A stretch of DNA of 64,000 nucleotides from Bradyrhizobium icense. GTDB taxonomy: Bacteria; Pseudomonadota; Alphaproteobacteria; Rhizobiales; Xanthobacteraceae. Location: NCBI RefSeq assembly GCF_001693385.1, contig NZ_CP016428.1, positions 5,580,001-5,644,000 on the forward strand, given 5' to 3'. Of this stretch, positions 1 through 64,000 are shown one piece after another. Each line of letters opens with the position of its first letter. Position 1 is the stretch's first letter. Made by a program: the position numbers and the translations under genes. Under the pieces are notes generated by a model that worked only from the letters and a program-made list of their open reading frames with translations, ran no database searches and was not told where the DNA came from.

Positions 1-99
1 TTGCGGTGTGGCTCCAAATCAATCTTCATGCAAGTTACTTCAAAACGGGAGCTTGGAAGAGATCAGCGGTGCTAAACTTCAACCCACGATGTGGCGCTC

Positions 100-233
100 G
101 ACTGAGAAGCCGCACCGCCAATAGCGAGAGCCCGCCCAGCGCGAACAATTGGTCGTGTCACCCGCCCCACGCGAAACCCGGAAGCTCCGTCCGGAGCTGC
201 GCCAGCTTGGTCTCGATCTCGCCCTGCGGCGCC
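100..233 (-). pseudogene. relic of an NRPS carrier (T) domain
   Basis: Directly after the stop of the NRPS at 234-3620, the same strand still reads EAPQGEIETKLAQLR in frame, then the frame breaks. Further pieces resemble the usual linker and carrier-domain text (a remnant of the FALGGxSL serine motif and RLLSR). The phosphopantetheine attachment serine motif is no longer readable in one frame. A second copy of the same stretch lies at about 9165-9370. This shows that the NRPS once continued into a carrier domain and lost it by frameshifts and a stop, not by a clean gene end. Confidence 0.6.
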
Positions 234-3200
234 TCATAGCCGTCCCGTTGCATACGCCTCATTCTCCGGCGCCGACAGTGCCTTGCGATCGAGCTTGCCG
301 TTCGGCGTCAGCGGCAGCGCCGCAAGGCGCACAAACGCAGACGGCACCATGTAGTCCGGCAAGCGCGCACTTAAGTGCGTGCGCAGCGTCACGGCAAGTT
401 CAGGCCCTTCAGCTGCGTCGGCGTGCTCGGCAGCCGTAACGACATAGGCGACAAGACGCTTCTCGGCCGCACCCTCCCCTTGCGCCACCAGCACCGCGTC
501 GCGCACCGACGGATGCTCAGTGAGCCGTGCCACGATCTCACCGGGCTCGATCCGGAAGCCGCGGATCTTCACCTGGTCGTCGTTGCGGCCCAAAAGCTCC
601 AGATTGCCGTCCGGCAGATAGCGCGCGAGATCGCCGGTCCGGTACATCCGCGCCCCGATCTCGCCGCTGAACGGATCGGCCAAAAATCGCTCCGCCGTCA
701 GCTCGGGCCGATTTAAGTACCCGCGCGCAACTCCTGCGCCGCCAATGTAAAGCTCCCCCACGGCCCCAACCGGAACGAGTTCACCATGACTATCAAGCAG
801 GTAAATCTGCGTATTCGCGATCGGTCGGCCAATCGGAGGCAATTGCGGCCAACATGCTGGGTCAGCCGCGAGATGGTGCTCCGTAACAACGTGGGTTTCT
901 GTGGGCCCATACTGATGTATCAACCTCGCCCTCGGGTGCAATTCGAAGAACAACCTGAGCATTGGGGTGGCCCGCAATTGCTCACCCCCTGTATAGATCT
1001 CCCTCAGAAAGGGCAGCAGCACTCCCTCAGCGCCCCAGACCTCCGCAAAATGGTTCAACGCGACGAACGGGAGGAAAAGCCGCTCGATCGCTTCACCCCA
1101 CACAAATTCCAGCAAGGCGGAGAAGTCCGCACGGATCACTTCCTGCACGAGCACGAGCAGCCCGCCGTCCCTCCAGCAACTGAACAATTCCTGCAACGAC
1201 ACATCGAAGTTCAGGGTCGTGAACTGAAGTGTGCGTCGTTTGGGCGCGCCAACCTCCGCTGAGGAGTAGAGCAAATTCACAAGCGAGCCGTGAGACCTTT
1301 CAACGCCTTTGGGCGTGCCTGATGATCCCGAGGTGTAGATCACATTGGCGAGATGACGTGAGGTGAGGCCCAGCGCACGCACATCCGGATCCGACGCCGG
1401 CAGCTGCGCCCAGGCGGGCGTACCTGTCGCGAGATCCACCACCGTGATATCGACCAGCGCATCGGAGCCAAGCGCGGCGCGTCCCGCCGCATCGGCCAGC
1501 ACCAGCTGCGGCGCCGCATCTTCAAGAACCTGCCGCAGCCGCGCGGACGGATAAGCTCGATCGAGCGGCAGATACGCGCCCCCTGCCTTCAAGATCGCGA
1601 GCAGCCCCACCACCATCGCCACGCTGCGCTGAAGGCAGATCGCGACCGGCTGATCCGGCTTCACCCCGAGCGCGATCAGATGATGTGCGAGCCGGTTCGC
1701 GTGCGCATTGAGATCGCCATAGCTTAACTGCTCGCCCGCATAGGTCACCGCCATCGCATCCGGCGCCTGGCGCACCTGCGCCTCAAACAGCTCATGGATG
1801 CACCGCTCCGACGGATAGGGCGGGGCCGTCCGGTTCAGCTCCTCCAAGAGGTATGCGCGCTCCTCGGACGACAGCAGCTCAACCCGTGCGACCGGCTGCT
1901 GCGCATCGGCTATCACAGCACACAATAAGTTTTGCAAGTGCTGCGTCATACGGTCGATCTGCTTGGGCGCCAAGCGACTGGCATCAAAGTGCCACCGAAA
2001 GCTCCCATCCAGAGCGCAAACCTCAAAGGTTAGGAAATCACCTGAAAGGGCTGTCTCAGAATTCGGGCTTGAAGCCAAATCACCAGCGCCACAACAGCTA
2101 TTTGCGGTCACCGTCACGCCAATCGGCCAAGATCGGCGCGATTGTAGCGCCTCCGTGCCGCGCAACGTCGGAGAGCGCGCAATAAGATCCCGCGGAAAAC
2201 TATCGTGCTCCCTCAGATCAGCGCATTCGGCCGCGACCGCCCTGCGTACCTCTGCGAAATCATGACCGAGATTGATGGTAATTTGCATCGGCACGACAGA
2301 GGCGACAAGCACCTGCGCCGCCTTCACGCCGGCTCGCGATCCATTCGGTGCGGGAGTCCATCCCAATTGAAGCTCCGATTCTCCCGTGATGCGGGCGAGA
2401 TAGATCAGCCAAGCACTCAGCAAGTACTCAGTACGATCAACTGGCGACAACTCGGCCAAAGCACTTGTAATGAGCCAGGAACTCGACTGCCATCTGGGCG
2501 AAGCCGCAGTTTCCGAAGACGACAGAAAAGGAAGCTGCAATTTCTTGAACTGCTCTAGCCGCTGTCGCCAAAAATTCTCGCGAGGCGCCAACATTTCATG
2601 GGCAATAGTTATGCTCCGCGCCTCCTCATCGCTCAAAATCGGGAGGCGATCGCCTACATCCAGATCGGACTGCGTCGCGACCGCCCGCGCGTCTAGATCC
2701 TGACCATCCTGGCCGCCAAACCAAACATCAACATCTTCTGATCCTGTCGCCACACGCCAGTGGCTGAGGTGGATTTCCACCAGGGACCCTGCGGGAAGGC
2801 CGCAGCGTGCAGCAGATATCTCCAAGCGCCTGACTGCGATAACATCATCGCCTAGGTGCGCCTTGGGCAGACACAACGGATTGGAATGATGCGGCCCAAA
2901 GTCCAAGGCGCGTGTGACCGTTGAGAGATCTTGCGCGGATCGATTCCATCGCAGACAACCCGCAGCATCGGGGCGTCGACGCCTCGGAAAAACGGTTCCG
3001 TCCACTGCCGCCTGCGGACCAGCATGGAGCTCTCCATTCGTTAAGCCAACTAGAAGCTCGCGGAAGCCTTCGACAGCGGCTTCATGACATTTGAGGTTCA
3101 GGGCCAACGCCGTATCGGTTGGCGCAATAGAAACTTGGCGCTCAACCACCAACTCACCCGTATTAACCGCATCATCGATACGATGCCACGCGATGGCATA

Positions 3201-3620
3201 GTCGGTCTCCGCCCAAGGCATCGAATGAGCTCCCGCTCCCGGATATCGTGGCAAAGGACCGTCTTGGTAAATGAAAGCGCCTTGACGGACTCGGGCAAAC
3301 ACATCCGGTGGCAATATGAATGGATTTCCTACGGAAAATATCCACTCTACCGGGTCGGCATTCATCAACGCGGAGAGCTCTTCAACACTCTCTATGCACA
3401 AGATATTGGCGCGAGCGGCCCAATCCCGGAATATGGCGTCGGCACACAGGGCCGCGCAGACGACATGACCCATCTTACTTACTAGCTGAGCACACCTGAT
3501 AGCTAGCGTACCACTACCAACAAAGATGCTGGAGCGAATTGATGCGGCCGCTGGTAGTTGCCCATCCCAATTGCCCGGTTTGCAACCGTCTGCGAGCACC
3601 GAAGCAGACCAATGTGCCAT
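234..3620 (-). CDS. NRPS with formyltransferase-like, half-condensation and adenylation domains (truncated)
   Basis: Protein of 1128 residues. The N-terminus (about 25-215) has the fold signature of methionyl-tRNA formyltransferase-like domains (SVGNPFILPPDVF, GPLPRYPG). Residues about 220-590 match only the C-terminal half of a condensation domain and have no HHxxxDG. About 600-1115 is an adenylation domain with YTSGSSGTPKG (near 755), FDVSLQE, YGPTETHVV and a final [10 protein letters not shown]. The formyltransferase active site is altered: the position normally His before the DGPLPR motif is Gln (IYQDGPLPR), and the usual DTG Asp is Asn (VNTGELV), so formyl transfer is doubtful. The carrier domain is lost just downstream. 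GGAG lies 9 bases before the ATG. A NifA/sigma-54 promoter at 3914-4025 points at this gene with a leader of about 290 bases. Confidence 0.85.
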   Translation of the reverse strand: MAHWSASVLADGCKPGNWDGQLPAAASIRSSIFVGSGTLAIRCAQLVSKMGHVVCAALCADAIFRDWAARANILCIESVEELSALMNADPVEWIFSVGNPFILPPDVFARVRQGAFIYQDGPLPRYPGAGAHSMPWAETDYAIAWHRIDDAVNTGELVVERQVSIAPTDTALALNLKCHEAAVEGFRELLVGLTNGELHAGPQAAVDGTVFPRRRRPDAAGCLRWNRSAQDLSTVTRALDFGPHHSNPLCLPKAHLGDDVIAVRRLEISAARCGLPAGSLVEIHLSHWRVATGSEDVDVWFGGQDGQDLDARAVATQSDLDVGDRLPILSDEEARSITIAHEMLAPRENFWRQRLEQFKKLQLPFLSSSETAASPRWQSSSWLITSALAELSPVDRTEYLLSAWLIYLARITGESELQLGWTPAPNGSRAGVKAAQVLVASVVPMQITINLGHDFAEVRRAVAAECADLREHDSFPRDLIARSPTLRGTEALQSRRSWPIGVTVTANSCCGAGDLASSPNSETALSGDFLTFEVCALDGSFRWHFDASRLAPKQIDRMTQHLQNLLCAVIADAQQPVARVELLSSEERAYLLEELNRTAPPYPSERCIHELFEAQVRQAPDAMAVTYAGEQLSYGDLNAHANRLAHHLIALGVKPDQPVAICLQRSVAMVVGLLAILKAGGAYLPLDRAYPSARLRQVLEDAAPQLVLADAAGRAALGSDALVDITVVDLATGTPAWAQLPASDPDVRALGLTSRHLANVIYTSGSSGTPKGVERSHGSLVNLLYSSAEVGAPKRRTLQFTTLNFDVSLQELFSCWRDGGLLVLVQEVIRADFSALLEFVWGEAIERLFLPFVALNHFAEVWGAEGVLLPFLREIYTGGEQLRATPMLRLFFELHPRARLIHQYGPTETHVVTEHHLAADPACWPQLPPIGRPIANTQIYLLDSHGELVPVGAVGELYIGGAGVARGYLNRPELTAERFLADPFSGEIGARMYRTGDLARYLPDGNLELLGRNDDQVKIRGFRIEPGEIVARLTEHPSVRDAVLVAQGEGAAEKRLVAYVVTAAEHADAAEGPELAVTLRTHLSARLPDYMVPSAFVRLAALPLTPNGKLDRKALSAPENEAYATGRL

Positions 3621-3913
3621 GTTCAGCTACTCCATGCTGTAGGTTGGGAGTTCTCGGCCCTATGCGCCGCACCACATCGTGACTTAATCCGGTCACACTG
3701 GTTTGCAAGAACGGCCAGTGTTGAGATGTATCCAGCGCGATCAACGACAGCGGCACCCGTGATGGAAACGTCAAAGCTTCACTTGATGAAGCCGCGTCAA
3801 CAGTGCAGCCCCCCATGGCGTAGATTTGGATCAGTCGAGCACGCTTCATCTGTCTTTGTAAGCGGGCAGCTGCGGGACCGCCATGATCGCAACAGATCCT
3901 TCACCGTCTCCCA

Positions 3914-3928
3914 GCAATCGGCGTGCCA
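3914..3928 (-). promoter_or_regulatory. sigma-54 (-24/-12) promoter of the formyltransferase-NRPS
   Basis: On the minus strand this reads TGGCACGCCGATTGC, an exact TGGCACG-N4-TTGC sigma-54 element with GG and GC separated by 10 bases. A NifA-type upstream site lies 82 bases further upstream at 4010-4025. The first gene downstream is the NRPS starting at 3620. Confidence 0.8.
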
Positions 3929-4009
3929 CCCAAAACATTGAGCAGGTCCTGCTTGAAAAGGAACAAATCCATGCACTTCGCTCCGAGGCGGAGAATACTT
4001 AAGCATTAG

Positions 4010-4025
4010 TGTCGAGTTGCGGACA
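4010..4025 (-). promoter_or_regulatory. NifA upstream activator site (TGT-N10-ACA)
   Basis: TGTCGAGTTGCGGACA is an exact TGT-N10-ACA. It sits at the spacing expected for a NifA site relative to the sigma-54 element at 3914-3928. One such site alone is expected by chance every few kilobases; the pairing with the promoter is what supports it. Confidence 0.7.
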
Positions 4026-4422
4026 TAACGTCCTCAACTGGACATGACTGAACACGACAATAGAGGTCGTCAAATGACGAAGGTGACCTCTTGAGCAAAC
4101 TTGCACGTCTGCTTAAGGATGATGCCCAAAGGATGACGAGGTCCCCTGGCTTTAACTTGACGACAATCTTGTCTTTGAAAAGTTTCTCGTAATCAGCGCC
4201 TAAACACCACGCCGCTCAAAGTCCTTGCACAAAATCGCCAGGCGGAATCTTGAGTAATCCGCGCTGTCCTGAAATAATCGTACAAAAATCGAAAGCAGCT
4301 TTGGTCAACACCACCGATATTATCCCAGAGGGCATTCACATCGCGCTTGAGGATGAGCGAATAACTTCTTTTCGCTTTGGTCATAACACTCGCCAGCAAA
4401 AGGCTCCGAATCTCCGATTGTC
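4026..4422. other. no gene recognised
   Basis: Between the NifA site and the start of the large duplication I see no ORF with recognisable motifs or a convincing ribosome site on either strand. Confidence 0.5.
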
Positions 4423-4564
4423 CTTCCGACATTCGCCCTTTTCCCGCTTTAGAGACACTCTTCTTCAGACAACCCTACACCTTCGCGGTGAATATCGACG
4501 TAATGCCCGGGGGGCAGACCGGCGCGATGCCAATCAGCTGCAGCCAAGGTAAATAGCGCTAAGG

Positions 4565-5687
4565 CTACGGGGATGCGGCCAGCCATGCTTTAGTCTGGCC
4601 TGCCGCCGAGATCTGACCGAACTCGATGGCCTGCCGCTCGAACAGCGCGCGATAGACGCCGCCCGGCCACGCGATCAGCGCGGCGTGGGTGCCCTGCTCG
4701 ACGATCTCGCCGTGGTCAAACACCAGGATGCGATCGAGGCTGCGCACCGTCGACAGCCGATGTGCGATCACGATCGAGGTGCGCCCCCTCATCAGCCGCT
4801 CCATCGCCTGCTGGATCAGCGCCTCCGATTCCGAATCGAGGCTGGAGGTCTTCCCGGAGCCGGAACGGCCGACTAGGCCGATGCGCTCGCCGGCGCGCGA
4901 GTCCGCCAGCGTGCTGCCGATCTTGGTGTCCCAGGCGTTAGAGACGCGCGCCGCCGGCGCGATGTAGCCGATCGTGAATGCCATCGTCATCGCGACATAG
5001 ATCACCGCGCCGAGGCCGATCACGCCGCCCAGCACGGCAATGCAGACCGAGCAGGATCATCGAGCCTAGGAGCACCGTCAGCGACGGCAACAATGCCATC
5101 AGGATCGTGTTGTTGAGCAGGTCGAGCGCCGACATGCCGCGCGTGATCTTGCGCACGGTCGAGCCGGCGAAAGAGTTGGCGTGCCAGTCAGTCGAGAACC
5201 GCTGCACCCGCATGAAGGCCTCGCGCGCCACATCCGACTTCGTCTTTAGCGTGAACGGCACGATCGCCTGCAAGCCTGTAAACCGCAATATGATCGAGAG
5301 CAGGCCAAGCGCGAGGATGCCGCCGAACGCGACGAACGCCGAATGTCGCGCAGCCTGGTCGGACGGACCTGATGTCAGCGCGTCCACCAAATGGCCGGAG
5401 TAGACCGGCATGAACAGGTCGGCCACCGTTGCCCCTAAGAAGCCGACGAGGACGATCGCGACGCGGACGGGCTGCTTCAGCCGGTGGCGGAACACGAACG
5501 GGATCACCACGCTGATCGCGGCGGGTCGTTTGTCGTCTTGAACGGTCATGGCGTCAGCGGTTTCTGCCGCACCCGACATAAGAGCCTTTCGATCCAGACG
5601 CGATGTGCCCAATGCTTGGCGCTTGGCGTCGGAGGCGACGCAATAATGCCCGGATTCTAGGAGCTGCGATCGAAATCTTTTGCCCAT
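4565..5687 (-). pseudogene. ABC exporter, deleted and frameshifted copy
   Basis: The gene begins at ATG 5687 behind GAGGGGGTGAA. It encodes the same membrane domain as the exporter at 13121-14959 (RVAIVLVGFLGATVADLF and LVDALTSGPSDQAARH are shared). The frame shifts near 5035. The ATPase part then jumps from the Walker A text GRSGSGKT directly to [11 protein letters not shown], so the Q-loop, the LSGGE signature and Walker B are all missing. The end (H-loop IVIAHRLST and C-terminus) remains. This cannot make a working transporter. Its N-terminal leader is in frame here, whereas in the intact copy the equivalent leader carries a frameshift. Confidence 0.85.
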
Positions 5688-5723
5688 TTCACCCCCTCTT
5701 TGCGTAAGCGTAGCTGAAGCGGT

Positions 5724-5834
5724 TCAAGCTTTGAGAGTTCCACAGCATGAGAGCATCGATCTGAGACATCGGCCAGCCTGCGCGATCTGTTCGAGAGTTT
5801 GTGTGTGCCATGCATGCGGAGCGACGTCATTCAT
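5724..5834 (-). CDS. 36-residue small ORF, copy 1
   Basis: Starts MNDVAPHAW and ends CLRSMLSCCGTLKA. The DNA is identical, base for base, to the ORF at 15135-15245, although the exporter gene just downstream has diverged clearly between the two copies. No family is recognised. Translation is not proven, because other frames through this block are also open. Confidence 0.35.
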   Translation of the reverse strand: MNDVAPHAWHTQTLEQIAQAGRCLRSMLSCCGTLKA

Positions 5835-6139
5835 CTTCGCCGGTCTGCAGAAGCGGCGATGGCCGCCTAGGTCCGGCCGCCGCCATGGCTGTGCGAAGGG
5901 TGCATTTTGATAACGAAGGAGTCGTTCAGCATTTTCGTGTAGATCGTTAAGACCGTCAGAGTGTTTGCGTCATGGGATCGCGGCGCGGCTTCACCTGGAA
6001 GCTCACGTCCGCCCCGATCCGGCCGGAGGTCATTTTGAACCTCCAACCTGCCGCAAACGATCGAGCGCTGTGCTCGATGGTCTTTAGTTGCCACTGGCGC
6101 GCCGGAGAAATAGACGAATTGGCCAATGAGCAATTCCGA

Positions 6140-6240
6140 CTACGACGCTTTTTCATGTTTTTTCTTCCGGCGCCTGCGCTTTGACTCTTTCGGAGACCCG
6201 TCCTGCGGAGTCGCCCTAAGAGCTCCGTAGCAAGCCTTCT
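6140..6240 (-). pseudogene. 3' remnant of the TlpA-like gene
   Basis: The reading EKACYGALRATPQDG followed by a Lys/Arg-rich end corresponds to the last 30 or so residues of the intact gene at 15562-16722 (EKACYGALCATPQDG). The rest of the gene is absent in this copy, so it marks the break point of the duplication. Confidence 0.75.
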
Positions 6241-6249
6241 CACACGCCA

Positions 6250-7060
6250 TCAAGATTGAGGGCCGGACTCCATGAAACCTGCGGTCATCCGCAGACTGGC
6301 CGTGTTGCATGACCCGGCTCGAAAGGAGGTAAACTAGCTTCATTTGGCGAGCCGAAAGCGCCAGACCGTCAACTATAGAAGCGTTTACGGAACTTAACGC
6401 AAATTTCTGAGTATCAAGAAGGACGTTGTCTTCGAGATGTTGTCCAAGGCCGCGTTGCGCATTTTCTGTGAGTGTTCACGCGGTTTTACTGATGCGCAAC
6501 AACCATACGAGTAGCACCGCCGTTGCAAACACCGGTTGAGAAACTGCCGCGATCACAGGTACCCAAGCGCGCTCAATCTCTGTGAAGACGTGAATAGGCT
6601 GAGTTGCCTGGCCGCCGCACGCGCCCAAGAATGTCACAGGCGTGGCAGACGCGATGGTCCGGGCAAAATGGCGGCGTTTACCCAGGTCAGAACGCGGAAC
6701 GTCGACGCTCTGAGAGAGCTTGCGGTTCGCATCAAATGAATGAGGCCCGCAGAAATTTGCTACGTGTGAGGATCGCACGGCCGTGGCAACAATAATCGGC
6801 ATCATAGCCCTACTTCTTTGTCGCGATCGCGCGAACCCGACAAAGCGTCGCGGCCATTCCAGTTAGCACGATGGCCTAGCCGACTTGAATAGTTTGAGAT
6901 CTTCAGATGGCGCAGGCGCCGCTTTGAAACCGCAGCAATAAGTACTCGAGCTCGAGTTCACAATTGTGATGACCGGTCGTTGGCGATGAATTGGAGTGAG
7001 AATTGATCAACCCCCCCAACTACTCCGCCGGAGAACTGTTTGCGTTACCAATCGCGAGTC
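6250..7060. other. no supported gene; one weak minus-strand ORF
   Basis: A minus-strand ORF at 6476-6805 (109 codons, starting MMPIIVATAV behind TAGGGCT, with a hydrophobic C-terminal stretch PVFATAVLLVWLL) is the only candidate. It has no recognisable family and its middle looks non-coding. The rest shows nothing that I can name. Confidence 0.3.
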
Positions 7061-7065
7061 GTTCC

Positions 7066-7272
7066 GGCAACCCCAGGCGCTGCACCGGAGCTTACGCAAG
7101 ATCATCAAGACCCGCGGCGGCAGCTTCCCGACGACGAGCCGGCACTGAAGTTGCTATATCTCGCCATCAAGAATGCCGGCATTCATTGGCGCCGGCCGAT
7201 TGAAAGGAACCGCCGCAATGGGGCAGTTTGCCATCCAGTTCAGTGCGCGCTTTGCGGGGTCGCCGCGCTGAC
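7066..7272 (+). pseudogene. IS256-family transposase, C-terminal fragment
   Basis: Pieces in successive frames read LRKIIKTRG, then DEPALKLLYLAIKNAG followed by IHWRRP, then AAMGQFAIQFSARFAG and a stop. Together they give the standard C-terminal end of IS256-type transposases (EAALKLxYLAxxN...W...MxQFAI). At least two frameshifts separate the pieces and the catalytic part is absent. Confidence 0.8.
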
Positions 7273-7419
7273 CGCCCTTCACAGAGGCCTCTTACACGAA
7301 AAGTCGGACACTCCTCCGACGGACTGGCGCCCGATCTTGCCGCCGCGCAGCAACGATTCTGGCTGAGCGCACACTGCATCGCGCAACTATGAGGGCGATG
7401 ATGTTCCAGGCCCGGCACT

Positions 7420-7617
7420 TACCAGCGCAGGCTTACGACTTTCGGCCATGCATTTGGAGCACAAATGCTGTAGACTTCCCCGGTCGTCATCATCGCCCAG
7501 ACGATCCGAGCCAACTTGTTCGCAACGGCGATAGCGGCGACCATGGGGCGACTCCGTTCAAGCAGAGCTTCGATCCAGCCGCCTCCGATCCGGGAGCGTG
7601 CCTTTGGGTACGATGAC
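7420..7617 (-). pseudogene. IS110-family transposase, C-terminal fragment
   Basis: The minus strand reads ALLERSRPMVAAIAVANKLA followed by RIVWAMMTTGEVY, the typical C-terminal text of IS110/IS1111 transposases (RPxxVAAVALANKxARIxWA). There is no upstream catalytic part, so it is a remnant. It borders the IS701 element. Confidence 0.75.
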
Positions 7618-7697
7618 GTAATTGCCGTCGGCGTCCGTGGCCCAAAAGGCCCGTTATCATGACGCCCTCACCCAATCGTGTGAGTCGGAGGGGCTAA

Positions 7698-9151
7698 CAC
7701 TACTTTGGCAGATTTATACACTCCGTTGCCTTTCGGCGATTTGTCTTCTGCAGTAGGGGCATCGCTGCGGTCGTGGTCGAACGATGAGTTCGACGATGGC
7801 GTGGCGTACGGCCGGCAGGCTCGGCTGAGGCGGTGGACCGTTGATTCTTTTTTTCCCGCCCCGCTTGTGCGAGACGGCGGTGCTGGAGGAATGCGTAAGC
7901 GATCATAGTCATGAGAGCGTGTCGATGGAGGCCTTGCCAGGATCGTCCTTCGAAGTGATCGAGCCCGAGTTCCTCTTTCAACTGCTGATGGGCCTGTTCG
8001 CAAATCCATCGCGCTTTGATCGTGGCGGCTAACGTGCGCAGATCCGTCTTGGCTGGCAGATTGGCGAGGTAATACTTCTTCTCTCCCGACATTCTGTGTT
8101 CACCGATGAGCCACGCTTCGTCTCCTGGAAGGTGCTGCTGGCCTTTGTCCTTGATGCGCTGCGGAGGTCCGTCGGCGGTCCGCACGCGAACTGCGGCGAA
8201 GCGAGCTTCCAGCTTTCCCTTGGTCCCGTTTCGCCAACTCACGTTTTGCCACTTGGCATCGGCCAGCATGTCTTCGGCCGGCATCGACAGGATATCCGGA
8301 ATGTGCCGCTTGCGGGGACGGCCCCGATTGGCAACCGGCCAGATCAGCTTGACGGCGACCGGGTACACCTTGAGGTGACGAGGGATGCCAACGGCCCAGG
8401 CAATGCCGCGTGTCGTGAGCCCCTGACGGAACGGCGCACTGAGGCCGTAACCGGCATCCGCCAGCACACAGCCGAAGCGAACGCCGGCTGCGATCGCCTG
8501 ATCGATCTCAGCCAGCGCGATCTCTGGCTTGGTCCGTGCGGCGCGATGCTCGACGGGAACACCAGCACGCTTCAAACGTGCCGCATCGCTCGTCCAGCTC
8601 TCGGGAAGGAAGAGACGCAATGCCACCATGACCGGCACTTCACCCCGCGCAAGCGTCAGCGATACCAACGTTTGGCAATTGGCTGTCTTGCCGAGAGACG
8701 AGGCGTATTGCGCAGCGACACCAACCGAACGATCGCCCTTCTTCGGCAACGCGGTGTCGTCGACGACCAGCACCGCATCCTTGCCGCCGACGAGTCGGTC
8801 GGCCTGAATGAGCAACTCCGACTCCAATGGCGCCGCATCCCAGACGCCATCAGCGATGAAATGGTGCAACTGGTCATAGTCGCCCGGCGACAGCCGCGCC
8901 GCCATCGGCTGCACGCTCTTGCGATCGCCCGGTCCAATCAGCCCCGAAACATACAGCGGACACATCCGCCGTCGCGCCTTATGCCCTAAACGATCCAGGA
9001 ATGGCTTAAGCCAGCGTCCAAGCTCGCCTTCCCACTTCGACGCCGTGTCCACCATGGTCGGCCCTCCAATGCCGACCACCCATGAATCACTGAAAATCCG
9101 ATTCGGGAATCCAGTCTCGCCGAACAATCGCTAAAATCTGCCAAAGTAGTG
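7698..9151 (-). mobile_element. IS701-family insertion sequence, complete
   Basis: The ends carry an 18-bp perfect inverted repeat, CACTACTTTGGCAGATTT at 7698-7715 and its complement at 9134-9151. Each end is flanked by CTAA (7694-7697 and 9152-9155), a 4-bp target duplication of the YTAR type that is characteristic of IS701. One transposase gene fills the element. The intact ends, target duplication and open transposase indicate a recent insertion into the decayed NRPS/IS debris. Confidence 0.9.
7700..9127 (-). CDS. IS701-family transposase
   Basis: The protein is 475 residues from the first possible start; a more conventional start is the ATG at 9055 (MVDTASKWEGEL), giving about 451. It is a DDE transposase of the IS701 type: VLVVDDTALPKKG carries the first catalytic Asp region, FGCVLADAGYG the second, and ARWICEQAHQQLKEELGLDH the Glu region. 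It excises and inserts the element by cutting at the terminal inverted repeats. The C-terminal end reads into the left inverted repeat and is basic. No frameshift is seen, so it may be active. Confidence 0.9.
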   Translation of the reverse strand: MFGETGFPNRIFSDSWVVGIGGPTMVDTASKWEGELGRWLKPFLDRLGHKARRRMCPLYVSGLIGPGDRKSVQPMAARLSPGDYDQLHHFIADGVWDAAPLESELLIQADRLVGGKDAVLVVDDTALPKKGDRSVGVAAQYASSLGKTANCQTLVSLTLARGEVPVMVALRLFLPESWTSDAARLKRAGVPVEHRAARTKPEIALAEIDQAIAAGVRFGCVLADAGYGLSAPFRQGLTTRGIAWAVGIPRHLKVYPVAVKLIWPVANRGRPRKRHIPDILSMPAEDMLADAKWQNVSWRNGTKGKLEARFAAVRVRTADGPPQRIKDKGQQHLPGDEAWLIGEHRMSGEKKYYLANLPAKTDLRTLAATIKARWICEQAHQQLKEELGLDHFEGRSWQGLHRHALMTMIAYAFLQHRRLAQAGREKKNQRSTASAEPAGRTPRHRRTHRSTTTAAMPLLQKTNRRKATECINLPK

Positions 9152-9164
9152 CTAAGCCGTAGGA

Positions 9165-9790
9165 CCAAATCAATCTTCGATGCAAGTTCCTTCAAACGGG
9201 AGCTTGGAAGAGATCAGCGGTGCTAAACTTCAACCTGCGATGTAGCGCTCGACTGAGAAGCCGCACCGCGATTAGCGAGTGCCCGCCCAGTGCGAACAAT
9301 TGGTCGTGCCGCCCGACCCGCGCGAGACCCAGAAGCTTCGGAACTGCGCCAGCGCGGTCTCAATCTCGCCCTGCGCCTCATAGCCGCCCCGTTGCATACG
9401 CCTCATTCTCCGGCGCCGGCAGTGCCTTGCGATCGAGCTTGCCGTTCGGCGTCGGCAGCGCCGCAAGCGCGCAAACGCAAACGGCACCATGTACTCCGGC
9501 AAGCTCGCACGCTTCTCGGCCGCACTCTCTCCTTGCGCCACCACCACTGCGTCGCGCACCGACCGGTGCTCAGCAAGCCGCGCCACGATCTCACCGGGCT
9601 CGATCCGGAAGCCGCGGATCTTCACCTGGTCGTCGTTGCGGCCCAAAAACTCCAGATTGCCGTCCGGCAGATAGCCCGCCAGATCGTCGGTCCGGTACAT
9701 CCGCGCCCCGAACCTCGCCGCTGAACGGATCTTCCAAAAACCGCTCCGCCGTCAGCTTGGGACGGTTCAGATAGCCTTCCAGACGGGCGC
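9165..9790 (-). pseudogene. second, decayed copy of the NRPS 3' end
   Basis: This is nearly the same DNA as 1-720. It reads [20 protein letters not shown], then (after a frameshift) [20 protein letters not shown] and [20 protein letters not shown], then the junction [13 protein letters not shown]. About 35 residues present in the other copy between these two parts are deleted. The carrier-domain remnant downstream is also broken. It is a non-functional duplicate of the adenylation-domain C-terminus. Confidence 0.85.
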
Positions 9791-9929
9791 AGCTAAGGAA
9801 GAACGAGATCCTCTTCACTTCTCTGCATCTGGCGCCTGACCCGGAGCGGGCCGAGGGGGCTCCTAAATTCTGGGTGCACCGTAATTGCCCGGGAAGCCGT
9901 GACCTGATGCATGCCGGCTTCCGCTGCTT

Positions 9930-10235
9930 GCGCCGATGGCCCTCGTTAAGGGAGATCTATACAGCGGGAGAGCAGTTGCGGGTCACCCCGATGCCTGAGG
10001 TCGTTCTTCGAATCGCACCCGAAGGCGAGATTGATAAATCAAGATGGGCCCACAGAAACCCACGTCCTTGCGGAGCACCGTCTCGCGGCTGACCCAGCAT
10101 GCAACTGCCTCCGATTGGCCGGCCGAGCTTCGCCGTCGTGTTCTGCAGCCGTAACGACATAGGCGACAAGACGGTAAGTGCGTGCGCAGCTTGGCGGCAA
10201 ATTCAGGCCCCTCAGCTTGGCCTTACGACCTTCTC
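9930..10235. pseudogene. shuffled NRPS adenylation-domain fragments in both orientations
   Basis: On the plus strand, 9945-10120 reads REIYTAGEQLRVTPMPEVVL and traces of the following A5 region, matching REIYTGGEQLRATPM of the NRPS at 234-3620 but inverted relative to it. On the minus strand, about 10126-10235 reads RLVAYVVTAAEH, exactly the piece missing from the copy at 9165-9790. So one adenylation domain was cut into at least three pieces and reassembled. Confidence 0.75.
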
Positions 10236-10825
10236 GCTCGATGCAACTACCTCGCGAGCGGAGTCCACAATCGTTGCACCGGCCTCGCCATACCACTCGT
10301 CCGTCACGCCAATTCCGGCGCCGGCATTCGTCTCGACTACCACTCTGTGGCCGGGCGCCGCATATTTGCGGACGGTCCCAGGCTTAGGACCGGCGCGGTT
10401 TTCATGCGCCGTGATTTCCTTGGAACACCCATCCTCATTTGCGCAATCCTTACCTGGACGACCTGTTATAATCGGAAGAGCGGTGCAAGCTTGCGAAGCA
10501 GGCTCCAGATGGTGCAGAAATTCAGAAGCATGGACATCGGAGCAATCGATATGGCAATCCTCGCCGAGCTCAGCACCGATACGCGGATCAGCCATATCAG
10601 AGTGTCGACTCGAACGGCACTATCCCGCACCGCGATCGCGCGCGGCGTCGATCGTGTTTGCACCGCCTTTCGACATCAACCGGCAGTTGCACGAGATACC
10701 TGCGCCATGCGGGGGCGGCACCTTACCTTGACCAGATCGCACAAGCGCTGACCGGGCAACCGCACATGCCGATCTAGCCCGTGAAGTGTCGGAGGAAAAA
10801 TACGGCACGAGGTCCAAAGGAGCTT
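10236..10825. other. decayed region with a possible Lrp/AsnC-type HTH trace
   Basis: On the plus strand from 10530, MDIGAIDMAILAELSTDTRI followed by SHIRVSTRTALSRTAI resembles the N-terminal helix-turn-helix of Lrp/AsnC regulators (DxxDxxILxxLxxDxRIS...). No effector domain follows and the resemblance is short. Nothing else is recognised here. Confidence 0.3.
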
Positions 10826-11515
10826 TCATCGAGCCGTGAGCTCCCAAACAATGCGGACGTGCCCACCTGCAATCGATGGCCGAAAAATATGCATGTCTCT
10901 GGCACGCAGCCTACTCTCATCAATCAAGTTCAGGACGCGTCCAACATCTCCCTGGTCGGAGAACACCACATACATTACCCCGGCTGCATTCAACCAGAGA
11001 TGCGCTCCCGCGAGAGCTGAGGCCATAACTTTATGATCTTCATCATAGCAAGAGCGCTCCAGGTCGTCCTTTGCTTTCCGATTCCAATAGGGGGCGGCAA
11101 AGAGAATGACGTCAAATTTTTCTCCGGATTGCAGCGCAGAATAGGTGTCGCTACAGCGCACTTCTGCCTTGTCCAAGTAACCTAATCGCTCGATGTTTAT
11201 CTCCGTTGTGAGGACCGCTTGCGGATTTATGTCGAGAGCCAGTAGGCGTGCTGCCCCAGCACGGAGTGCTGCAAGCCCTAGCACACCTGACCCGCATCCA
11301 AGATCTAGCACCGTTGCGCCAGGGTCGATGCGCCACTTCGACATCAAGGCATCGGGAGCGTGACTTAGGCGCGGTGACAAAACGCCAGGCAAAATGTGTA
11401 AGGGCATGCCGCTCACTTCCACATCGTGCGGGCGTTCGCATAGTCGTAGTTCGGCCAGCATTGCATCTACGTCTGTCGTTTGGCGTCGCACAGATACGTC
11501 TACTGGGGTATTCAT
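10826..11515 (-). CDS. SAM-dependent methyltransferase (PrmC/RsmC-like)
   Basis: Protein of 229 residues with a class I Rossmann methyltransferase fold. VLDLGCGSGVLGLAALRAGA (about residues 69-88) is SAM-binding motif I, LLALDINPQAV is motif II, and DVILFAAPYWNRK sits where N6-adenine and glutamine methyltransferases carry NPPY. Only PY of that motif is kept, so the substrate class is uncertain. Its ATG overlaps the TGA of a 53-codon ORF (11512-11673), which implies translational coupling. A NifA/sigma-54 promoter at 12234-12363 is the nearest upstream promoter on this strand. I infer modification of a small molecule or peptide during symbiosis; the sequence does not fix the substrate. Confidence 0.85.
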   Translation of the reverse strand: MNTPVDVSVRRQTTDVDAMLAELRLCERPHDVEVSGMPLHILPGVLSPRLSHAPDALMSKWRIDPGATVLDLGCGSGVLGLAALRAGAARLLALDINPQAVLTTEINIERLGYLDKAEVRCSDTYSALQSGEKFDVILFAAPYWNRKAKDDLERSCYDEDHKVMASALAGAHLWLNAAGVMYVVFSDQGDVGRVLNLIDESRLRARDMHIFRPSIAGGHVRIVWELTAR

Positions 11516-11673
11516 TCAACTCTCCATCTTTCGGTAGAAAAGAATGAGGCGACGAGTCCGGGGGTGTCTTGGATGGTGGACCCGTCGACCTCATGGGTAA
11601 TGCCATGCTCCATGAGCATGTCCTCAAGCTCGTCCATTATGATCGGGGTCGGGATGGTGCTCTTGCCTGCCAT
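11512..11673 (-). CDS. 53-residue acidic protein coupled to the methyltransferase
   Basis: ATG at 11673 opens MAGKSTIPTPII, an acidic centre MDELEDMLMEHGITHEVDG follows, and the end is VASFFSTERWRVE. The TGA shares bases with the ATG of the methyltransferase (ATGA overlap), the arrangement of a coupled pair. I recognise no family. The acidic leader-like half with a short distinct C-terminus, beside a methyltransferase, would fit a peptide substrate, but it could equally be a small accessory protein. An inner start at 11637 (MDELED) is also possible. Confidence 0.5.
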   Translation of the reverse strand: MAGKSTIPTPIIMDELEDMLMEHGITHEVDGSTIQDTPGLVASFFSTERWRVE

Positions 11674-11929
11674 TGTTGTGGATCTGTTCAAAGCGTTGCG
11701 ATAGTGATCGGCCTGCTTGGACTCTGGGCGTGGTCTAGAACCGCGTTATAAGCGCCATTCTCTTCTAGGAAGTGAGCAAGGTGATGACACATTGACCGGC
11801 TCCGGACCGCCGGACTCCACGCACCAGATGTTCTGGTTGATCTGCATCACGTCCTGATTTCGAGATCGTCGAGGCTGCCGGGATTTGTCAGCGAAGCTCG
11901 ATTCGTGTCCTGCGCCTTCGCGTGTGGGA

Positions 11930-12070
11930 TCAACCAGGTGGAATCCGCCTTCCGCGAACGAGTAGGATCTTTTGACCCATCTCGGCCAGTGCCCTTAACC
12001 TGTTCTGCGGCGAGCTCGACTTATCGATACCATGGTTGTCGTAAGAGGTGATCAGTCTCACTGAAGGCAT
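11930..12070 (-). CDS. 46-residue small ORF downstream of a NifA/sigma-54 promoter
   Basis: Starts MPSVRLITSYDNHGI and ends ILLVRGRRIPPG. GGAG lies 6 bases before the ATG. The leader from the sigma-54 promoter at 12234 down to this ATG is a duplicate of the leader of the TlpA-like gene at 16722, and the similarity stops at the start codon, which supports the start. No family is recognised. Downstream, 11674-11929 has broken coding-like text (for example MCHHLAHFLEENGAYNAVL), so the ORF may be the truncated front of a longer lost gene. Confidence 0.45.
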   Translation of the reverse strand: MPSVRLITSYDNHGIDKSSSPQNRLRALAEMGQKILLVRGRRIPPG

Positions 12071-12233
12071 GTTGCTCTCCGTCAACCTATTGTCAAATAT
12101 TGCGCGGCTGTTCCCGCGCGCTGGTTTCTCTCTCAGAAACGGGCACACGGAGTTAGAGGACGAGAGCATCGCTCGTTACTCGCGTCTGAATGCACTCAGC
12201 TCTCCTCTCACTCAGTGTTGCCGTCTCTAAATA

Positions 12234-12248
12234 GCAATGGCCGTGCCA
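12234..12248 (-). promoter_or_regulatory. sigma-54 promoter of the small-ORF/methyltransferase unit
   Basis: On the minus strand it reads TGGCACGGCCATTGC, an exact TGGCACG-N4-TTGC. The matching NifA site is at 12348-12363. Genes downstream on the same strand are the 46-codon ORF, the 53-codon ORF and the methyltransferase. Confidence 0.8.
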
Positions 12249-12347
12249 ACAGCACTCAAGCGGGTTAAGCTTCGGGTTCGCTTTGATGACCGTTCGCACC
12301 GTACATGGCGGGCGGTATCTTGAACCCGACGATAGCCGTTGTACCAC

Positions 12348-12363
12348 TGTCAGAAACCGGACA
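12348..12363 (-). promoter_or_regulatory. NifA upstream activator site
   Basis: TGTCAGAAACCGGACA on the plus strand is an exact TGT-N10-ACA (palindromic in its ends). It lies 100 bases upstream of the sigma-54 element at 12234-12248, the same layout as at 16875-17002. Confidence 0.7.
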
Positions 12364-12649
12364 AGGATCAGCGGTCGTTTGCGGCGAGAGGCCGTTGTTT
12401 CGGCGATTGTTGCGGCAGCCGCCGGATCGGGAATTTTTGCTAGCCTCGTTGACAAAAACTGTCGGGCTCGATCCAAGGAGATCTCGATTCACGCTGACCT
12501 GCCCCTGAGTTTCATCCAGCAGCGGTTAAGGTCTCGGGGAGCGTACGCCAAGTGGCGCGGATGGAGGAATCGACGATTGGCGGAGCTGGTCGGGGTTGCG
12601 GAGCCGATCGTCGGCGGTACGGTGAGGTGGGCGCCACAGACCGCAGGTC

Positions 12650-12853
12650 TTAGGTACTCCAACGACGAGTGAGACCTCGGGATTTGCCGCGCGCGCGTCG
12701 TCGAGATCGCAGAAGGGTCCCATTGAGCAGCCCATTGCGGGGAAGACGGCCCCGCTCCATCGGAGTTGGCGATATACTGGCGATGTACGAAGCCGCTAAG
12801 AGGAGCAATGCACCAATGGAAGTCGCGCCAATTGGTTGGACATCTCGAAACAT
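12650..12853 (-). CDS. small single-span membrane protein, unknown
   Basis: The ATG at 12853 sits behind a strong GGAGGTGAAATAT. The 67-residue product starts MFRDVQPIGATS, then has one hydrophobic segment (IGALLLLAASYIASI) and a long Arg/Lys-rich tail, consistent with a one-span membrane protein with a cytoplasmic basic end. The tail may be non-native, as the surrounding DNA is decayed. The ribosome-site context is very similar to that of the 29-residue protein at 19574-19663. No family is recognised. Confidence 0.4.
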   Translation of the reverse strand: MFRDVQPIGATSIGALLLLAASYIASISPTPMERGRLPRNGLLNGTLLRSRRRARGKSRGLTRRWST

Positions 12854-13120
12854 ATATTTCACCTCCATAGTCGGCAAATCGCGCCGCCTGCCCGCTTCCG
12901 CCGCAATGCCCTTTAGCCACATCCAAGCCACGGTCCCACACCGTCTTAAGCATGCACCGATGTGAAGCATCAGGAATTAGTTGTTCTTCCGACATTCGCC
13001 CTTTTCCCGCTTTAGAGACACTCTTCTTCAGACAACCCTACACCTTCGCGGTGAATATCGATGCGATGCCGGAGGGCAGACCCGCGCGATGCCAATCAGC
13101 TGCAGCCAAGGTAAATAGCG

Positions 13121-14959
13121 CTAAGGCTGCGGGGATGCGGCCAGGCGTGCTTTAGTCTGACCCGCCGCCGAGATCTGACCGAACTCGATGGCTTGCCGCT
13201 CGAACAGCCCGCGATAGACGCCGCCCGGCCGCGCGATGAGCGCGGCGTGGGTGCCCTGCTCGACGATCTGGCCGCGGTCGAACACCAGGATGCGATCGAG
13301 GCTACGCACCGTCGACAGCCGGTGCGCGATCACGATCGAGGTGCGTCCCTTCATCAGCCGCTCCATAGCCTCTTGGATCAGCGCCTCCGATTCCGAATCG
13401 AGGCTGGAGGTCGCCTCGTCCAGGATCAGGACCGGTGCGTCCGCAAGGAACGCGCGCGCCAGCGCGACGCGCTGCCGCTCGCCGCCCGACAGCTTTACGC
13501 CGCGCTCGCCCACGAGCGTGCCGTAGCCCTGCGGCAGGTGCACGATGAAGTCATGCGCATTGGCGAGCCACGCCGCCTGTTCGATCGCCGCCATGCTCGC
13601 GCCGGGCCGGCCATAGGCGATGTTCTCGGCCAGCGAGCGGTGAAACAGGATTGGCTCCTGCTGCACGATCGCGATTTGGCTGCGCAGCGATTGCTGCGTC
13701 GCTTTCGCGATATCCTGGCTGTCGATCAGGATACGGCCGCCGGAGACGTCGTAGAGCCGCTGCACCAGCTTGACGAACGTGGTCTTCCCGGAGCCGGAAC
13801 GGCCGACCAGACCGATGCGCTCGCCGGCGCGGATGTCGATCGACAATCCGTCATAGAGCGGCGCGCGATGGCCGCCATAAAGGAAGGTGACGTCCTCGAA
13901 CGTGATCCTTCCGCCCTGAATGTCGATCGGTTTGGCGCCGGGCGCATCGACAATGCCGATCGGCTCGCCGTAAATGGTGACAAGGTCCTCCATGTCGTTC
14001 ACCGAACGCTGCAGATTGTTGATGTGAATGCCGACGTCACGCAAATAGGCGTGGATGATATAGTAGCTCGTCAGCACGTAGGTGACGTCGCCCGGCGAGG
14101 CGCGCCCGGCGATCCACAGCAGAATCGCGCAGCCGATCACGGATGCGCGAAAGCACAAGAGCATCACGAGCTGCACTGTGTTGGTGGCGTTGTGGCGCAG
14201 CCAGGTGCGCCGCGCCCGCGCCCGCCAGCGGCTCATGACACCGTTAAGCCGCGCATCCTCAAGCGCTTCCGCGCCGAAGGATTTGACCACTGCGTTGCAG
14301 GTGAGCGCGTCCGCCAGCGTGCCGCCAACCTTGGTGTCCCAGGAATTGGAGACACGCGCCGCCGGTGCGATGTAGCCGATCGTAAATGCCGTCGTCATCG
14401 CGACATAGATCACCGCGCCGACCGCTATCACGCCGCCGAGCACGGGCCAATGCAGACCGAGCAGGATCATCGAGCCCACGAGCACCGTCAGCGACGGCAA
14501 CAATGTCATCAGGATCGTGTTGTTGAGGAGGTCGAGCGCCCACATGCCGCGCGTGATCTTGCGCACGGTCGAGCCGGCAAAAGAGTTGGCGTGCCAGTCG
14601 GTCGAGAACCGCTGCACCCGCATGAAAGCCTCGCGCGCCACGTCCGACATTGTCGTCAGCGTGAACGGCGCGATCGCCTGCAGGCCGACAAGACGCAGGA
14701 TGATCGACAGCGGACCAAGCGCGACGATGCCGCCGAACGCGACGAACGCCGCATGTCGCGCCGCCTGGTCGGACGGACCTGATGTCAGTGCGTCCACCAA
14801 ATGGCCGGAGTAGACCGGCATGAACAGGTCGGCCACCGTTGCACCTAAGAAGCCGACGAGGACGATCGCGACGCGGACGGGCTGCTTCAGCCAGTGACGG
14901 AACACGAACGGGATCACCACGCCGATTGCGGTGGGTTGCTTGTCATCTTTAACGATCAT
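13121..14959 (-). CDS. ABC exporter (fused membrane and ATPase domains)
   Basis: The protein is about 612 residues from ATG 14959 (MIVKDDKQ); the frame is open to a TTG at 15052. The first half holds about six membrane segments of a type I ABC exporter. The ATPase half has Walker A GRSGSGKT (about residue 384), Q-loop VQQEP, signature LSGGERQ (about 489), Walker B VLILDEATSSLDSE (about 509) and H-loop IAHRLST. It is complete in every catalytic motif. The leader that is in frame in copy 1 is frameshifted here, so the natural start may have moved. There is no peptidase domain, so it is not a leader-cleaving exporter. It probably belongs to the operon started by the NifA/sigma-54 promoter at 16875. 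The exported substrate is unknown; the nearby NRPS product or a small peptide are candidates. Confidence 0.85.
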   Translation of the reverse strand: MIVKDDKQPTAIGVVIPFVFRHWLKQPVRVAIVLVGFLGATVADLFMPVYSGHLVDALTSGPSDQAARHAAFVAFGGIVALGPLSIILRLVGLQAIAPFTLTTMSDVAREAFMRVQRFSTDWHANSFAGSTVRKITRGMWALDLLNNTILMTLLPSLTVLVGSMILLGLHWPVLGGVIAVGAVIYVAMTTAFTIGYIAPAARVSNSWDTKVGGTLADALTCNAVVKSFGAEALEDARLNGVMSRWRARARRTWLRHNATNTVQLVMLLCFRASVIGCAILLWIAGRASPGDVTYVLTSYYIIHAYLRDVGIHINNLQRSVNDMEDLVTIYGEPIGIVDAPGAKPIDIQGGRITFEDVTFLYGGHRAPLYDGLSIDIRAGERIGLVGRSGSGKTTFVKLVQRLYDVSGGRILIDSQDIAKATQQSLRSQIAIVQQEPILFHRSLAENIAYGRPGASMAAIEQAAWLANAHDFIVHLPQGYGTLVGERGVKLSGGERQRVALARAFLADAPVLILDEATSSLDSESEALIQEAMERLMKGRTSIVIAHRLSTVRSLDRILVFDRGQIVEQGTHAALIARPGGVYRGLFERQAIEFGQISAAGQTKARLAASPQP

Positions 14960-15134
14960 GGCGCCAGCAGTTTCTGCCACACGCGCCGTACGACCCTTTC
15001 GATCCAGACCCGATGTGCCGAATGCTTGGCGCTGCCGTCCGAGGCGACGCAATAATGCCTGGAGTCTGGGGGCTGCGATCGAAATCTTCTACCCATGTCA
15101 CACGCTCTTTGCGTAAGCGCTTAGCTGAAGCGGT

Positions 15135-15245
15135 TCAAGCTTTGAGAGTTCCACAGCATGAGAGCATCGATCTGAGACATCGGCCAGCCTGCGCGATCTG
15201 TTCGAGAGTTTGTGTGTGCCATGCATGCGGAGCGACGTCATTCAT
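15135..15245 (-). CDS. 36-residue small ORF, copy 2, Cys/Ser/Thr-rich C-terminus
   Basis: Begins MNDVAPHAWHTQTLEQ and ends CLRSMLSCCGTLKA. It lies between the TlpA-like gene and the exporter. A second frame starting at an overlapping ATG (MTSLRMHGTH) is also open for 47 codons, so the frame in use is uncertain. The DNA is identical to 5724-5834 while flanking DNA has diverged. A short peptide with clustered Cys, Ser and Thr before an exporter would fit a modified peptide, but no modifying enzyme of a known class is next to it. No ribosome site stands out. Confidence 0.35.
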   Translation of the reverse strand: MNDVAPHAWHTQTLEQIAQAGRCLRSMLSCCGTLKA

Positions 15246-15277
15246 CTTCGCCGGTCTGCAGAAGCGGCGATGGCCGC

Positions 15278-15475
15278 CTAGGTCCGGCCGCTGCCATGGC
15301 TGTGCGAAGGGTGCATTTTGATAACGAAGGAGTCGTTCAGCATTTTCGTGTAGATCGTTAAGACCGACAGAGTGTTTGCGTCATGGGATCGCGGCGCGGC
15401 TTCACCTGGAAGATCACGTCCGCCTTCGATCCGGCCGGGGGTCATCGCAATTTGAACCTCCAACCTGGCGCGCAA
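15278..15475 (-). CDS. small ORF between the TlpA-like gene and the exporter
   Basis: The frame ends TIYTKMLNDSFVIKMHPS plus HSHGSGRT and a stop; in copy 1 (stop at 5867) the end is the same but for one Ser to Gly. Possible starts are TTG 15475, or internal ATGs that give 55 or 21 residues. Upstream of about 15440 the reading frames of the two copies diverge by indels, so only the C-terminal 50 or so codons are shared in one frame. Function unknown. Confidence 0.35.
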   Translation of the reverse strand: MRARLEVQIAMTPGRIEGGRDLPGEAAPRSHDANTLSVLTIYTKMLNDSFVIKMHPSHSHGSGRT

Positions 15476-15561
15476 ACGATCCAGCGCTGTGCTCGATGGT
15501 CTTTAGTTGCAACTTGCCTGCCGGAGAAATGGACGAATTGGCCCGTGAGCAGCTCCGACTA

Positions 15562-16722
15562 TTATCCTTTTTCAGGTTTTCTCTTCTGGCGCCTGCGCTT
15601 TGACCCTTTCGGAAACCCGTCTTGCGGAGTCGCACAAAGAGCCCCGTAGCAAGCCTTCTCACCCTTGTAGTTGGCCAGCGCTTGGACCAACAGCGACATA
15701 ACGCGCTGTTTCAGTTCGTCGGGGATAGGCTTGGGACCGTCCAGCGACTTCAGCGCCACCTCGACTAACTCGATCGCGCGATCCTTGTTGCCGCTCTCAT
15801 AATAATACTGAGCGACCGCCCCATAGGACAGGAACTTGGAGCCGTCGCCGCGTTGCGGAGGATTCAGTGCCAGGATGTGTTCGGACAACTCCTTACCCAT
15901 CGCAAAGCGCTCGGCTGGCGGGAAGTGGGAGCTGTCATTCGCCGGATCGAAGAGTTGGCGCATCGCGCCGGCCATCCACTGCTCGGATTTTTTGTCGATC
16001 GCATCGCGAACCAATTGGCGCATGACTGGCAAGCCGGTCTGCAAGTCGTGCATTTTGTGAAGCAACAGATCCGCATGGAGCACGCGGAAGTTGACGTCGT
16101 CCGGCATCACCGCGACGGCCTCTTCGAGCGTCGAAAGCGCCTTCGCCCAATCCTCCGCCTTCATCGCCGGCATAAGTTTGGCGAAGATCGGCACAGTCAG
16201 CATTGTGCGTTCGCCTTCGGCGATCCGCTCTGTATCGGCGGCTCTAGCTTCATCGCTGGTGCGCCAGCTGCCGTTAAGAATTTTCGGCAGAACGTCATCG
16301 AGTTGCGTTGGAAAACCGATAAAGGCGATGTGGCCGTCACGGTCGACGACGAACGAGGTGGGAATCCCGACAGAAGAGCTGGGATCCATCCAAAGCTTGT
16401 TCATTTCGCCTGTGTAGTCGAATCCGATCCGGTAGTTGAGATTCGAGAACTTTTCGGTCAACCATGCGTCCAAGTTGGTTCGGGCCTCGTCCGCCGTTCC
16501 AGCTCGTTCATGAGCTGCGACTCCGAGGACCTCAACTCCGCTGTCTTTGTATTTCTCTTGCAGCTGCACCAGATGGGGCATCGCCGCCACACAGGGTCGG
16601 CACCAAGTTGCCCAAAACTCGACGATGTACACTTTTCCCGGCTGGAAGCTCGTGAGGGGCTGGCCACGCAGCCAGTTCTCCACCTTGATCGGAGGAGCGG
16701 GGGACTCCATGCGCAGCACCAT
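15562..16722 (-). CDS. TlpA-like thioredoxin-fold protein with TPR-like C-terminus
   Basis: From ATG 16722 (MVLRMESPAPP, with GGAG 6 bases upstream) the protein has 386 residues. The frame is open to 16794, but comparison with the duplicated leader at 12070 favours 16722. Residues about 10-150 form a TlpA/ResA-type domain: VYIVEFWATWCRPCVAAMPH has the WCxxC redox motif and GIPTSFVVDRDGHIAFIGFP the cis-Pro region. The remainder resembles TPR-containing redox proteins (ALSTLEEAVAVMPDD, KDRAIELVEVALKSL). There is no signal peptide, so it probably acts in the cytoplasm, unlike periplasmic TlpA. It ends in a very basic tail with two Cys. It is first in the operon under the promoter at 16875. Confidence 0.8.
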   Translation of the reverse strand: MVLRMESPAPPIKVENWLRGQPLTSFQPGKVYIVEFWATWCRPCVAAMPHLVQLQEKYKDSGVEVLGVAAHERAGTADEARTNLDAWLTEKFSNLNYRIGFDYTGEMNKLWMDPSSSVGIPTSFVVDRDGHIAFIGFPTQLDDVLPKILNGSWRTSDEARAADTERIAEGERTMLTVPIFAKLMPAMKAEDWAKALSTLEEAVAVMPDDVNFRVLHADLLLHKMHDLQTGLPVMRQLVRDAIDKKSEQWMAGAMRQLFDPANDSSHFPPAERFAMGKELSEHILALNPPQRGDGSKFLSYGAVAQYYYESGNKDRAIELVEVALKSLDGPKPIPDELKQRVMSLLVQALANYKGEKACYGALCATPQDGFPKGSKRRRQKRKPEKG

Positions 16723-16874
16723 GTTGTTCTCCATAACTATTGCCAAACGTTGCGCGACTTTTTGCGCCAGCTTATCTCTCTCAGAACGGGGCATACGGGT
16801 TCAAGGGAAGGAGCATCGCTCGTGTTGCGCTCTGGATTCACTAAGCTCTGACTCAGTATCGCTGGATCTCAACA

Positions 16875-16889
16875 GCAACAGCCGTGCCA
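16875..16889 (-). promoter_or_regulatory. sigma-54 promoter of the TlpA-like/exporter operon
   Basis: On the minus strand it reads TGGCACGGCTGTTGC, an exact TGGCACG-N4-TTGC. It is 153 bases before the ATG at 16722 and 98 bases from the NifA site at 16987-17002. Confidence 0.85.
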
Positions 16890-16986
16890 GCTTCTTCAGC
16901 GCGCATTAAGCGTCTGACTACGCTTTGAAAAAACTCCACGGAGCCCAAGCCGACCGGTGTTCTAAACCTGACGGGCTTTGTGCCGC

Positions 16987-17002
16987 TGTCAGCTGTTGGA
17001 CA
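16987..17002 (-). promoter_or_regulatory. NifA upstream activator site
   Basis: TGTCAGCTGTTGGACA is an exact TGT-N10-ACA, correctly spaced from the sigma-54 element at 16875-16889. Confidence 0.75.
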
Positions 17003-17965
17003 CGAATTGCGCGCTTCGCGCGGCCAGAAAGGCTGGCTTGTGAGTCACCGAACGAAAAATTGCTAACCCCTCTCCCTGCCCGACAGGATTAGAGGCGAGC
17101 GATGCTGTAGATCGGAGTCGAAAAAGCCAAGGCCGTGGACCGGCGACGCGTGTTCGTGTCTATGACGACGGAATCATTCGCGGGGCACTGCAGCGGGTGC
17201 TGCTTATCGGAGCGCCTTAAAACTGCCAGTGCTCGCCATCGCGCCCGGGTCCTGCACCACAAACTGGTACTCCGATCAGTTTTGCTGTCCAGTCGCGGGC
17301 ACGGGGAGGTGCCTGCCACCCCTATCCCGTTCTAAATCGTTGCCTCCATATCGAAAAAATATATCGCCGCTCGAATCGATGCGAGCTAAGGTTTATGAGG
17401 GCGTTCATCTCACAAGTTTCTGACCAGGATGCCCGGCTGGCGCTGGCGCCATGAACACTGTCGTCCTCGCGCAAGCCCTGCGGATCGCCATACCCCCGGT
17501 GGTCGCCTTCATAGTGCAGATCGTCGAGAACATGTCGATTGCTCCGCCTATAGTTCCAGAATAAGCGTTCGATTGATCTTGCGCGCTAGATTGTCCGTAG
17601 CCAACAGTTTCCCCCTGTCAATCAAAGTTAGCAACGGCAGCCGTCAGCGGCTTCTCGCTGACGCCACTTCGCGGCGAGCGCCGAGGTAGAGCGCCTTGAT
17701 TTCGTCGTGGTCGCGCAATTCGGTCGAAGCGCTGAATAGCCCGGTCACAAGAACGACCGCATGGCCGGAGCGTACCGCGACCGTTCGACTACCGTTCAGC
17801 TACCAGGATCGAGAGGCTTGGTGAGCAGACTCCGGACGATTCTGTCCTCAAAACCCCTATTATCGTGTTATCGACAAACCACGTGCCTCTTTAGGGCTTT
17901 GAGCCGTGAGTTCAGTATTCTTACGGCCCTCTGCGTGGGGCAGTGTTGGCTTAGCGGAGTCGATC
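17003..17965. other. no clear gene; one short hydrophobic ORF
   Basis: The only candidate is a 37-codon plus-strand ORF at 17451-17564 (MNTVVLAQALRIAIPPVVAF and on), hydrophobic in the middle but without a ribosome site. The remainder looks like decayed DNA. Confidence 0.3.
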
Positions 17966-18625
17966 ATGAGCCCAACCCACCGCATTATCCAGGAGCCGTC
18001 CGGAACTCGATTTTCAAGGATCGTCAGCTTTCTCTACGGATCGGCCGCGGACATCGCTTTCTTCATTACAATTCTATGTGCTCTCGGTTTCGCGAGCGGC
18101 CTACTCGTGCCGAAGACGATCGATACGGGCGGGCAGAAATGCATCAACTCGCTTGCCGTAGAGGGGTCGGATGGCTCCGTTTGCCATCCAACACAGCATC
18201 AGGACGCGCAAGCGCTTCAAAGACTCCTGGACACAATAAGCGCCGAAGCGCATTGAGCGAAGTACTTATCGCTGCGAGCCTCATGTTGCTAATCTGGTAG
18301 TGGCATTCGGCAGGCCGAGGAAACTATGGCGCGGTGACGGCTGCAACAGTCTCATTCGTCGGCTGGATATTCGTGTTCACAAGCACGTTTCTGATCGATC
18401 ATTTCGAATTGTTCGGACCATATCAAGTAGCACCCGATCTCGCGAGCCGCGCATGCCTGCGCCGCAATTCGCACCCCGCTGCACCACAGAATTTGTGCGG
18501 CATCTCATCTATTCGGCTTTCTCATCGCGTCTGAGCCGCGACCGTCACGACGATCGGGTATCTGTTATTTGCAGCCGTGATGACCACTTACATCTTTGTC
18601 GGCATCTTCTCAATCATCAGCAATC
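17966..18625 (+). pseudogene. NnrU/MddA-like membrane methyltransferase, decayed
   Basis: The ATG at 17966 follows GGAG by 6 bases. The first part (FLYGSAADIAFFITILCALG, then LVPKTIDTG) matches the N-terminus of the isoprenylcysteine methyltransferase-like NnrU/MddA family (YGxxAYxxFLxxFLYAxGFxxxxxVPKxID). Later frames keep GWIFVFTSTFLIDHFELFG and a trace of the FCRHPLYLGF region. Several frameshifts and stops separate the pieces, so no protein is made. The family acts on thiol or prenyl-cysteine methylation; the original role here is unknown. Confidence 0.65.
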
Positions 18626-19573
18626 TTCTGCGGCCAACGCCGTCGTCGGCGTTGGTGACAAATATGTCCCGCGGGGGTAGAGCCTCTCGCGAAAGGCTGC
18701 GCCGCCGAGAGAACCGCCATTCCACCAGACCGTGATGTGCGCCTGCCTGGTCTCCTTGAGCTTTGCCACCCAGCCGGTTCACTGCACGGCGTCCATTCGA
18801 ACATGTGGAAGAACACGGGCTTGTCGACCAGGCAATCAAGGCCAGGTCCGAGAGCTGCGCGAAGCCTAGATGGGCCTTTTCGGTCGAGACGAGTACAGGA
18901 TGTTCAGCTCGCTGATCACGAGCATGGGAAGAGTGTTGCGAGGACGGAAGCGAAGGCCTGATCCCACTCGTGGAGCTCAAGTTCGAGGGGCTGCCGGGTA
19001 CCGACGAGACAGCGTTAAACGCGTTCTTTTCCGAAATGATGCCCCTCGAAAGCATAACTTTATCCCCGAGGACGTGTCGAGCGATCTCACGAGGGGTCTG
19101 CAGAAGCTTGAGCGCTGTGAGTGAAGGACCAGTCAAGCCGCATTTCAAGCGGCAGGACGAAACGAGAAGGTTCTCAGCCGAAGCGATCGACAAGCTTGAA
19201 AGGTGCTTACTCGACCTCGAAAGGATAGGCTGAGCCGGTTCAACTAAAAGCTAGACGGCACCTATATAGGCGACTTCCTGATCGGGTCTGATCTGAGCCT
19301 CGCGCGGACTTGCGAGAAGGGTACAATCCCCGAGCGCGATCAGATCCTCGGGTCAGTTCGCCGAATGCCGGATCACCTTCGGATCGCCGTAGTCGCCGCC
19401 GGATCTCAGAGCGGCTAAGGGCGACGCCGCCGACATCGCTAGGCTTACGGGCACTCTGCACGGATAACGGCGCTCTGAGAACTCGATCGCTTCACCGGGC
19501 GCGATCCGTCGTCAGAACTGAGGCAGGCGCACCACTGTTTGCATCAGAGGATAGTCCGCATCGGGAATTGCTC
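18626..19573. other. decayed coding-like DNA, unidentified
   Basis: Plus-strand text such as ELKFEGLPGTDETALNAFF at 18973 looks coding in short runs, but frames break often and I recognise no family. I see no repeat, tRNA or clear promoter here. Confidence 0.3.
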
Positions 19574-19663
19574 TCACGAACGCGAGCGAAAAGCATCCAT
19601 CGCGTGGGCCAATAGTATGCCGATGCTCAAAAGAATAAGAATCCCAATAAGAGCCGAATACAT
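19574..19663 (-). CDS. 29-residue single-span membrane protein
   Basis: The ATG at 19663 lies behind ATGGAGGTGGCAT, a strong ribosome site. The product starts MYSALIGILILLSIGILLAH and ends AMDAFRSRS, that is one membrane helix with a short positively charged end. Its size and form resemble small subunits or regulators of membrane complexes (the KdpF or CydX size class), but it is not one of these by sequence. The good ribosome site and uniform hydrophobicity argue that it is real. Confidence 0.5.
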   Translation of the reverse strand: MYSALIGILILLSIGILLAHAMDAFRSRS

Positions 19664-20199
19664 ATGCCACCTCCATCGCTCACTTCCTTTGAACTGCGCG
19701 ACCGCTTACACGTCAAATTAATTCCTGAGCACGAAGTGGGATCGCAGCCAACTGATGAGTCTAAGCCACACCGGCTAGCTGGCAACATGTGGAAGATCAA
19801 AGATAGACGCTGTAAAACCCAGCCGTTCTGTTCGAACCGACGTGATAGGCGTAGCGTGGGTGAGCGAAAAACGCGTGTAGTTAATGTGCAGCGGGTACTT
19901 GGTTTCTGCGTGGGAATGTCCGAAACGAACGCTCCGGCCCTTGAGATGCCTGTAGCATCTGCGCGCAAGAATTGGGGCGTCCGGATGAACTTTTCAAGCT
20001 CGAAAGATGAGAACTCATTGTCTCTTTGGGGAAAGTGTGCGGCGGCAAGTGTCGGCCGGTCGCGCGAACGGCGGACGTTGCCGCTTTGTTGGTAACAATC
20101 TGCGCACCTATGCTGAATTGCTTCGTTCGGAAATGGACTGGCGGGAGCTGAACTACACCCCGATTAATTGGTCTGAATAGGCCGCTCCACGGCTTACCA
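19664..20199. other. no supported gene
   Basis: Open frames exist on both strands, but none has a ribosome site, a recognisable domain or a natural amino-acid composition. Confidence 0.35.
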
Positions 20200-20451
20200 A
20201 TGAAAGACCTGCAGAAGCACTTGAAAAAGCTCCGCACTGATGCAGCCGAATGCAAATTGATCAGCGATCTGGCGACTGACCTGGAAAAGCGAGAGCTGTT
20301 CGCAAGGCTTACGGATCACTTGAGTGTCCTGGCGTCCGAGGTCGAGCGCGCCATATCTGCGAAAGTCTCCCAGCACGGAGACGGAGCTATAAAGACGGTC
20401 GCACGATGCTCAAGGATCGGCTCTGGGTTCACGACAGCGGCACTTATGTGA
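20200..20451 (+). CDS. small hypothetical helical protein
   Basis: Protein of 83 residues, MKDLQKHLKKLRTDAAEC and on. The first 55 or so residues are strongly amphipathic and charged (KRELFARLTDHLSVLASEVE), typical of short cytoplasmic helical proteins common in rhizobia. From about residue 60 the composition changes, and the end overlaps the relic IS630 transposase, so the original C-terminus has probably been lost. Function unknown. Confidence 0.5.
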   Translation: MKDLQKHLKKLRTDAAECKLISDLATDLEKRELFARLTDHLSVLASEVERAISAKVSQHGDGAIKTVARCSRIGSGFTTAALM

Positions 20452-21185
20452 AATTGACGAGGCGGGTAAGCTGACGCACGATTTTGCCTCTATGGCTCCC
20501 GAGATTATCCATGATCAGGATGTCGCCGGGACGAAGCGTCGGAAGGAGGACTTTCTCGACGTAGAGGCGGAAACTCTCGCCATCGGTCGGCGCCTCGAGA
20601 AACCATGGCGCTTCGATCCGGTCATGGTGCAGTGCGGCCAGGAAGGTCATGGTCTTCCAGCAGCCATGGAATCTTGCTGGGAATCCTCTGGCCACCGTCG
20701 CCCACCCCCACAAGGCCGCCATAGCGGTCCTGGTCCAGATCTTGTCGCTGAAGACCAAGCGCTCAGGTTCGAAGGCGATCTTGATATTTGATTCACTGAG
20801 CTCGCCGTCTGGCGAGGTCCGGACGGTCGCGTTCGCCAGCCACCACGGATTTTTTGAAGCTGAGCTTCTCGCCGTGGACGAACTCCCACTGAACGGTAAT
20901 CAGCCTTCAGCCCGCTATCAGCGAGCTCGGCGACCAAGCCGCGCAAGGTGAAGTCGCCTTGATTCGTCCTAAATCCCAGACACGGAGTTCGCCGGAAATC
21001 GCCTTCGCCCTGTGGCCGCCGATCCTGCCGGGCGCCACGCTGCCAGTCTCCCGATGGCGTCGCACCCATCCAACGGCCGTGCTGAACGCAACACCGAACT
21101 GTTTAGCCGCCTCGTTGCAGACAATCCGCCGGTAAACAACCTACAACGACCCGCTTCCGAAGATCCTCAGAGTAAGGCTTGCCCC
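20444..21185 (-). pseudogene. IS630-family transposase, frameshifted and truncated
   Basis: In successive frames the minus strand reads SEDLRKRVV, then RIVCNEAAKQFGVAFSTAVG followed by WVRRHRETGSVAPG (helix-turn-helix), then the DDE part MVFSDKIWTRTAMAALWGWA and GDILIMDNLGSHRGK. The last part has the second catalytic Asp (MDNLGSH). The C-terminal part with the Glu (usually SPDLNPIEQ) is missing, and at least three frameshifts interrupt the gene. Confidence 0.85.
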
Positions 21186-21189
21186 TCCA

Positions 21190-21642
21190 TGCTGGCGTCC
21201 AGGCCGAGCCCGCATCGTGAACCAGAAGTCCCTGATTTAGGAATCCCAAATCGATTAAAGCTAACCTCATCACGCTTTAGTCCGTCCGCGGCTTTGCTCC
21301 AGGGCTTCTTCAGACCCCCTTCGCGATGGCGTCGTTGCACTCCGCTAAACGCTTCGCCGTCATGCGGTTGGATAGAGGACTTGCAGTCGTTCATACTCGG
21401 CACTCATGAGAAACCGCCCGGCAAAAGCGGAGGTTTCTTCCTCTCGTCTCACGGGGCAGCCTTTTTAGACGTTGATCCGGGGCGCTCACGAAGCGAGCGA
21501 ACCGGCAATCTAGAGGTCGCGGCGAGAGATTTCCGGGTGCGCAAACCAAGTCGGCTGCTGCCGACTTGGACCGCTAAGACTCGCAAATTCGGCCACACCC
21601 GAGTTCAACGCGCCCTGAAATGACGGATAGAAATGCAGCCGC
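21190..21642. other. no supported gene
   Basis: Nothing recognisable on either strand between the IS630 relic and the end of dctA. Confidence 0.4.
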
Positions 21643-22965
21643 CTACCCCGTCGTGTTCGAGGTCTCGCCGTCGGTGGGATCGATTTTCTGGTTAAGCCGC
21701 GCATGCAGCATGGCCTGGTCGAGTTCGCCTTCCCACCAGGCCACGAACACCGCGGCAATACCGTTGCCGGTGATATTAGTAAGGGCGCGCACCTCGCTCA
21801 TAAATTTGTCGATCGAGAACACGATTGCCATGCCCGGCACCAGCACCGGATTAACCACTGAAAGCGTCGCCGCGAGCGTGATGAAGCCGGCCCCGGTGAT
21901 ACCACTTGCGCCTTTTGAGGTCAGCATCGCCACGACGAGAATGGTCAGCTGCTGGCCGAAGCTGAGATCGACCCCGAGCGCCTGAGCGATAAACAGCGTT
22001 GCCAAAGTCATGTAGATGTTGGTGCCATCGAGGTTGAAGGAGTAGCCGGTAGGCACCACGAGGCCGACCACGGGCTTGGAGCAGCCCAGCCGCTCGAGCT
22101 TCTTCATCAACTGCGGCAGCGCACTTTCCGAGGACGAGGTGCCGAGCACCAGCAAGAGCTCATCCTTGATATAGGCGATAAACTTGAAGATCGAAAAGCC
22201 AACAAAGCGCGAGATCAGACCGAGCACGACCACCACGAAAAGCGCGGCCGTAGCATAGAACAGCGCGACGAGACCGATCAGATTGCCGAGCGCCGATGGT
22301 CCGAACCTACCGATCGTGAAGGCCATGGCCCCGAACGCGCCGATCGGCGCTACCTTCATGATAATGGCGATGACGCCGAACACCGCGTGCGCCGCATCGT
22401 CGATCATGCCGCGCAACTTTGCGCCGCGCTCACCCAGCGCCATCAGCGAGAAGCCGAACAGGATCGCAAACAAGAGCACCTGCAGGATGTCGCCGCGCGC
22501 CAGCGCGCCGACCACGGTGTCGGGAATGATATTGAGGATGAAATCGACGCTTTTCGAGGCTTCCGCCTGCTTCACGTAGTTGGCGACGGCTGCGGCATCG
22601 GGCTTGGCCGCAAGGCCGTGGCCGATCTGGAAAAGATTGCCCATCACCAGGCCGAGCACCAAGGCAAAGGTGGAGACGATCTCGAAATAGACCAGCGCCT
22701 TGAGGCCGACCCGGCCGACCTTTTTCGCATCCTGGATGTGCGCGATGCCCGAGACCACGGTGCAAAAGATGATCGGCGCGATCAGCATCTTGATTAGCTT
22801 AATGAAGCCGTCACCGAGCGCCTTGACCCAGTCGTTGGTCGCGAGCGACGGCCACAGCCAACCGACCACGACGCCAATCAGGATCGCGATCAGCACCTGA
22901 ACGTAGAGGATTTTGTACCAAGTTTGCGACGCCCGCGCGGGCGGCGCTGTTGCGATGGTGGTCAT
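21643..22965 (-). CDS. dctA: C4-dicarboxylate:cation symporter DctA
   Basis: Protein of 440 residues from ATG 22965 ([13 protein letters not shown]), with AAGGAG 4 bases upstream; the frame is open ten codons further. It belongs to the DAACS family: [18 protein letters not shown] is the serine-rich re-entrant loop, [20 protein letters not shown] and [18 protein letters not shown] are the substrate- and cation-binding motifs, and [20 protein letters not shown] the final one. It imports succinate, malate and fumarate. In rhizobia such uptake feeds bacteroids and is needed for nitrogen fixation. A GG-N10-GC element at 23132-23146 fits the sigma-54 control usual for dctA. It lies downstream of a nod-box operon, an unusual context. 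Confidence 0.92.
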
Positions 22966-23131
22966 GACGCTCCTTCCCAATACGAACTCGAACACCGAGC
23001 CGCCGCGCGTTGAGAGGCGACGGCATCAGACGAGCCTTTCATGCCAGCCGTGTCCGATTGAAGACGGCGATGTCGGAAATCCGACAGCCTGCAGCGGCAG
23101 GCTGGCTGTTACGTGTGTTTTCTCTCGTTAA

Positions 23132-23146
23132 GCAAGACGCGCACCA
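23132..23146 (-). promoter_or_regulatory. possible sigma-54 promoter of dctA
   Basis: On the minus strand it reads TGGTGCGCGTCTTGC, with the required GG-N10-GC and TTGC, but TGGTGCG instead of TGGCACG. It lies 167 bases before the dctA ATG. No TGT-N10-ACA was seen close upstream, so a DctD-type activator would be expected. Confidence 0.45.
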
Positions 23147-23201
23147 CGCGCGAGCCATGCGGCCGTTCAACCCGCCAGACGGTGAACCGACAGTCTCCTG
23201 A

Positions 23202-23507
23202 CTAGCTTGGCCGAATGCCAGAACCGTTCGTGCCGCCGAAGGCAGAGGCGTCGTTCAGCGCCACGCGCACCTTGCCCTGGCGCGGCACATGGGACGTGGC
23301 GTCGAGATCGACGAGCTGCTTGCGGTCGATGTCATGCTTCGATAGCGCTTTGAGGTCGGCGCCGATCCTGACCTTCAGCTCGTAAAGCTCGGAATTGATG
23401 ATCGGGCCGATGGCGGAGCGGCCTTCGCGCGTCTCTTTCCAGCTGGAGGCGCAGGTGCCTAGGCCGCACAGCCCGCCCATTCCGGTAATGACGACGCACC
23501 TCTCCAT
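23202..23507 (-). pseudogene. NodE/FabF-like beta-ketoacyl synthase with internal deletion
   Basis: The product starts MERCVVITGMGGLCGLG and continues with the N-terminal region of KAS-II enzymes, then jumps after QLVDLD to a C-terminal end GKVRVALNDASAFGGTNGSG. In a normal KAS of about 410 residues the NDxFxFGGxN motif is some 300 residues further on, so the active-site Cys and both catalytic His have been deleted. The frame is kept across the deletion. It follows the NodF-like ACP by 10 bases, the nodFE order. Confidence 0.85.
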
Positions 23508-23517
23508 TCAGGCCTTC

Positions 23518-23775
23518 TTAGCGAGCAAAGCCGTGGACAGCGTCCACCGTGTCGCCGATATGCTTGAGATTCGACCAGGCATCATCCGTGTTCATCTCGA
23601 TCTTGATGCCGTTGGGCTGCTCCAGGTCGCAGATGATATCCGTCAACTCCAGCGACTGGATGGCACGCAAGGTAAGTTCCGTGGCGATCGTTGTCTCGCC
23701 GCCGCCCGCTGCGTATTCCTTGGTTTTGGCGATGATTTCCTTCGCGAGTTTGATCTGCCATCCTGTTGCTTCCAT
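23518..23775 (-). CDS. specialised acyl carrier protein, NodF-like
   Basis: Protein of 85 residues from ATG 23775 (MEATGWQIKLAKEII), with GAGG 6 bases upstream. It has the four-helix ACP pattern, with IQSLELTDIICDLEQ carrying the phosphopantetheine serine (SLEL, with Gln in place of the usual Asp) and the IKIEMNTDDAWSNLKHIGD helix typical of rhizobial special ACPs. NodF carries the acyl chain made with NodE for the Nod factor. A nod box lies 113 bases upstream. Since the partner ketosynthase is broken, its present role is open. Confidence 0.8.
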   Translation of the reverse strand: MEATGWQIKLAKEIIAKTKEYAAGGGETTIATELTLRAIQSLELTDIICDLEQPNGIKIEMNTDDAWSNLKHIGDTVDAVHGFAR

Positions 23776-23887
23776 CAGGCGCCTCGACGCGAACGCGACG
23801 CCGTTCCTCAGCCGAGCCGCGTCGCCGATAGAAGCAGTGACGTGATCGGTGCGCGTCAGGTGCTGTTGCCAATGCAACATTCCGCAA

Positions 23888-23933
23888 CATTGGTAAAATT
23901 GATTTTTTGGATGGTAAGCATCCACGCTGCGTA
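23888..23933 (-). promoter_or_regulatory. nod box (NodD binding site)
   Basis: On the minus strand the core reads CCATCCAAAAAATCAATTTT followed by ACCAATG, against the consensus CCATCCAAACAATCGATTTT ACCAATC. The upstream half reads CAGCGTGGATG, also as in the consensus. The site drives the minus strand towards the NodF-like gene at 23775. NodD bound here would give flavonoid-inducible expression. Confidence 0.88.
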
Positions 23934-24085
23934 TCAATTCCTCGCGTAAAGCAAGAAAGTCGCACCCTGGCCGCCCTCTACTGCGCGCCGGCCCCTTCGG
24001 GGTGCAGGTCGACCGCCTCCGGTCTGCCGTCAGCCATCGAGGCCGCGATGGGCGCGGCCCGGGAAACTGAAAAAAAGACCCGACA

Positions 24086-24240
24086 ATGGCGACCATCGGC
24101 ACCTTCACCTCGAACGGCAATGGCTTTCCGGCTCGATTCGCACTCTCGCTCTAAACGCCAATGCCAAGCTGGTCCGCATCGAGAACCCCTCTGAAGGGCC
24201 GCACTTCCGCATCTTGGGGGCTAATGCAGATTATGCGTAG
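24086..24240 (+). pseudogene. DUF736 family gene, frameshifted and truncated
   Basis: It starts [14 protein letters not shown], then after loss of one T continues in the next frame as [20 protein letters not shown] and GPHFRILGA, and stops early at ADYA. The family is about 100 residues and ends with a VKLDDPSFxAPIYA motif that is missing here. DUF736 genes usually sit next to conjugation or plasmid maintenance genes. Confidence 0.8.
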
Positions 24241-24354
24241 CGTGGGATTATGCGGAGTCGTTGGCTGTTAGTCCCGGTTTTCCAGGTCTTTTGTCGCTGT
24301 GCCGCTCCGCATAATAACGGGCTGCCGTCCGCGGTGTCGGTCAGCGCCACCAGA

Positions 24355-24639
24355 TCAGCGCAAACTCGCCATCGTCGCCTTGAGGTTGGCGTAGATCGGC
24401 GCGGTGAAGGACGGATCGTCGAGCTTAACCGAGTAGTAGGTGCGGTTGTCCTTCGAGGTCCGGCGCCAGGCGGCACCGATCTCGACCCCGGAGACGATCA
24501 CGCGCTGGTCTGGCGCCTTGTCGCTGGTGGACGCGGGCTCGCTGGGGACAAGGCGCGCCTTGGCGTCGATCGCAAGCGTCTTGATGGTGCCGGTGTAGGT
24601 GCCATCGTTGCTGCGGGTGAACGAACCGATCTGGGACAT
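24355..24639 (-). CDS. DUF736 family protein
   Basis: Protein of 94 residues: MSQIGSFTRSNDGTYTGTIK, then IGAAWRRTSKDNRTYYSVKL and DDPSFTAPIYANL. All family motifs are present. The last residues (KATMASLR) look altered, as the following frame continues with SPLLCG-type text, so the C-terminus may be frameshifted. The function of the family is unknown; it is common in integrative and conjugative elements and on plasmids of Rhizobiales. GGAGATCCACC precedes the ATG. Confidence 0.8.
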   Translation of the reverse strand: MSQIGSFTRSNDGTYTGTIKTLAIDAKARLVPSEPASTSDKAPDQRVIVSGVEIGAAWRRTSKDNRTYYSVKLDDPSFTAPIYANLKATMASLR

Positions 24640-25552
24640 GGTGGATCTCCTGTGCTGTGTTCAATCCTGCGACCATCGCGGCCTTGTGGCGATCTTGAGC
24701 CCCGGGACGGCCAACCCGCACCGTCAGGCCGCCGCGCATGCGGAGGACGGCGCGCGACGATCTTGTTGCTGCGCGAGGAGCGGCGCAGCCGCGGGGAAGA
24801 AGATCGCCGGCACGCTATTGCGGGGAACAGGCCGGGTCGCAGACCACATCTCGGGGTCCGCCCAGCAAGGCCCGTCGAATCGTAGGGCATCACGGCACGC
24901 CTGGAGAACCCCCCGCTCCCGTCGGGCTCGCATGGCATGATGACCTCCGGTCCTCTTCACAGCGTCAGGTCGGCACAGTGCGCATGTCGGCCATCAGCGA
25001 CGCATTAATGCGTCTGCCGTCAACTACCAACGCTAGTGATTGATCCAAATGAAAGACACGGCAATCATTGGTGAACGTTGGGCCGATCGAACACCACGTG
25101 GCGCGAGCATCACATGCAAAGACTTCGGCATGTAACATCAACCAAGGGTCCGCTCTCGCAAACGAACTTGATACGCCGATTCGCCGGTCGCAGAAATGCC
25201 GCGTGCGCAGGCTCGATCCAGCATATTTTCTCTTGGAGATAGCATGATGGACTGTTCAGTGTGATCGCAGCCGCAGGCCCAAAGGGCCTCGCGCATTGGC
25301 CGTCAATCGTCCGCCCTCTGGGCTGCCGACAGCACCTCATGATTCCAACTTCGCCGACGTAGGCGAGCACATCGTGGACTCAATCGTGGCAGGTCTCGGG
25401 CAGATCAACTCGTGAGCCGCCCGAATGAGGCAGAGCTTGGCCAAAGAAGACTCAACGGAAGCAGAGCATCCATGGCAGTATTCTGTCACGCGGCCGCATT
25501 TCGGCGCAGCTTAGTCCTCTCATAGAATGAATTAGACCGTTCGCAGCAGGGA
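24640..25552. other. upstream region of the chorismate operon; no supported gene
   Basis: A minus-strand ATG at 24938 behind GGAGGTCATC opens a long frame, but the composition is poor (Arg/Pro/Ser-rich) and overlapping frames are equally open. Between 25000 and 25552 I see no gene. I looked for a sigma-54, NifA or nod-box element ahead of 25553 and found none that is convincing. Confidence 0.4.
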
Positions 25553-26203
25553 ATGAAGATGGCAGCAAGCGAGACAAGCTTTGAGCAATCGGTGATCCTG
25601 ATCGACAACTTCGACTCCTTTACGTTCAACATCGCCCAGATGGTTGGCGAGGTAAATGGTAAAGAAGCCATTGTCTTGGATAACACTGTGCCGTGGAGGG
25701 AAATTCGCAAAATCCCTCATGACCGCATTATTCTCTCGCCGGGACCAGGAAACCCCCAAAATTCAAAAGATGTCGGCTCGACGATGGATGTTCTGGCCGG
25801 CAGCGCCGTTCCGGTCTTGGGCGTGTGCCTGGGACATCAATGCATTGCTCATTTCCATGGCGCAGCCGTGTCCCGAGCACCGGAGCCGCTCCACGGCCGG
25901 ATCCGCAGCATCACAAACTCCGGAACAGATCTTTTCAAGGGGCTGCCGCGTTCTTTCAATGTGACGAGATACCATTCTCTGACAGTGACAGGTGATCTTC
26001 CGCAATGCCTTGAATGCACGGCCATGAGCGAGGATGGCATCATCATGGCGCTGCGCCATCGGCAGCGGCCCCACTACGGCGTGCAGTTTCATCCAGAATC
26101 CATCTGCTCCCAATACGGACGAGAGATCTTTGTCAACTTCCTCTCCGATGCATGCGCCCCGTCGGCAACCCAAGCCTCGCTTGCGGGCCTGGAGGTGGCC
26201 TGA
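25553..26203 (+). CDS. class I glutamine amidotransferase (PabA/TrpG type)
   Basis: The protein has 216 residues; the second ATG at 25559, 6 bases after AGGGA, may be the real start. ILIDNFDSFTFNIAQ, PGPGNPQ, GVCLGHQCIAHFHGA (catalytic Cys) and GVQFHPESICSQYG (catalytic His-Glu) are the standard motifs. It releases ammonia from glutamine for the PabB-type synthase, whose ATG overlaps its stop by one base. It heads an operon of six genes that are overlapping or nearly so. Its association with a PIKGT-type partner points to aminodeoxychorismate rather than anthranilate. Confidence 0.88.
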   Translation: MKMAASETSFEQSVILIDNFDSFTFNIAQMVGEVNGKEAIVLDNTVPWREIRKIPHDRIILSPGPGNPQNSKDVGSTMDVLAGSAVPVLGVCLGHQCIAHFHGAAVSRAPEPLHGRIRSITNSGTDLFKGLPRSFNVTRYHSLTVTGDLPQCLECTAMSEDGIIMALRHRQRPHYGVQFHPESICSQYGREIFVNFLSDACAPSATQASLAGLEVA

Positions 26204-28227
26204 TGACCGAGGACGTGTCGCAACTCCGCGACTTTCCTTTCGAGGCGGTCACCTATGTGGCGAGAAGTTCAACGATCTCATGCGGGGTAAGCGCTGAGGA
26301 CGTTTTCGTGCGCCTCTTCGGGGGTACGCAGCCTGCTTTCTGGTTGGACAGCAGTAGGCTCGTGTCCGGGCTGTCACGCTGGTCCTTCATGGGAGAGCTT
26401 GGCGGGTCACGCAGCTATCTGGCGTCCTACGATGCTTCTCGGCAGGAAATCCGGATCGCGCGCGACGGCCGAGGCTCTCCGACAACCGTCTCCCGATCGA
26501 TTTTCGAGCTTCTTGCCCATAGCCATGCCGCTCACAAGCTGCGGGATCCAGGCGGTGTGCCCGATATTCCCTTTAAAGGTGGCCATGTAGGCTATTTCGG
26601 CTACGAACTGAAGTCTCTGACCTGCGGCGTCAGTTCCCCACCTTCGAAATATCCGGATGCCTGCTTTATCTTCTGCACCAGATTCCTCGCCTTCGATCAT
26701 GAGAATGACCGCATCCACATCGTTGCGCTTTACCCCGAAGCCGAGGCGGCATCCGACGAGGCCGCCCTTTGGGTCAGCAAGACCGAGCGTGACATCGAGC
26801 GCATCGAACCGGCCCCCAGTGTCACACCATCGTCCCCCAACGCAAACAGCGCTCCGCTTCAGTTCAAGCTTCGTCAGAGGCGGGCCCGGTACTTGGAAAA
26901 CATCGAACGATGCCTTTCTGAAATCCGTGCCGGCGAGACCTACGAGGTCTGTCTGACAAACGAGATTACCGTTGAGACAGAGATCGACCCGCTCGGTCTT
27001 TATCGGATCCTAAGACGGAGAAACCCGGCCCCATATTCCGCTTTCCTCAGGCTTGGAAATATCTGTGTTGCCAGCTCTTCCCCGGAGAGATTCCTGAGGA
27101 TCGACAGCAAGCTCATTGTCGAGACCAAACCGATCAAGGGAACCGCGGCTCGACATGCAATCCCGGAGGAAGATGAGCGGATTGCAGAAGAATTGCGCCT
27201 GGACGAAAAGAGCCGGGCGGAGAATCTCATGATCGTGGACCTGATGCGAAATGACCTCGGCCGCATCTGCCGCACCGGGAGCGTTCATGTGCCAAGCCTC
27301 ATGCACATCGAAAGCTACAAAACCGTCCACCAGTTGGTAAGCATCATCCGTGGCGAACTGGCCTCGCCAGACGATATCATCCCCTGCATTTCTGTGTGCT
27401 TTCCGGGCGGATCGATCACGGGGGCGCCCAAAATCCGCACCTTAAAGATTATCGATGAGCTCGAACAAGCACCTAGGGGCGTCTACACGGGGGCGATCGG
27501 CTATTTGTCTCTCTGCGGGGAGGTGGACCTAAACATCGTCATCCGAACTATCGTCTGCCAGGGACGGCACCTGAGCATCGGTTGCGGCGGCGCCATCGTG
27601 GCGTTGTCCGACCCCAACGCGGAGTTCGACGAGATCCTCCTCAAGGCGCGCGAGCCGATCCGTGCAATTGCCGAGGCCGTAACAGGCGACCCGGATCATG
27701 CCCTAGTGATCCATGGCGCAGATAACGATGCGAGCGAGGAAATAGTACCCGATTCCGCACATCGTGTTCGCCTGGCGAGATTCCAGGATCGGGACACTAT
27801 TGCTAAGTGTGTGCAGGCACTTCTCACCGAGCTCGGAGGACCGGGGCCGCAATTCGAGCTACAGGTCGCGGTCGGCGTTGCTGGGCAAATGGCCATGGAT
27901 TCGCGCCTCGGCTTCGCCTTGATAATGGAGAATGTGCCGGCTGCCGAAGTGATCGGCATTGCCGTCGTCTCCCAGGTCTCCGCGGTCAGGGCTTCAGGCC
28001 ATTATGGCGTCCTGCAGGAGCTCTGGGTCGATCCGCGCTATCGCTCGGCTCAACATGGGAGATGGCTTCTGGCGGCCGTGGACCGCGAGGCGCGAGCGCG
28101 GGGATGGCCCATGATCGAGGTGTCTCTTCCCCTGGCCGGCCGCCCCGGCGCCGAGAGGTTGATCGCATTCTATGAGAGCATGGGCTTCACACCTGCGGGC
28201 CAAAGGCGACGAAGGAGGCTGCTGTGA
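26203..28227 (+). CDS. aminodeoxychorismate synthase component I (PabB) fused to a GNAT acetyltransferase
   Basis: Protein of 674 residues from ATG 26203 (MTEDVSQLRDF), preceded by GGAGGTGGCC. Residues about 1-495 are a chorismate-binding enzyme: ETKPIKGTAAR contains the PIKGT lysine (about residue 313) that marks PabB, where anthranilate synthases have PIAGT; DLMRNDLGRI and FPGGSITGAPK are also present. Residues about 510-674 form a GNAT domain (GVLQELWVDPRYRSAQHGRW, EVSLPLAGRPGAERLIAFYE). The first part should make 4-amino-4-deoxychorismate with ammonia from the upstream protein. The fused acetyltransferase may acetylate the new amino group or a later amine. I know of no standard folate PabB with this fusion, so this looks like specialised metabolism. 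Confidence 0.85.
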   Translation: MTEDVSQLRDFPFEAVTYVARSSTISCGVSAEDVFVRLFGGTQPAFWLDSSRLVSGLSRWSFMGELGGSRSYLASYDASRQEIRIARDGRGSPTTVSRSIFELLAHSHAAHKLRDPGGVPDIPFKGGHVGYFGYELKSLTCGVSSPPSKYPDACFIFCTRFLAFDHENDRIHIVALYPEAEAASDEAALWVSKTERDIERIEPAPSVTPSSPNANSAPLQFKLRQRRARYLENIERCLSEIRAGETYEVCLTNEITVETEIDPLGLYRILRRRNPAPYSAFLRLGNICVASSSPERFLRIDSKLIVETKPIKGTAARHAIPEEDERIAEELRLDEKSRAENLMIVDLMRNDLGRICRTGSVHVPSLMHIESYKTVHQLVSIIRGELASPDDIIPCISVCFPGGSITGAPKIRTLKIIDELEQAPRGVYTGAIGYLSLCGEVDLNIVIRTIVCQGRHLSIGCGGAIVALSDPNAEFDEILLKAREPIRAIAEAVTGDPDHALVIHGADNDASEEIVPDSAHRVRLARFQDRDTIAKCVQALLTELGGPGPQFELQVAVGVAGQMAMDSRLGFALIMENVPAAEVIGIAVVSQVSAVRASGHYGVLQELWVDPRYRSAQHGRWLLAAVDREARARGWPMIEVSLPLAGRPGAERLIAFYESMGFTPAGQRRRRRLL

Positions 28228-29225
28228 CCTGGCTAACCGTACACCTGACACCGGCCTCCTCCGGCCCTGCGGGCCTCATCGCCGATGCGACGGGCTCAAT
28301 TAAGTCTTCAAGGGAAGTGGAGGACCGAATCAACGAGATCCGGACGGGATTGCAGAGCTCGCCCGGTGTTCAGTCTATCTCGCCCTCTGAAAACATCGCG
28401 GACAAGGTGATGATGATCCTGGGGAGCCTTCATGATCCAGGTTACCTTGAGGCGCTCCGGCTCGGGCCACATCCACGAGAGCCCGAAATTACCGAGCTTG
28501 CCAGACAATATGCAGCGGCCGGTGTGCCGCAGAACACATCCGTAGACACGGGAAGCTATCAGCGCGCGCTTTTTTCCGCCGCTACCGGCTTCGCAGCCGC
28601 GACCACAATCGCCTCTAAGCGAAGTCCGGTGAGCTACGCACTGTGTCGGCCGCCTGGGCATCACGCGGGGCGCAGCTTCATGGGCGGGTACTGCCTGCTC
28701 AACAACGCTGCTGTCGCGGCCCTGAGCCTGCGCGCGTCGGGCTTCCACAGGCCGGCCATCATCGACCTCGATTTCCACCCGGGCAATGGAACAAGCGATG
28801 TGCTGAGCGCACACCCGGATATCGGCTTCGCCAGCCTGCACGCGAGGACCGACGTCAATTTCCCCTGGATCCCGCAACTTCAACCAGCACTCGGCAGCCA
28901 CAGGTATCTTGAATTTCTGACCGACCCGAGCCCGGCAGAATACATATCGGCGCTTCGCGGGCTTCTGGAATCCGACTGGGCTATCACGCTGGATGTTCTG
29001 GTTGTCAGCTTGGGCTACGATATCGTCGTTGGAGATCCGCATGGCGGCTGGACGCTTCCGCCAGACGTCTACCGAGAAATCGGCCTGGCATTGGCCGCGA
29101 TCGGCAAGCCGATCTGCATCGTACAGGAGGGCGGCTACCGACTGGACGCTTTGTCGGCCTGCGCAGCGCATTTATCCGCGGGCCTGCGAATTGGAATGAA
29201 GGAAACAGGCAGGAGCCATACATGA
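28224..29225 (+). CDS. histone-deacetylase-like amidohydrolase
   Basis: Protein of 333 residues starting at a GTG that overlaps the stop of the PabB-GNAT gene (GTGA). It belongs to the arginase/deacetylase superfamily: YALCRPPGHHA with the tandem His (about 141-148), GGYCLLNNAAVAA, DLDFHPGNGT with the zinc Asp-His (about 183), a second metal-ligand Asp region LGYDIVVGDPHGG and QEGGY at the end. Bacterial members remove acetyl groups from polyamines and other small amines with Zn. Beside a GNAT fusion it suggests acetyl protection and later removal in the same pathway; this pairing is inference. Confidence 0.85.
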   Translation: MTWLTVHLTPASSGPAGLIADATGSIKSSREVEDRINEIRTGLQSSPGVQSISPSENIADKVMMILGSLHDPGYLEALRLGPHPREPEITELARQYAAAGVPQNTSVDTGSYQRALFSAATGFAAATTIASKRSPVSYALCRPPGHHAGRSFMGGYCLLNNAAVAALSLRASGFHRPAIIDLDFHPGNGTSDVLSAHPDIGFASLHARTDVNFPWIPQLQPALGSHRYLEFLTDPSPAEYISALRGLLESDWAITLDVLVVSLGYDIVVGDPHGGWTLPPDVYREIGLALAAIGKPICIVQEGGYRLDALSACAAHLSAGLRIGMKETGRSHT

Positions 29226-29533
29226 ACGACACTTCAGCCCCCGATGCTGGCCTTCTTCCATTTCGAGACCTCATCAACGAGTTGGACAACCAACTGGTGG
29301 AGATCCTCAGCCAGAGACTCTCCATCTGCGCTAAGGTGGCTCGTTACAAGAAGAAGCGCGGGATCGCGATGATGCAACCCGATCGGGTTGCAGAGGTAAA
29401 GGCACGCTGCGCCGAGCTTGGGGCGGAACGCGGCCTGCGCAGGGAATTCACTGAAGATATCTATGATACTATCATAGAAGAGGCCTGCGAACTCGAAGCC
29501 AGGATCATAGACGAGGAGAGGATCCTCTCCTGA
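29222..29533 (+). CDS. chorismate mutase (AroQ type)
   Basis: Protein of 103 residues, all helical. LRFRDLI-type start (PFRDLINELDNQLVEILSQR) with the conserved Arg and the LxxRxxxxxxVxxYKK pattern (KVARYKKKRG), and EDIYDTIIEEAC near the end. It converts chorismate to prephenate by a Claisen rearrangement. Within this operon the likely substrate is 4-amino-4-deoxychorismate, giving 4-amino-4-deoxyprephenate, as PapB does in p-aminophenylalanine pathways. Its ATG overlaps the previous stop (ATGA). Confidence 0.85.
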   Translation: MNDTSAPDAGLLPFRDLINELDNQLVEILSQRLSICAKVARYKKKRGIAMMQPDRVAEVKARCAELGAERGLRREFTEDIYDTIIEEACELEARIIDEERILS

Positions 29534-30111
29534 TGGTCCGCATTTACACGCTCGGCCCGGCGAGAAGCTGTCACCATCATGCGGCCCTCAAATATCTCGA
29601 CTTCCAAGGGATCGAGCTGCGAGACATCATACTCGTTGACGAACTCGTCGCTGCGGCGGCGGAGGCCGCAGATCGCGGAGACAGCTATGTTCTCCAATGC
29701 AGCGCGCACCTGAATGTCCACTTCCTAACCGAGAAATTCCGCAATCGGCTGCAGGTCGTGGACACCTTCATACTGCCTACTCAAAGCATCGCGGTCGTCA
29801 AACGCAAGGATGTGAAGGAGCCTCGGACGCTCGGACTCCCCGAGCCAACGGTGGGGTATATCGACCCAAAAGCATGGAATAAGCTGATTTTCGAAACAAC
29901 AAAGCCGGTTGTAGAGAAAAAACTCCTTGAAGGCCTGTATGATGCGGGGGTTGCTTACAGCAGATCGGCGCTCGAACATCCCGACGAGCTTGAGATCATA
30001 CAGGAGATTGGCGAAGTGGTGACGACGTGGCTGCTATACGGCCCTCGTCCCCGCTATTCGGGCACGATTATCGCCAGCCCCTATCCAGAGTTGCATGACC
30101 TGCTGCCTTGA
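29533..30111 (+). CDS. prephenate dehydratase/BacA-like protein
   Basis: The protein has 192 residues, and its ATG overlaps the chorismate mutase stop. The start MVRIYTLGPARSCHHHAALK matches the TLGPxGTxSxxAA opening of prephenate dehydratases and of the prephenate decarboxylase BacA. AYSRSALEHPDELEII and a PTVGYID stretch fit the periplasmic-binding-like fold. There is no ACT regulatory domain. The length is near BacA (about 200) and shorter than PheA. The catalytic TRF/Thr motif of dehydratases is not evident, which favours a BacA-like non-aromatising decarboxylase or another variant. The substrate is probably an (amino)prephenate. Confidence 0.65.
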   Translation: MVRIYTLGPARSCHHHAALKYLDFQGIELRDIILVDELVAAAAEAADRGDSYVLQCSAHLNVHFLTEKFRNRLQVVDTFILPTQSIAVVKRKDVKEPRTLGLPEPTVGYIDPKAWNKLIFETTKPVVEKKLLEGLYDAGVAYSRSALEHPDELEIIQEIGEVVTTWLLYGPRPRYSGTIIASPYPELHDLLP

Positions 30112-30142
30112 ACACATCACAATAAGCTGAACGAGCACTGTC

Positions 30143-31348
30143 ATGAGCTTATCCCCTCCCGATACGCGAACGAAACTGATCCTTGCCGCTCTGACCATCG
30201 CTGCGTTCGCGATTGGCCTAGATACGTTTGTCGTCATCGGGGCACTCGAAGTGATTTCTCGTGACCTCAAGATTTCAACCGGCGCGGCGGGCTGGATCAT
30301 CTCGATCTACGCACTCTGCTACGCCGTTTTCGCACCGCTGAATGCCTGGATGTTCAAGGCCGTAAGCCGCCGCAATGTCCAGATCCTATCCGTTTCAATC
30401 TTCATCGTCGGCAACCTGATCTGCGCAATCGCTCCGAACTTCCTAACCCTCGCTGCAGCTCGCGTCATTTCGGCCTACGGCGCAGCGATGTTCACCCCGG
30501 CAGCCACCGCACTGGCGGCCGAGCTCCTGCCGCCCGCTCGCAAAGGGTTGGCATTGTCCCTCATCTTCGGTGGCATGACCGTTTCACAGGTTGCGGGTGT
30601 TCCGGCAACCAGCTGGATCGCTGATGCCATCGGCTGGCGTTTCGCCTTCGGTTTCGTCGTCGTTGCCGGGCTTCTCGCATTGCTGATCTTCGCCCCGATG
30701 ATGTCCGGTGTCTCTGCCAAGGCGCCGGAGCGCGGAAACGGTCCGGCTTCGAAAGGCTTCTCCAAGGTCGTCTACGGGATTCTTTCGGTTACGCTATTTG
30801 TGGTTGTCTCCGAGTTCATCGTTTACTCCTATGTGAGCGTCTTCATCACCGGTTCTCTGCTTACCGGTGTGCCGCTGCTCTCAGCCGCTCTCTTTGCGTA
30901 CGGTTTTGGAGCTGTGACGGGAAACGCAGCGTGCGGCTTTCTGACCGATCGTTTCGGCCCCTACAAAGTCCTTATTGCGGCGGTCGGCGCACAACTAATT
31001 CTTCTCGTAGGTTTGGTTGCATTCGGGCACCATGGTGCCTTAACCGTGCTCATCGCTTTTCTTTGGGGCAACGTGAGCTATATGTATCTCGTCCCGATCC
31101 AGCACCGGCTTCTCGGTCTGGCCGGGGACAGGTCGAAGCTCGTTCTGGCAATGAACAGCTCGACCACCTTCGCAGGAATCGCCATCGGCGCTTTTCTCGG
31201 CGGCATCCTCGTCGAAGTCAGCGGGGTCACATCCCTTGCTGTAGGGGCCATCCTGGTCGGCCTCATCGGCGTGGGACTGGCTGTTGCCTTCATGCGCGAT
31301 GTCGCACCCGCAGAAGCTGCGGCTCCGGCATTCCTTAGGTTCGACTAG
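30143..31348 (+). CDS. MFS exporter (DHA1 type)
   Basis: Protein of 401 residues with about 12 membrane segments. AFAIGLDTFVVIGALEVISR (segment 1), ARVISAYGAAMFTPAATALA and a sugar-efflux/drug-efflux-like architecture are visible. It starts 32 bases after the BacA-like gene and is the last gene of the operon. It most likely exports the product of the chorismate-derived pathway, which would also give self-protection. Confidence 0.8.
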   Translation: MSLSPPDTRTKLILAALTIAAFAIGLDTFVVIGALEVISRDLKISTGAAGWIISIYALCYAVFAPLNAWMFKAVSRRNVQILSVSIFIVGNLICAIAPNFLTLAAARVISAYGAAMFTPAATALAAELLPPARKGLALSLIFGGMTVSQVAGVPATSWIADAIGWRFAFGFVVVAGLLALLIFAPMMSGVSAKAPERGNGPASKGFSKVVYGILSVTLFVVVSEFIVYSYVSVFITGSLLTGVPLLSAALFAYGFGAVTGNAACGFLTDRFGPYKVLIAAVGAQLILLVGLVAFGHHGALTVLIAFLWGNVSYMYLVPIQHRLLGLAGDRSKLVLAMNSSTTFAGIAIGAFLGGILVEVSGVTSLAVGAILVGLIGVGLAVAFMRDVAPAEAAAPAFLRFD

Positions 31349-32005
31349 GGCACACGACCCTATGAGCCAATAGGCAACATTACTCAGCTTCGCCCCGATT
31401 CGCCGTGATGTCCTTCGGCAAGTACAGAGTTGAATGGGTAAGTCGACGAATGGAGGCAATCCCCGCGGCGGCGCCCACTTACGCTGAAGACCAAGACGAA
31501 GTCTCACGGAGCGTGGTTTGAGCGGACGCCCGTGGTTTAACGGACCTGGGGGATGCTCCCTTCAAGCCGGTTGGGCGAGGCAGTCGACCGCTTGCCGGAC
31601 CTGAAGACTGTCTACGCGGTCGGCAAACGTCCGCAGTGAGAAACGGAAGCTCGCGCTAGCGCCTTGGCGCTAGCGCGATTTCTCCATGCCACTGGAAATC
31701 GAAAGGTGCTGGCGGCGCGATACTTTGCGCAAGCAATTCGCCTGAACCCAAAATGTTTTCTTACGCGAATTCGCGGTTTATGCCACACGTTCTTTTTCCC
31801 AAATTCTGCGCACACCGTCTCGTATCGATCCTGGGTCGACAAGTGGCCGGCTTTAAACACTGTCCTGAGAGGCCAGCGGCAGTGCTGTGTCGGAACACCC
31901 CCGCGGACGAGTTCGGCGCTACTCACATGCTCAATGACTCTGGCCGTCGACAGTCACTTGACGGATCGTTTTTCGATGAACTCCGACTTCAACATAGATT
32001 GAACG
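31349..32005. other. non-coding or decayed, with one strong palindrome
   Basis: No ORF here has recognisable features. A 28-base near-perfect palindrome lies at 31651-31678. Confidence 0.4.
31651..31678. repeat. 13-bp perfect inverted repeat (hairpin)
   Basis: TCGCGCTAGCGCC and GGCGCTAGCGCGA are separated by TT. Followed by ATTTCT rather than a T run, it is not a typical Rho-independent terminator. It lies about 300 bases after the MFS gene. It could be a terminator-like hairpin, an IS end or a protein binding site. Confidence 0.7.
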
Positions 32006-32247
32006 ATGACAAGCGAGAAAATTAGCGGCGTGGAGTGGGACGGAAACGTATTGGTCGGCTGGGTTTCGATCAACGGGTCTCCGATCAGGGTTGCGGTCGA
32101 CCAGGACACCGTTCACCGACATGGCCCAGCTTCGACGCCGCGCTCACCTGGAAAATCAAACTTCACGGAGCCGAAATTCTTGAAAGGATGATGCCATTTT
32201 GCGTACGACCAATGGATGATGCTCGCCGCAACACGCGTCAAGCTTGA
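32006..32247 (+). pseudogene. small conserved gene, frameshifted (DUF1488-like)
   Basis: The ATG at 32006 opens ISGVEWDGNVLVGWVSINGS and PIRVAVDQDTVHRHG, then the frame breaks and the next frame continues FDAALTWKIKLHGAEILERM. Reassembled, it gives a small protein with a DUF1488-like pattern (G..V.F.V....v.v.V...al). The family assignment is tentative. Confidence 0.4.
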
Positions 32248-32464
32248 ACCAGGGCTTTACGAGTTGAATGCGCAGTCCTGTCTGGAAAACATGGGTCTCA
32301 CGGTATCCGACGCCGTGCGGATCCTGCTAACACGCACGGCTAACAAAGGGATGCTTCTGCTGGAGCCCGTGAGCAAGAGCCAAACTTACGATAGCTGGTT
32401 TCGTGAGAAGGACTGGCGGATAGCCGGCCCAATCTCGATTATTCCGAGGTCGATGCGCATTTAG
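32216..32464 (+). CDS. RelB/DinJ-family antitoxin
   Basis: The protein has 82 residues. TRVKLEPGLYELNAQSCLEN and MGLTVSDAVRILLTRTANKG give the ribbon-helix-helix signature of RelB/DinJ antitoxins (GLTxSxAxRxxLxR). The front is slightly shortened relative to the family and the C-terminal toxin-binding part looks altered (IIPRSMRI). The partner toxin 48 bases downstream is frameshifted. Confidence 0.7.
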   Translation: MMLAATRVKLEPGLYELNAQSCLENMGLTVSDAVRILLTRTANKGMLLLEPVSKSQTYDSWFREKDWRIAGPISIIPRSMRI

Positions 32465-32511
32465 CGCAACGCCGTACCGCTGCGCTTCGAAAAAGTGGCG
32501 GAGCATGAACG

Positions 32512-32798
32512 GTGAAACTCGTCTGGTCGCGATTCGCGCTGTCCGATCGCAACGGCTTTTTCAGCTACATCGAAGCCGAGAATCCCCGTGCAGCGGTCCA
32601 TGTTGATGAACAGATTGCCGATGCCGCGCGGGCCTGCTCGACTTTCCTGACAGTGGCCGGCCCGGGCGCGTCGCTGGCACGCGCAAGTTAATCATCCCAC
32701 GCACATCTTGGCGGGCCTACCTGGTCGACGGTGATACTATTCCCATCTTGCGCGTGCTTCACGGCGCGTGGCCCGACGCACTTACCAATGACGATTGA
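32512..32798 (+). pseudogene. ParE/RelE-family toxin, frameshifted
   Basis: GTG 32512 opens VKLVWSRFALSDRNGFFSYI and AENPRAAVHVDEQIADAA; the frame then shifts to LDFPDSGRPGRVAGTRKLII, and again to RTSWRAYLVDGDTIPILRVL with HGA. These are the successive motifs of a ParE-type toxin (E.PRAA..v...I...a..L..fP..GR.GRv.GTRELv......Y.v....I.IlRVlH). Two frameshifts destroy it. Confidence 0.8.
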
Positions 32799-33799
32799 GG
32801 CCGGCTCCGTGCAGTATCCTGCGACCGGAGATGGATCTCTTTTTCTTGAATTGGATGTCCAGGTCGCCGTCAGACTACGATAACCTTCATTAATGTAAAT
32901 CGGGGGAAGGTCTGCCTCTACTTTAGGGTTCGACCGATCTGCGAGAGGCCTCGCAACGCCGAACGAATGAGAGTCGGCGCTATACGCCGCGGGCAAATCG
33001 CGCCAGCTTCGGACGGATTGGTTCCCTCATTCTTGGAAAGTTGGGGATTTCTCATGCGTCTGACTGGTTCGTTCCAGTGGAGTTATGCGCATCTGCAATG
33101 GATTCGATTATCTCAAAAGTATCAATTCGTCATTGTCCCACTTAACAGGTGCGTACTTCCAGTCGTGCTGCGTTCAGTGCGCGCAAGCAAGTCTGCTTGC
33201 GTGCAACGGTCCGATTTGAGGATGACAAGATGGTTGATCTTGATGCGATACTCGCTCAACCGACTGAGGAAGCACATTGAATAAGTGCATTTTCTGTTCG
33301 ACTCATTTATTGAGTCGTCCGTGAAGAACATCCTCTCCGCCATCGGCCACAACCGCATCCTCCTTGGCTGAGGGCTCTTTGGTGCCTCTTCCTGACCGCC
33401 CTCATCGCAGCCGCCCAGCGACCGGTCACCTCTTGAATCGGCTTCTTAACGGATGACATCGTAGCCCGGATGGAGCGAAGCGTAGTCTGGGAACGGTTAA
33501 TCTATCTGCGAGAGAGAGGCCCGGATTACGCTTGCGCTTCATCCGGGCTTCTGTAACGGGCCTTGGTTAGTCAATCCCTTTTTGCGTTGTCACTCGCGGG
33601 CACGTGCTTCTGTACGGGATCGGCGCGGTGGCCGTCACCTTAGGGGGTGCATGAGGAGCCGGCCGGCCAATCTACGGGGAGCGTGGTTGTGGCCACTTCC
33701 CGGATGGCGGCCTGACCGGATCCATCGTCCCGGCGAAGGGACTTCGCTCGGGGAGAGCCTGGTGTCGTGGCTCGCCCAGAACCGATTGATATTCCTTGC
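32799..33799. other. mostly non-coding; contains a palindromic repeat element
   Basis: ORFs here (for example 33054-33284, plus) have no ribosome site or known domain. The palindromic element at 33463-33549 is the only recognisable feature. Confidence 0.4.
33463..33549. repeat. REP-like inverted repeat element
   Basis: The left arm AGCCCGGATGGAGCGAAGCG and the right arm (reading TACGCTTGCGCTTCATCCGG) are imperfect inverted repeats about 87 bases from end to end. The AGCCCGGATGGAGCG... text is a type of intergenic palindrome found many times in Bradyrhizobium chromosomes (from memory). Confidence 0.65.
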
Positions 33800-34834
33800 T
33801 CAGGTTGCCGCGGCCTTAGCCGTCGGGTTGAACGGTGTTGCATCAGCGAGCATGCGGTGCAGGATAACGGCGAGCTTGCGGGCCAGCGCCCCCTTGGCCT
33901 TGCGCATGCCCGCACGTTTGGCGATCCGCATGGCCCAGCCCTTCAGCGCCGAGCAGTTTTTGACCGGCTTCGTCAGCATGACGTGAGCCGCCTGATAGAG
34001 CGCCTCGCGCACCGATGCATCGCCGATCTTGCTGATGCGGCCGGTGTAATCGGTTTATCCCGATTGGTACTTCTTCGGCGTGATGCCAAAATGCGCCCCG
34101 GTCGTCTTCGAGGATCGGAACCGGCTTGGATTGTCGATCGCGGAGGCATAGGTGAGCGCCACGATCGGACCGACGGAAGGCGTTGTCATCAACAGCCTGG
34201 CCTGCGGATGCGATCTGGCCAGTTTTTGGGTGTGCTTATCCAGACCATTGAACTCGCGCCGCAGTACGGCATGGGCTTCGAGCAGCGCCTTTGCCACCAA
34301 TTCCAGGCCGGGATGGCCGGCAACCAGCTCCCGGATACGTCCGGCGAACGTGCCCTCGGTGGTCTTGCCGACTTTCAGGCCAAAGCCCCGGAGTACGCCG
34401 CGCAAGCTGTTCTCGACATCGCGCAGCTTCGACTGCAGCAGCTTGCGCGCCGTCAGGACGGCGCGCGTCTCCTGCGCTTCGATCGACTTGCAGTGCACCG
34501 GGCGGAACCAGCCGAGCCGCATCGATTGCGCGATCCCGCGGGCCTCATCGCGGTCCGACTTCACCGGCATCGCCTTGAAGGCATCGCGGACGTGCCGGGT
34601 CTCCAAAAGCTCAACCGCAAAGCCTGCCTCCCGCAGCGCCGCATACAGCCATTGCGACAGAGGACCTGCTTCAAGCCCGATCCGCTCAAGCGCCAGCCCC
34701 AGCGATCGGAACCAGGTGATCAGCGCCTCCGGCTCGCTCGCGACCTTCGTCTCGCGCAAAATCTTGCCAGTGCTATCGACCACGCAAATGGTCGAGCTTT
34801 CCAAAGACACGTCGATTCCTGCATAGTGGTACAT
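33800..34834 (-). pseudogene. IS110-family transposase with one in-frame stop
   Basis: MYHYAGIDVSLESSTICVVD is the N-terminal DEDD-type region, VKSDRDEARGIAQSMRLGWF the second acidic motif, and TTPSVGPIVALTYASAI the Tn-specific part. The frame then hits TAA at 34055-34057 (KKYQSG-stop-TDYTGR), where relatives have GAA, and resumes without shift to RKAKGALARKLAVILHRML at the end. A single nonsense base inactivates an otherwise full-length transposase of about 344 codons. IS110 elements lack classical terminal inverted repeats, so the element's ends are not defined here. Confidence 0.9.
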
Positions 34835-35009
34835 GGTCGTCCCTCGATGATGCTTGGAGCGGGCTCGCCCGACTCCGTTATTGACACCATCAGTTTGAGG
34901 GACGACCGCCTTTCGACCAATAGGCCGCTCGCGAGCGCGCTTCCAAATCGCGCCGTAGCGAGCGGGCGGCCGGCCCGTTACCCCATCTACGGGTCTGACG
35001 CGCGGGGCG

Positions 35010-35648
35010 CTACGCCTCGCGCACCACGGTCTTCAGATAGTTGTACGCCTCGATGATCTCGATCAGGCGGGCTTCGGTGGAGCGGTCGCCGCCATTGGCG
35101 TCGGGATGGTGCTGCTTCACCAGCGCCTTGTACTTGGCCTTGACGTCCTTGAGCGTGGCTTCGGCGGTGAGCCCCATCACCTGCAGCGCCTTGCGCTCGG
35201 CGTTCATCACCGTGCGGGTCTCGCGCTTGCCCTGCGCGCCGGGGCCAGGCCGCCAGCCGGCGCGGCCGTTGAGTTCGGCAAACACGTTGAAGGGATCGGC
35301 GGCTCCGCCGAGGTCTTCCTCGACGTTGCCCTTGCCGCGCTTGGCGCTGGTGTTGACGCCCATCTTCCAGGTCGGGCGATGGTCGGTCAGCGCATCCCTC
35401 TGGTAGCGCGCAACCGCTTCCGGATTCATATTGTAGGATTGGTTGTAATCACGGACATGGTCGAGACAGAAGTGCCAGTACTCGCGCGCGTTCTCGCGCC
35501 CCTTCCGCACGCGGTGCGAGCCCTTGTTCTGGCAGCCCGCCCATTCGCAGGTGACGGCCTCCTGACCCGCCCGCGCCTTGCGCTTCGCACTCACCTTGGT
35601 AGGTTTGATGCGAATGGAGTCGAAGAATTTTGATGAATCGATCGGCAT
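35010..35648 (-). CDS. DnaJ-domain protein
   Basis: Protein of 212 residues. The C-terminal 60 or so residues form a J domain: LQVMGLTAEATLKDVKAKYK and ALVKQHHPDANGGDRSTEAR contain the HPD loop (about residue 180) that stimulates Hsp70 ATPase. The N-terminal part has a CEWAGCQNKGSHR/CLDH Cys-His set that may bind a metal. This architecture, with the J domain at the C-terminus, is common in Rhizobiales and differs from classical DnaJ. It looks like a chromosomal gene rather than island cargo. Confidence 0.85.
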   Translation of the reverse strand: MPIDSSKFFDSIRIKPTKVSAKRKARAGQEAVTCEWAGCQNKGSHRVRKGRENAREYWHFCLDHVRDYNQSYNMNPEAVARYQRDALTDHRPTWKMGVNTSAKRGKGNVEEDLGGAADPFNVFAELNGRAGWRPGPGAQGKRETRTVMNAERKALQVMGLTAEATLKDVKAKYKALVKQHHPDANGGDRSTEARLIEIIEAYNYLKTVVREA

Positions 35649-35660
35649 GGCTGACTTTGA

Positions 35661-36047
35661 CTACGCAATACTTGTGCCGGAGGCCGCGAGGCAGGTATTT
35701 GTGCCATTGGAGACAGCACCGCTGGCATCGAGGTTGAGGCCAAACACCCAGCTATTCTTCTGCCAGTTTTAGCCGATCTGGCCGCCTGCCAGGAACACAG
35801 GAGTATCGACGACGACGCCATAGACTGACGGACCGTAGGGATTACTGAAGGATTTTTGGCCGTAACCGACGCCGACGTGCCCGCCAATATATCCTCCGGA
35901 CCAGTTCCACAGGGCCGGTGGCAGTTGTACTGCTGGCACAAGGTCCGCCGAATCGGCTGCACCGCTTGCGACCAGCGCAATCGTTGTCGCTCCCCAAAAA
36001 CGAACTCCAGATCGCATCAAACACTCCGCGGCGCTTTCCCGATCCAC
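35661..36047 (-). pseudogene. outer-membrane beta-barrel protein, truncated with a premature stop
   Basis: It starts with a signal-peptide-like region (ATTIALVASGAADSADLVPA), then WNWSGGYIGGHVGVGYGQKS, the opening of Omp25/Hbp-type barrels. A TAA replaces the usual Tyr codon after FLAGGQIG; the frame continues with NWQKNSWVFGLNLDASGAVS and stops again at 35661. Only the first two or three strands are left out of about eight. Confidence 0.75.
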
Positions 36048-37351
36048 AACCGCGCCTTCAAGCTGCCATCAGTGATGGCACCGCGACTGAAGCAAGCAGC
36101 GTGCCGCTTGGAAATCGAGGGGGGCGCCAGTTACTTCGTACCGGGTGCATGCGTCAGGTTGTGGACAATAGTCTTGAAGCTGACAATCGCGCTGTAGCGT
36201 CCGACCGTATGCTGCGCAGCAGGAAACCGCCTTTCTCGCTGCAGCAGTAGAAGGAGATTCTCGCCTGGACAGGCTTTCGATCTCACCTATGCGAGGCTCA
36301 TGCGAAACGGTGAAAGCCAATGGATATTACCGACGAGCGGAGCCGGCCTGGACGCTGGACCCGTCTACCCGCACAGGGATCGCACCGGCTACGCCGCGCG
36401 TTATCGAAGTTCGGCTGGTTGGGAAAAATCATCGCGAGCGATCAATCACGCAACGCGGCACGCGCAGGAAAGGCTCATCATCAGCGCTTCCAGCTTACCA
36501 CGAATACCCGCGTGATAATAGCAGTCCGGTTCCGGCTTCGCCGTAGTGCGGAGTGGCTTTGCCGCAACACAATTCTTATCGGTTCTGCTCTAGGAAAAGG
36601 AGTTGCCGAGCATGCGTCTCGTGGAGACTAAGCGTAGGCGCCATCCGCAATTCAATTCCGGTTCGGAAAGCCGTATCGGGACGCCTTTCGGGTGGACTGG
36701 ACGTCGCCTGCCGTTCACAGCAAGAGCGCGTTTTCATGTGCACCAAGGTGAACGACTGCGAACATCAGCAGACCAAGGACCTCGCGGTGGATGGTTCTGC
36801 ACACCCACGACCCGGCACGCCGCCGACAGCTATCTCGTTATGGCCAAGAGCGTCAAAACGTTTGAGCGCTTAACGACTGCCCTTCAGCGGCTATGCAAAC
36901 AACGCCGGCCTCGTGGAAAACGGTGACACGTGTTGGTTCTTGCACAATCGATGTCACGGCTTGGTCGCCGCAGGCGACCTGCATCCCGGCGAGCGCCAAG
37001 TCCGCTTTCATGAGGAGAGCACCAAACCATAGTCCAGGCGTCTACAAATGCAAGAAATCACAAGCCGGAGCGAGTCTCCGGGCGCGTTCGGTTGCGGGTG
37101 CCATGCAGACTACCCGCGTGTCTACTACCAGATCCGGTAGATGCCAACGCCAACTTGAGGCCCTAGCGTCCGGCCGTTTTCCCCTGCCGATCATCGAGGA
37201 AACAGTAGTGAAGGCAAAGGACGAGAAGCTAAGAAACGGGCAAAACGGCACACCATGACTGCAGCACCAGGGTGGTTACGCAATGCACATCCTCAGGATC
37301 CTCGGTGTTTTGATTTAACGGCCGCAGAAGGCGACGAATGGCGGGACGCGT
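36048..37351. other. upstream region of the two-module NRPS; no supported gene
   Basis: An ORF at 36612-36926 (MRLVETKRRRHPQ, AGGAG 11 bases upstream) is the best candidate but is Arg-rich without known domains. A lone TGT-N10-ACA occurs at 36931-36946, but no sigma-54 element with GG-N10-GC follows it, so the NRPS promoter is not identified. Confidence 0.35.
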
Positions 37352-40300
37352 ATGCCTACGGAAAATCGATCAGGCAAAAATCAGTTTGTGGAACTTCAAC
37401 CGATCGACGCGATCACCGCGATCGATCGCCTTGCTAGATCGGATCCGCAAAGGGTTGCGCTGAGGTACGGCGCAGACGAACTCACCTACAAAGCGCTGCG
37501 ATTAAGATCGGATGCCCTCGCAAGGACGTTACGAGAGCGGGGCGCTCGCGGCATGGTCGTTGGCTATTGGGGTGAGCGGGACCTCGACTGGGCGACGGCG
37601 GTAGTTGCAATTTTGAGGGCTGGAGCAACATACCTGCCGCTCGATCCATCGTTACCGGCTTCGCGTACATCATTCATGATCGAGCAGAGTCGCTGCGCTC
37701 TGATTATTGGCCCAGACCAGCTGGATTCGCTCAGCCTATGCCAGGCGAGCAGCAAAGGCACCACGCAATTCATAGCGATAGAGGCGGCGCTGCGCGAGGG
37801 CCAGACTTCGCCTGTTGTGCCACCATCGAGCGAGGATGGACTCGCCTACATTCTGTTTACGTCCGGTTCGACCGGCCAGCCTAAAGGCGCAATGATCGAG
37901 CGCGCAGCCCTAAATAATCATTTGGTGGCAAAGATTGATGCCCTAACCCTCACTCGGACGGATTGCATCGCGCAGACGGCATCGCACTGCTTTGACATCT
38001 CGCTGTGGCAGCTTCTGGCAGGGCTTTGCGTCGGAGGCTGTATCGCGATCATTGATGATGCGACACTGAAATCGCCAGTATCCCTTCTCAAAGCAATTCA
38101 AGGGTACGGTGTGACGGTTGTTCAATTCGTTCCGTCGATGCTTGCAATATTTGTTGAATATCTGCAGTCGCTTGCGGCGGCTGAGCGAGCTCTGGACAGT
38201 TTGCGGATTATTTCAACGGTCGGAGAACCTCTAACACCCGGACTGGCGCGTGCGTGGCTTGCCTTATATCCCCGGGTCCCGATTCTCAATCATTACGGGC
38301 CGACCGAGTGCGCGGACGGCGTTACGCATCATCTGGTTTCCGTAGCGCCTGCGCTGGCTGACCCTTATGTGCCGATCGGCAAACAGATTTCTAACCTTGT
38401 GGTTTATGTCGCCGACGGACCGCGGCTGTGCAACACGGGAGAGGTCGGCGAAATCTGTGTTAGCGGCGTTGGTGTCGCCGCTGGTTACGTCAATGATGAT
38501 GTTCGCACCAAGGATGCCTTTGGGCCAAACCCGTTCTCAAACAACCCGTCGTTCCAGCGCCTATACAGGACAGGTGATCTCGGGCGCGTTCGTTCCGATG
38601 GCCTTTTCGAATGTCTTGGTCGACGGGACCGTCAGGTCAAAATCCGCGGGCACAGAATTGAGCTGGGAGAAATCGAGGCCCGCCTCGCCGCTCATCATTT
38701 GGTACGTGGCGCCGTCGCGGTCGCCTCCGTCTGCGCAGGCGTAAAGCTTACGGCGAGAGATATAACCAGGGCCGAGGGGGAAACTGGATCAAGACGACTC
38801 ATCGCGTATGTGTCAGCTCCGGCTGAAGTAACGGAAGGCGAGCTTCAGAACTTTCTTGCCGAAGCGCTTCCCACCTACATGCTCCCAGAAAGAATCATCC
38901 ACCTCGCCAGTATTCCACTGACCAGAAACGGAAAGGTCGATTTTGGAGCATTGCCGGACCCGACCAGTGTTCGCCCTCCATTGCCGACGCCATTCGAGGA
39001 ACCGCAAACAGAGCTCGAAGCCCAGCTGTGTCACATTTGGTCCGGCGTTCTGCGTATTGAGAACATTGGCGTGACGGACCAATTCATAAGCCTCGGCGGA
39101 GACTCGCTCCAGGCAATGCTCATATTGGGCCAGTTGCAGACCCAGCTCGGAGTGAGAACGGATTTCAGGCTGGTCCTGAATGGAACGATCCGATCTCTTG
39201 CGGCTTCGATCTCGGCCCGGGTCGACTCCAAACCGTGCACAGCCCCGACGTACGGAAAGCTTATGCGATCGCCTCTGACGCGAGTTCAGGAGCACCTATG
39301 GTTTCTCTCGCAGCTCGATCCGTCTGCCAGGAACTACATCATTCAAGGCGGCCTGCGAATAAGGGGCATGATCGATCTGGCGGCGTTCAATCGCGCCTGG
39401 ACCGATGTCGTTCATTCCCATCAGGCACTTTCGGCACGCTTTATCGACGAGGACGGTCCGGTTCAGCTTTTTGATACTCCGCAATGCGCAACTCTTGAAT
39501 TGACTGATGCATCTCATCTCACGTCGCAGGAAGCTGAGAAGCTGGTCGCAGAGTTACGGCGAACAGAGCTGAACGGCCGCTTTGATCTCAGCCAAGGCCA
39601 TCTGTTTCGCGCGCGCATGATCCGTTTTGGACCTGATAACCATCTCATACTGATCACCGCTCACGAAATTATCATCGATGCCTGGTCGATCTCTGTTCTA
39701 CTCAGGGACCTTCGACAAAGGTACGCAGATGCCGCGGCGTTCTTGCCGGAGAACCGTGCGTCACTCTCGACCTACGCGGTCTGGGAAACACAACACGCTA
39801 CTCCAGAGGCGCTGGCCAACCAACGTAGCTATTGGCGTCGTCAGATTGGCGATGATCCGCCGGTGCTTTCGTTTGGAACGGGACGAGCGCGGCCGCAGAC
39901 AAATTCCTACCGCGGCGCCTCGCATGCGGTGCTGCTTGGCAGCGAGCTCTCCAATCAGGTACGTGAGTTTGCGCGCCGACATAGGTGCACCACGTCGACA
40001 ACACTCCTGGCATGCTTCAAGCTGCTGCTGCGGACGTATAGCGGTCAGGATGATATTATCGTTGGCATACCGCACGTCGTAAGGGATCAACCTGGCAGCG
40101 CCGAAATTGTTGGCTTTTTCCTGAATATGCTGCCAATCCGCACCGCGATCGATGTCGGCCAGTCCTTTGCGGTTCAAGCCTTGCGCATCCAGGGCCTGGT
40201 CAGCGATGCCATCGCAAATTCGGCATATCCCTTCGGCTGGATGGTAAGGGATACCCGGCTACATCGCGAAGCGGGACGATCACCGATCTTCCAGGTCATG

Positions 40301-43300
40301 TTCAACATGTACTCCGAGGCCGCGGAGCCACTTGGCCAACATGAGTTGGATCTGACATTCCGCGAATATGAGACCGGCTATGTAAAATTCGATCTGACCT
40401 TGTATGCACAAGATCAGGGCGATGAAATTGCCCTCCAGCTCGCGTATGCGGAAGACATATTTTCCAGCGATCTGATTCTCCGCATGGCCGACAATCTGCG
40501 CTGTCTGATTGCAGCCTGCGTTGAGAAGCCGCTTGCGCCCATTAAAGATCTGAGCTGCCTCAGCGCGTCAGACGTCACTATGCTGGACTCGCTGAATAGC
40601 TCGGCGCAGCCATATGAGACTGAATGTCCGCTTATCGAAGCGTTCGAGCAAATCAGCGTCTCAAATCGCAGCCAAGTGGCATATTTTGGTGATTTCGGTG
40701 AGATCACATTCGACCGCCTGCGTGAGCGCGTAACAGCTATCAGGTCGTTACTGCGGGCTTCCGACGTGGGGGCTGGCGATATGGTCGCCATGCTGGTCGA
40801 CCGGACGCCTGACGTGGCCGCTGTCATTCTTGCGGCACGAGCCTTGCAGTCCATTGTTGTCCCTATATCGCCGGATTATCCGCGTGATCGGATCGAACAT
40901 ATCTTGCGAGATAGTCAGGCAAAGCTTTTGGTTCACGCAAATACCTCTGATCTTGGTTTTGACGTGCCGTCGATTTCTCTATTGACCCTTGAAGGGTGCG
41001 GCGCGCCCGCGCACGATTTTGAGTGCAGCGACAAACCATCAGATCAGGGAATTGCGAGCCTCATATACACCTCGTCCTCAACCGGGAAGGCGAAGGGGGT
41101 TCTTATACCGGAATCGGCAATTCTCAATCGACTGAACTGGATGTGGCGACGCTTTCCGTTCGACAGTACCGACGTGATGGTTGTCCAGAAGTCCGCATCA
41201 CTTGTTGCGTCGGCATGGGAGTACTTTGGGGGGCTTCTGAGAGGTGTGCCCACGCTGATCTTGACCCAAGAGCAGTTGCTCGATCCAGATCTGTTGTTGT
41301 GCACGTTGGCGAGACGTCGCGTGACACACTTATTTGCCTCGCCGCCGCTCCTATCCGGCCTCATTGCTTCACAAGAACGGCACCCACGACCGACCGCCTT
41401 GCGGTTGGTCACAAGCAGCGCCGAACCGATGCCTTCTTCGCTCCCGGTTCGCTGGCATGCGTATTTCCCGGACGTCCCGTTGTGGAACTTCTATGGTGCT
41501 ACGGAATGTGCATCCAATGCAGCAGTCTACGAAACATCGGATGCCTACGACGGCTCGTCGCTCGTCCCCGTTGGGCGGCCAATCGATAACGTCAAACTGT
41601 ACGTGCTCGATGCACAGTTGAAGAGAGTTCCTGTCGGGGTCGCCGGCGAACTCTGCATCGCGGGACGCTGCGTGAGCGCTGGGTACTGGCGAGATCAAGA
41701 TAGGACCAACCGCTGTTTCGTGCCGAATCCGTATGATGACGGACAATACAGCGTTCTTTATCGAAGTGGCGATATCGCACGCATCTCAACCAGCGGCCTT
41801 CTCGAGATTTGCGGCCGATCGGACAACCAGGTCAAAGTACGGGGCTTTCGCATTGAGCTGGAGGAGGTCGAAGCGGCCCTTGAGTCTCATCCGGCAATCG
41901 CAAAGGCCGCGGTCGTCGCAGAAGGCGCGGATGACCATCGTCGCTTGACCGCTAGCGTGGTTCCGGCTCGCGACAGTCTAAGCTCTGGAGATATTGTCAC
42001 CCACCTGCGCCACATATTGCCATCCTACATGATTCCCGCCGCCTTCCGTTTGGTTGACACTATCCCCCTTACGGCGAGCGGAAAGATAGATCGTGCTCGC
42101 CTGTCGTCCGTTCCTTACCGCGAGGTCGGGCCTGTTCCATCTGCTGAGCCCCGCACGAGGACGGAGCATATTCTTGCCGGGATCTGGCAGGATCTATTAG
42201 GCGCCAAGTGGGTCGGAATCGATCAGAGCTTCTTTGATATCGGCGGAGACTCTCTTCTGAGCGTGCGCTGCGTCACGCTGGCGCGCAAAGCCGGGCTGAA
42301 TCTCACCGTCGACCAACTCTATCGAACACCGACCATCAGGGAATTGGCGGCAGACGGAGCTGCGGTTACACTCCATAGCTTCCCTTCCGCAGATGGCTCA
42401 TTGCCAGTTACCCCCGCAATCTCATCTTGGTACCGTCTTGTCGGCTTCGATGAGCATTTCAACATCGGCGATCTGTTCTTCTTGCCCGGCGGCGTCCTGA
42501 ATATCCAAATCCTGGAGCGCGCCCTTGCCCATGTCATGGATAGGCACGAAGGCCTCAGACTCCGTATTGCCCGAACCGGCGATGGTCTACGCCTGACAAT
42601 CGGACCTTCCGTGGCCGAACGCCTCGTGGAGGAGATCGATCTTGTCGGAATGAACGGCCTACAGCAGCGTAAGGCAATCGAGAGCATCTCAGCAAGACGT
42701 CAACATACCTTTCGCTTTGACGGCCAGACGTCTCTTGTTAACGCCACGGTGTTCCGCACATCGCAAAGCGGCGATTACTATCTGCTGGTCCTGATGCATC
42801 ATTTTGTAGCCGACGGGATAGGCTATCGACTGTTCCTGGAAGCATTGGATGCGGCGTACAACGCCGTTGCCTCAGGCCACGCCGTGAGTGGTCCTGAGAA
42901 CATACAAATGCTCTCTCCATGGTTGAAGCGCCTTGAGCACTACGCGAACAGCGAAGCGCCAGCCGAACTCAAATACTGGGAGAGCATTGACTACCGTCAG
43001 TTCAATTTACACGTCAGCGCCACTTCATCGGCCGGCGCGAGCTTTTCGAAAGTAACCGCGAGAGAGCTTCACTATGCACGTCTTGAAGGCCGCATGGATG
43101 AAGCGAATTTCCGATCCCTTTGGGAAGATCAGGCCAAGTACCATTTTGAGATTGATAAAGAAGCGACAGCTGATCTCCTCAATATTACAGCCAGATCGGC
43201 GCATTGCCAGGACGTTGATGTGTTTCTAGCCGCCATATCTGGCGCCTGTGGACGCGTTTTCGGCAACTACTCGCTCTGGATTGATAGCCTTACCTCAACT

Positions 43301-43819
43301 CGAGGTCGGCTGTTTGACGATCTCGATCCATCTCAGATCATCGGCTTTATCAGCGAGCTCGTTCCGCTTCCCTTGAGTCTCACCGGAACGGAGCCCCGTC
43401 CCGATCGTGCTCGTTCAATATACCGCCAGCGCAATGCCCTGCCGCGCAGGGGAATAGGCTTTCGGGCCATAAAATTCCTAAACCGAGATCCAGCCGTGCG
43501 GAGCCGGATCGATCGCCTCCCCTTACCCAAAATTGGATTGAATTATCGAGCGGGTTTGCAGCGCCATTTTCCACGCCGTCTCCTAGCCAAGGACCCTTCT
43601 CCACTCTGGGTCGGCGAAGACAGGGATGAAGCGGCCGTGATTCGGCTAATCTGGTTCGATGTCGGATATCAAGCCGGCCATCTACAGATCGAAACGAGGT
43701 ATAATCCAACCGAGATCGGTTATGAGGTGACCCACAATCTTTGCACGGTGTTGCAACAGGAGCTGTTGCAGACGATCAGCGAATTCGGAAGAGCTCGCGA
43801 CACTTTCAACGATGAATGA
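37352..43819 (+). CDS. two-module NRPS (A-T-C-A-T-C)
   Basis: Protein of 2155 residues. A1 (about 15-510): LFTSGSTGQPKGAMI, FDISLWQL, HYGPTECADG. T1: SLGGDSLQAM (about 580). C1 (about 635-1080): the usual HHxxxDG is HEIIIDA (about 770), losing the catalytic second His and the Gly. A2 (about 1100-1590): YTSSSTGKAKGVLI, with no clear FDxS before WEYFGG, and FYGATECASN. T2: IGGDSLLSVR (about 1630). C2 (about 1690-2150): HHFVADG is intact. There is no thioesterase or reductase; release may be by the terminal C domain with an amine or alcohol acceptor. It should assemble two amino-acid units, though C1 may be inactive or do non-standard chemistry. It is coupled to a MATE exporter by an 8-base overlap. 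Substrates are not predicted. Confidence 0.92.
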   Translation: MPTENRSGKNQFVELQPIDAITAIDRLARSDPQRVALRYGADELTYKALRLRSDALARTLRERGARGMVVGYWGERDLDWATAVVAILRAGATYLPLDPSLPASRTSFMIEQSRCALIIGPDQLDSLSLCQASSKGTTQFIAIEAALREGQTSPVVPPSSEDGLAYILFTSGSTGQPKGAMIERAALNNHLVAKIDALTLTRTDCIAQTASHCFDISLWQLLAGLCVGGCIAIIDDATLKSPVSLLKAIQGYGVTVVQFVPSMLAIFVEYLQSLAAAERALDSLRIISTVGEPLTPGLARAWLALYPRVPILNHYGPTECADGVTHHLVSVAPALADPYVPIGKQISNLVVYVADGPRLCNTGEVGEICVSGVGVAAGYVNDDVRTKDAFGPNPFSNNPSFQRLYRTGDLGRVRSDGLFECLGRRDRQVKIRGHRIELGEIEARLAAHHLVRGAVAVASVCAGVKLTARDITRAEGETGSRRLIAYVSAPAEVTEGELQNFLAEALPTYMLPERIIHLASIPLTRNGKVDFGALPDPTSVRPPLPTPFEEPQTELEAQLCHIWSGVLRIENIGVTDQFISLGGDSLQAMLILGQLQTQLGVRTDFRLVLNGTIRSLAASISARVDSKPCTAPTYGKLMRSPLTRVQEHLWFLSQLDPSARNYIIQGGLRIRGMIDLAAFNRAWTDVVHSHQALSARFIDEDGPVQLFDTPQCATLELTDASHLTSQEAEKLVAELRRTELNGRFDLSQGHLFRARMIRFGPDNHLILITAHEIIIDAWSISVLLRDLRQRYADAAAFLPENRASLSTYAVWETQHATPEALANQRSYWRRQIGDDPPVLSFGTGRARPQTNSYRGASHAVLLGSELSNQVREFARRHRCTTSTTLLACFKLLLRTYSGQDDIIVGIPHVVRDQPGSAEIVGFFLNMLPIRTAIDVGQSFAVQALRIQGLVSDAIANSAYPFGWMVRDTRLHREAGRSPIFQVMFNMYSEAAEPLGQHELDLTFREYETGYVKFDLTLYAQDQGDEIALQLAYAEDIFSSDLILRMADNLRCLIAACVEKPLAPIKDLSCLSASDVTMLDSLNSSAQPYETECPLIEAFEQISVSNRSQVAYFGDFGEITFDRLRERVTAIRSLLRASDVGAGDMVAMLVDRTPDVAAVILAARALQSIVVPISPDYPRDRIEHILRDSQAKLLVHANTSDLGFDVPSISLLTLEGCGAPAHDFECSDKPSDQGIASLIYTSSSTGKAKGVLIPESAILNRLNWMWRRFPFDSTDVMVVQKSASLVASAWEYFGGLLRGVPTLILTQEQLLDPDLLLCTLARRRVTHLFASPPLLSGLIASQERHPRPTALRLVTSSAEPMPSSLPVRWHAYFPDVPLWNFYGATECASNAAVYETSDAYDGSSLVPVGRPIDNVKLYVLDAQLKRVPVGVAGELCIAGRCVSAGYWRDQDRTNRCFVPNPYDDGQYSVLYRSGDIARISTSGLLEICGRSDNQVKVRGFRIELEEVEAALESHPAIAKAAVVAEGADDHRRLTASVVPARDSLSSGDIVTHLRHILPSYMIPAAFRLVDTIPLTASGKIDRARLSSVPYREVGPVPSAEPRTRTEHILAGIWQDLLGAKWVGIDQSFFDIGGDSLLSVRCVTLARKAGLNLTVDQLYRTPTIRELAADGAAVTLHSFPSADGSLPVTPAISSWYRLVGFDEHFNIGDLFFLPGGVLNIQILERALAHVMDRHEGLRLRIARTGDGLRLTIGPSVAERLVEEIDLVGMNGLQQRKAIESISARRQHTFRFDGQTSLVNATVFRTSQSGDYYLLVLMHHFVADGIGYRLFLEALDAAYNAVASGHAVSGPENIQMLSPWLKRLEHYANSEAPAELKYWESIDYRQFNLHVSATSSAGASFSKVTARELHYARLEGRMDEANFRSLWEDQAKYHFEIDKEATADLLNITARSAHCQDVDVFLAAISGACGRVFGNYSLWIDSLTSTRGRLFDDLDPSQIIGFISELVPLPLSLTGTEPRPDRARSIYRQRNALPRRGIGFRAIKFLNRDPAVRSRIDRLPLPKIGLNYRAGLQRHFPRRLLAKDPSPLWVGEDRDEAAVIRLIWFDVGYQAGHLQIETRYNPTEIGYEVTHNLCTVLQQELLQTISEFGRARDTFNDE

Positions 43820-45218
43820 GCCGGATGCGGAATTCGTCGTCGAGATCGATCGCGATGTCTCGCCAAAGAAAAAGCAGCACATCGATCTATCGGACTCCAA
43901 TCTCGCGAGTCTTATCCTGCGGCTCGCCATTCCGTCTGTTGTTGGCTTATCGATCAACGCGTTGCAGCAGGTCGTCAACGCGATCTTTGTTGGCGCACTT
44001 GGCACGCAAGCGATCGCAGCTGTCAGCATGACCTTGCCGATCGTGGTCCTGCTCGCGGCAGTCGGACAGGGGATCGGTGTTGGAACAGCGTCGTTCATAT
44101 CTCGTCATCTTGGCGCTGGTGAGTACCTGGAGGCGAGTCGAGGTGCGAGTACTGCACTCGCGCTCGCCGCTCCGATCGGCATCTGCTTTACCATCGCTCT
44201 GCTTCTAAACCTGCGAGGGATATTCGAAACGCTCGGGGCAACTCCAACCATTATGCCCGGAGCGATCGACTACGCGGGTACGCTTTTGTTCGGGTACACC
44301 CTGATGCTTCTTAACATCATCAACGGCTTCATCGTCAGAGCCGAAGGCAACACACGATTCAGCATGTGGACGATGTTTACTGCCTTCATACTGAACGCTG
44401 TGCTTGATCCCGTCTTCATATTCTTACTGGACCTCGGTGTGCGAGGCGCAGCCCTCGCAACGCTGGTATCTCAAATCGCCGCTATTAGCCTGTATATCGC
44501 GTATTTTACGAAGCTTCGCGGGATAGTCCTCGTCAGGATATCTCACATCTCGCTGCGAGCAGATCGCATCAAACAGCTCGCGTTCGTAGGGGCGCCGGCA
44601 ACCATGACCAGTATTTTATCTGCTATTGCCGTTATGCTCTTGTACGGAGCTGCTGCGCCGTTTGGCGACGATTCCATCGCAGCCGTGGGAATAGCTGTGC
44701 GAATCTTGACGATCGGCGCACTGCCTATCACGGGCTTCTGTATAGGCTCTCAAGCTGTCCTTGGTTTCGGTTGGGGCGCACGCGACTTTGCTCGTGTATT
44801 GAAGGCTGCGAAGTTCATGCTCTCCGTGACTGTCGCTCTTTCCGTCGCTTATTCTGTGGCCGTTGTGATTTTTGCCCGGCCTTTGGTCAGGCTGTTCAGC
44901 GATAGCGATAAGGTCACGGAAATTGCCGTCTCGACCTGCATCGTCTTCCATCTCTTTTTTGGACTTTTCGGTATTCAGAGTGTCGTGACGACAATGCTTC
45001 AGTCGTTCGGGAGAGCACGCCTCAGTGCGGTTGTGTCCTTGGCTAGGCAGGGCTTTCTCTTCATACCGGCCGTACTGTTATTCCCGGTCATATGGGGTTT
45101 CAACGGACTGTTGGCCAGTCAAGCAATTGCTGAGCTGGGCGCCGGAATGATCGCGCTGTTCGTCATGTTCCGCCAGTTCGCTGAGCTCAATCGAGCGCTT
45201 CTGGATGCTCAGTCTTGA
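43812..45218 (+). CDS. MATE-family exporter
   Basis: Protein of 468 residues with about 12 membrane segments in the two-bundle MATE/NorM pattern (LAIPSVVGLSINALQQVVNA, VGQGIGVGTASFISRHLGAG, a repeat AFVGAPATMTSILSAIAVML in the second half, and FCIGSQAVLGFGWGARDF). It exchanges cations for amphipathic solutes. Its ATG lies inside the last codons of the NRPS, so both are translated together. It is the obvious exporter of the NRPS product. Confidence 0.9.
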   Translation: MNEPDAEFVVEIDRDVSPKKKQHIDLSDSNLASLILRLAIPSVVGLSINALQQVVNAIFVGALGTQAIAAVSMTLPIVVLLAAVGQGIGVGTASFISRHLGAGEYLEASRGASTALALAAPIGICFTIALLLNLRGIFETLGATPTIMPGAIDYAGTLLFGYTLMLLNIINGFIVRAEGNTRFSMWTMFTAFILNAVLDPVFIFLLDLGVRGAALATLVSQIAAISLYIAYFTKLRGIVLVRISHISLRADRIKQLAFVGAPATMTSILSAIAVMLLYGAAAPFGDDSIAAVGIAVRILTIGALPITGFCIGSQAVLGFGWGARDFARVLKAAKFMLSVTVALSVAYSVAVVIFARPLVRLFSDSDKVTEIAVSTCIVFHLFFGLFGIQSVVTTMLQSFGRARLSAVVSLARQGFLFIPAVLLFPVIWGFNGLLASQAIAELGAGMIALFVMFRQFAELNRALLDAQS

Positions 45219-45850
45219 AGATGATTCTGGTGAAGACCTCGTCAAAATGCTTCTTATCGACCTCGCGGACACGGGCCATTCGGGCATAGTCGGAGACACT
45301 GCTGTGAACGGCCCAGAGCTCGTCTGCAAGCCGTTGCAGCGGCGGCGGCAGGTCGAGATGAGCAGCCGCGCTGCTTGACCAGACAGTATCGCCGCCAAAT
45401 TGGGGACTACAACGGCTTGCAGCACCAAAATCCTAGGGAATAGCCATCGGCAAGGTCCCACCGGCCTGCCACATCGGCCCGGCCAGCTCCGCGAGCAGGA
45501 TCAAGCTCGAGGATCGATTTCCCTTGGTGACAACGAGCGTCGGAAGCGGCACCAGCTTTCCCAAACGGGCAGCGAATCGCCCCTGCTCGGCGGCATCGTG
45601 ATGACAATGGTCGCGGAAAAGATGACCTTGTGCTCGAGTAGCACCCTTTGATCGCAGCAATCGTCGGATCCCGCAAATGCGTGCCGGTGGCGAAAACAGC
45701 GCATCAAACCGTTCATTAATCAAAGGAAATAGCTCATCCTGGCGCAGACACAGCGTAGCCGCGTGTTTTGTCCTGCTGTATTGTCGCGGATACAACAAGC
45801 GCAGGCGCCAGAAGCAATAAGACTTCTCGGGCGCCGCCCGACGCACGCAA
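45187..45850 (-). pseudogene. decayed gene, unidentified
   Basis: The minus strand shows coding-like runs in changing frames, for example LPPPLQRLADELWAVHSSVS plus DYARMARVREVDKKHFDEVF ending at 45187, and LAGPMWQAGGTLPMAIP near 45440. The runs do not join without frameshifts, and I do not recognise the family. It converges on the MATE gene. Confidence 0.35.
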
Positions 45851-45973
45851 CACCGCGATCAGCGCATACACGTCGGGTTCCGGCTCCGGCAGTGAGCTTT
45901 CAGAAAGTTGTCCATTTGGCCCTGACCGAGGAAGCTGAGATTGTCGTGCTTCAGTTTCGGTGGGGAGAGCCGA

Positions 45974-46350
45974 ATGGATACCCACAAGAATGCGCCTCTG
46001 ACGCCGAAAGGTCGAGAGGCAATGGTGCGGAGCGTGAGCGAGGGCGGCTCTTGCCCTTGGTGCGGGCTCGATATGGCGCGCAGGCCCGCGGACATCATGT
46101 GGCGTCGAAAGACAACACCGATTCACGAGCTCGAGCGGTACATGTGCTGCCGGCACTGCTCTGAGCTACAAGGCTATCCTTTCGAGCGCAGCCATTGGTT
46201 GCGCTGCGCCAAAACAAATTACCGATCCCGATCCGCGACGCCGAACGCGATCGCTGGCGTTGTCCGGGGGTTTCATGGACGCGGCAAAGATTGCAATGGG
46301 CCACGTGCAGGCTCACGGCTGCGCCGTAGTGATCCAGCTTTTGAGATGGT
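45974..46350 (+). pseudogene. fused fragments: transposase N-terminus and zinc-ribbon small protein
   Basis: MDTHKNAPLTPKGREAMVRS is the N-terminus of an IS481-type transposase. It runs straight into a different small protein with CPWCG...LERYMCCRHCSELQGYPF ERSH (two CxxC pairs), which resembles a short zinc-ribbon protein often found in rhizobia. The frame then shifts. The fusion of the two looks accidental. Confidence 0.45.
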
Positions 46351-46451
46351 GAGTCGCGCGAATCCACTTTCTTGCTCATGCGGAGCGCAAGGTGCTCCAC
46401 ATAGTTGGTCGAAATGTTCTAGGATCGCATTCGAGACGGATCCAAGCATGC

Positions 46452-47777
46452 ATGGCTAAACAATTCACTCAGCGAAGCTCGAAGCCGACCCTCCCTGCGG
46501 CAGATGAAGGCTTGACCAGCCATGCCGTGCTGGGCGCGACGATCGGCAATATGCTCGAATTCTACGATTTCGGGACCTATAGCTTTTTCGCCATCCAGAT
46601 CGGTCACGCGTTCTTCCCGGCGAAGGATCAGTTCGCCAGCCTTATGCTGTCGCTCGCGACCTTCGGAGCGGGTTTCGTGACCAGACCCATCGGGGCCATT
46701 GTGATCGGCTCGTACTCGGATCGAGTCGGACGCCGGCCCGCAATGACCGCCAGTTTTGTCATGATGAGTGCCGCGATACTCGTGTTGGCTGTTACGCCCT
46801 CGTACGACACGATAGGGATCGCCGCTCCGTTATTGGTTATTTTCGCGCGTTTGGTGCAGGGCTTCGCCCTGGGAGGCGAAGTCGGTCCGACGACGGCCTA
46901 TCTGATGGAAGCGGCCCCGGCCGGACGCCGGGGCCTTGCCGTCTCGTTTCAGCCTGCCAGCCAACAAATAGCTGCAACGGCCGGAGCGCTGGTCGGAGAA
47001 ATGCTCTCCCTCACCATGACAAGCGAGTCGCTGGATGCGTACGGATGGCGGATCGCGTTTCTGCTCGGTGCCTGTACGCTGCCGGTTGGACTTTGGTTGC
47101 GCAGGGCCCTGCCCGAAACGCTGCACCGACCTGAAGCGCCGGCCCTCGCCGTCGAGCCCGCAAGGAAATTGCGTGCCAGCCGCCGCATCATGAGCTTGGG
47201 ATTGATCATTTTGGCCAGCTGCACGATTATCACCTATGTCACGGAATATATGACGACTTATGCACTGAACACCCTGCAAGTTGCCGCGCCTCTCGCCTTT
47301 GCGACCACGCTCGTCAGCAATGCAGTAGGCATTGCTGCCGCACTCCTGGGCGGTTGGCTCGCAGATCGGGCCGGACGCCGGCCCATCATGATATGGCCGC
47401 AAATCGCCGCGCTGCTGATGACCTATCCGGTGTTCTTGTGGATCGTAGAGAGCCGCAGTCCCATGGCGCTTCTCGGAGGTCTCGGCGCGCTCACCCTGGT
47501 CGGAACGATTCCGTATAGCGCCTTCTATGTCGGCATGGCCGAAGGCTTGCCCAAGAGCATCCGCGGCGGCGCCTTCGCGACGATCTACGCTGTTGCGATA
47601 GCGACCTTCGGCGGCACAGCTCAACTCATCGTCGCTTGGCTGACCCACGTTACTGGGAACGCGCTGGCGCCCGCTTGGTACATGCTTGTCGCTACCGCGG
47701 CCGGGCTCTGCGCCATGCTGATGATGCCCGAGACGGCACCGTCGAAAATTCGGGCCGCGAATACGCGGAGCCCGTAA
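46452..47777 (+). CDS. MHS-family MFS metabolite:proton symporter
   Basis: The protein has about 441 residues from ATG 46452 (MAKQFTQRSSK); the frame is open to 46392. GNMLEFYDFGTYSFFAIQIG is the MHS-family opening (GxxxEwyDF), GSYSDRVGRRPAMTAS the MFS loop 2-3 motif, and RLVQGFALGGEVGPTTAYLM the segment 4 motif with its conserved Glu. Such proteins import organic acids or osmolytes such as citrate, 2-oxoglutarate or proline betaine with protons. It stands alone, with no neighbouring catabolic genes that fix the substrate. Confidence 0.85.
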   Translation: MAKQFTQRSSKPTLPAADEGLTSHAVLGATIGNMLEFYDFGTYSFFAIQIGHAFFPAKDQFASLMLSLATFGAGFVTRPIGAIVIGSYSDRVGRRPAMTASFVMMSAAILVLAVTPSYDTIGIAAPLLVIFARLVQGFALGGEVGPTTAYLMEAAPAGRRGLAVSFQPASQQIAATAGALVGEMLSLTMTSESLDAYGWRIAFLLGACTLPVGLWLRRALPETLHRPEAPALAVEPARKLRASRRIMSLGLIILASCTIITYVTEYMTTYALNTLQVAAPLAFATTLVSNAVGIAAALLGGWLADRAGRRPIMIWPQIAALLMTYPVFLWIVESRSPMALLGGLGALTLVGTIPYSAFYVGMAEGLPKSIRGGAFATIYAVAIATFGGTAQLIVAWLTHVTGNALAPAWYMLVATAAGLCAMLMMPETAPSKIRAANTRSP

Positions 47778-47802
47778 CAGCTTTGGATAATGCGACAACG
47801 GG

Positions 47803-48181
47803 TTACGGCTCCAGCCAGAGCCGCTTGCTGCCGCTCATCCTGTCGGCGGCGAAAACGATCAGTGCGGCCTTCATCTTCAACCCGACGAGAACGTGTTTGA
47901 GATTGGAGATCAGTCGTCGCTGCACTTCCTGATGGAGCCCCTCCGGGAGACATTTCCGGATCCAGGCCTGCGGTCGAGAGATTGACGTAGCCTGAGGGCT
48001 GCTCTGGTAGCTCGATAAGGCAGAACAAATTCGGCCTCCGTGTATGGTCGTGTCCCACAACCTCTAGGAGAGCGTGCCTTGCGATCGCGGTCAATCTGCT
48101 TCGTGCGTCCGGTTCGCTATGCCGGCGCTGCGGGATCTCCTTCTGGCCGGTTGAGACGATCTTCAACACGCCGTCGGACAA
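47803..48181 (-). pseudogene. frameshifted hypothetical gene
   Basis: One frame reads RLTAIARHALLEVVGHDHTR and FCLIELPEQPSGYVNLSTAG; near 47945 the next frame takes over with GLHQEVQRRLISNLKHVLVG and MKAALIVFAADRMSGSKRLW, ending at 47803. Joined, the two make a sensible protein end. The family is not recognised. It follows the CD-NTase relic on the same strand. Confidence 0.4.
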
Positions 48182-48257
48182 GCTTGACGAAGGCTATTGT
48201 GAGGGCCGCGATGGCCTTGCCGATGCCGGCGGTCGGAATTGTGACGGTACGGCTCAT
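48117..48257 (-). CDS. 46-residue ORF coupled to the AGS-C relic
   Basis: The ATG at 48257 overlaps the stop of the AGS-C fragment (ATGA). The product starts MSRTVTIPTAGIGKAIAALT, has one weakly hydrophobic helix and ends DRLNRPEGDPAAPA. The coupling suggests a former gene downstream of the cyclase, but the frame may be the broken start of the next gene. Confidence 0.3.
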   Translation of the reverse strand: MSRTVTIPTAGIGKAIAALTIAFVKLVRRRVEDRLNRPEGDPAAPA

Positions 48258-48640
48258 GCGCTCCCCCTTCGTGCGCCTATCGTTCCACCAACGTCCGGGC
48301 GCGACTTGACGATGTGCGAGGTTTCCGCCTGCACGAGGCCGTCCTTTACGATGCGACAGATCATGCGGTGCGAGCCCTTGAATGCAGTGCCGGTCCACTT
48401 TTCGAAGCTGTCGGAAGGGGGCGTTTCCCAAGTCAGTTACTTGTGTTCGGCTGCTTCGTCGCCATGATTTTCCACGTGCCAGACGATCTTGTAGGGTGGC
48501 GGCACGTTGGTGGACTCGACGGTGAATCTCAGGGCGACCTTCTTCGGCAGTACGGAGGAGCCGCTTTCGTACCGCTTGTACGTCTTGCCTCCCTCCGTCC
48601 TCGCGAGATCGCATCGAATCTTGTCGAAGTAGGAAGTCGG
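48254..48640 (-). pseudogene. CD-NTase C-terminal sensor domain (AGS-C) relic
   Basis: The minus strand reads SYFDKIRCDLARTEGGKTYK, LPKKVALRFTVESTNVPPPY, KIVWHVENHGDEAAEHK, then a TAA, then LTWETPPSDSFEKWTGTAFK and GSHRMICRIVKDGLVQAETS with HIVK. This is the pattern of the Adenylyl/Guanylyl and SMODS C-terminal sensor domain (xxPYxVxWxVxNxGxEA...TxYxGxHxxxCxIVKDGxxxA). The cyclase catalytic domain is missing upstream and one stop interrupts the fragment. It is probably what remains of a CBASS-type cyclic-nucleotide synthase. Confidence 0.6.
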
Positions 48641-48729
48641 CAGGATGGCTCCGAAGCATCAGTATTGGAACCAATGACAGCTGCGGACGATCTATTCGGG
48701 TTCGTACCAGAGGCTCTCGATCTTGCCAT

Positions 48730-49176
48730 TTACCAAATGTACCGTGACTGTACCGTCAGGCCGCAGGTGTATTTGTGTTGATCGGCTAATTGGATGTAGG
48801 CATCGCCGATCTCTTTTGTCCGCATCCTTGGATCAAGTTTAGCGATAAGTTTTCCGGTCCCGCGTATCACTACTTCGACCGCCACGCCCTGCAACACGCT
48901 AATCAGAAACGCGTGCAGGGCTCCCGGAACGGTTGTAAAGCCCAACCAGTTCAGCGCTAAGACAAGCAAGCCGCATTCGTGGGTAGATTTTTCGTCGTCA
49001 AAGTTCGGATCCCACTCCAGCACTTCGAAATCTGAATCTGCATCAAGAAGTTCGTGAAGTGTTTTTCGACGCAGCCTGTGCGCATCCCATGCCATTTCCC
49101 CATCGTCCGGCTCATTGGCAAGGCGGTTGCTTAAATCGCGATATACCCATATGCGCATGGTCTCAATTTGAGGCAT
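48730..49176 (-). CDS. hypothetical protein (148 residues)
   Basis: The ATG at 49176 (MPQIETMRIWVYRDLSNRLA) sits behind AGGAGGAGAGC, a strong ribosome site. The protein is acidic in the first half (DGEMAWDAHRLRRKTLHELL, LEWDPNFDDEKSTHE) and has one hydrophobic stretch (ALHAFLISVLQGVAVEVVI). The composition and ribosome site argue for a real gene. No family is recognised. It lies directly upstream of the AGS-C relic on the same strand, so it may have belonged to the same defence operon. Confidence 0.6.
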   Translation of the reverse strand: MPQIETMRIWVYRDLSNRLANEPDDGEMAWDAHRLRRKTLHELLDADSDFEVLEWDPNFDDEKSTHECGLLVLALNWLGFTTVPGALHAFLISVLQGVAVEVVIRGTGKLIAKLDPRMRTKEIGDAYIQLADQHKYTCGLTVQSRYIW

Positions 49177-49284
49177 GCTCTCCTCCTGACATCGCACATG
49201 GTCAGCATGATGCCTCCAGATATGCTTATTGCACTCTGCTGTTGAGGCCCCACTTGGCCGCGTTACCGCGGCGGGATCTGTTCC

Positions 49285-49783
49285 CTACGCGTGAGATAGG
49301 TTTGGAAGTCTACAATACCAACGCTCCTCGTACCGATTCTCCCACCGGAGGCAGACGTTTCCGCGCGATTGGCAGACACGCTCCAGAGGCGCCGGAGGGT
49401 CTCTGACTTGCGCGTAATAGCAAAACTCCAATTCGATCATCTTCGTGCACACCCGTCTGGTCTCTCCAACTAATGTCGGAACCAACCCTGACGGGCATAT
49501 CGAAGGCAAGGCAGGTATGAGATGCTCTAGGCCGGGAGGCCCAATCCGCGTGTCGGGCGCTCTTTCAAGGACGCTAATAAAGAGGCCTTCTGGAATGGTG
49601 ATTCCTTTGGTTGCCAAAAACAGATGGACGTCGGCGCGCGCCTCTCTCCAAGTATCGTCGTCCCCTCGAAGCGCTCTGCAGAGCAAGCACGACATCTTCT
49701 GTAAGGAAGTCAGAAACCACGCTAAAGCTTTGTCGGGTAAGCTGGCTTCCTTGGCGTGGAGTGACGGGAGCGGGCGTGGTCAT
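49285..49783 (-). pseudogene. hypothetical gene, probably frameshifted
   Basis: The ATG at 49783 opens MTTPAPVTPRQGSQLTRQSF and SVVSDFLTEDVVLALQSASR; near 49660 the next frame continues with GDDDTWREARADVHLFLATK, GITIPEGLFISVLERAPDTR and a Cys-containing end to 49285. Neither part alone looks complete. No family is recognised. Confidence 0.4.
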
Positions 49784-50201
49784 GGGCGAAACTCCGCTTT
49801 GGCCTCGAATTGCGACGAGTCCGAGCTTCCGGAGCTAGATCAAGGAACCTGACATTCTCCAGATGACCTTCGAATAGTACTATCATTTTCCAAGATATCT
49901 GGAAGCCGAAACGGGACTGGGCCCACGGCATGGCCTGGTGCAGCCATGGCTCACTCGCTCGCTTCTGTCGGCCACTGATAGAGCGGACATTTTGCCCTCC
50001 GCGAGCTACTGTACTAGAACGTCCCTTCCTCGGCTCGTTTTGCAACAGGGCTTTTGGCGCGTCGGCAGATGGACGCTAGTGAGATCAATTCGCAGTAAGG
50101 CACGTCGAGCCTGGAACCAAGTTATGTCGCATGAGCCCCCTTGCACTCCCAACGAAGGGGGCGCAAGCTATTGCTGTAATCACTTGAAGGGTCGACTTAC
50201 A
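49784..50201. other. no supported gene
   Basis: No ORF with a ribosome site or recognisable domain on either strand. Confidence 0.35.
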
Positions 50202-50300
50202 CGATGCGATCGGTGGGTGATCACTTTTACACGACCTCAGCGGCCGAGCGCGATAACGCCATCGCCACTCTAGTCATCTGGAACGCAAAGTTCGTCACAT
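50202..50300 (+). pseudogene. fragment resembling a DUF5648-type repeat
   Basis: VGDHFYTTSAAERDNAIATL is close to the HFYTTSxxExxxAIxxxGY repeat of DUF5648 proteins. Only one repeat is visible and no complete gene surrounds it. Confidence 0.35.
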
Positions 50301-51480
50301 TATATGATAGCTCGAATCTCTCGATGGAGGAGAGCGCTTGTGACGAATGCGGGTGTGAGAGGCCGGCCCATCGCGCCGTTGGTGCTGAGTGCGCAGGAGC
50401 GAGCGTACTTAGAGAGGCTTCCGGACGACGCGAACCGGTAAAATGCCGTTAGCACGAAGTTGTGCAACACCGCCTGGAATGCGATCGCAGGATTTTCTGC
50501 GAGCGCATCCCGCAATGCCAGCGTACGATGAGCCGTCAGCTCGGTGATGAGTCGATCCGGCAGAGGTTTCGCCGCATCCTCATCATCTTCTTCGGCATCG
50601 ACCGAGTGACCGGCGACTGCGATCACCGTGCGCTGGACGGAAGTGCTAGCCCCCTGCCCTTCGGTCGACGACAGATCAGCACCCTGTGCGACATCAGGAT
50701 CAGCTGCTGGCACGTCATCCTCTGGCCGGACGTAGCCTCGGTCCACAGAAAGGCGTCCTTCGGAATCGATGCTGATGAAGATGCCAGCTCGGGCGATCTC
50801 GGCCGGATCGTAAAGCACCGGCCGGTCTTCGAACGCCATCAAGGCCTGCTCGATTTCGCCGAGACGCTGATCGACCTCGTCGGGCAATTCGTCGGCATCC
50901 TGGTAATCGGATTCAAGCTTGGCTTGCTCGGCATTGAGGGCGTCCATGGTGGCTTGCTCCTCAGGCGAGAGATCGACAGGTTTGCCCTCGAGTTCGCGCA
51001 GGCCGTTCGTATGTCCGTACGAGAAATCGACCGCTATCGAAATCCACTTCCAGCCTTCGGCGGCGATCCTTTCCGCTTCGAGTTTCAGCTGGTCGGTGAC
51101 AAGACGGTCCAACAACAAGGCAACGTCCTGCAGATATCCGCCATCGTCATGTTCGAATAGGTCTCGCATGACGCCGCCGCCTGCTTGCTCGTAAGCTGCG
51201 AGTCCAACAAACCGCACACGGCGATCCGACGCGCAGACCGTCGTTTCGGTCAACAGGCGCCGAATCTGGTATGGCTCGTCATAGCCTCGTTCCCGTCGGC
51301 ATCAAACACGGCTCGGACATTCAGGCTCTGCAGGAGCGTACGCGCCGCGATGCTTTCGGCGAGTTGCTCGATCGAAATGCCCGCCTTCACATGACGGACG
51401 TTGGATTGGCTCAACACCAGCTTGTTGAATGGAATGTCGCGTGAGGGTGATAGGGTGATCTTTGGGACAGCCTTCGTCAT
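50300..51480 (-). pseudogene. ParB-family protein with internal deletion
   Basis: ATG 51480 opens MTKAVPKITLSPSRDIPFNK and LVLSQSNVRHVKAGISIEQL with AESI, the N-terminus of the large Rhizobiales ParB/RepB-domain proteins. After LNVRAVFDADGNEA the text breaks; most of the ParB nuclease-like and helix-turn-helix part is gone. The C-terminal half resumes in another frame at 51253 (FVGLAAYEQAGGGVMRDLFE) and runs to 50300. The intact family has about 700 residues and sits on plasmids and integrative elements. Confidence 0.75.
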
Positions 51481-51549
51481 GTCGATTCTCCACGACGGGC
51501 GGCCGAGAGCCTCTCTCTCGGCCTCCAACCCGTCGGTGCGCTAAATGAG

Positions 51550-51864
51550 ATGCGTCCCCTCGCCTGCTTCGCCGGCATCTGGACGAATTGGACGTCCGTC
51601 CGAAAGGTCAAGAAAGGCGAGACCACCAACGACCTCTACGCGTTCCTCACGACGGAGCCGAATGCAGAGGTCGGCGCCATCCATCCCAAGGCCATGCCGG
51701 TGATCCTGACGACGCCGGAAGAGGTCGAGTCCTGGATGACGGTCCCTGCGAACGAGGCCCTGAAATTGCAATTGCAAAGGCCGCTTCCGGATGGAATCCT
51801 CCGGGTCGTCGCCCGCGGCGTCAAGGAAGACCCAACAGGGCCCACGAGTGACCGACGAGACTGA
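51550..51864 (+). pseudogene. SRAP (YedK/HMCES-type) peptidase, C-terminal fragment
   Basis: CFAGIWTNWTSVRKVKKGET, then FLTTEPNAEVGAIHPKAMPV ILTTPEE are the C-terminal motifs of SOS response-associated peptidases, including the HPKAMP His region. The N-terminal MCGR with the catalytic Cys is absent, so it cannot crosslink to abasic sites. Confidence 0.8.
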
Positions 51865-51866
51865 TT

Positions 51867-52550
51867 ACCAAGGGGCCATCACCGCATCAGCGCAAGATCA
51901 TCCATGTCGATATGGATGCCTTTTACTCATCAGTGGAGCAGCGGGACAACCCGGAATTGCAGGGCAAGCCGGTCGCGGTGGGCGGATCCAAAGGGCGCAG
52001 CGTCGTAGCTGCTATGAGCTATGAGGCGCGCAAGTTCGGGGTTAGGTCGGCGATGCCTTCGGTGACAGCCAAACGGCAATGCGCAGAGTTGATCTTCGTA
52101 AAGCTGCGCTTCGAAGTTTATAAGGAGGCCTCTCGACACATCGCACGACGCAAGGCTGATTTCGATCCTGCCAACCGTGCCGGTATTGAGTGGAATCTCC
52201 TTCGTTCCGTGAGCGGTTCGGCACCACGCGAGAAACCGATGATTGTCAGCTATTGTGGTTCGCAGCGGCGCGGCAGTCTTGGTCGCAGCGAGGTGCTGCT
52301 GGCAGACCTCAATGGCGATCGGCATGTTTTCGATTTCGAGACGTTGCTAGACAACGTCTGCGAGGATCGCGTTCCAAGCGCCGCACCACGACGCCGATCA
52401 AAAACGCGCAAGGCTTCTCGCCGGCTCACTCGCAAAAAAGGATATGCGTGCCCTGGCGGGCTTCCAACAACTCGCGTCAGTTCTCAGGCCTGGCAGTCGA
52501 GAATATCGCGGTCAATTCCGGCCATTTCGCTGAATTTATTCTTGAGATGA
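51867..52550 (+). pseudogene. DNA polymerase IV N-terminal fragment joined to unrelated sequence
   Basis: [31 protein letters not shown] and [20 protein letters not shown] are the palm/finger start of DinB (first catalytic Asp in HVDMDAF). Homology ends at [10 protein letters not shown] (about 52140). After that the open frame continues with [27 protein letters not shown], which is not polymerase. The second catalytic motif (SIDE) is absent. The joint lies next to the PLD gene, so an insertion or recombination end is likely. Confidence 0.7.
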
Positions 52551-54238
52551 CCAACCAATCCCGGTCCTTTGACGATGACGCCTATTTCCGCCCCTCGTGG
52601 CTTCCATGGATTGGAGGTTGTCGCGAGCCAGTTAAAACTCGTGATCAGCAAAGTGTCATCGTCCCAGGTGACAAATTTTCCGTGAACCTGATCGACGGCA
52701 AACAGTTTTATGCCTACTTCAGAAAGCGCGGCCGCGGTGCGCTCACGCTCTTCTGGTGAGACGCTTTTAGCGAGCTTGTTATGGATGAGCGTTACGGCGA
52801 CCTGGTTTCTGTCGGTCGCGCGCATCGGCACGAAGACCGAGGTCTCACCGGCCGGCCCCAACAGATCGCAGACGGCGACGATGCTGGAGTTTGCGCTATC
52901 ACGGGCTTCGCGAACCGCAGCCAGATGCTCATGATCTCTCAGCACCGCCACGCGATGTGGCCCATCGCTCCGCGCGTCAATCCGGCGACATTGATTGCGG
53001 AGCTCCGCCAGACGATAGACGTCCTTTGTCCACTTGCCTGATGATGGGATCCGAAGGAACGCCAGCGCCGAAGCAAGTGTGGCCACAACGTGCGGCTCCC
53101 GCAGCCTGATCGACACTTCAACTGATCGGTAAAGAGAGGAAAGCCAATTGCACGAGCCGACGTAAGCTTCATAGGATCCGTGAGGCCCCGAATCCGCCAA
53201 GACGATCTTGGCATGAGATCCGGTCTCGGTTTCGGCGAAGCGCAGATATGATTTTGTATGTGGAGACAGCTTGTCGAACATCGCCTTCGCTTCTCGAAAA
53301 TCTTTCAGCGCCTCCTCGTTCAACTCCTCGTTTCGTTGACCCCACAGGAGATCAACTCTCACCTTGCGCTTCGCCGCGGCCTCCAGATCAGGCATCAAAC
53401 GGCGCACGGCTTCCGTTCCCACGAAGCAGGTATGGATCATGACGAACGATTTCGCATCCGACAGGACGCGTTTCAGCTCCGAGAGATGAGCAGGCCCGCC
53501 TACCACGAGATCGTCCGCCGTTACCTCGGCATAGCTATAACCATCTTCCGTTTCCAGTTGGGTTTCGGCACGACCGGTCACTTCTTCAGCAGCTATATCG
53601 TCGCCCGCATCCGGCGCGACAGTCGCAGCGTCCACGATCGTTTGGCGAAATTCAGGAGAGGCGTATTGTGGCAGTCCCTCGACCTGGTCACCGGAGATTT
53701 GCACCGATGCGAAAAGACGCTGGGCCGTGATCCTGTGGTCGACCCACTCCTCGAAGGTCTCGTCCTCCTTCATGTACAACCGATCGACACTGCCTGTCGG
53801 CGACATGGTCAACTTGAAAACCCTGGGTCTCAGAACGAAGGCATTCTCGGGAAGCTTGTCCTTGTGTATGAGGGTGAGATCCTCGGGCTGGAAAAAGCTC
53901 ATGGTAATCCGCTCCATGCACAAGGTATCGCGCCTGCGCAGGTTACGGGTATCTTCCGGCAGCTTCTTTAGTGCCGCTGCTTTTTTGCCACCTGCCGTCG
54001 CTTCAAACGCGACACGGCCGGAGCTCGTGTGAATGTCGACCCATCCGACACCGATCAGCTCGATCAGGCATTCGACAACCAGCCGGAGCGGGACGCCGGA
54101 GAGTTCAGCAAGCTCGAGGGAAGTTGCCCGTTCTTGGGCGAGCTTCCACAAGACCATGTGCTCGAATGCACTCCAGGTGCGGCCCTGCTTGACGATATAA
54201 TCAGCCCGAACCTTGTAGATCGGAATATAGACTGTCAT
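52484..54238 (-). CDS. PLD-family nuclease, Mokosh type I MkoB-like
   Basis: The protein has about 584 residues from ATG 54238 ([20 protein letters not shown]); the frame is open to 54406. The N-terminal 100 or so residues look like a winged helix ([20 protein letters not shown]). Two phospholipase D motifs follow: HAKIVLAD (about residue 341, with VGSCNWLSS) and HGKFVTWDD (about 518, with ITSFNWLA). A pair of such motifs forms one active site, as in PLD-type nucleases. Its start is 8 bases after the stop of a kinase-helicase gene. That pairing is the arrangement I know as Mokosh type I anti-phage defence. Confidence 0.75.
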
Positions 54239-54246
54239 CCGGGCCG

Positions 54247-57200
54247 TCACTTTTGAGCCCCTCCAAAGTCCTTCGGCTGAATTCGCTTCACTCGGCCGCG
54301 CTTCTCCTCTGCGATCAACCACCGCATCAATCTGGTGATGTGAGCAAGCTCGTCCTCCTCGTTCGGTTCCGAAGAGACGTCCACCCGGCTCGCCAGAAAA
54401 TTCCAACTGCCCACCAGGACAAGCTTCTGCCTTGCCCGACTTAGCAGAACATTGAAACGACGCCGGTCGGCCAGGAACCCAAGACCTTTGCCGACCTTCT
54501 CATCATTGTTGCGCACGAGCGAGGCAACCACGACGTCCGCTTCACTTCCCTGAAATTCGTCCACCGTTGCGCCCATCCGCTTTGCCTGGCGAATGTCGAT
54601 TTCAGGATGGAGCAGGTTTTTCAGCTTTCCCGAAGCGATTCTGTCGGAAACCGCCGATATGATCTCGCGAACTTGTGCGCGGTAGGGCGACAAAATCTGA
54701 ACATGGCAGTCTGTCCCGGCTTGCGAGTAAACTGCGACAATACCTGAACGACGGCATCGATCTCCGCGGCGTTGGTGTATCGGCGCTTGCCGTCGGCTCC
54801 TCCCACCTCACCTGTCGCCTGCTTGACCTCCTGCATCCAGGGCAAGTCTACGAAGACGATGCGCTGCTCCGGCATCCATGCGTTGGTCACGACGCCGAAC
54901 GGCGGACCTTCGCTCTGAAATCTCGCGATAGCATCTTTATGCGTCCGCAGCCTCTCGCGATAGAAGCAATGCGAGATCATTTCGCAGATGTCCGGATGCA
55001 TCCGATGCTGCAATTCAAGTTGCATGGCGATGGGCGCTTCCGCGACCACGCTTCTCTGGCAGCGTCGAAACATTTCCGCAAAGAACTGGACCATATCGAG
55101 CCAGACGGTGCAGCTCTCGGCGAACCTCTGCTGATCCTCATCGTCCAATCCGACATACTCACGACCGACCAGGCCGGGAGCAAATCCAGCTCCGTTCTTC
55201 CATGCGTTCAGAATGCGAGGGGGCTCGCGGAACAAGCCCTCGAGCGCTGCGAAATTGAAAGGAGGAAGCTGCTCCTGATCACCGATCAACAGCACCCGGT
55301 AGCTTGCCTGAAGCGCCAGAGCGAGGTCGAAACCGTGCGCTTTTCCGGCCTCTTCCACGATCGACCAATCGAAGCGCCGGTTATCCTCCAGCAACTGCGC
55401 AAGCTCCCCCGAGTTCGACGTTGCGAACACAACATTGGCCGCTTGGCGAACCAGCGATTCCAGACTGCGTATGTCTCGCGTTGCCGGCTTGCCTTGTTCC
55501 AGATCCGCCGCGATCGATCTTGCCCGCTCCAAGATGTGGGTTGGGGCAGACGCCGCCAGCGGGCTGTCCGAAATCGCTCTGGCCAAACGAGCAGTGGTGC
55601 GGGAGACGTAGTCGGCGTCTTCCCTGTCGTCGAGACGGACGACGATCGGACGCGTGGTCTGCGGCAAGGTCGCGATACGTTCGGCAAGCTTGCGCCGAAC
55701 ATGCCGGACCGCTTCATGCGAATGTGCGGTGATCAGTGCCTGCGTCGACACATCGACTTCGAGCAAGCGGGTCGTCAACGTCTCGAGAAGCCGCGTTTTT
55801 CCGGTCCCCGGTGGCCCCTGGAGCGCGAACAGGGGCTGTGTCTTCCAAATTCGGTTGAGCGCGAGCTGCTTTGATTCATCCATGCTCTCGATAGCATTGC
55901 TGCTGCCTGGGCTATCGGTCGTATCCCGTCGTGCTCTATCGGGATCGGCAATCGCGGTCAGTAGACCGGCATGACTCCGCATGCCGTCGATCGCCCTCTG
56001 ACGCCGCTTGAGTTGCGCTATCGTTCCGCCGAGACCTGACGGCATCAGGTACATCCGGGAATCCAACGTCGGAGCTGGAAGGCCCGCATCTTCATGATAA
56101 AAGCGATACCTGATCCCGCCGGGGTGAAAGATCATGCGGTCGAAACGCCAGCGGATGTTGGTCTCTTGTTCGCCGCGCCCCAAAACGCCTTCATAGGCCA
56201 GCGTAAAATCCGACTCTTCCGCAAGAGGCATAGAGACAGCATCCCGCGTGAAAAAGTCTCTCATCTGATCGGCTGAACGTGAGAGCTTCAAGTTCAACGC
56301 GAGCTCATCGCGCTGTCCGTCGGGAACCGAGGTTACCTCGACGACAGCGCCTTCTGTCTGCTCTTCCACCTCGACGACGCGAACCGGCCAGATCTGGGCG
56401 GCCGTCAGCAACGCGTCCAATTGGTTCGTGATCTTGAAGAACTCCAATACTTGATATTGAGCATCGTCCAATTCGGTAGTGGTTGACTCGAACGGGAATA
56501 CGGCATCCCAGGCCGCGCCGATGCTTCGCGCCCGGTTCAAGTCTCGTGAAAGCTTCGGCGCCGCCCGCACCTCAATCTTCCGCCCATCGAGCGAAGCTAC
56601 TTTCTCCGTCGGATCCAGCGAAGGCGGGTCGGCGGACTGGCAAAATCCGACGTCCCAGGTCGGCGTATCCCTCTCCCATCGCTGTACGCGGTACTGAAGC
56701 AGACGACCGTTCAGCACGTAGTGCTGAGAGGGCGTCTGCCGGACGAGGAGTTGCAAGTCTCCGGTCAAGTCTCTTCGGATAAAGTCAAGCTGTGCCTCAA
56801 CGTCTGCTGCTCGAATGGCCCCCTTGGCCGCGTTCGCTGTTATATCAGCGATGGCTTCGGAAAGACGGGAGCCCGCCCCCAGATTGAAGCCGATGTACAA
56901 TGGCTTTCCGATGACGATCGTTCGGTTGCGTACCGAGGCATGCGCCTCCGAAAGCCCCTGCAAGATGGTGGCACTGTCGGTAAATCGCCGTTCGGGATCA
57001 GGCTCGAGCAGACCAAGAATGAGAGCTCGCTCGGGAGGGCCGAGATAAGCAAGGTTCAAAACGACTTCACGCAGTCTTTCGACCGTCTTGGTTCCTCTAC
57101 CGGAAGGCTCGAACCCAAAAATCTCCGTGCAGAGCACACCGAAATCAAACCAATCTGTCGCGAATGAATACCGCGCATCCGATTTCTCGAGCTCCGGCGC

Positions 57201-57785
57201 CCGCAACCGATCGACCTTGTTGGAACCATCGCGTCCGACGGGCGACGCTGATGTGACGCGGAGCGACCATTCGAAGCCGCTTAAGCGAAAATCACAGTCG
57301 CCGCGGTCGTCGCTGAACACCGCAGCCGGCGAGATGGCCCGGTGAATAGTACCTTCCTCGTGCAGCATGCTCACTGCAGTTGCGATACGGCGCAGCCCTT
57401 CCCAAACCTTTCGCCGACGCGCCGGTGTTGAGACATCTCTTAGCCAAGGCCGGCGTCCGCGATCTGCGAGCATTTGCGCGAGCGGCTGGCGGTCGCCAGC
57501 ATCGAGAACGACATAGAACCTTTTCTCTTCAATGCCGAGGTCCCGCAGCTGAACGAAATACTGTCCCGCTCTGGGATATCCTCCGAGGCGGAGAAGGCTT
57601 CGGATTTCGTGGTTCCAAAGCGCCCTTAGATCGGCAGACTCGCCGGTCCGTGACCATGTACGGGCGAACAAGAACATGCCGGCATCGCTCACCTCGTAAA
57701 GATACGGAAAACGACCAGTCCTGTCGCCGCGAATAATCGTGCGAACGATCCGGTACTTGTCGCCAAGATATTGTGGTGAGCTCAC
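54247..57785 (-). pseudogene. kinase-helicase, Mokosh type I MkoA-like, one frameshift
   Basis: The gene probably starts at GTG 57785 (VSSPQYLGDKYRIVRTIIRG) behind AGGG and encodes about 1180 residues if the frame is mended. Residues 10-290 form a protein-kinase-like domain, but the catalytic loop is HRAISPAAVF (Asp to Ala) and DFG is DFRLSG, so it may be a pseudokinase. The SF1 Upf1-type helicase part has GPPGTGKT (about 657), VEEAGKA, GDQEQLPPF (about 835) and QHRMHPDICEM (about 927). Near 54713 one base appears lost: frame 1 ends PGQTAMFRFC, the next frame gives DCHVQILSPYRAQVREI and goes on to 54247 with the last helicase motifs (DEFQGSEADVVVASLVRNND, LLSRARQKL). The frameshift is a real mutation or a sequencing error. 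Confidence 0.8.
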
Positions 57786-57844
57786 GAATCGGACCCTATA
57801 AACGATAAGTTGCAAACAATAGAAACATATGTCGGCAGGAAACA

Positions 57845-58855
57845 ATGGCCGATGCTTGTTTCGACGATTTATCCAAGCGGAAATGGACTTTCTCGATGAC
57901 CAAGGACCATGGACCGAAGCCGGACGACATCGACCCGTACGAGCGGCAATTACTTCCACCTGACGGGAACTTCGACAACCTTGTTAGCAACTGGAGGCGT
58001 GTAAATTCCCGGCTGACGATCTTCCTGGGCGCCGGGGCTTCGGTCGGCGCCAAAAACCGCGCAGGTCAACTCCTGCCTTCTGCGCTGCGGCTGCGGGATG
58101 AGATCTGGCTGGAGTTCATGTGCAACGATGAAGAGAGGCGAGCGTTTGGACCGAATACGCTCGGGATGATGACACTCGAGCATGCTGCGGCCTTGGCCGA
58201 AGCGCGGGCCGGACGGGGGGCAATAGAGGAATATCTAACGGCGCGATTCGACTGCACCCGACCTCTTTGGCAACACGCTGTGCTTCCCTTTCTCGGACCG
58301 AAGGCGCTCTTCACTACGAATTATGATGAGCTCATCGAAAAGGGCTGGCGCCTTCAGATTGGGCAACCAAAAACGGAGGAGATTTTCCTAAGGCACAATG
58401 CAGCGCACCTGGATTCTCCGGCTCCCAGAATGTCCTTGTTCAAACCGCACGGGACGATGGAGCTTGCAGCGCGCCAAATCGGGCAAGGAGGACTCGTCAT
58501 TACAATGTTCGATTACTTTCGTATGATTGGCGATTACAAAGGTATGATCGAACGATTCCTTTCCGACTTCAACCAGAGCTGCGTACTGTTTATCGGATAC
58601 GCTTTCATGGATATGGACATAGGAGCCGAGCTTTTTCGTCTTAGACAGGATAGAAAGATTCCATGGTACGCCGTGTTCCCTCGGGACGATGCCGACGTTC
58701 GGAGGATGTACGAGCAGAAGTTCGGCATCCTGCAGATCAACCGGCGCTCACTTGACTTCCTTGTAGAGCTCGATGATCGAGTTGACTTCATTGCAGACAA
58801 AAAATGGAAGTTCGATCAATTATCGAATCTTAGAGGGGCCGGCTTGATTCAATGA
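57845..58855 (+). CDS. SIR2-like domain protein
   Basis: The protein has 336 residues; its ATG is 5 bases after AGGA. FLGAGAS (about 60), ALFTTNYDELIEKG (about 157), KPHGT (about 200) and FIGYAFMDMDIGAELF (about 249) are the nucleotide-binding motifs of SIR2-like defence proteins, which typically degrade NAD+ on infection. It is transcribed away from the Mokosh-like pair with 59 bases between the starts, so both may share a control region. No C-terminal partner domain is present. It could be a stand-alone effector or an added component of the neighbouring system. Confidence 0.8.
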   Translation: MADACFDDLSKRKWTFSMTKDHGPKPDDIDPYERQLLPPDGNFDNLVSNWRRVNSRLTIFLGAGASVGAKNRAGQLLPSALRLRDEIWLEFMCNDEERRAFGPNTLGMMTLEHAAALAEARAGRGAIEEYLTARFDCTRPLWQHAVLPFLGPKALFTTNYDELIEKGWRLQIGQPKTEEIFLRHNAAHLDSPAPRMSLFKPHGTMELAARQIGQGGLVITMFDYFRMIGDYKGMIERFLSDFNQSCVLFIGYAFMDMDIGAELFRLRQDRKIPWYAVFPRDDADVRRMYEQKFGILQINRRSLDFLVELDDRVDFIADKKWKFDQLSNLRGAGLIQ

Positions 58856-59146
58856 GTGGTGCGAATTTCTGGTCAATGCCGGGGTCGCAGCGATAAGTAA
58901 TCATCGTACGTGCACGTATCGCACGCAAGAGGATCAGGGCCTACAAGGGGGGAGGCAAGACCATTAATAGCATGATCAACCCCGTAGCCGTTAATGGACT
59001 GTGGGCGCCTGTGGATATCGAACATGAGTGAAAGCCGCCGGCGGTATTGAGGCCATAGGGGCACGATGTGATTTGTGTCATCTTGCGCATCTCTTACGTT
59101 CATGCTGAGGCGTTTTGTCGACATCAGCTTAGATAGGCTCTATACG
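58856..59146. other. intergenic, no gene seen
   Basis: No ORF with a ribosome site or known domain. It carries the upstream region of the DCL-family gene. Confidence 0.4.
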
Positions 59147-59888
59147 ATGGCCAAATCTGTTTCTCTTCCTAACGGCCGGTTCTGGAAGGCGCAAACTGCC
59201 GCACTTGATCACTTCAAGAACATGCTCAAGCGGTATGCCGACGAGCAAACTGTCGAAGACTATCTTGATCACGATGATCTTGTCGCCCTTCTCGAGCGTT
59301 ACGATGCCGTCATCATCGACGGACCGACGAAGATTGGGCGTGGAATAGACTATTTTTTCCGGCGCCAAAATGCTGGCGAAGGCTTTTCAACACCCGGCTT
59401 TTGGGTGCGTCGGGTCGACGGCAGCGAAACCGACCTCAGTTACATCCAGGCCGTAAAAGGGCAACCGAAGTCGAATGCGCAGGAGTTCTATGATGCCTGC
59501 AGAGCCGCCGTGGCGGCCGATCTCCTGGCGGCGAAGAAACGTCATTTCACCGCTTTTCGCTGATAGTACGGGCCGCGTCCCTTGCGACCTCACCGGCGAG
59601 TTGCTTGCTTTCCCTGACGCCCATCTCGATCATGCTTATCCGACTTTTGGGCAATTGGTCATAACATTCCGCGCCGCGCGTGGTTGGCAGCATGGCGCGC
59701 CTAATGGAACGCTGACCTTGCCGGCAGACGCGCAGACTACCACGACCTTTGTCGATAGAGCCGTCGCGGAGGCCTTCCGGCTATTTCATCACGGCGCAGC
59801 GACGCTCCGGATCGTTGCACGACACCGAAACCTCTCGATGTCAGCGGGTCAGCGGCGACCGAAAGTGAAGTTGCCAGTAAAGATTTAG
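59147..59888 (+). pseudogene. DCL-family (DUF3223) protein, frameshifted
   Basis: From ATG 59147 (MAKSVSLPNGRFWKAQTAAL) the text IGRGIDYFFRRQNAGEGFST and GFWVRRVDGSETDLSYIQAV is the DCL/DUF3223 domain. After RHFTAF an extra C near 59558 causes a stop; the next frame continues with ADSTGRVPCDLTGELLAFPD AHLDHAYPTFGQL, with CxLTG...HxDHxxP motifs that resemble an HNH-like nuclease site. One base restores a protein of about 247 residues. Members are often linked to mobile elements and defence regions. Confidence 0.8.
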
Positions 59889-60288
59889 GATGAGGTGTCC
59901 GCGCCATGGACCCATTGGAAAAAGACGCTGGCTACACGGTCACATTGCGATTCCTGATAGCACGCGGCTGGCGGATGAAGAGCTCGCGTTATTGCTCCGC
60001 TCCGTGATGGACGTTGGAGTATCCAAACAAGGCTCTGCTCGCGCAATTCTCAGCCGCCGAACTGGATCTCAATCGCGGGTGGGCGTCCACTGCATGCATT
60101 CTCCACATCGGTCGAGCAACAACAATCCGGATCTTTGCTGCAAACCGGTCGCCGTCGGCCATCCTTAATGCCCACCGTGGTATTGTGACAATGCCTCAGC
60201 GGATCCGCGCATCATCGAATGGCGGCAGAACCTGACCAAGATATCTTTTCAGTAGCGGAAAAACCTGCGAATCGACGAGATTGGCTTT
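59889..60288 (+). other. decayed coding-like stretch, unidentified
   Basis: Plus-strand frames give short runs such as LADEELALLLRSVMDVGVSK and AELDLNRGWASTACILHIGR, which change frame within 150 bases. It is probably a broken gene between the DCL gene and the ATPase operon. No family is recognised. Confidence 0.35.
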
Positions 60289-60465
60289 ATGAGCACGTTG
60301 CAGAAGACGATTGCAGACAAGTTCCTCGCCAAATTGGCCGAGGACGAGGACTTCGATTCAAAAAAGATCGAGCAGATTACCGGTCTCTTAGCGGCGGATA
60401 AGAAGCCTAAGGCTGACGACTTCGCCAAGGTATTCGCGTCTGATGACGCCGGCGACATCGAATGA
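60289..60465 (+). CDS. 58-residue acidic protein coupled to the SMC-like ATPase
   Basis: ATG 60289 opens MSTLQKTIADKFLAKLAEDE; the rest is Asp/Lys-rich and helical, ending SDDAGDIE. Its TGA overlaps the ATG of the ATPase (ATGA), so the two are translated together. The size and charge suggest a small accessory subunit of the ATPase. No family is recognised. Confidence 0.65.
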   Translation: MSTLQKTIADKFLAKLAEDEDFDSKKIEQITGLLAADKKPKADDFAKVFASDDAGDIE

Positions 60466-62909
60466 TCAAGCTCGAGAGCGCCCATATCGAAGAGGTACGT
60501 GGTATTCGCAAGCTGGATATCACGTTCGGCAAGAATACGTTCTCGGTATCCGGTCCCAATGGATCGGGTAAGAGCGGCGTGATCGATGCAATCGAGTTCG
60601 CGCTAACTGGCAAGATGAGTCGTCTGACCGGTGCGGGCACCAAGGGCTTGTCCGTCGCCGAGCATGGGCCCCACGTCGATAAGACCAAATTTCCGGACGC
60701 GGCCTTCGTCAGCCTGACCGTTCATTTCCAGGAACTTGGGAAGACGGCGACCATCACGCGCAAAGTTTCCGCTCCAAAAAAGCCGACGATCAATCCCAAC
60801 GAACCTGATATCCGGGCGGCCTTCGACGAAATCGCCGGACATCCCGAAATTACACTGTCGCGCCGCGACATTCTGCGCTTCATCTTGATCGAACCCACCA
60901 AACGGTCAGAAGAGATTCAGGCGATCTTGAAGCTTGACGAGATCGGCCAGACGCGCGCGGCCCTGAACACCGCTGGCAACAGACTTCAATCTGCGCAAAA
61001 GCTCGCGTCGACACAGGTCGATACCAGTCGGGACACGCTGCAGCGGCACCTGCAGATTGCGGAATTCCGCGCGCCCGACCTCCTCAGCGCGGTCAATGCG
61101 CGGCGAAAGACTCTCGGGCTGCCGGAGATCGCGACGCTTGCAGCGGATACTAAGCTCGATGCGGGACTTTCCGGCGGCGATAAACTGCCAGAGTTCAACA
61201 AGGCATCCCAATTGCGCGATCTTGAAGCCCTTTCCGGCGCCTTGGAGAAGATTGGGCCTGCCGGCGCAGAGCCCACCACAGTTATTCTGGCGGCAATCGC
61301 CCATCTTGAAGCCGATCCCTCGCTCCTGGATGCATTTCAGCGCCGCGCTCTGATCGAGAAGGGCCTTGAACTGTTGGACGGCGCCGAGTGTCCACTCTGT
61401 GATCACTCCTGGGATAATGAAGATCACCTGCGCAAGCATCTGGAAACGAAGCTGTCGAAATCTGGAGAAGCCGCCAAGCTTCAGGCTGAGATGCTCGGCG
61501 CTGGTTCAACGCTCGCACAGTACAGCGCACGGCTGGGCGGGCTCATTGCGCCAGTTGTCAGAATCGCAGCCGAGCACAATGATGCCGCCCGCCAGCTGCT
61601 TGATCGCTGGGCGCAAGATCTTGAGACCTTCAAAGGCGGTCTCTCCGACCTGCAGGGCCTTGTCGGCATGAAATCGCGGCTTGAACGCGGCTGGCATGGT
61701 CTACCGGGTCAGCTCGCAACAATGCTCGTTGCTATTAGGGCCGCCGTAGACGCGAAACCCGACCAGACAGCCCATGTAGACGCGCATACCTTTCTTACGA
61801 CGGCACAGTTGCGCCTCGATGATTATCGCGAGGCTATGCGTAAAGGCACCGCGGCCCAAAAAGCAGCCAAACTCGGCAAAGCCGCTTATGAGGCCTACTG
61901 CGATGTCATGGAGACCGAACTCAATGCGCTCTATGACAGCGTCGAAAAGGACTTCAGCACTTACTATAAGGCGGTCAACGAAGACGACGAAGTGAAATTC
62001 ACGGCGAAGCTCAGCCCAAGCGAGGGCAAGCTGGATTTTAACGTCAATTTTTACGAGCGCGGCCTATTTCCGCCGGGTGCCTATCACAGTGAAGGCCATC
62101 AGGACGGGATGGGCGTGTGCCTTTATCTGGCACTCATGAAGCGTCTTTTCGGAGATCGCTTCACGCTTGCATTGCTCGACGACGTGGTCATGTCCGTCGA
62201 TTCCGGACATCGCTATCAATTCTGCAAGCTGCTAAAATCGTATTTCCCCAATACCCAGTTTATCATTACGACCCACGACCGCCTTTGGGCGGAGCAGATG
62301 CGCTCGGCAGGTCTGGTTACCACCAAGACATCGCTCGCATTTCACAGCTGGACCGTTGATACAGGTCCGCTTGTCGAATCAAATGAAGAAATCTGGGACG
62401 AAATCGCGGCCGCACTTTCGCGCGGCAAGGTCGAAACCGCCGCCCATGGATTGCGGCGTCATCTTGAATATGCGTCTCGGCACCTAGCAGACCAGCTGGC
62501 GGCGCGGCCTGCGTTCCGCAGCGACGGAAATTACGAGCTTGGTGAACTACTCCCGAGCGTTCTGGTTCGCATGAACGAACTCTGCGGCAAAGCTGCGGAT
62601 GCCGCCCAATCCTGGGGCAATACCGCGGCAAAAGAGGAGGCTCTTAGCCGCAAGACGGCGCTATCCGAGTCAAACGGCGCACGCAGCGTTGAACAGTGGG
62701 CCGTCAACAAGGCGGTGCATTACAACGAATGGGCCAATTTCGGCAAAAAAGATTTTGAACCCGTCATCGCCGCGTTCAAGAGCCTGCTCGAATGCTTTCG
62801 CTGCGATGACTGCGGCTCGTGGCTTTACGCTTCGCCCAAACCAATCCCCGAGTCTCTGCGTTGCGCCTGCAACAAGGTCACCCTAAATCTCAAATCGAAA
62901 CCCAAGTAG
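60462..62909 (+). CDS. SMC/RecF-like ATPase with internal CxxC and C-terminal zinc ribbon
   Basis: Protein of 815 residues. The N-terminus MIKLESAHIEEVRGIRKLDI and the P-loop GPNGSGKSGVIDAIEFALTG (31-50) are typical of SMC/RecF/Rad50 heads. A single ECPLCD (about 309-313) in the middle of a helical region resembles a Rad50-type zinc hook. A signature-like SEGHQDGMGVCLYLALMK (about 543), Walker B LALLDDVVMSVD (about 569-581) and TTHDRLWAEQM complete the head. The C-terminal extension ends in CFRCDDCG...RCAC, a likely zinc ribbon. Coupled to a 58-residue protein and followed by a TIR-like gene, it is probably a DNA- or complex-sensing defence ATPase. It is not clearly any named system I can recall. 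Confidence 0.8.
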   Translation: MIKLESAHIEEVRGIRKLDITFGKNTFSVSGPNGSGKSGVIDAIEFALTGKMSRLTGAGTKGLSVAEHGPHVDKTKFPDAAFVSLTVHFQELGKTATITRKVSAPKKPTINPNEPDIRAAFDEIAGHPEITLSRRDILRFILIEPTKRSEEIQAILKLDEIGQTRAALNTAGNRLQSAQKLASTQVDTSRDTLQRHLQIAEFRAPDLLSAVNARRKTLGLPEIATLAADTKLDAGLSGGDKLPEFNKASQLRDLEALSGALEKIGPAGAEPTTVILAAIAHLEADPSLLDAFQRRALIEKGLELLDGAECPLCDHSWDNEDHLRKHLETKLSKSGEAAKLQAEMLGAGSTLAQYSARLGGLIAPVVRIAAEHNDAARQLLDRWAQDLETFKGGLSDLQGLVGMKSRLERGWHGLPGQLATMLVAIRAAVDAKPDQTAHVDAHTFLTTAQLRLDDYREAMRKGTAAQKAAKLGKAAYEAYCDVMETELNALYDSVEKDFSTYYKAVNEDDEVKFTAKLSPSEGKLDFNVNFYERGLFPPGAYHSEGHQDGMGVCLYLALMKRLFGDRFTLALLDDVVMSVDSGHRYQFCKLLKSYFPNTQFIITTHDRLWAEQMRSAGLVTTKTSLAFHSWTVDTGPLVESNEEIWDEIAAALSRGKVETAAHGLRRHLEYASRHLADQLAARPAFRSDGNYELGELLPSVLVRMNELCGKAADAAQSWGNTAAKEEALSRKTALSESNGARSVEQWAVNKAVHYNEWANFGKKDFEPVIAAFKSLLECFRCDDCGSWLYASPKPIPESLRCACNKVTLNLKSKPK

Positions 62910-63064
62910 ACGCGTATCTTTTTCGTAAACCATTGCCATCCTCATAATTCTCTATTTGGAACAATCACTTACGGAAGACACCAGGCCTTCACTTGCTCAA
63001 TTGCTGATCTCTCCGTTCAATATCGGGATTAGGTCATGCTGCGGCGTGATTCGCAGGAGCATCC
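62910..63064. other. intergenic, probable promoter region
   Basis: 155 bases between the ATPase and the TIR-like gene, AT-richer than its surroundings, with GGAG 5 bases before the ATG at 63065. No terminator hairpin is obvious. Confidence 0.4.
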
Positions 63065-64000
63065 ATGGGTTTCAAGATCAAGGGACTAGATGACCTTCAG
63101 CGCGAGATGACGCTTCTCAGCCAGGTCGCCGAAGCGCTGGACGGCAAGCTCACGACCGTCAACTTTGATCCCCATGATCAAACAAGCGTCGAGCGCGCCA
63201 TAGCCGACATGAAACTAGCGATTGACCAAAAGGTGAGCGGCTTTCGGAGCAGCACCATGGTCGATAACCTCGTGGCTGAGCTCAAGCAGAAATATGAAGA
63301 AGACATTCTAGCGCGTGCTGCAGCGGCGAGACTGGCGGACGGAGACAGGACGGTGGGTGGAAACGTGGACCAAGGCATTATGAGGCAGATCGAAAACACC
63401 GTGAACGACCTGCGCTCGGCCGAATTCAATACGTTCGACCGACACATCAAAAAGCTGTCGCGCCTGCTTCATTCGGAAACGCTCGAGCCGATTTCGAGCG
63501 CTCTGATTGCGGATATCGATCTTGATGCCTGGATCAAGTCAGGAGAAGCGACACAAGGTGGCATGGTCGGCAGCGCCACGCTGGAATGGCCGAGCGATCC
63601 GCAGAAAGAGCTCGGCTTGGTTATTCTCCTGATCGACAGATTCGCCCGGATCCCTGACGCGGCCATGGATTTCTCGCACACGTTTTACTATGCCGGGAAC
63701 AAGCTGACGGCCAATGTGCAGAACATGGCCGCACAGATGATCGTACCGTTTGCGCGAGATTACATCGAGCATGTCAAGAGGGCCACGGGTACGACAGAAG
63801 CCACTCTGCTGCCGGTCCGCTCTGGTCCGGCGGCACGCAAGGTCTTCATCGTCCACGGCCACGATGAGGGCGCGCGCGAGTCCGTCGCCCGATTTCTTGA
63901 ACAGCTCGAGTTCGAGGCGATCATTCTGCACGAACAGGCCAACCAAGGCCGCACCATCATTGAGAAGATTGAAGCACACGGCGAAGTCGGCTTTGCCGTC
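63065..64000 (+). CDS. TIR-like nucleotide-binding protein (partial, runs off the window)
   Basis: At least 312 residues are visible from ATG 63065 (MGFKIKGLDDLQREMTLLSQ). The first 240 or so residues are helical and of unknown family. From about 259, KVFIVHGHDEGARESVARFL and AIILHEQANQGRTIIEKIE give the fold of predicted TIR-like nucleotide-binding proteins (PF10137): VFIVHGHD at the first strand and the Glu in TIIEKIE as putative catalytic residue. Such domains hydrolyse NAD+ or sense cyclic nucleotides. It follows the SMC-like ATPase by 155 bases on the same strand, so it may be the effector of that operon. The C-terminus is outside the window. Confidence 0.75.
   Translation, partial: MGFKIKGLDDLQREMTLLSQVAEALDGKLTTVNFDPHDQTSVERAIADMKLAIDQKVSGFRSSTMVDNLVAELKQKYEEDILARAAAARLADGDRTVGGNVDQGIMRQIENTVNDLRSAEFNTFDRHIKKLSRLLHSETLEPISSALIADIDLDAWIKSGEATQGGMVGSATLEWPSDPQKELGLVILLIDRFARIPDAAMDFSHTFYYAGNKLTANVQNMAAQMIVPFARDYIEHVKRATGTTEATLLPVRSGPAARKVFIVHGHDEGARESVARFLEQLEFEAIILHEQANQGRTIIEKIEAHGEVGFAV

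Follow-up and report, generated by a model that had tools for sequence, protein, structure and literature searches.

Stravidins are biotin-blocking antibiotics, and a set of core genes is thought to make their reactive ring in Streptomyces; amiclenomycin-type warheads inactivate BioA, and antibacterials can be directed at the synthesis of biotin. An aminodeoxychorismate synthase and a mutase are also used by the p-aminophenylalanine (PapA/B/C) pathways, and bacilysin synthesis starts from prephenate and requires BacB and BacD. One report places the sta (stravidin/amiclenomycin) cluster of Streptomyces avidinii between two streptavidin genes ~36 kb apart and describes stravidin 8 from this organism as holding N-acetyl-amiclenomycin (PMC13336041). 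Our S. avidinii reference locus lies between two avidin-family genes, C18:32030 and C18:68441, that are 36.4 kb apart; because these flanking genes and their spacing agree with that report (PMC13336041), we take the locus to be the stravidin cluster.

The window (the whole 64-kb stretch of Bradyrhizobium icense DNA analyzed here) contains six plus-strand genes at 25553..31348, all present as the first-pass annotation had listed them and all with uninterrupted reading frames. The first (25553..26203, 216 aa) encodes a PabA-like glutamine amidotransferase with a GATase domain (PF00117, E=1.1e-47) and the motifs GVCLGHQ and HPES; its start may be at the alternative position 25559 rather than 25553, as judged from the start used by two compared relatives. 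The second (26203..28227) encodes a single protein joining PabB, an aminodeoxychorismate synthase I (residues 1-492; Anth_synt_I_N and Chorismate_bind domains, PF00425, TIGR00553, PIKGT motif), to a GNAT acetyltransferase (residues 493-674; PF13508/PF00583), and it starts at 26203 rather than at the 26014 of the mechanical ORF list. These are followed by an HDAC-family deacetylase (28224..29225, 333 aa; Hist_deacetyl, PF00850, E=1.6e-44), an AroQ-type enzyme predicted to be a 4-amino-4-deoxychorismate mutase (29222..29533; CM_2, PF01817, E=2.8e-21), a BacA-like protein predicted from homology to a stravidin-cluster protein to be a non-aromatizing 4-amino-4-deoxyprephenate decarboxylase (29533..30111) and a predicted Cmx/CmrA-like MFS exporter (30143..31348; MFS_1, PF07690, E=2.2e-43), the last scoring below the cut-off of NF033135 (E=3.6e-44; 151 bits vs. 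400). The coordinates bear out the claim that overlaps of 1-4 bases run from the amidotransferase through the BacA-like gene: the PabA stop (26201-26203) shares one base with the PabB ATG (26203), the PabB stop (ending at 28227) overlaps the HDAC GTG (28224) by 4 bases, the HDAC stop (ending at 29225) overlaps the AroQ ATG (29222) by another 4, and the AroQ stop (ending at 29533) shares one base with the BacA-like ATG (29533), with the MFS gene outside this chain after a 31-base gap. The operon lies in the Bradyrhizobium nitrogen-fixation region, where nifV is ~55 kb and nifB ~91 kb away. No sigma54-type site with up to 2 mismatches was present between 23147 and 30570, and the single tts-box-like match in the window, itself at chance level, was not at the operon; the upstream DNA of two Bradyrhizobium lineages aligned well, by eye, only over the last ~40 bases.

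In both S. avidinii and S. virginiae, we found PabAB, GNAT, HDAC, AroQ and BacA-like genes in an order identical to that of the window, all of them homologous, with 32-48% identity between the window and Streptomyces proteins (~30% for the MFS). The window thus holds, clustered, the aminodeoxychorismate synthase, GNAT, HDAC-like, AroQ mutase and BacA-like genes by which we defined the amiclenomycin core. The first-pass annotation had held that the whole gene set matches no known pathway, a claim that on its own terms falls, since the stravidin cluster carries this set. Among 47 related loci (two of which, L048 and L050, share one contig), 15 were collinear by best match for PabA, PabB, GNAT, HDAC, AroQ and BacA, and an MFS match followed the BacA-like gene in 8 of these 15. 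With three near-duplicate loci removed beforehand, pairwise distances of the six proteins correlated at r=0.81-0.95 over 18-22 loci, values that are uncorrected for shared descent of the hosts. The core operon is present in Alpha- and Gammaproteobacteria, cyanobacteria, Clostridium, Acidobacteriota and Solirubrobacterales; this recurrence, together with the purifying selection described below, speaks against a chance arrangement. Our literature searches, in which subscription literature is poorly covered, retrieved no publication on the operon in rhizobia, which is no proof of absence.

Taken as a whole, these data are likely best explained by the operon encoding a Proteobacterial form of the pathway to the amiclenomycin warhead, with a shorter product, a reading that starts from its gene content, gene order, conservation, selection and kinship to the stravidin cluster. 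The reactions, product and target that we propose are predictions. PabA and PabB would convert chorismate to 4-amino-4-deoxychorismate, the AroQ-type mutase would turn this into 4-amino-4-deoxyprephenate, and the BacA-like protein would decarboxylate the latter and leave the ring non-aromatic; this order of steps had been put forward from the sequence earlier and still appears the best inference. The fused GNAT would acetylate an early intermediate on its ring amine, shielding the amine from elimination and the cell from the amine, a housekeeping aminotransferase would form the amino acid (no aminotransferase gene is present in the operon), the HDAC-like enzyme would remove the acetyl group to free the amine, and the MFS protein would export a product aimed at BioA or another PLP enzyme. 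The earlier proposals of an acetylated intermediate that is later deacetylated and of export by the MFS likewise hold as the best inference, the former in view of the GNAT and deacetylase genes in the cluster of a stravidin that contains N-acetyl-amiclenomycin (PMC13336041).

Features of the individual proteins are consistent with these assignments. The window PabB scored 363.9 bits against the NCBIfam pabB model TIGR00553 (cut-off 328.4), and we read its PIKGT motif as a sign of aminodeoxychorismate synthesis. With the GNAT end as query, 18 proteins were retrieved, all PabB-GNAT fusions, under length limits that excluded free-standing GNATs; in one Nostocales cyanobacterium and one acidobacterium, the GNAT is fused to a class-IV aminotransferase, and these fusions, to PabB here and to an aminotransferase in other hosts, place the GNAT within the pathway. 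The HDAC-like protein retains the HH, DxDxH, GDP and EGGY positions, with HDAC6 and acetylpolyamine amidohydrolases as its top-scoring solved relatives, and the mutase has the MMQPxRV-type block common to stravidin-cluster mutases. The PIKGT and GATase motifs, the HDAC metal site and the mutase and GNAT blocks are all kept with relatives, the roles of these catalytic residues being those that we presume.

The BacA-like protein had no Pfam match even at E<=1 and no significant relative in a profile search of solved structures (best E 0.18). Its predicted structure has a prephenate dehydratase (PDT) fold, but the other marks of PDT membership are absent: PF00800 matched 1 of 37 aligned family members (E=0.26), and the TRF motif is missing from the window protein, with these letters found anywhere in only 2 of the 37; TTW is present in 35. 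In an hhalign comparison with prephenate dehydratases, from which a motif filter dropped L103 and L109 of nine PDT loci, the local mode reached a probability of 52% and the global mode returned nothing. The BacA-like profile (A1) comprised 36 of 99 hits plus the window protein. By eye, homologues of ~30% identity lie in seeming amino-acid ABC-transporter operons in three Bradyrhizobium; these were excluded from further consideration. Homology to the stravidin-cluster protein suggests that the BacA-like protein decarboxylates (amino)prephenate without aromatizing it. In 12 of the 47 loci the gene stood alone in the stretches examined, so members of this family may also serve other functions.

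The chain-extension trio (homocitrate-synthase, aconitase and Iso_dh) occurred in 6 of the 47 loci, all Streptomyces; at E<=1e-6, neither the 64-kb window nor the examined stretches of the 41 non-Streptomyces loci yielded a match to it. Since chain-extension genes are lacking in the window, we surmise that the product is shorter than amiclenomycin, most likely 3-(4-aminocyclohexa-2,5-dien-1-yl)alanine or its N-acetyl form (calculated [M+H]+ 183.113 and 225.123, respectively, vs. 197.129 for amiclenomycin), and that it probably inactivates PLP enzymes. Alternatively, true amiclenomycin, with its warhead made as in Streptomyces, might arise by chain extension in trans through NifV/LeuA, LeuCD and LeuB-type enzymes. 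This would be feasible because the B. icense genome has six HMGL-family genes, one being the NifV homocitrate synthase of the nif/fix region ~55 kb from the operon, and six matches to the chain-extension dehydrogenase; this NifV scored over its NCBIfam cut-off and shares 41% identity with the homocitrate-synthase-like protein of Streptomyces. However, the lack of clustered extension genes in the examined stretches of all 41 non-Streptomyces loci, together with the single dehydrogenase match, presumably LeuB, in all seven genomes searched outside Bradyrhizobium and the acidobacterium (Stappia, two Lonsdalea, Saccharospirillum, Clostridium and two cyanobacteria), renders extension in trans rather unlikely.

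A p-aminophenylalanine-type route to an aromatic amine, akin to chloramphenicol biosynthesis, finds an echo in the sub-cut-off similarity of the MFS protein to chloramphenicol exporters, but it is very improbable given that a PapC-like dehydrogenase is not among the six operon proteins and that the fifth has a predicted prephenate-dehydratase fold and homology to the stravidin-cluster protein. An equally slim chance attaches to the operon being in decay with no product, as might be gathered from the missing promoter patterns (sigma54 and tts-box-like) at the operon, an interrupted HDAC frame in B. australiense, interrupted PabB and HDAC frames in B. archetypum and operon remnants in other Bradyrhizobium and one Sinorhizobium; against this, the six genes are under purifying selection, with dN/dS of 0.11-0.33 for all six between the window and two copies at 84-89% nucleotide identity (Bradyrhizobium sp. 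132 and plasmid p187_1) in which every frame is open. The least credible alternative is that the operon merely supplies folate or p-aminobenzoate, for which one could cite the equivalog-level pabB score and the folate terms in the annotation of the p187_1 gene. The B. icense genome nevertheless has another PabB above the NCBIfam cut-off, with a PabA-like gene after it, Pfam searches of the six proteins revealed no recognizable aminodeoxychorismate lyase, and folate supply leaves the mutase, deacetylase and exporter with no role; moreover, just 4 of 265 Bradyrhizobium genomes carry the BacA-like gene at >=90% identity (11 of 265 have any match), so the operon is not a housekeeping route. A PabB-GNAT enzyme serving folate only, which the first-pass annotation had named as the finding that would undo its reading, is unlikely in light of the second PabB and the missing lyase.

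If the operon is indeed a shorter version of the amiclenomycin-warhead pathway, a supposed Streptomyces speciality becomes a core pathway across phyla, with warhead formation separable from chain extension and with gene fusions of two kinds tying acetylation to the warhead pathway; being compact, with six genes and predicted product masses, the operon also lends itself to direct testing. We speculate, with more doubt than conviction, that across many phyla the core operon makes a class of aminocyclohexadienyl amino acids with short chains, amiclenomycin being only its chain-extended Streptomyces branch, and that in Bradyrhizobium symbiosis regions it yields an N-acetyl-masked, mechanism-based PLP-enzyme inactivator that, like rhizobitoxine, serves in nodule or root competition or against the host, with acetylation and export as self-protection; in at least one strain, sp. 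132, a secreted avidin-like protein encoded ~21 kb from the operon may cooperate, as streptavidin does with stravidins. Should a rhizobium produce a compound of this kind from genes in its symbiosis region, new questions would open about competition in nodules and about the reason for avidin-like genes in nearly half of the Bradyrhizobium genomes searched (121 of 265). The avidin-like frame of sp. 132 (144 codons) is open and lies on the operon's contig ~21 kb beyond the MFS gene; it is absent from the window and its examined flanks and from 45 kb around the operon on p187_1, and a comparison with plasmids gave no close match. The avidin-family match and the operon are on different contigs in both B. 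australiense and B. archetypum, and no avidin-family gene was found in the B. icense genome at E<=0.001; in the same search, each of five Streptomyces had two matches, and 121 of the 265 Bradyrhizobium genomes had at least one. Because avidin-like genes are this common, the linkage in sp. 132 is a lead, not proof. A two-module NRPS with a MATE gene (37352-45218) is also in the window, and B. australiense and B. archetypum likewise have the NRPS start downstream of their operons; manual reading of its adenylation codes pointed to no clear substrate. The NRPS looks independent of the operon, with its C-terminal part in 64 of 265 Bradyrhizobium genomes vs. 11 for the BacA-like gene, and with sp. 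132 carrying the operon and no NRPS.

Among described systems, bacilysin synthesis resembles the window in having a PDT-fold protein without an ACT domain as presumed decarboxylase, a likeness of predicted fold and domain content, but here aminodeoxychorismate genes precede the BacA-like gene, and BacB and BacD partners are not among the six proteins. The chloramphenicol-type PapA/B/C pathways use a PapC-type dehydrogenase where the window has BacA-like, GNAT and deacetylase genes. In the Streptomyces stravidin clusters, homocitrate-synthase-like, FemAB-like, aconitase, Iso_dh and class-IV aminotransferase genes lie downstream, none of which is in the window; S. avidinii also carries, next to its cluster, an additional BioA that passes the cut-off; this gene, like the two flanking avidin-family genes, is without counterpart in the window. 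Streptomyces has a PabA-PabB fusion and a free-standing GNAT, whereas in the window PabA is separate and PabB is fused to the GNAT. Despite these differences, PabA, PabB, GNAT, HDAC-like, AroQ and BacA-like genes follow one another in the same order in both, with an MFS gene nearby.

Using a BacA-like family profile built from 37 sequences (the window protein and 36 taken from 99 hits), we recovered 47 loci, including Streptomyces avidinii, S. virginiae and other Streptomyces loci in which the PabAB, GNAT, HDAC-like, AroQ and BacA-like genes follow the window order. Two avidin-family genes located at positions 32030 and 68441 of one contig bracket the S. avidinii locus; for the published stravidin operon, sta, the two bracketing genes encode streptavidin and are ~36 kb apart (PMC13336041). 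The first-pass annotation knew of no pathway with this whole gene set, but the set is not new, as Streptomyces stravidin-type loci share both its content and its order; it corresponds to the core that makes the warhead in an antibiotic family already described. Judging from S. virginiae and S. avidinii proteins, the Streptomyces cluster harbors further genes downstream (homocitrate-synthase-like, FemAB-like, aconitase, isocitrate/isopropylmalate dehydrogenase-like and class-IV aminotransferase), consistent with the one-carbon extension reportedly claimed by Montaser and Kelleher in 2020.

Among the 47 loci, two of them from one contig, PabA-PabB-GNAT-HDAC-AroQ-BacA is collinear in 15 by best tblastn match, with an MFS match directly after in 8 (some with interrupted frames: L004, L005, L009) and upstream on the opposite strand in 5 Streptomyces, leaving 2 others. 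The BacA-like gene stands alone within the stretch examined in 12 loci, and the remaining 20 are partial, decayed, rearranged or truncated at contig ends. In a midpoint-rooted concatenated tree of 25 loci, those of Bradyrhizobium, Lonsdalea, Stappia and a Rhodobacteraceae assembly group together as a single clade (100% support). The BacA-like-only loci (L015, L017-L021, L026-L029, L047, L049) come mostly from assemblies titled as Solirubrobacterales or other Actinomycetota. In Saccharospirillum, the operon copy (L034:10492-13669) is followed by an EamA transporter, an ATP-grasp protein and a class-IV aminotransferase, a gene set that suggests a dipeptide product.

The genes, their order, the selection on them and their kinship are established; as for the chemistry, we surmise that chorismate would be converted to 4-amino-4-deoxychorismate and then to 4-amino-4-deoxyprephenate, which would undergo non-aromatising decarboxylation and conversion to an amino acid, with the GNAT acetylating the ring amine, the HDAC-like enzyme removing the acetyl group and export of the product as the last step. 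A search with length limits that bar free-standing GNATs turned up 18 PabB-GNAT fusion proteins, the named ones from Bradyrhizobium and Lonsdalea. An acidobacterium and a Nostocales cyanobacterium have the GNAT joined to a class-IV aminotransferase instead; two distinct GNAT fusions argue that acetylation belongs to this pathway. Since a free ring amine is the group that would react with PLP, acetylation would mask the warhead. Stravidin 8 is described as carrying an N-acetyl-amiclenomycin residue (PMC13336041), with the acetyl presumably on the ring amine because the alpha-amine is in a peptide bond.

The homocitrate-synthase-like, aconitase and Iso_dh-type extension trio occurs in 6/47 loci, every one Streptomyces, and was not found in the window. 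Genome-wide searches of 12 genomes for the chain-extension dehydrogenase gave exactly one match each in Stappia, two Lonsdalea, Saccharospirillum, Clostridium and two cyanobacteria, two in the acidobacterium, and four to six in each of four Bradyrhizobium. From these gene counts, a non-extended product is likely for the group and, less surely, for Bradyrhizobium itself; the window strain's genome also has NifV. The operon contains no aminotransferase gene, pointing to transamination by a general enzyme. Two BioA genes exceed the NCBIfam cut-off in S. avidinii, one adjoining the cluster; in the window genome a single one does, ~240 kb away.

The window is part of a symbiosis-type region, with an ETF-alpha (FixB-like) gene and NifV downstream of the operon at about 53-55 kb, NifB at ~91 kb, and a transposase gene inside the window. 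The BacA-like protein has a match in 11/265 Bradyrhizobium genomes, with at least 90% identity in four (the window's genome, B. archetypum, B. australiense and sp. 132), broken or partial matches in four and distant ones (~30%) in three. These distant homologues (L072, L073 and L074, each about 1480-2130, plus strand) sit, as read by eye, among amino-acid ABC-transporter operons, possibly another use of the BacA-like fold. A nodule isolate has an intact six-gene copy on its plasmid p187_1, where the examined stretch also carries nolL, and dN/dS of the window genes against two intact copies is 0.11-0.33. The B. australiense and B. archetypum copies have interrupted frames, so the operon undergoes gain and loss.

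Elsewhere in the window, a two-module NRPS followed by a MATE exporter (37352-45218, plus strand) has two AMP-binding, two PP-binding and two Condensation Pfam domains, with no thioesterase hit among the Pfam domains of this NRPS; 64/265 Bradyrhizobium genomes contain a match to the C-terminal part of the NRPS. By eye, the usual binding-pocket Asp seems to be missing from its second A domain. Three candidate sigma54-type (-24/-12) sites, each an exact match to the pattern, lie on the minus strand (3913-3928, 12233-12248, 16874-16889); open frames of that strand begin some 0.1-0.7 kb downstream of them, and one of these frames encodes a thioredoxin-like TPR protein.

Taken against the searched literature, the operon is ordinary in kind and apparently new in its host, its fusion and its missing chain extension. 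Avidin-family matches occur in 121/265 Bradyrhizobium genomes; a genome search found none in the window's own genome, and none lies in the 45 kb around the p187_1 operon. Bradyrhizobium sp. 132, with an intact operon, has one on the 97-kb contig that carries the operon (C86), separated from the MFS gene by ~21 kb; it is a 144-codon open frame (L110:8076-8507, minus strand) whose start resembles a signal peptide. Such genes being so common, this single case of linkage may be a coincidence; the layout resembles that of Streptomyces, where avidin genes flank sta.
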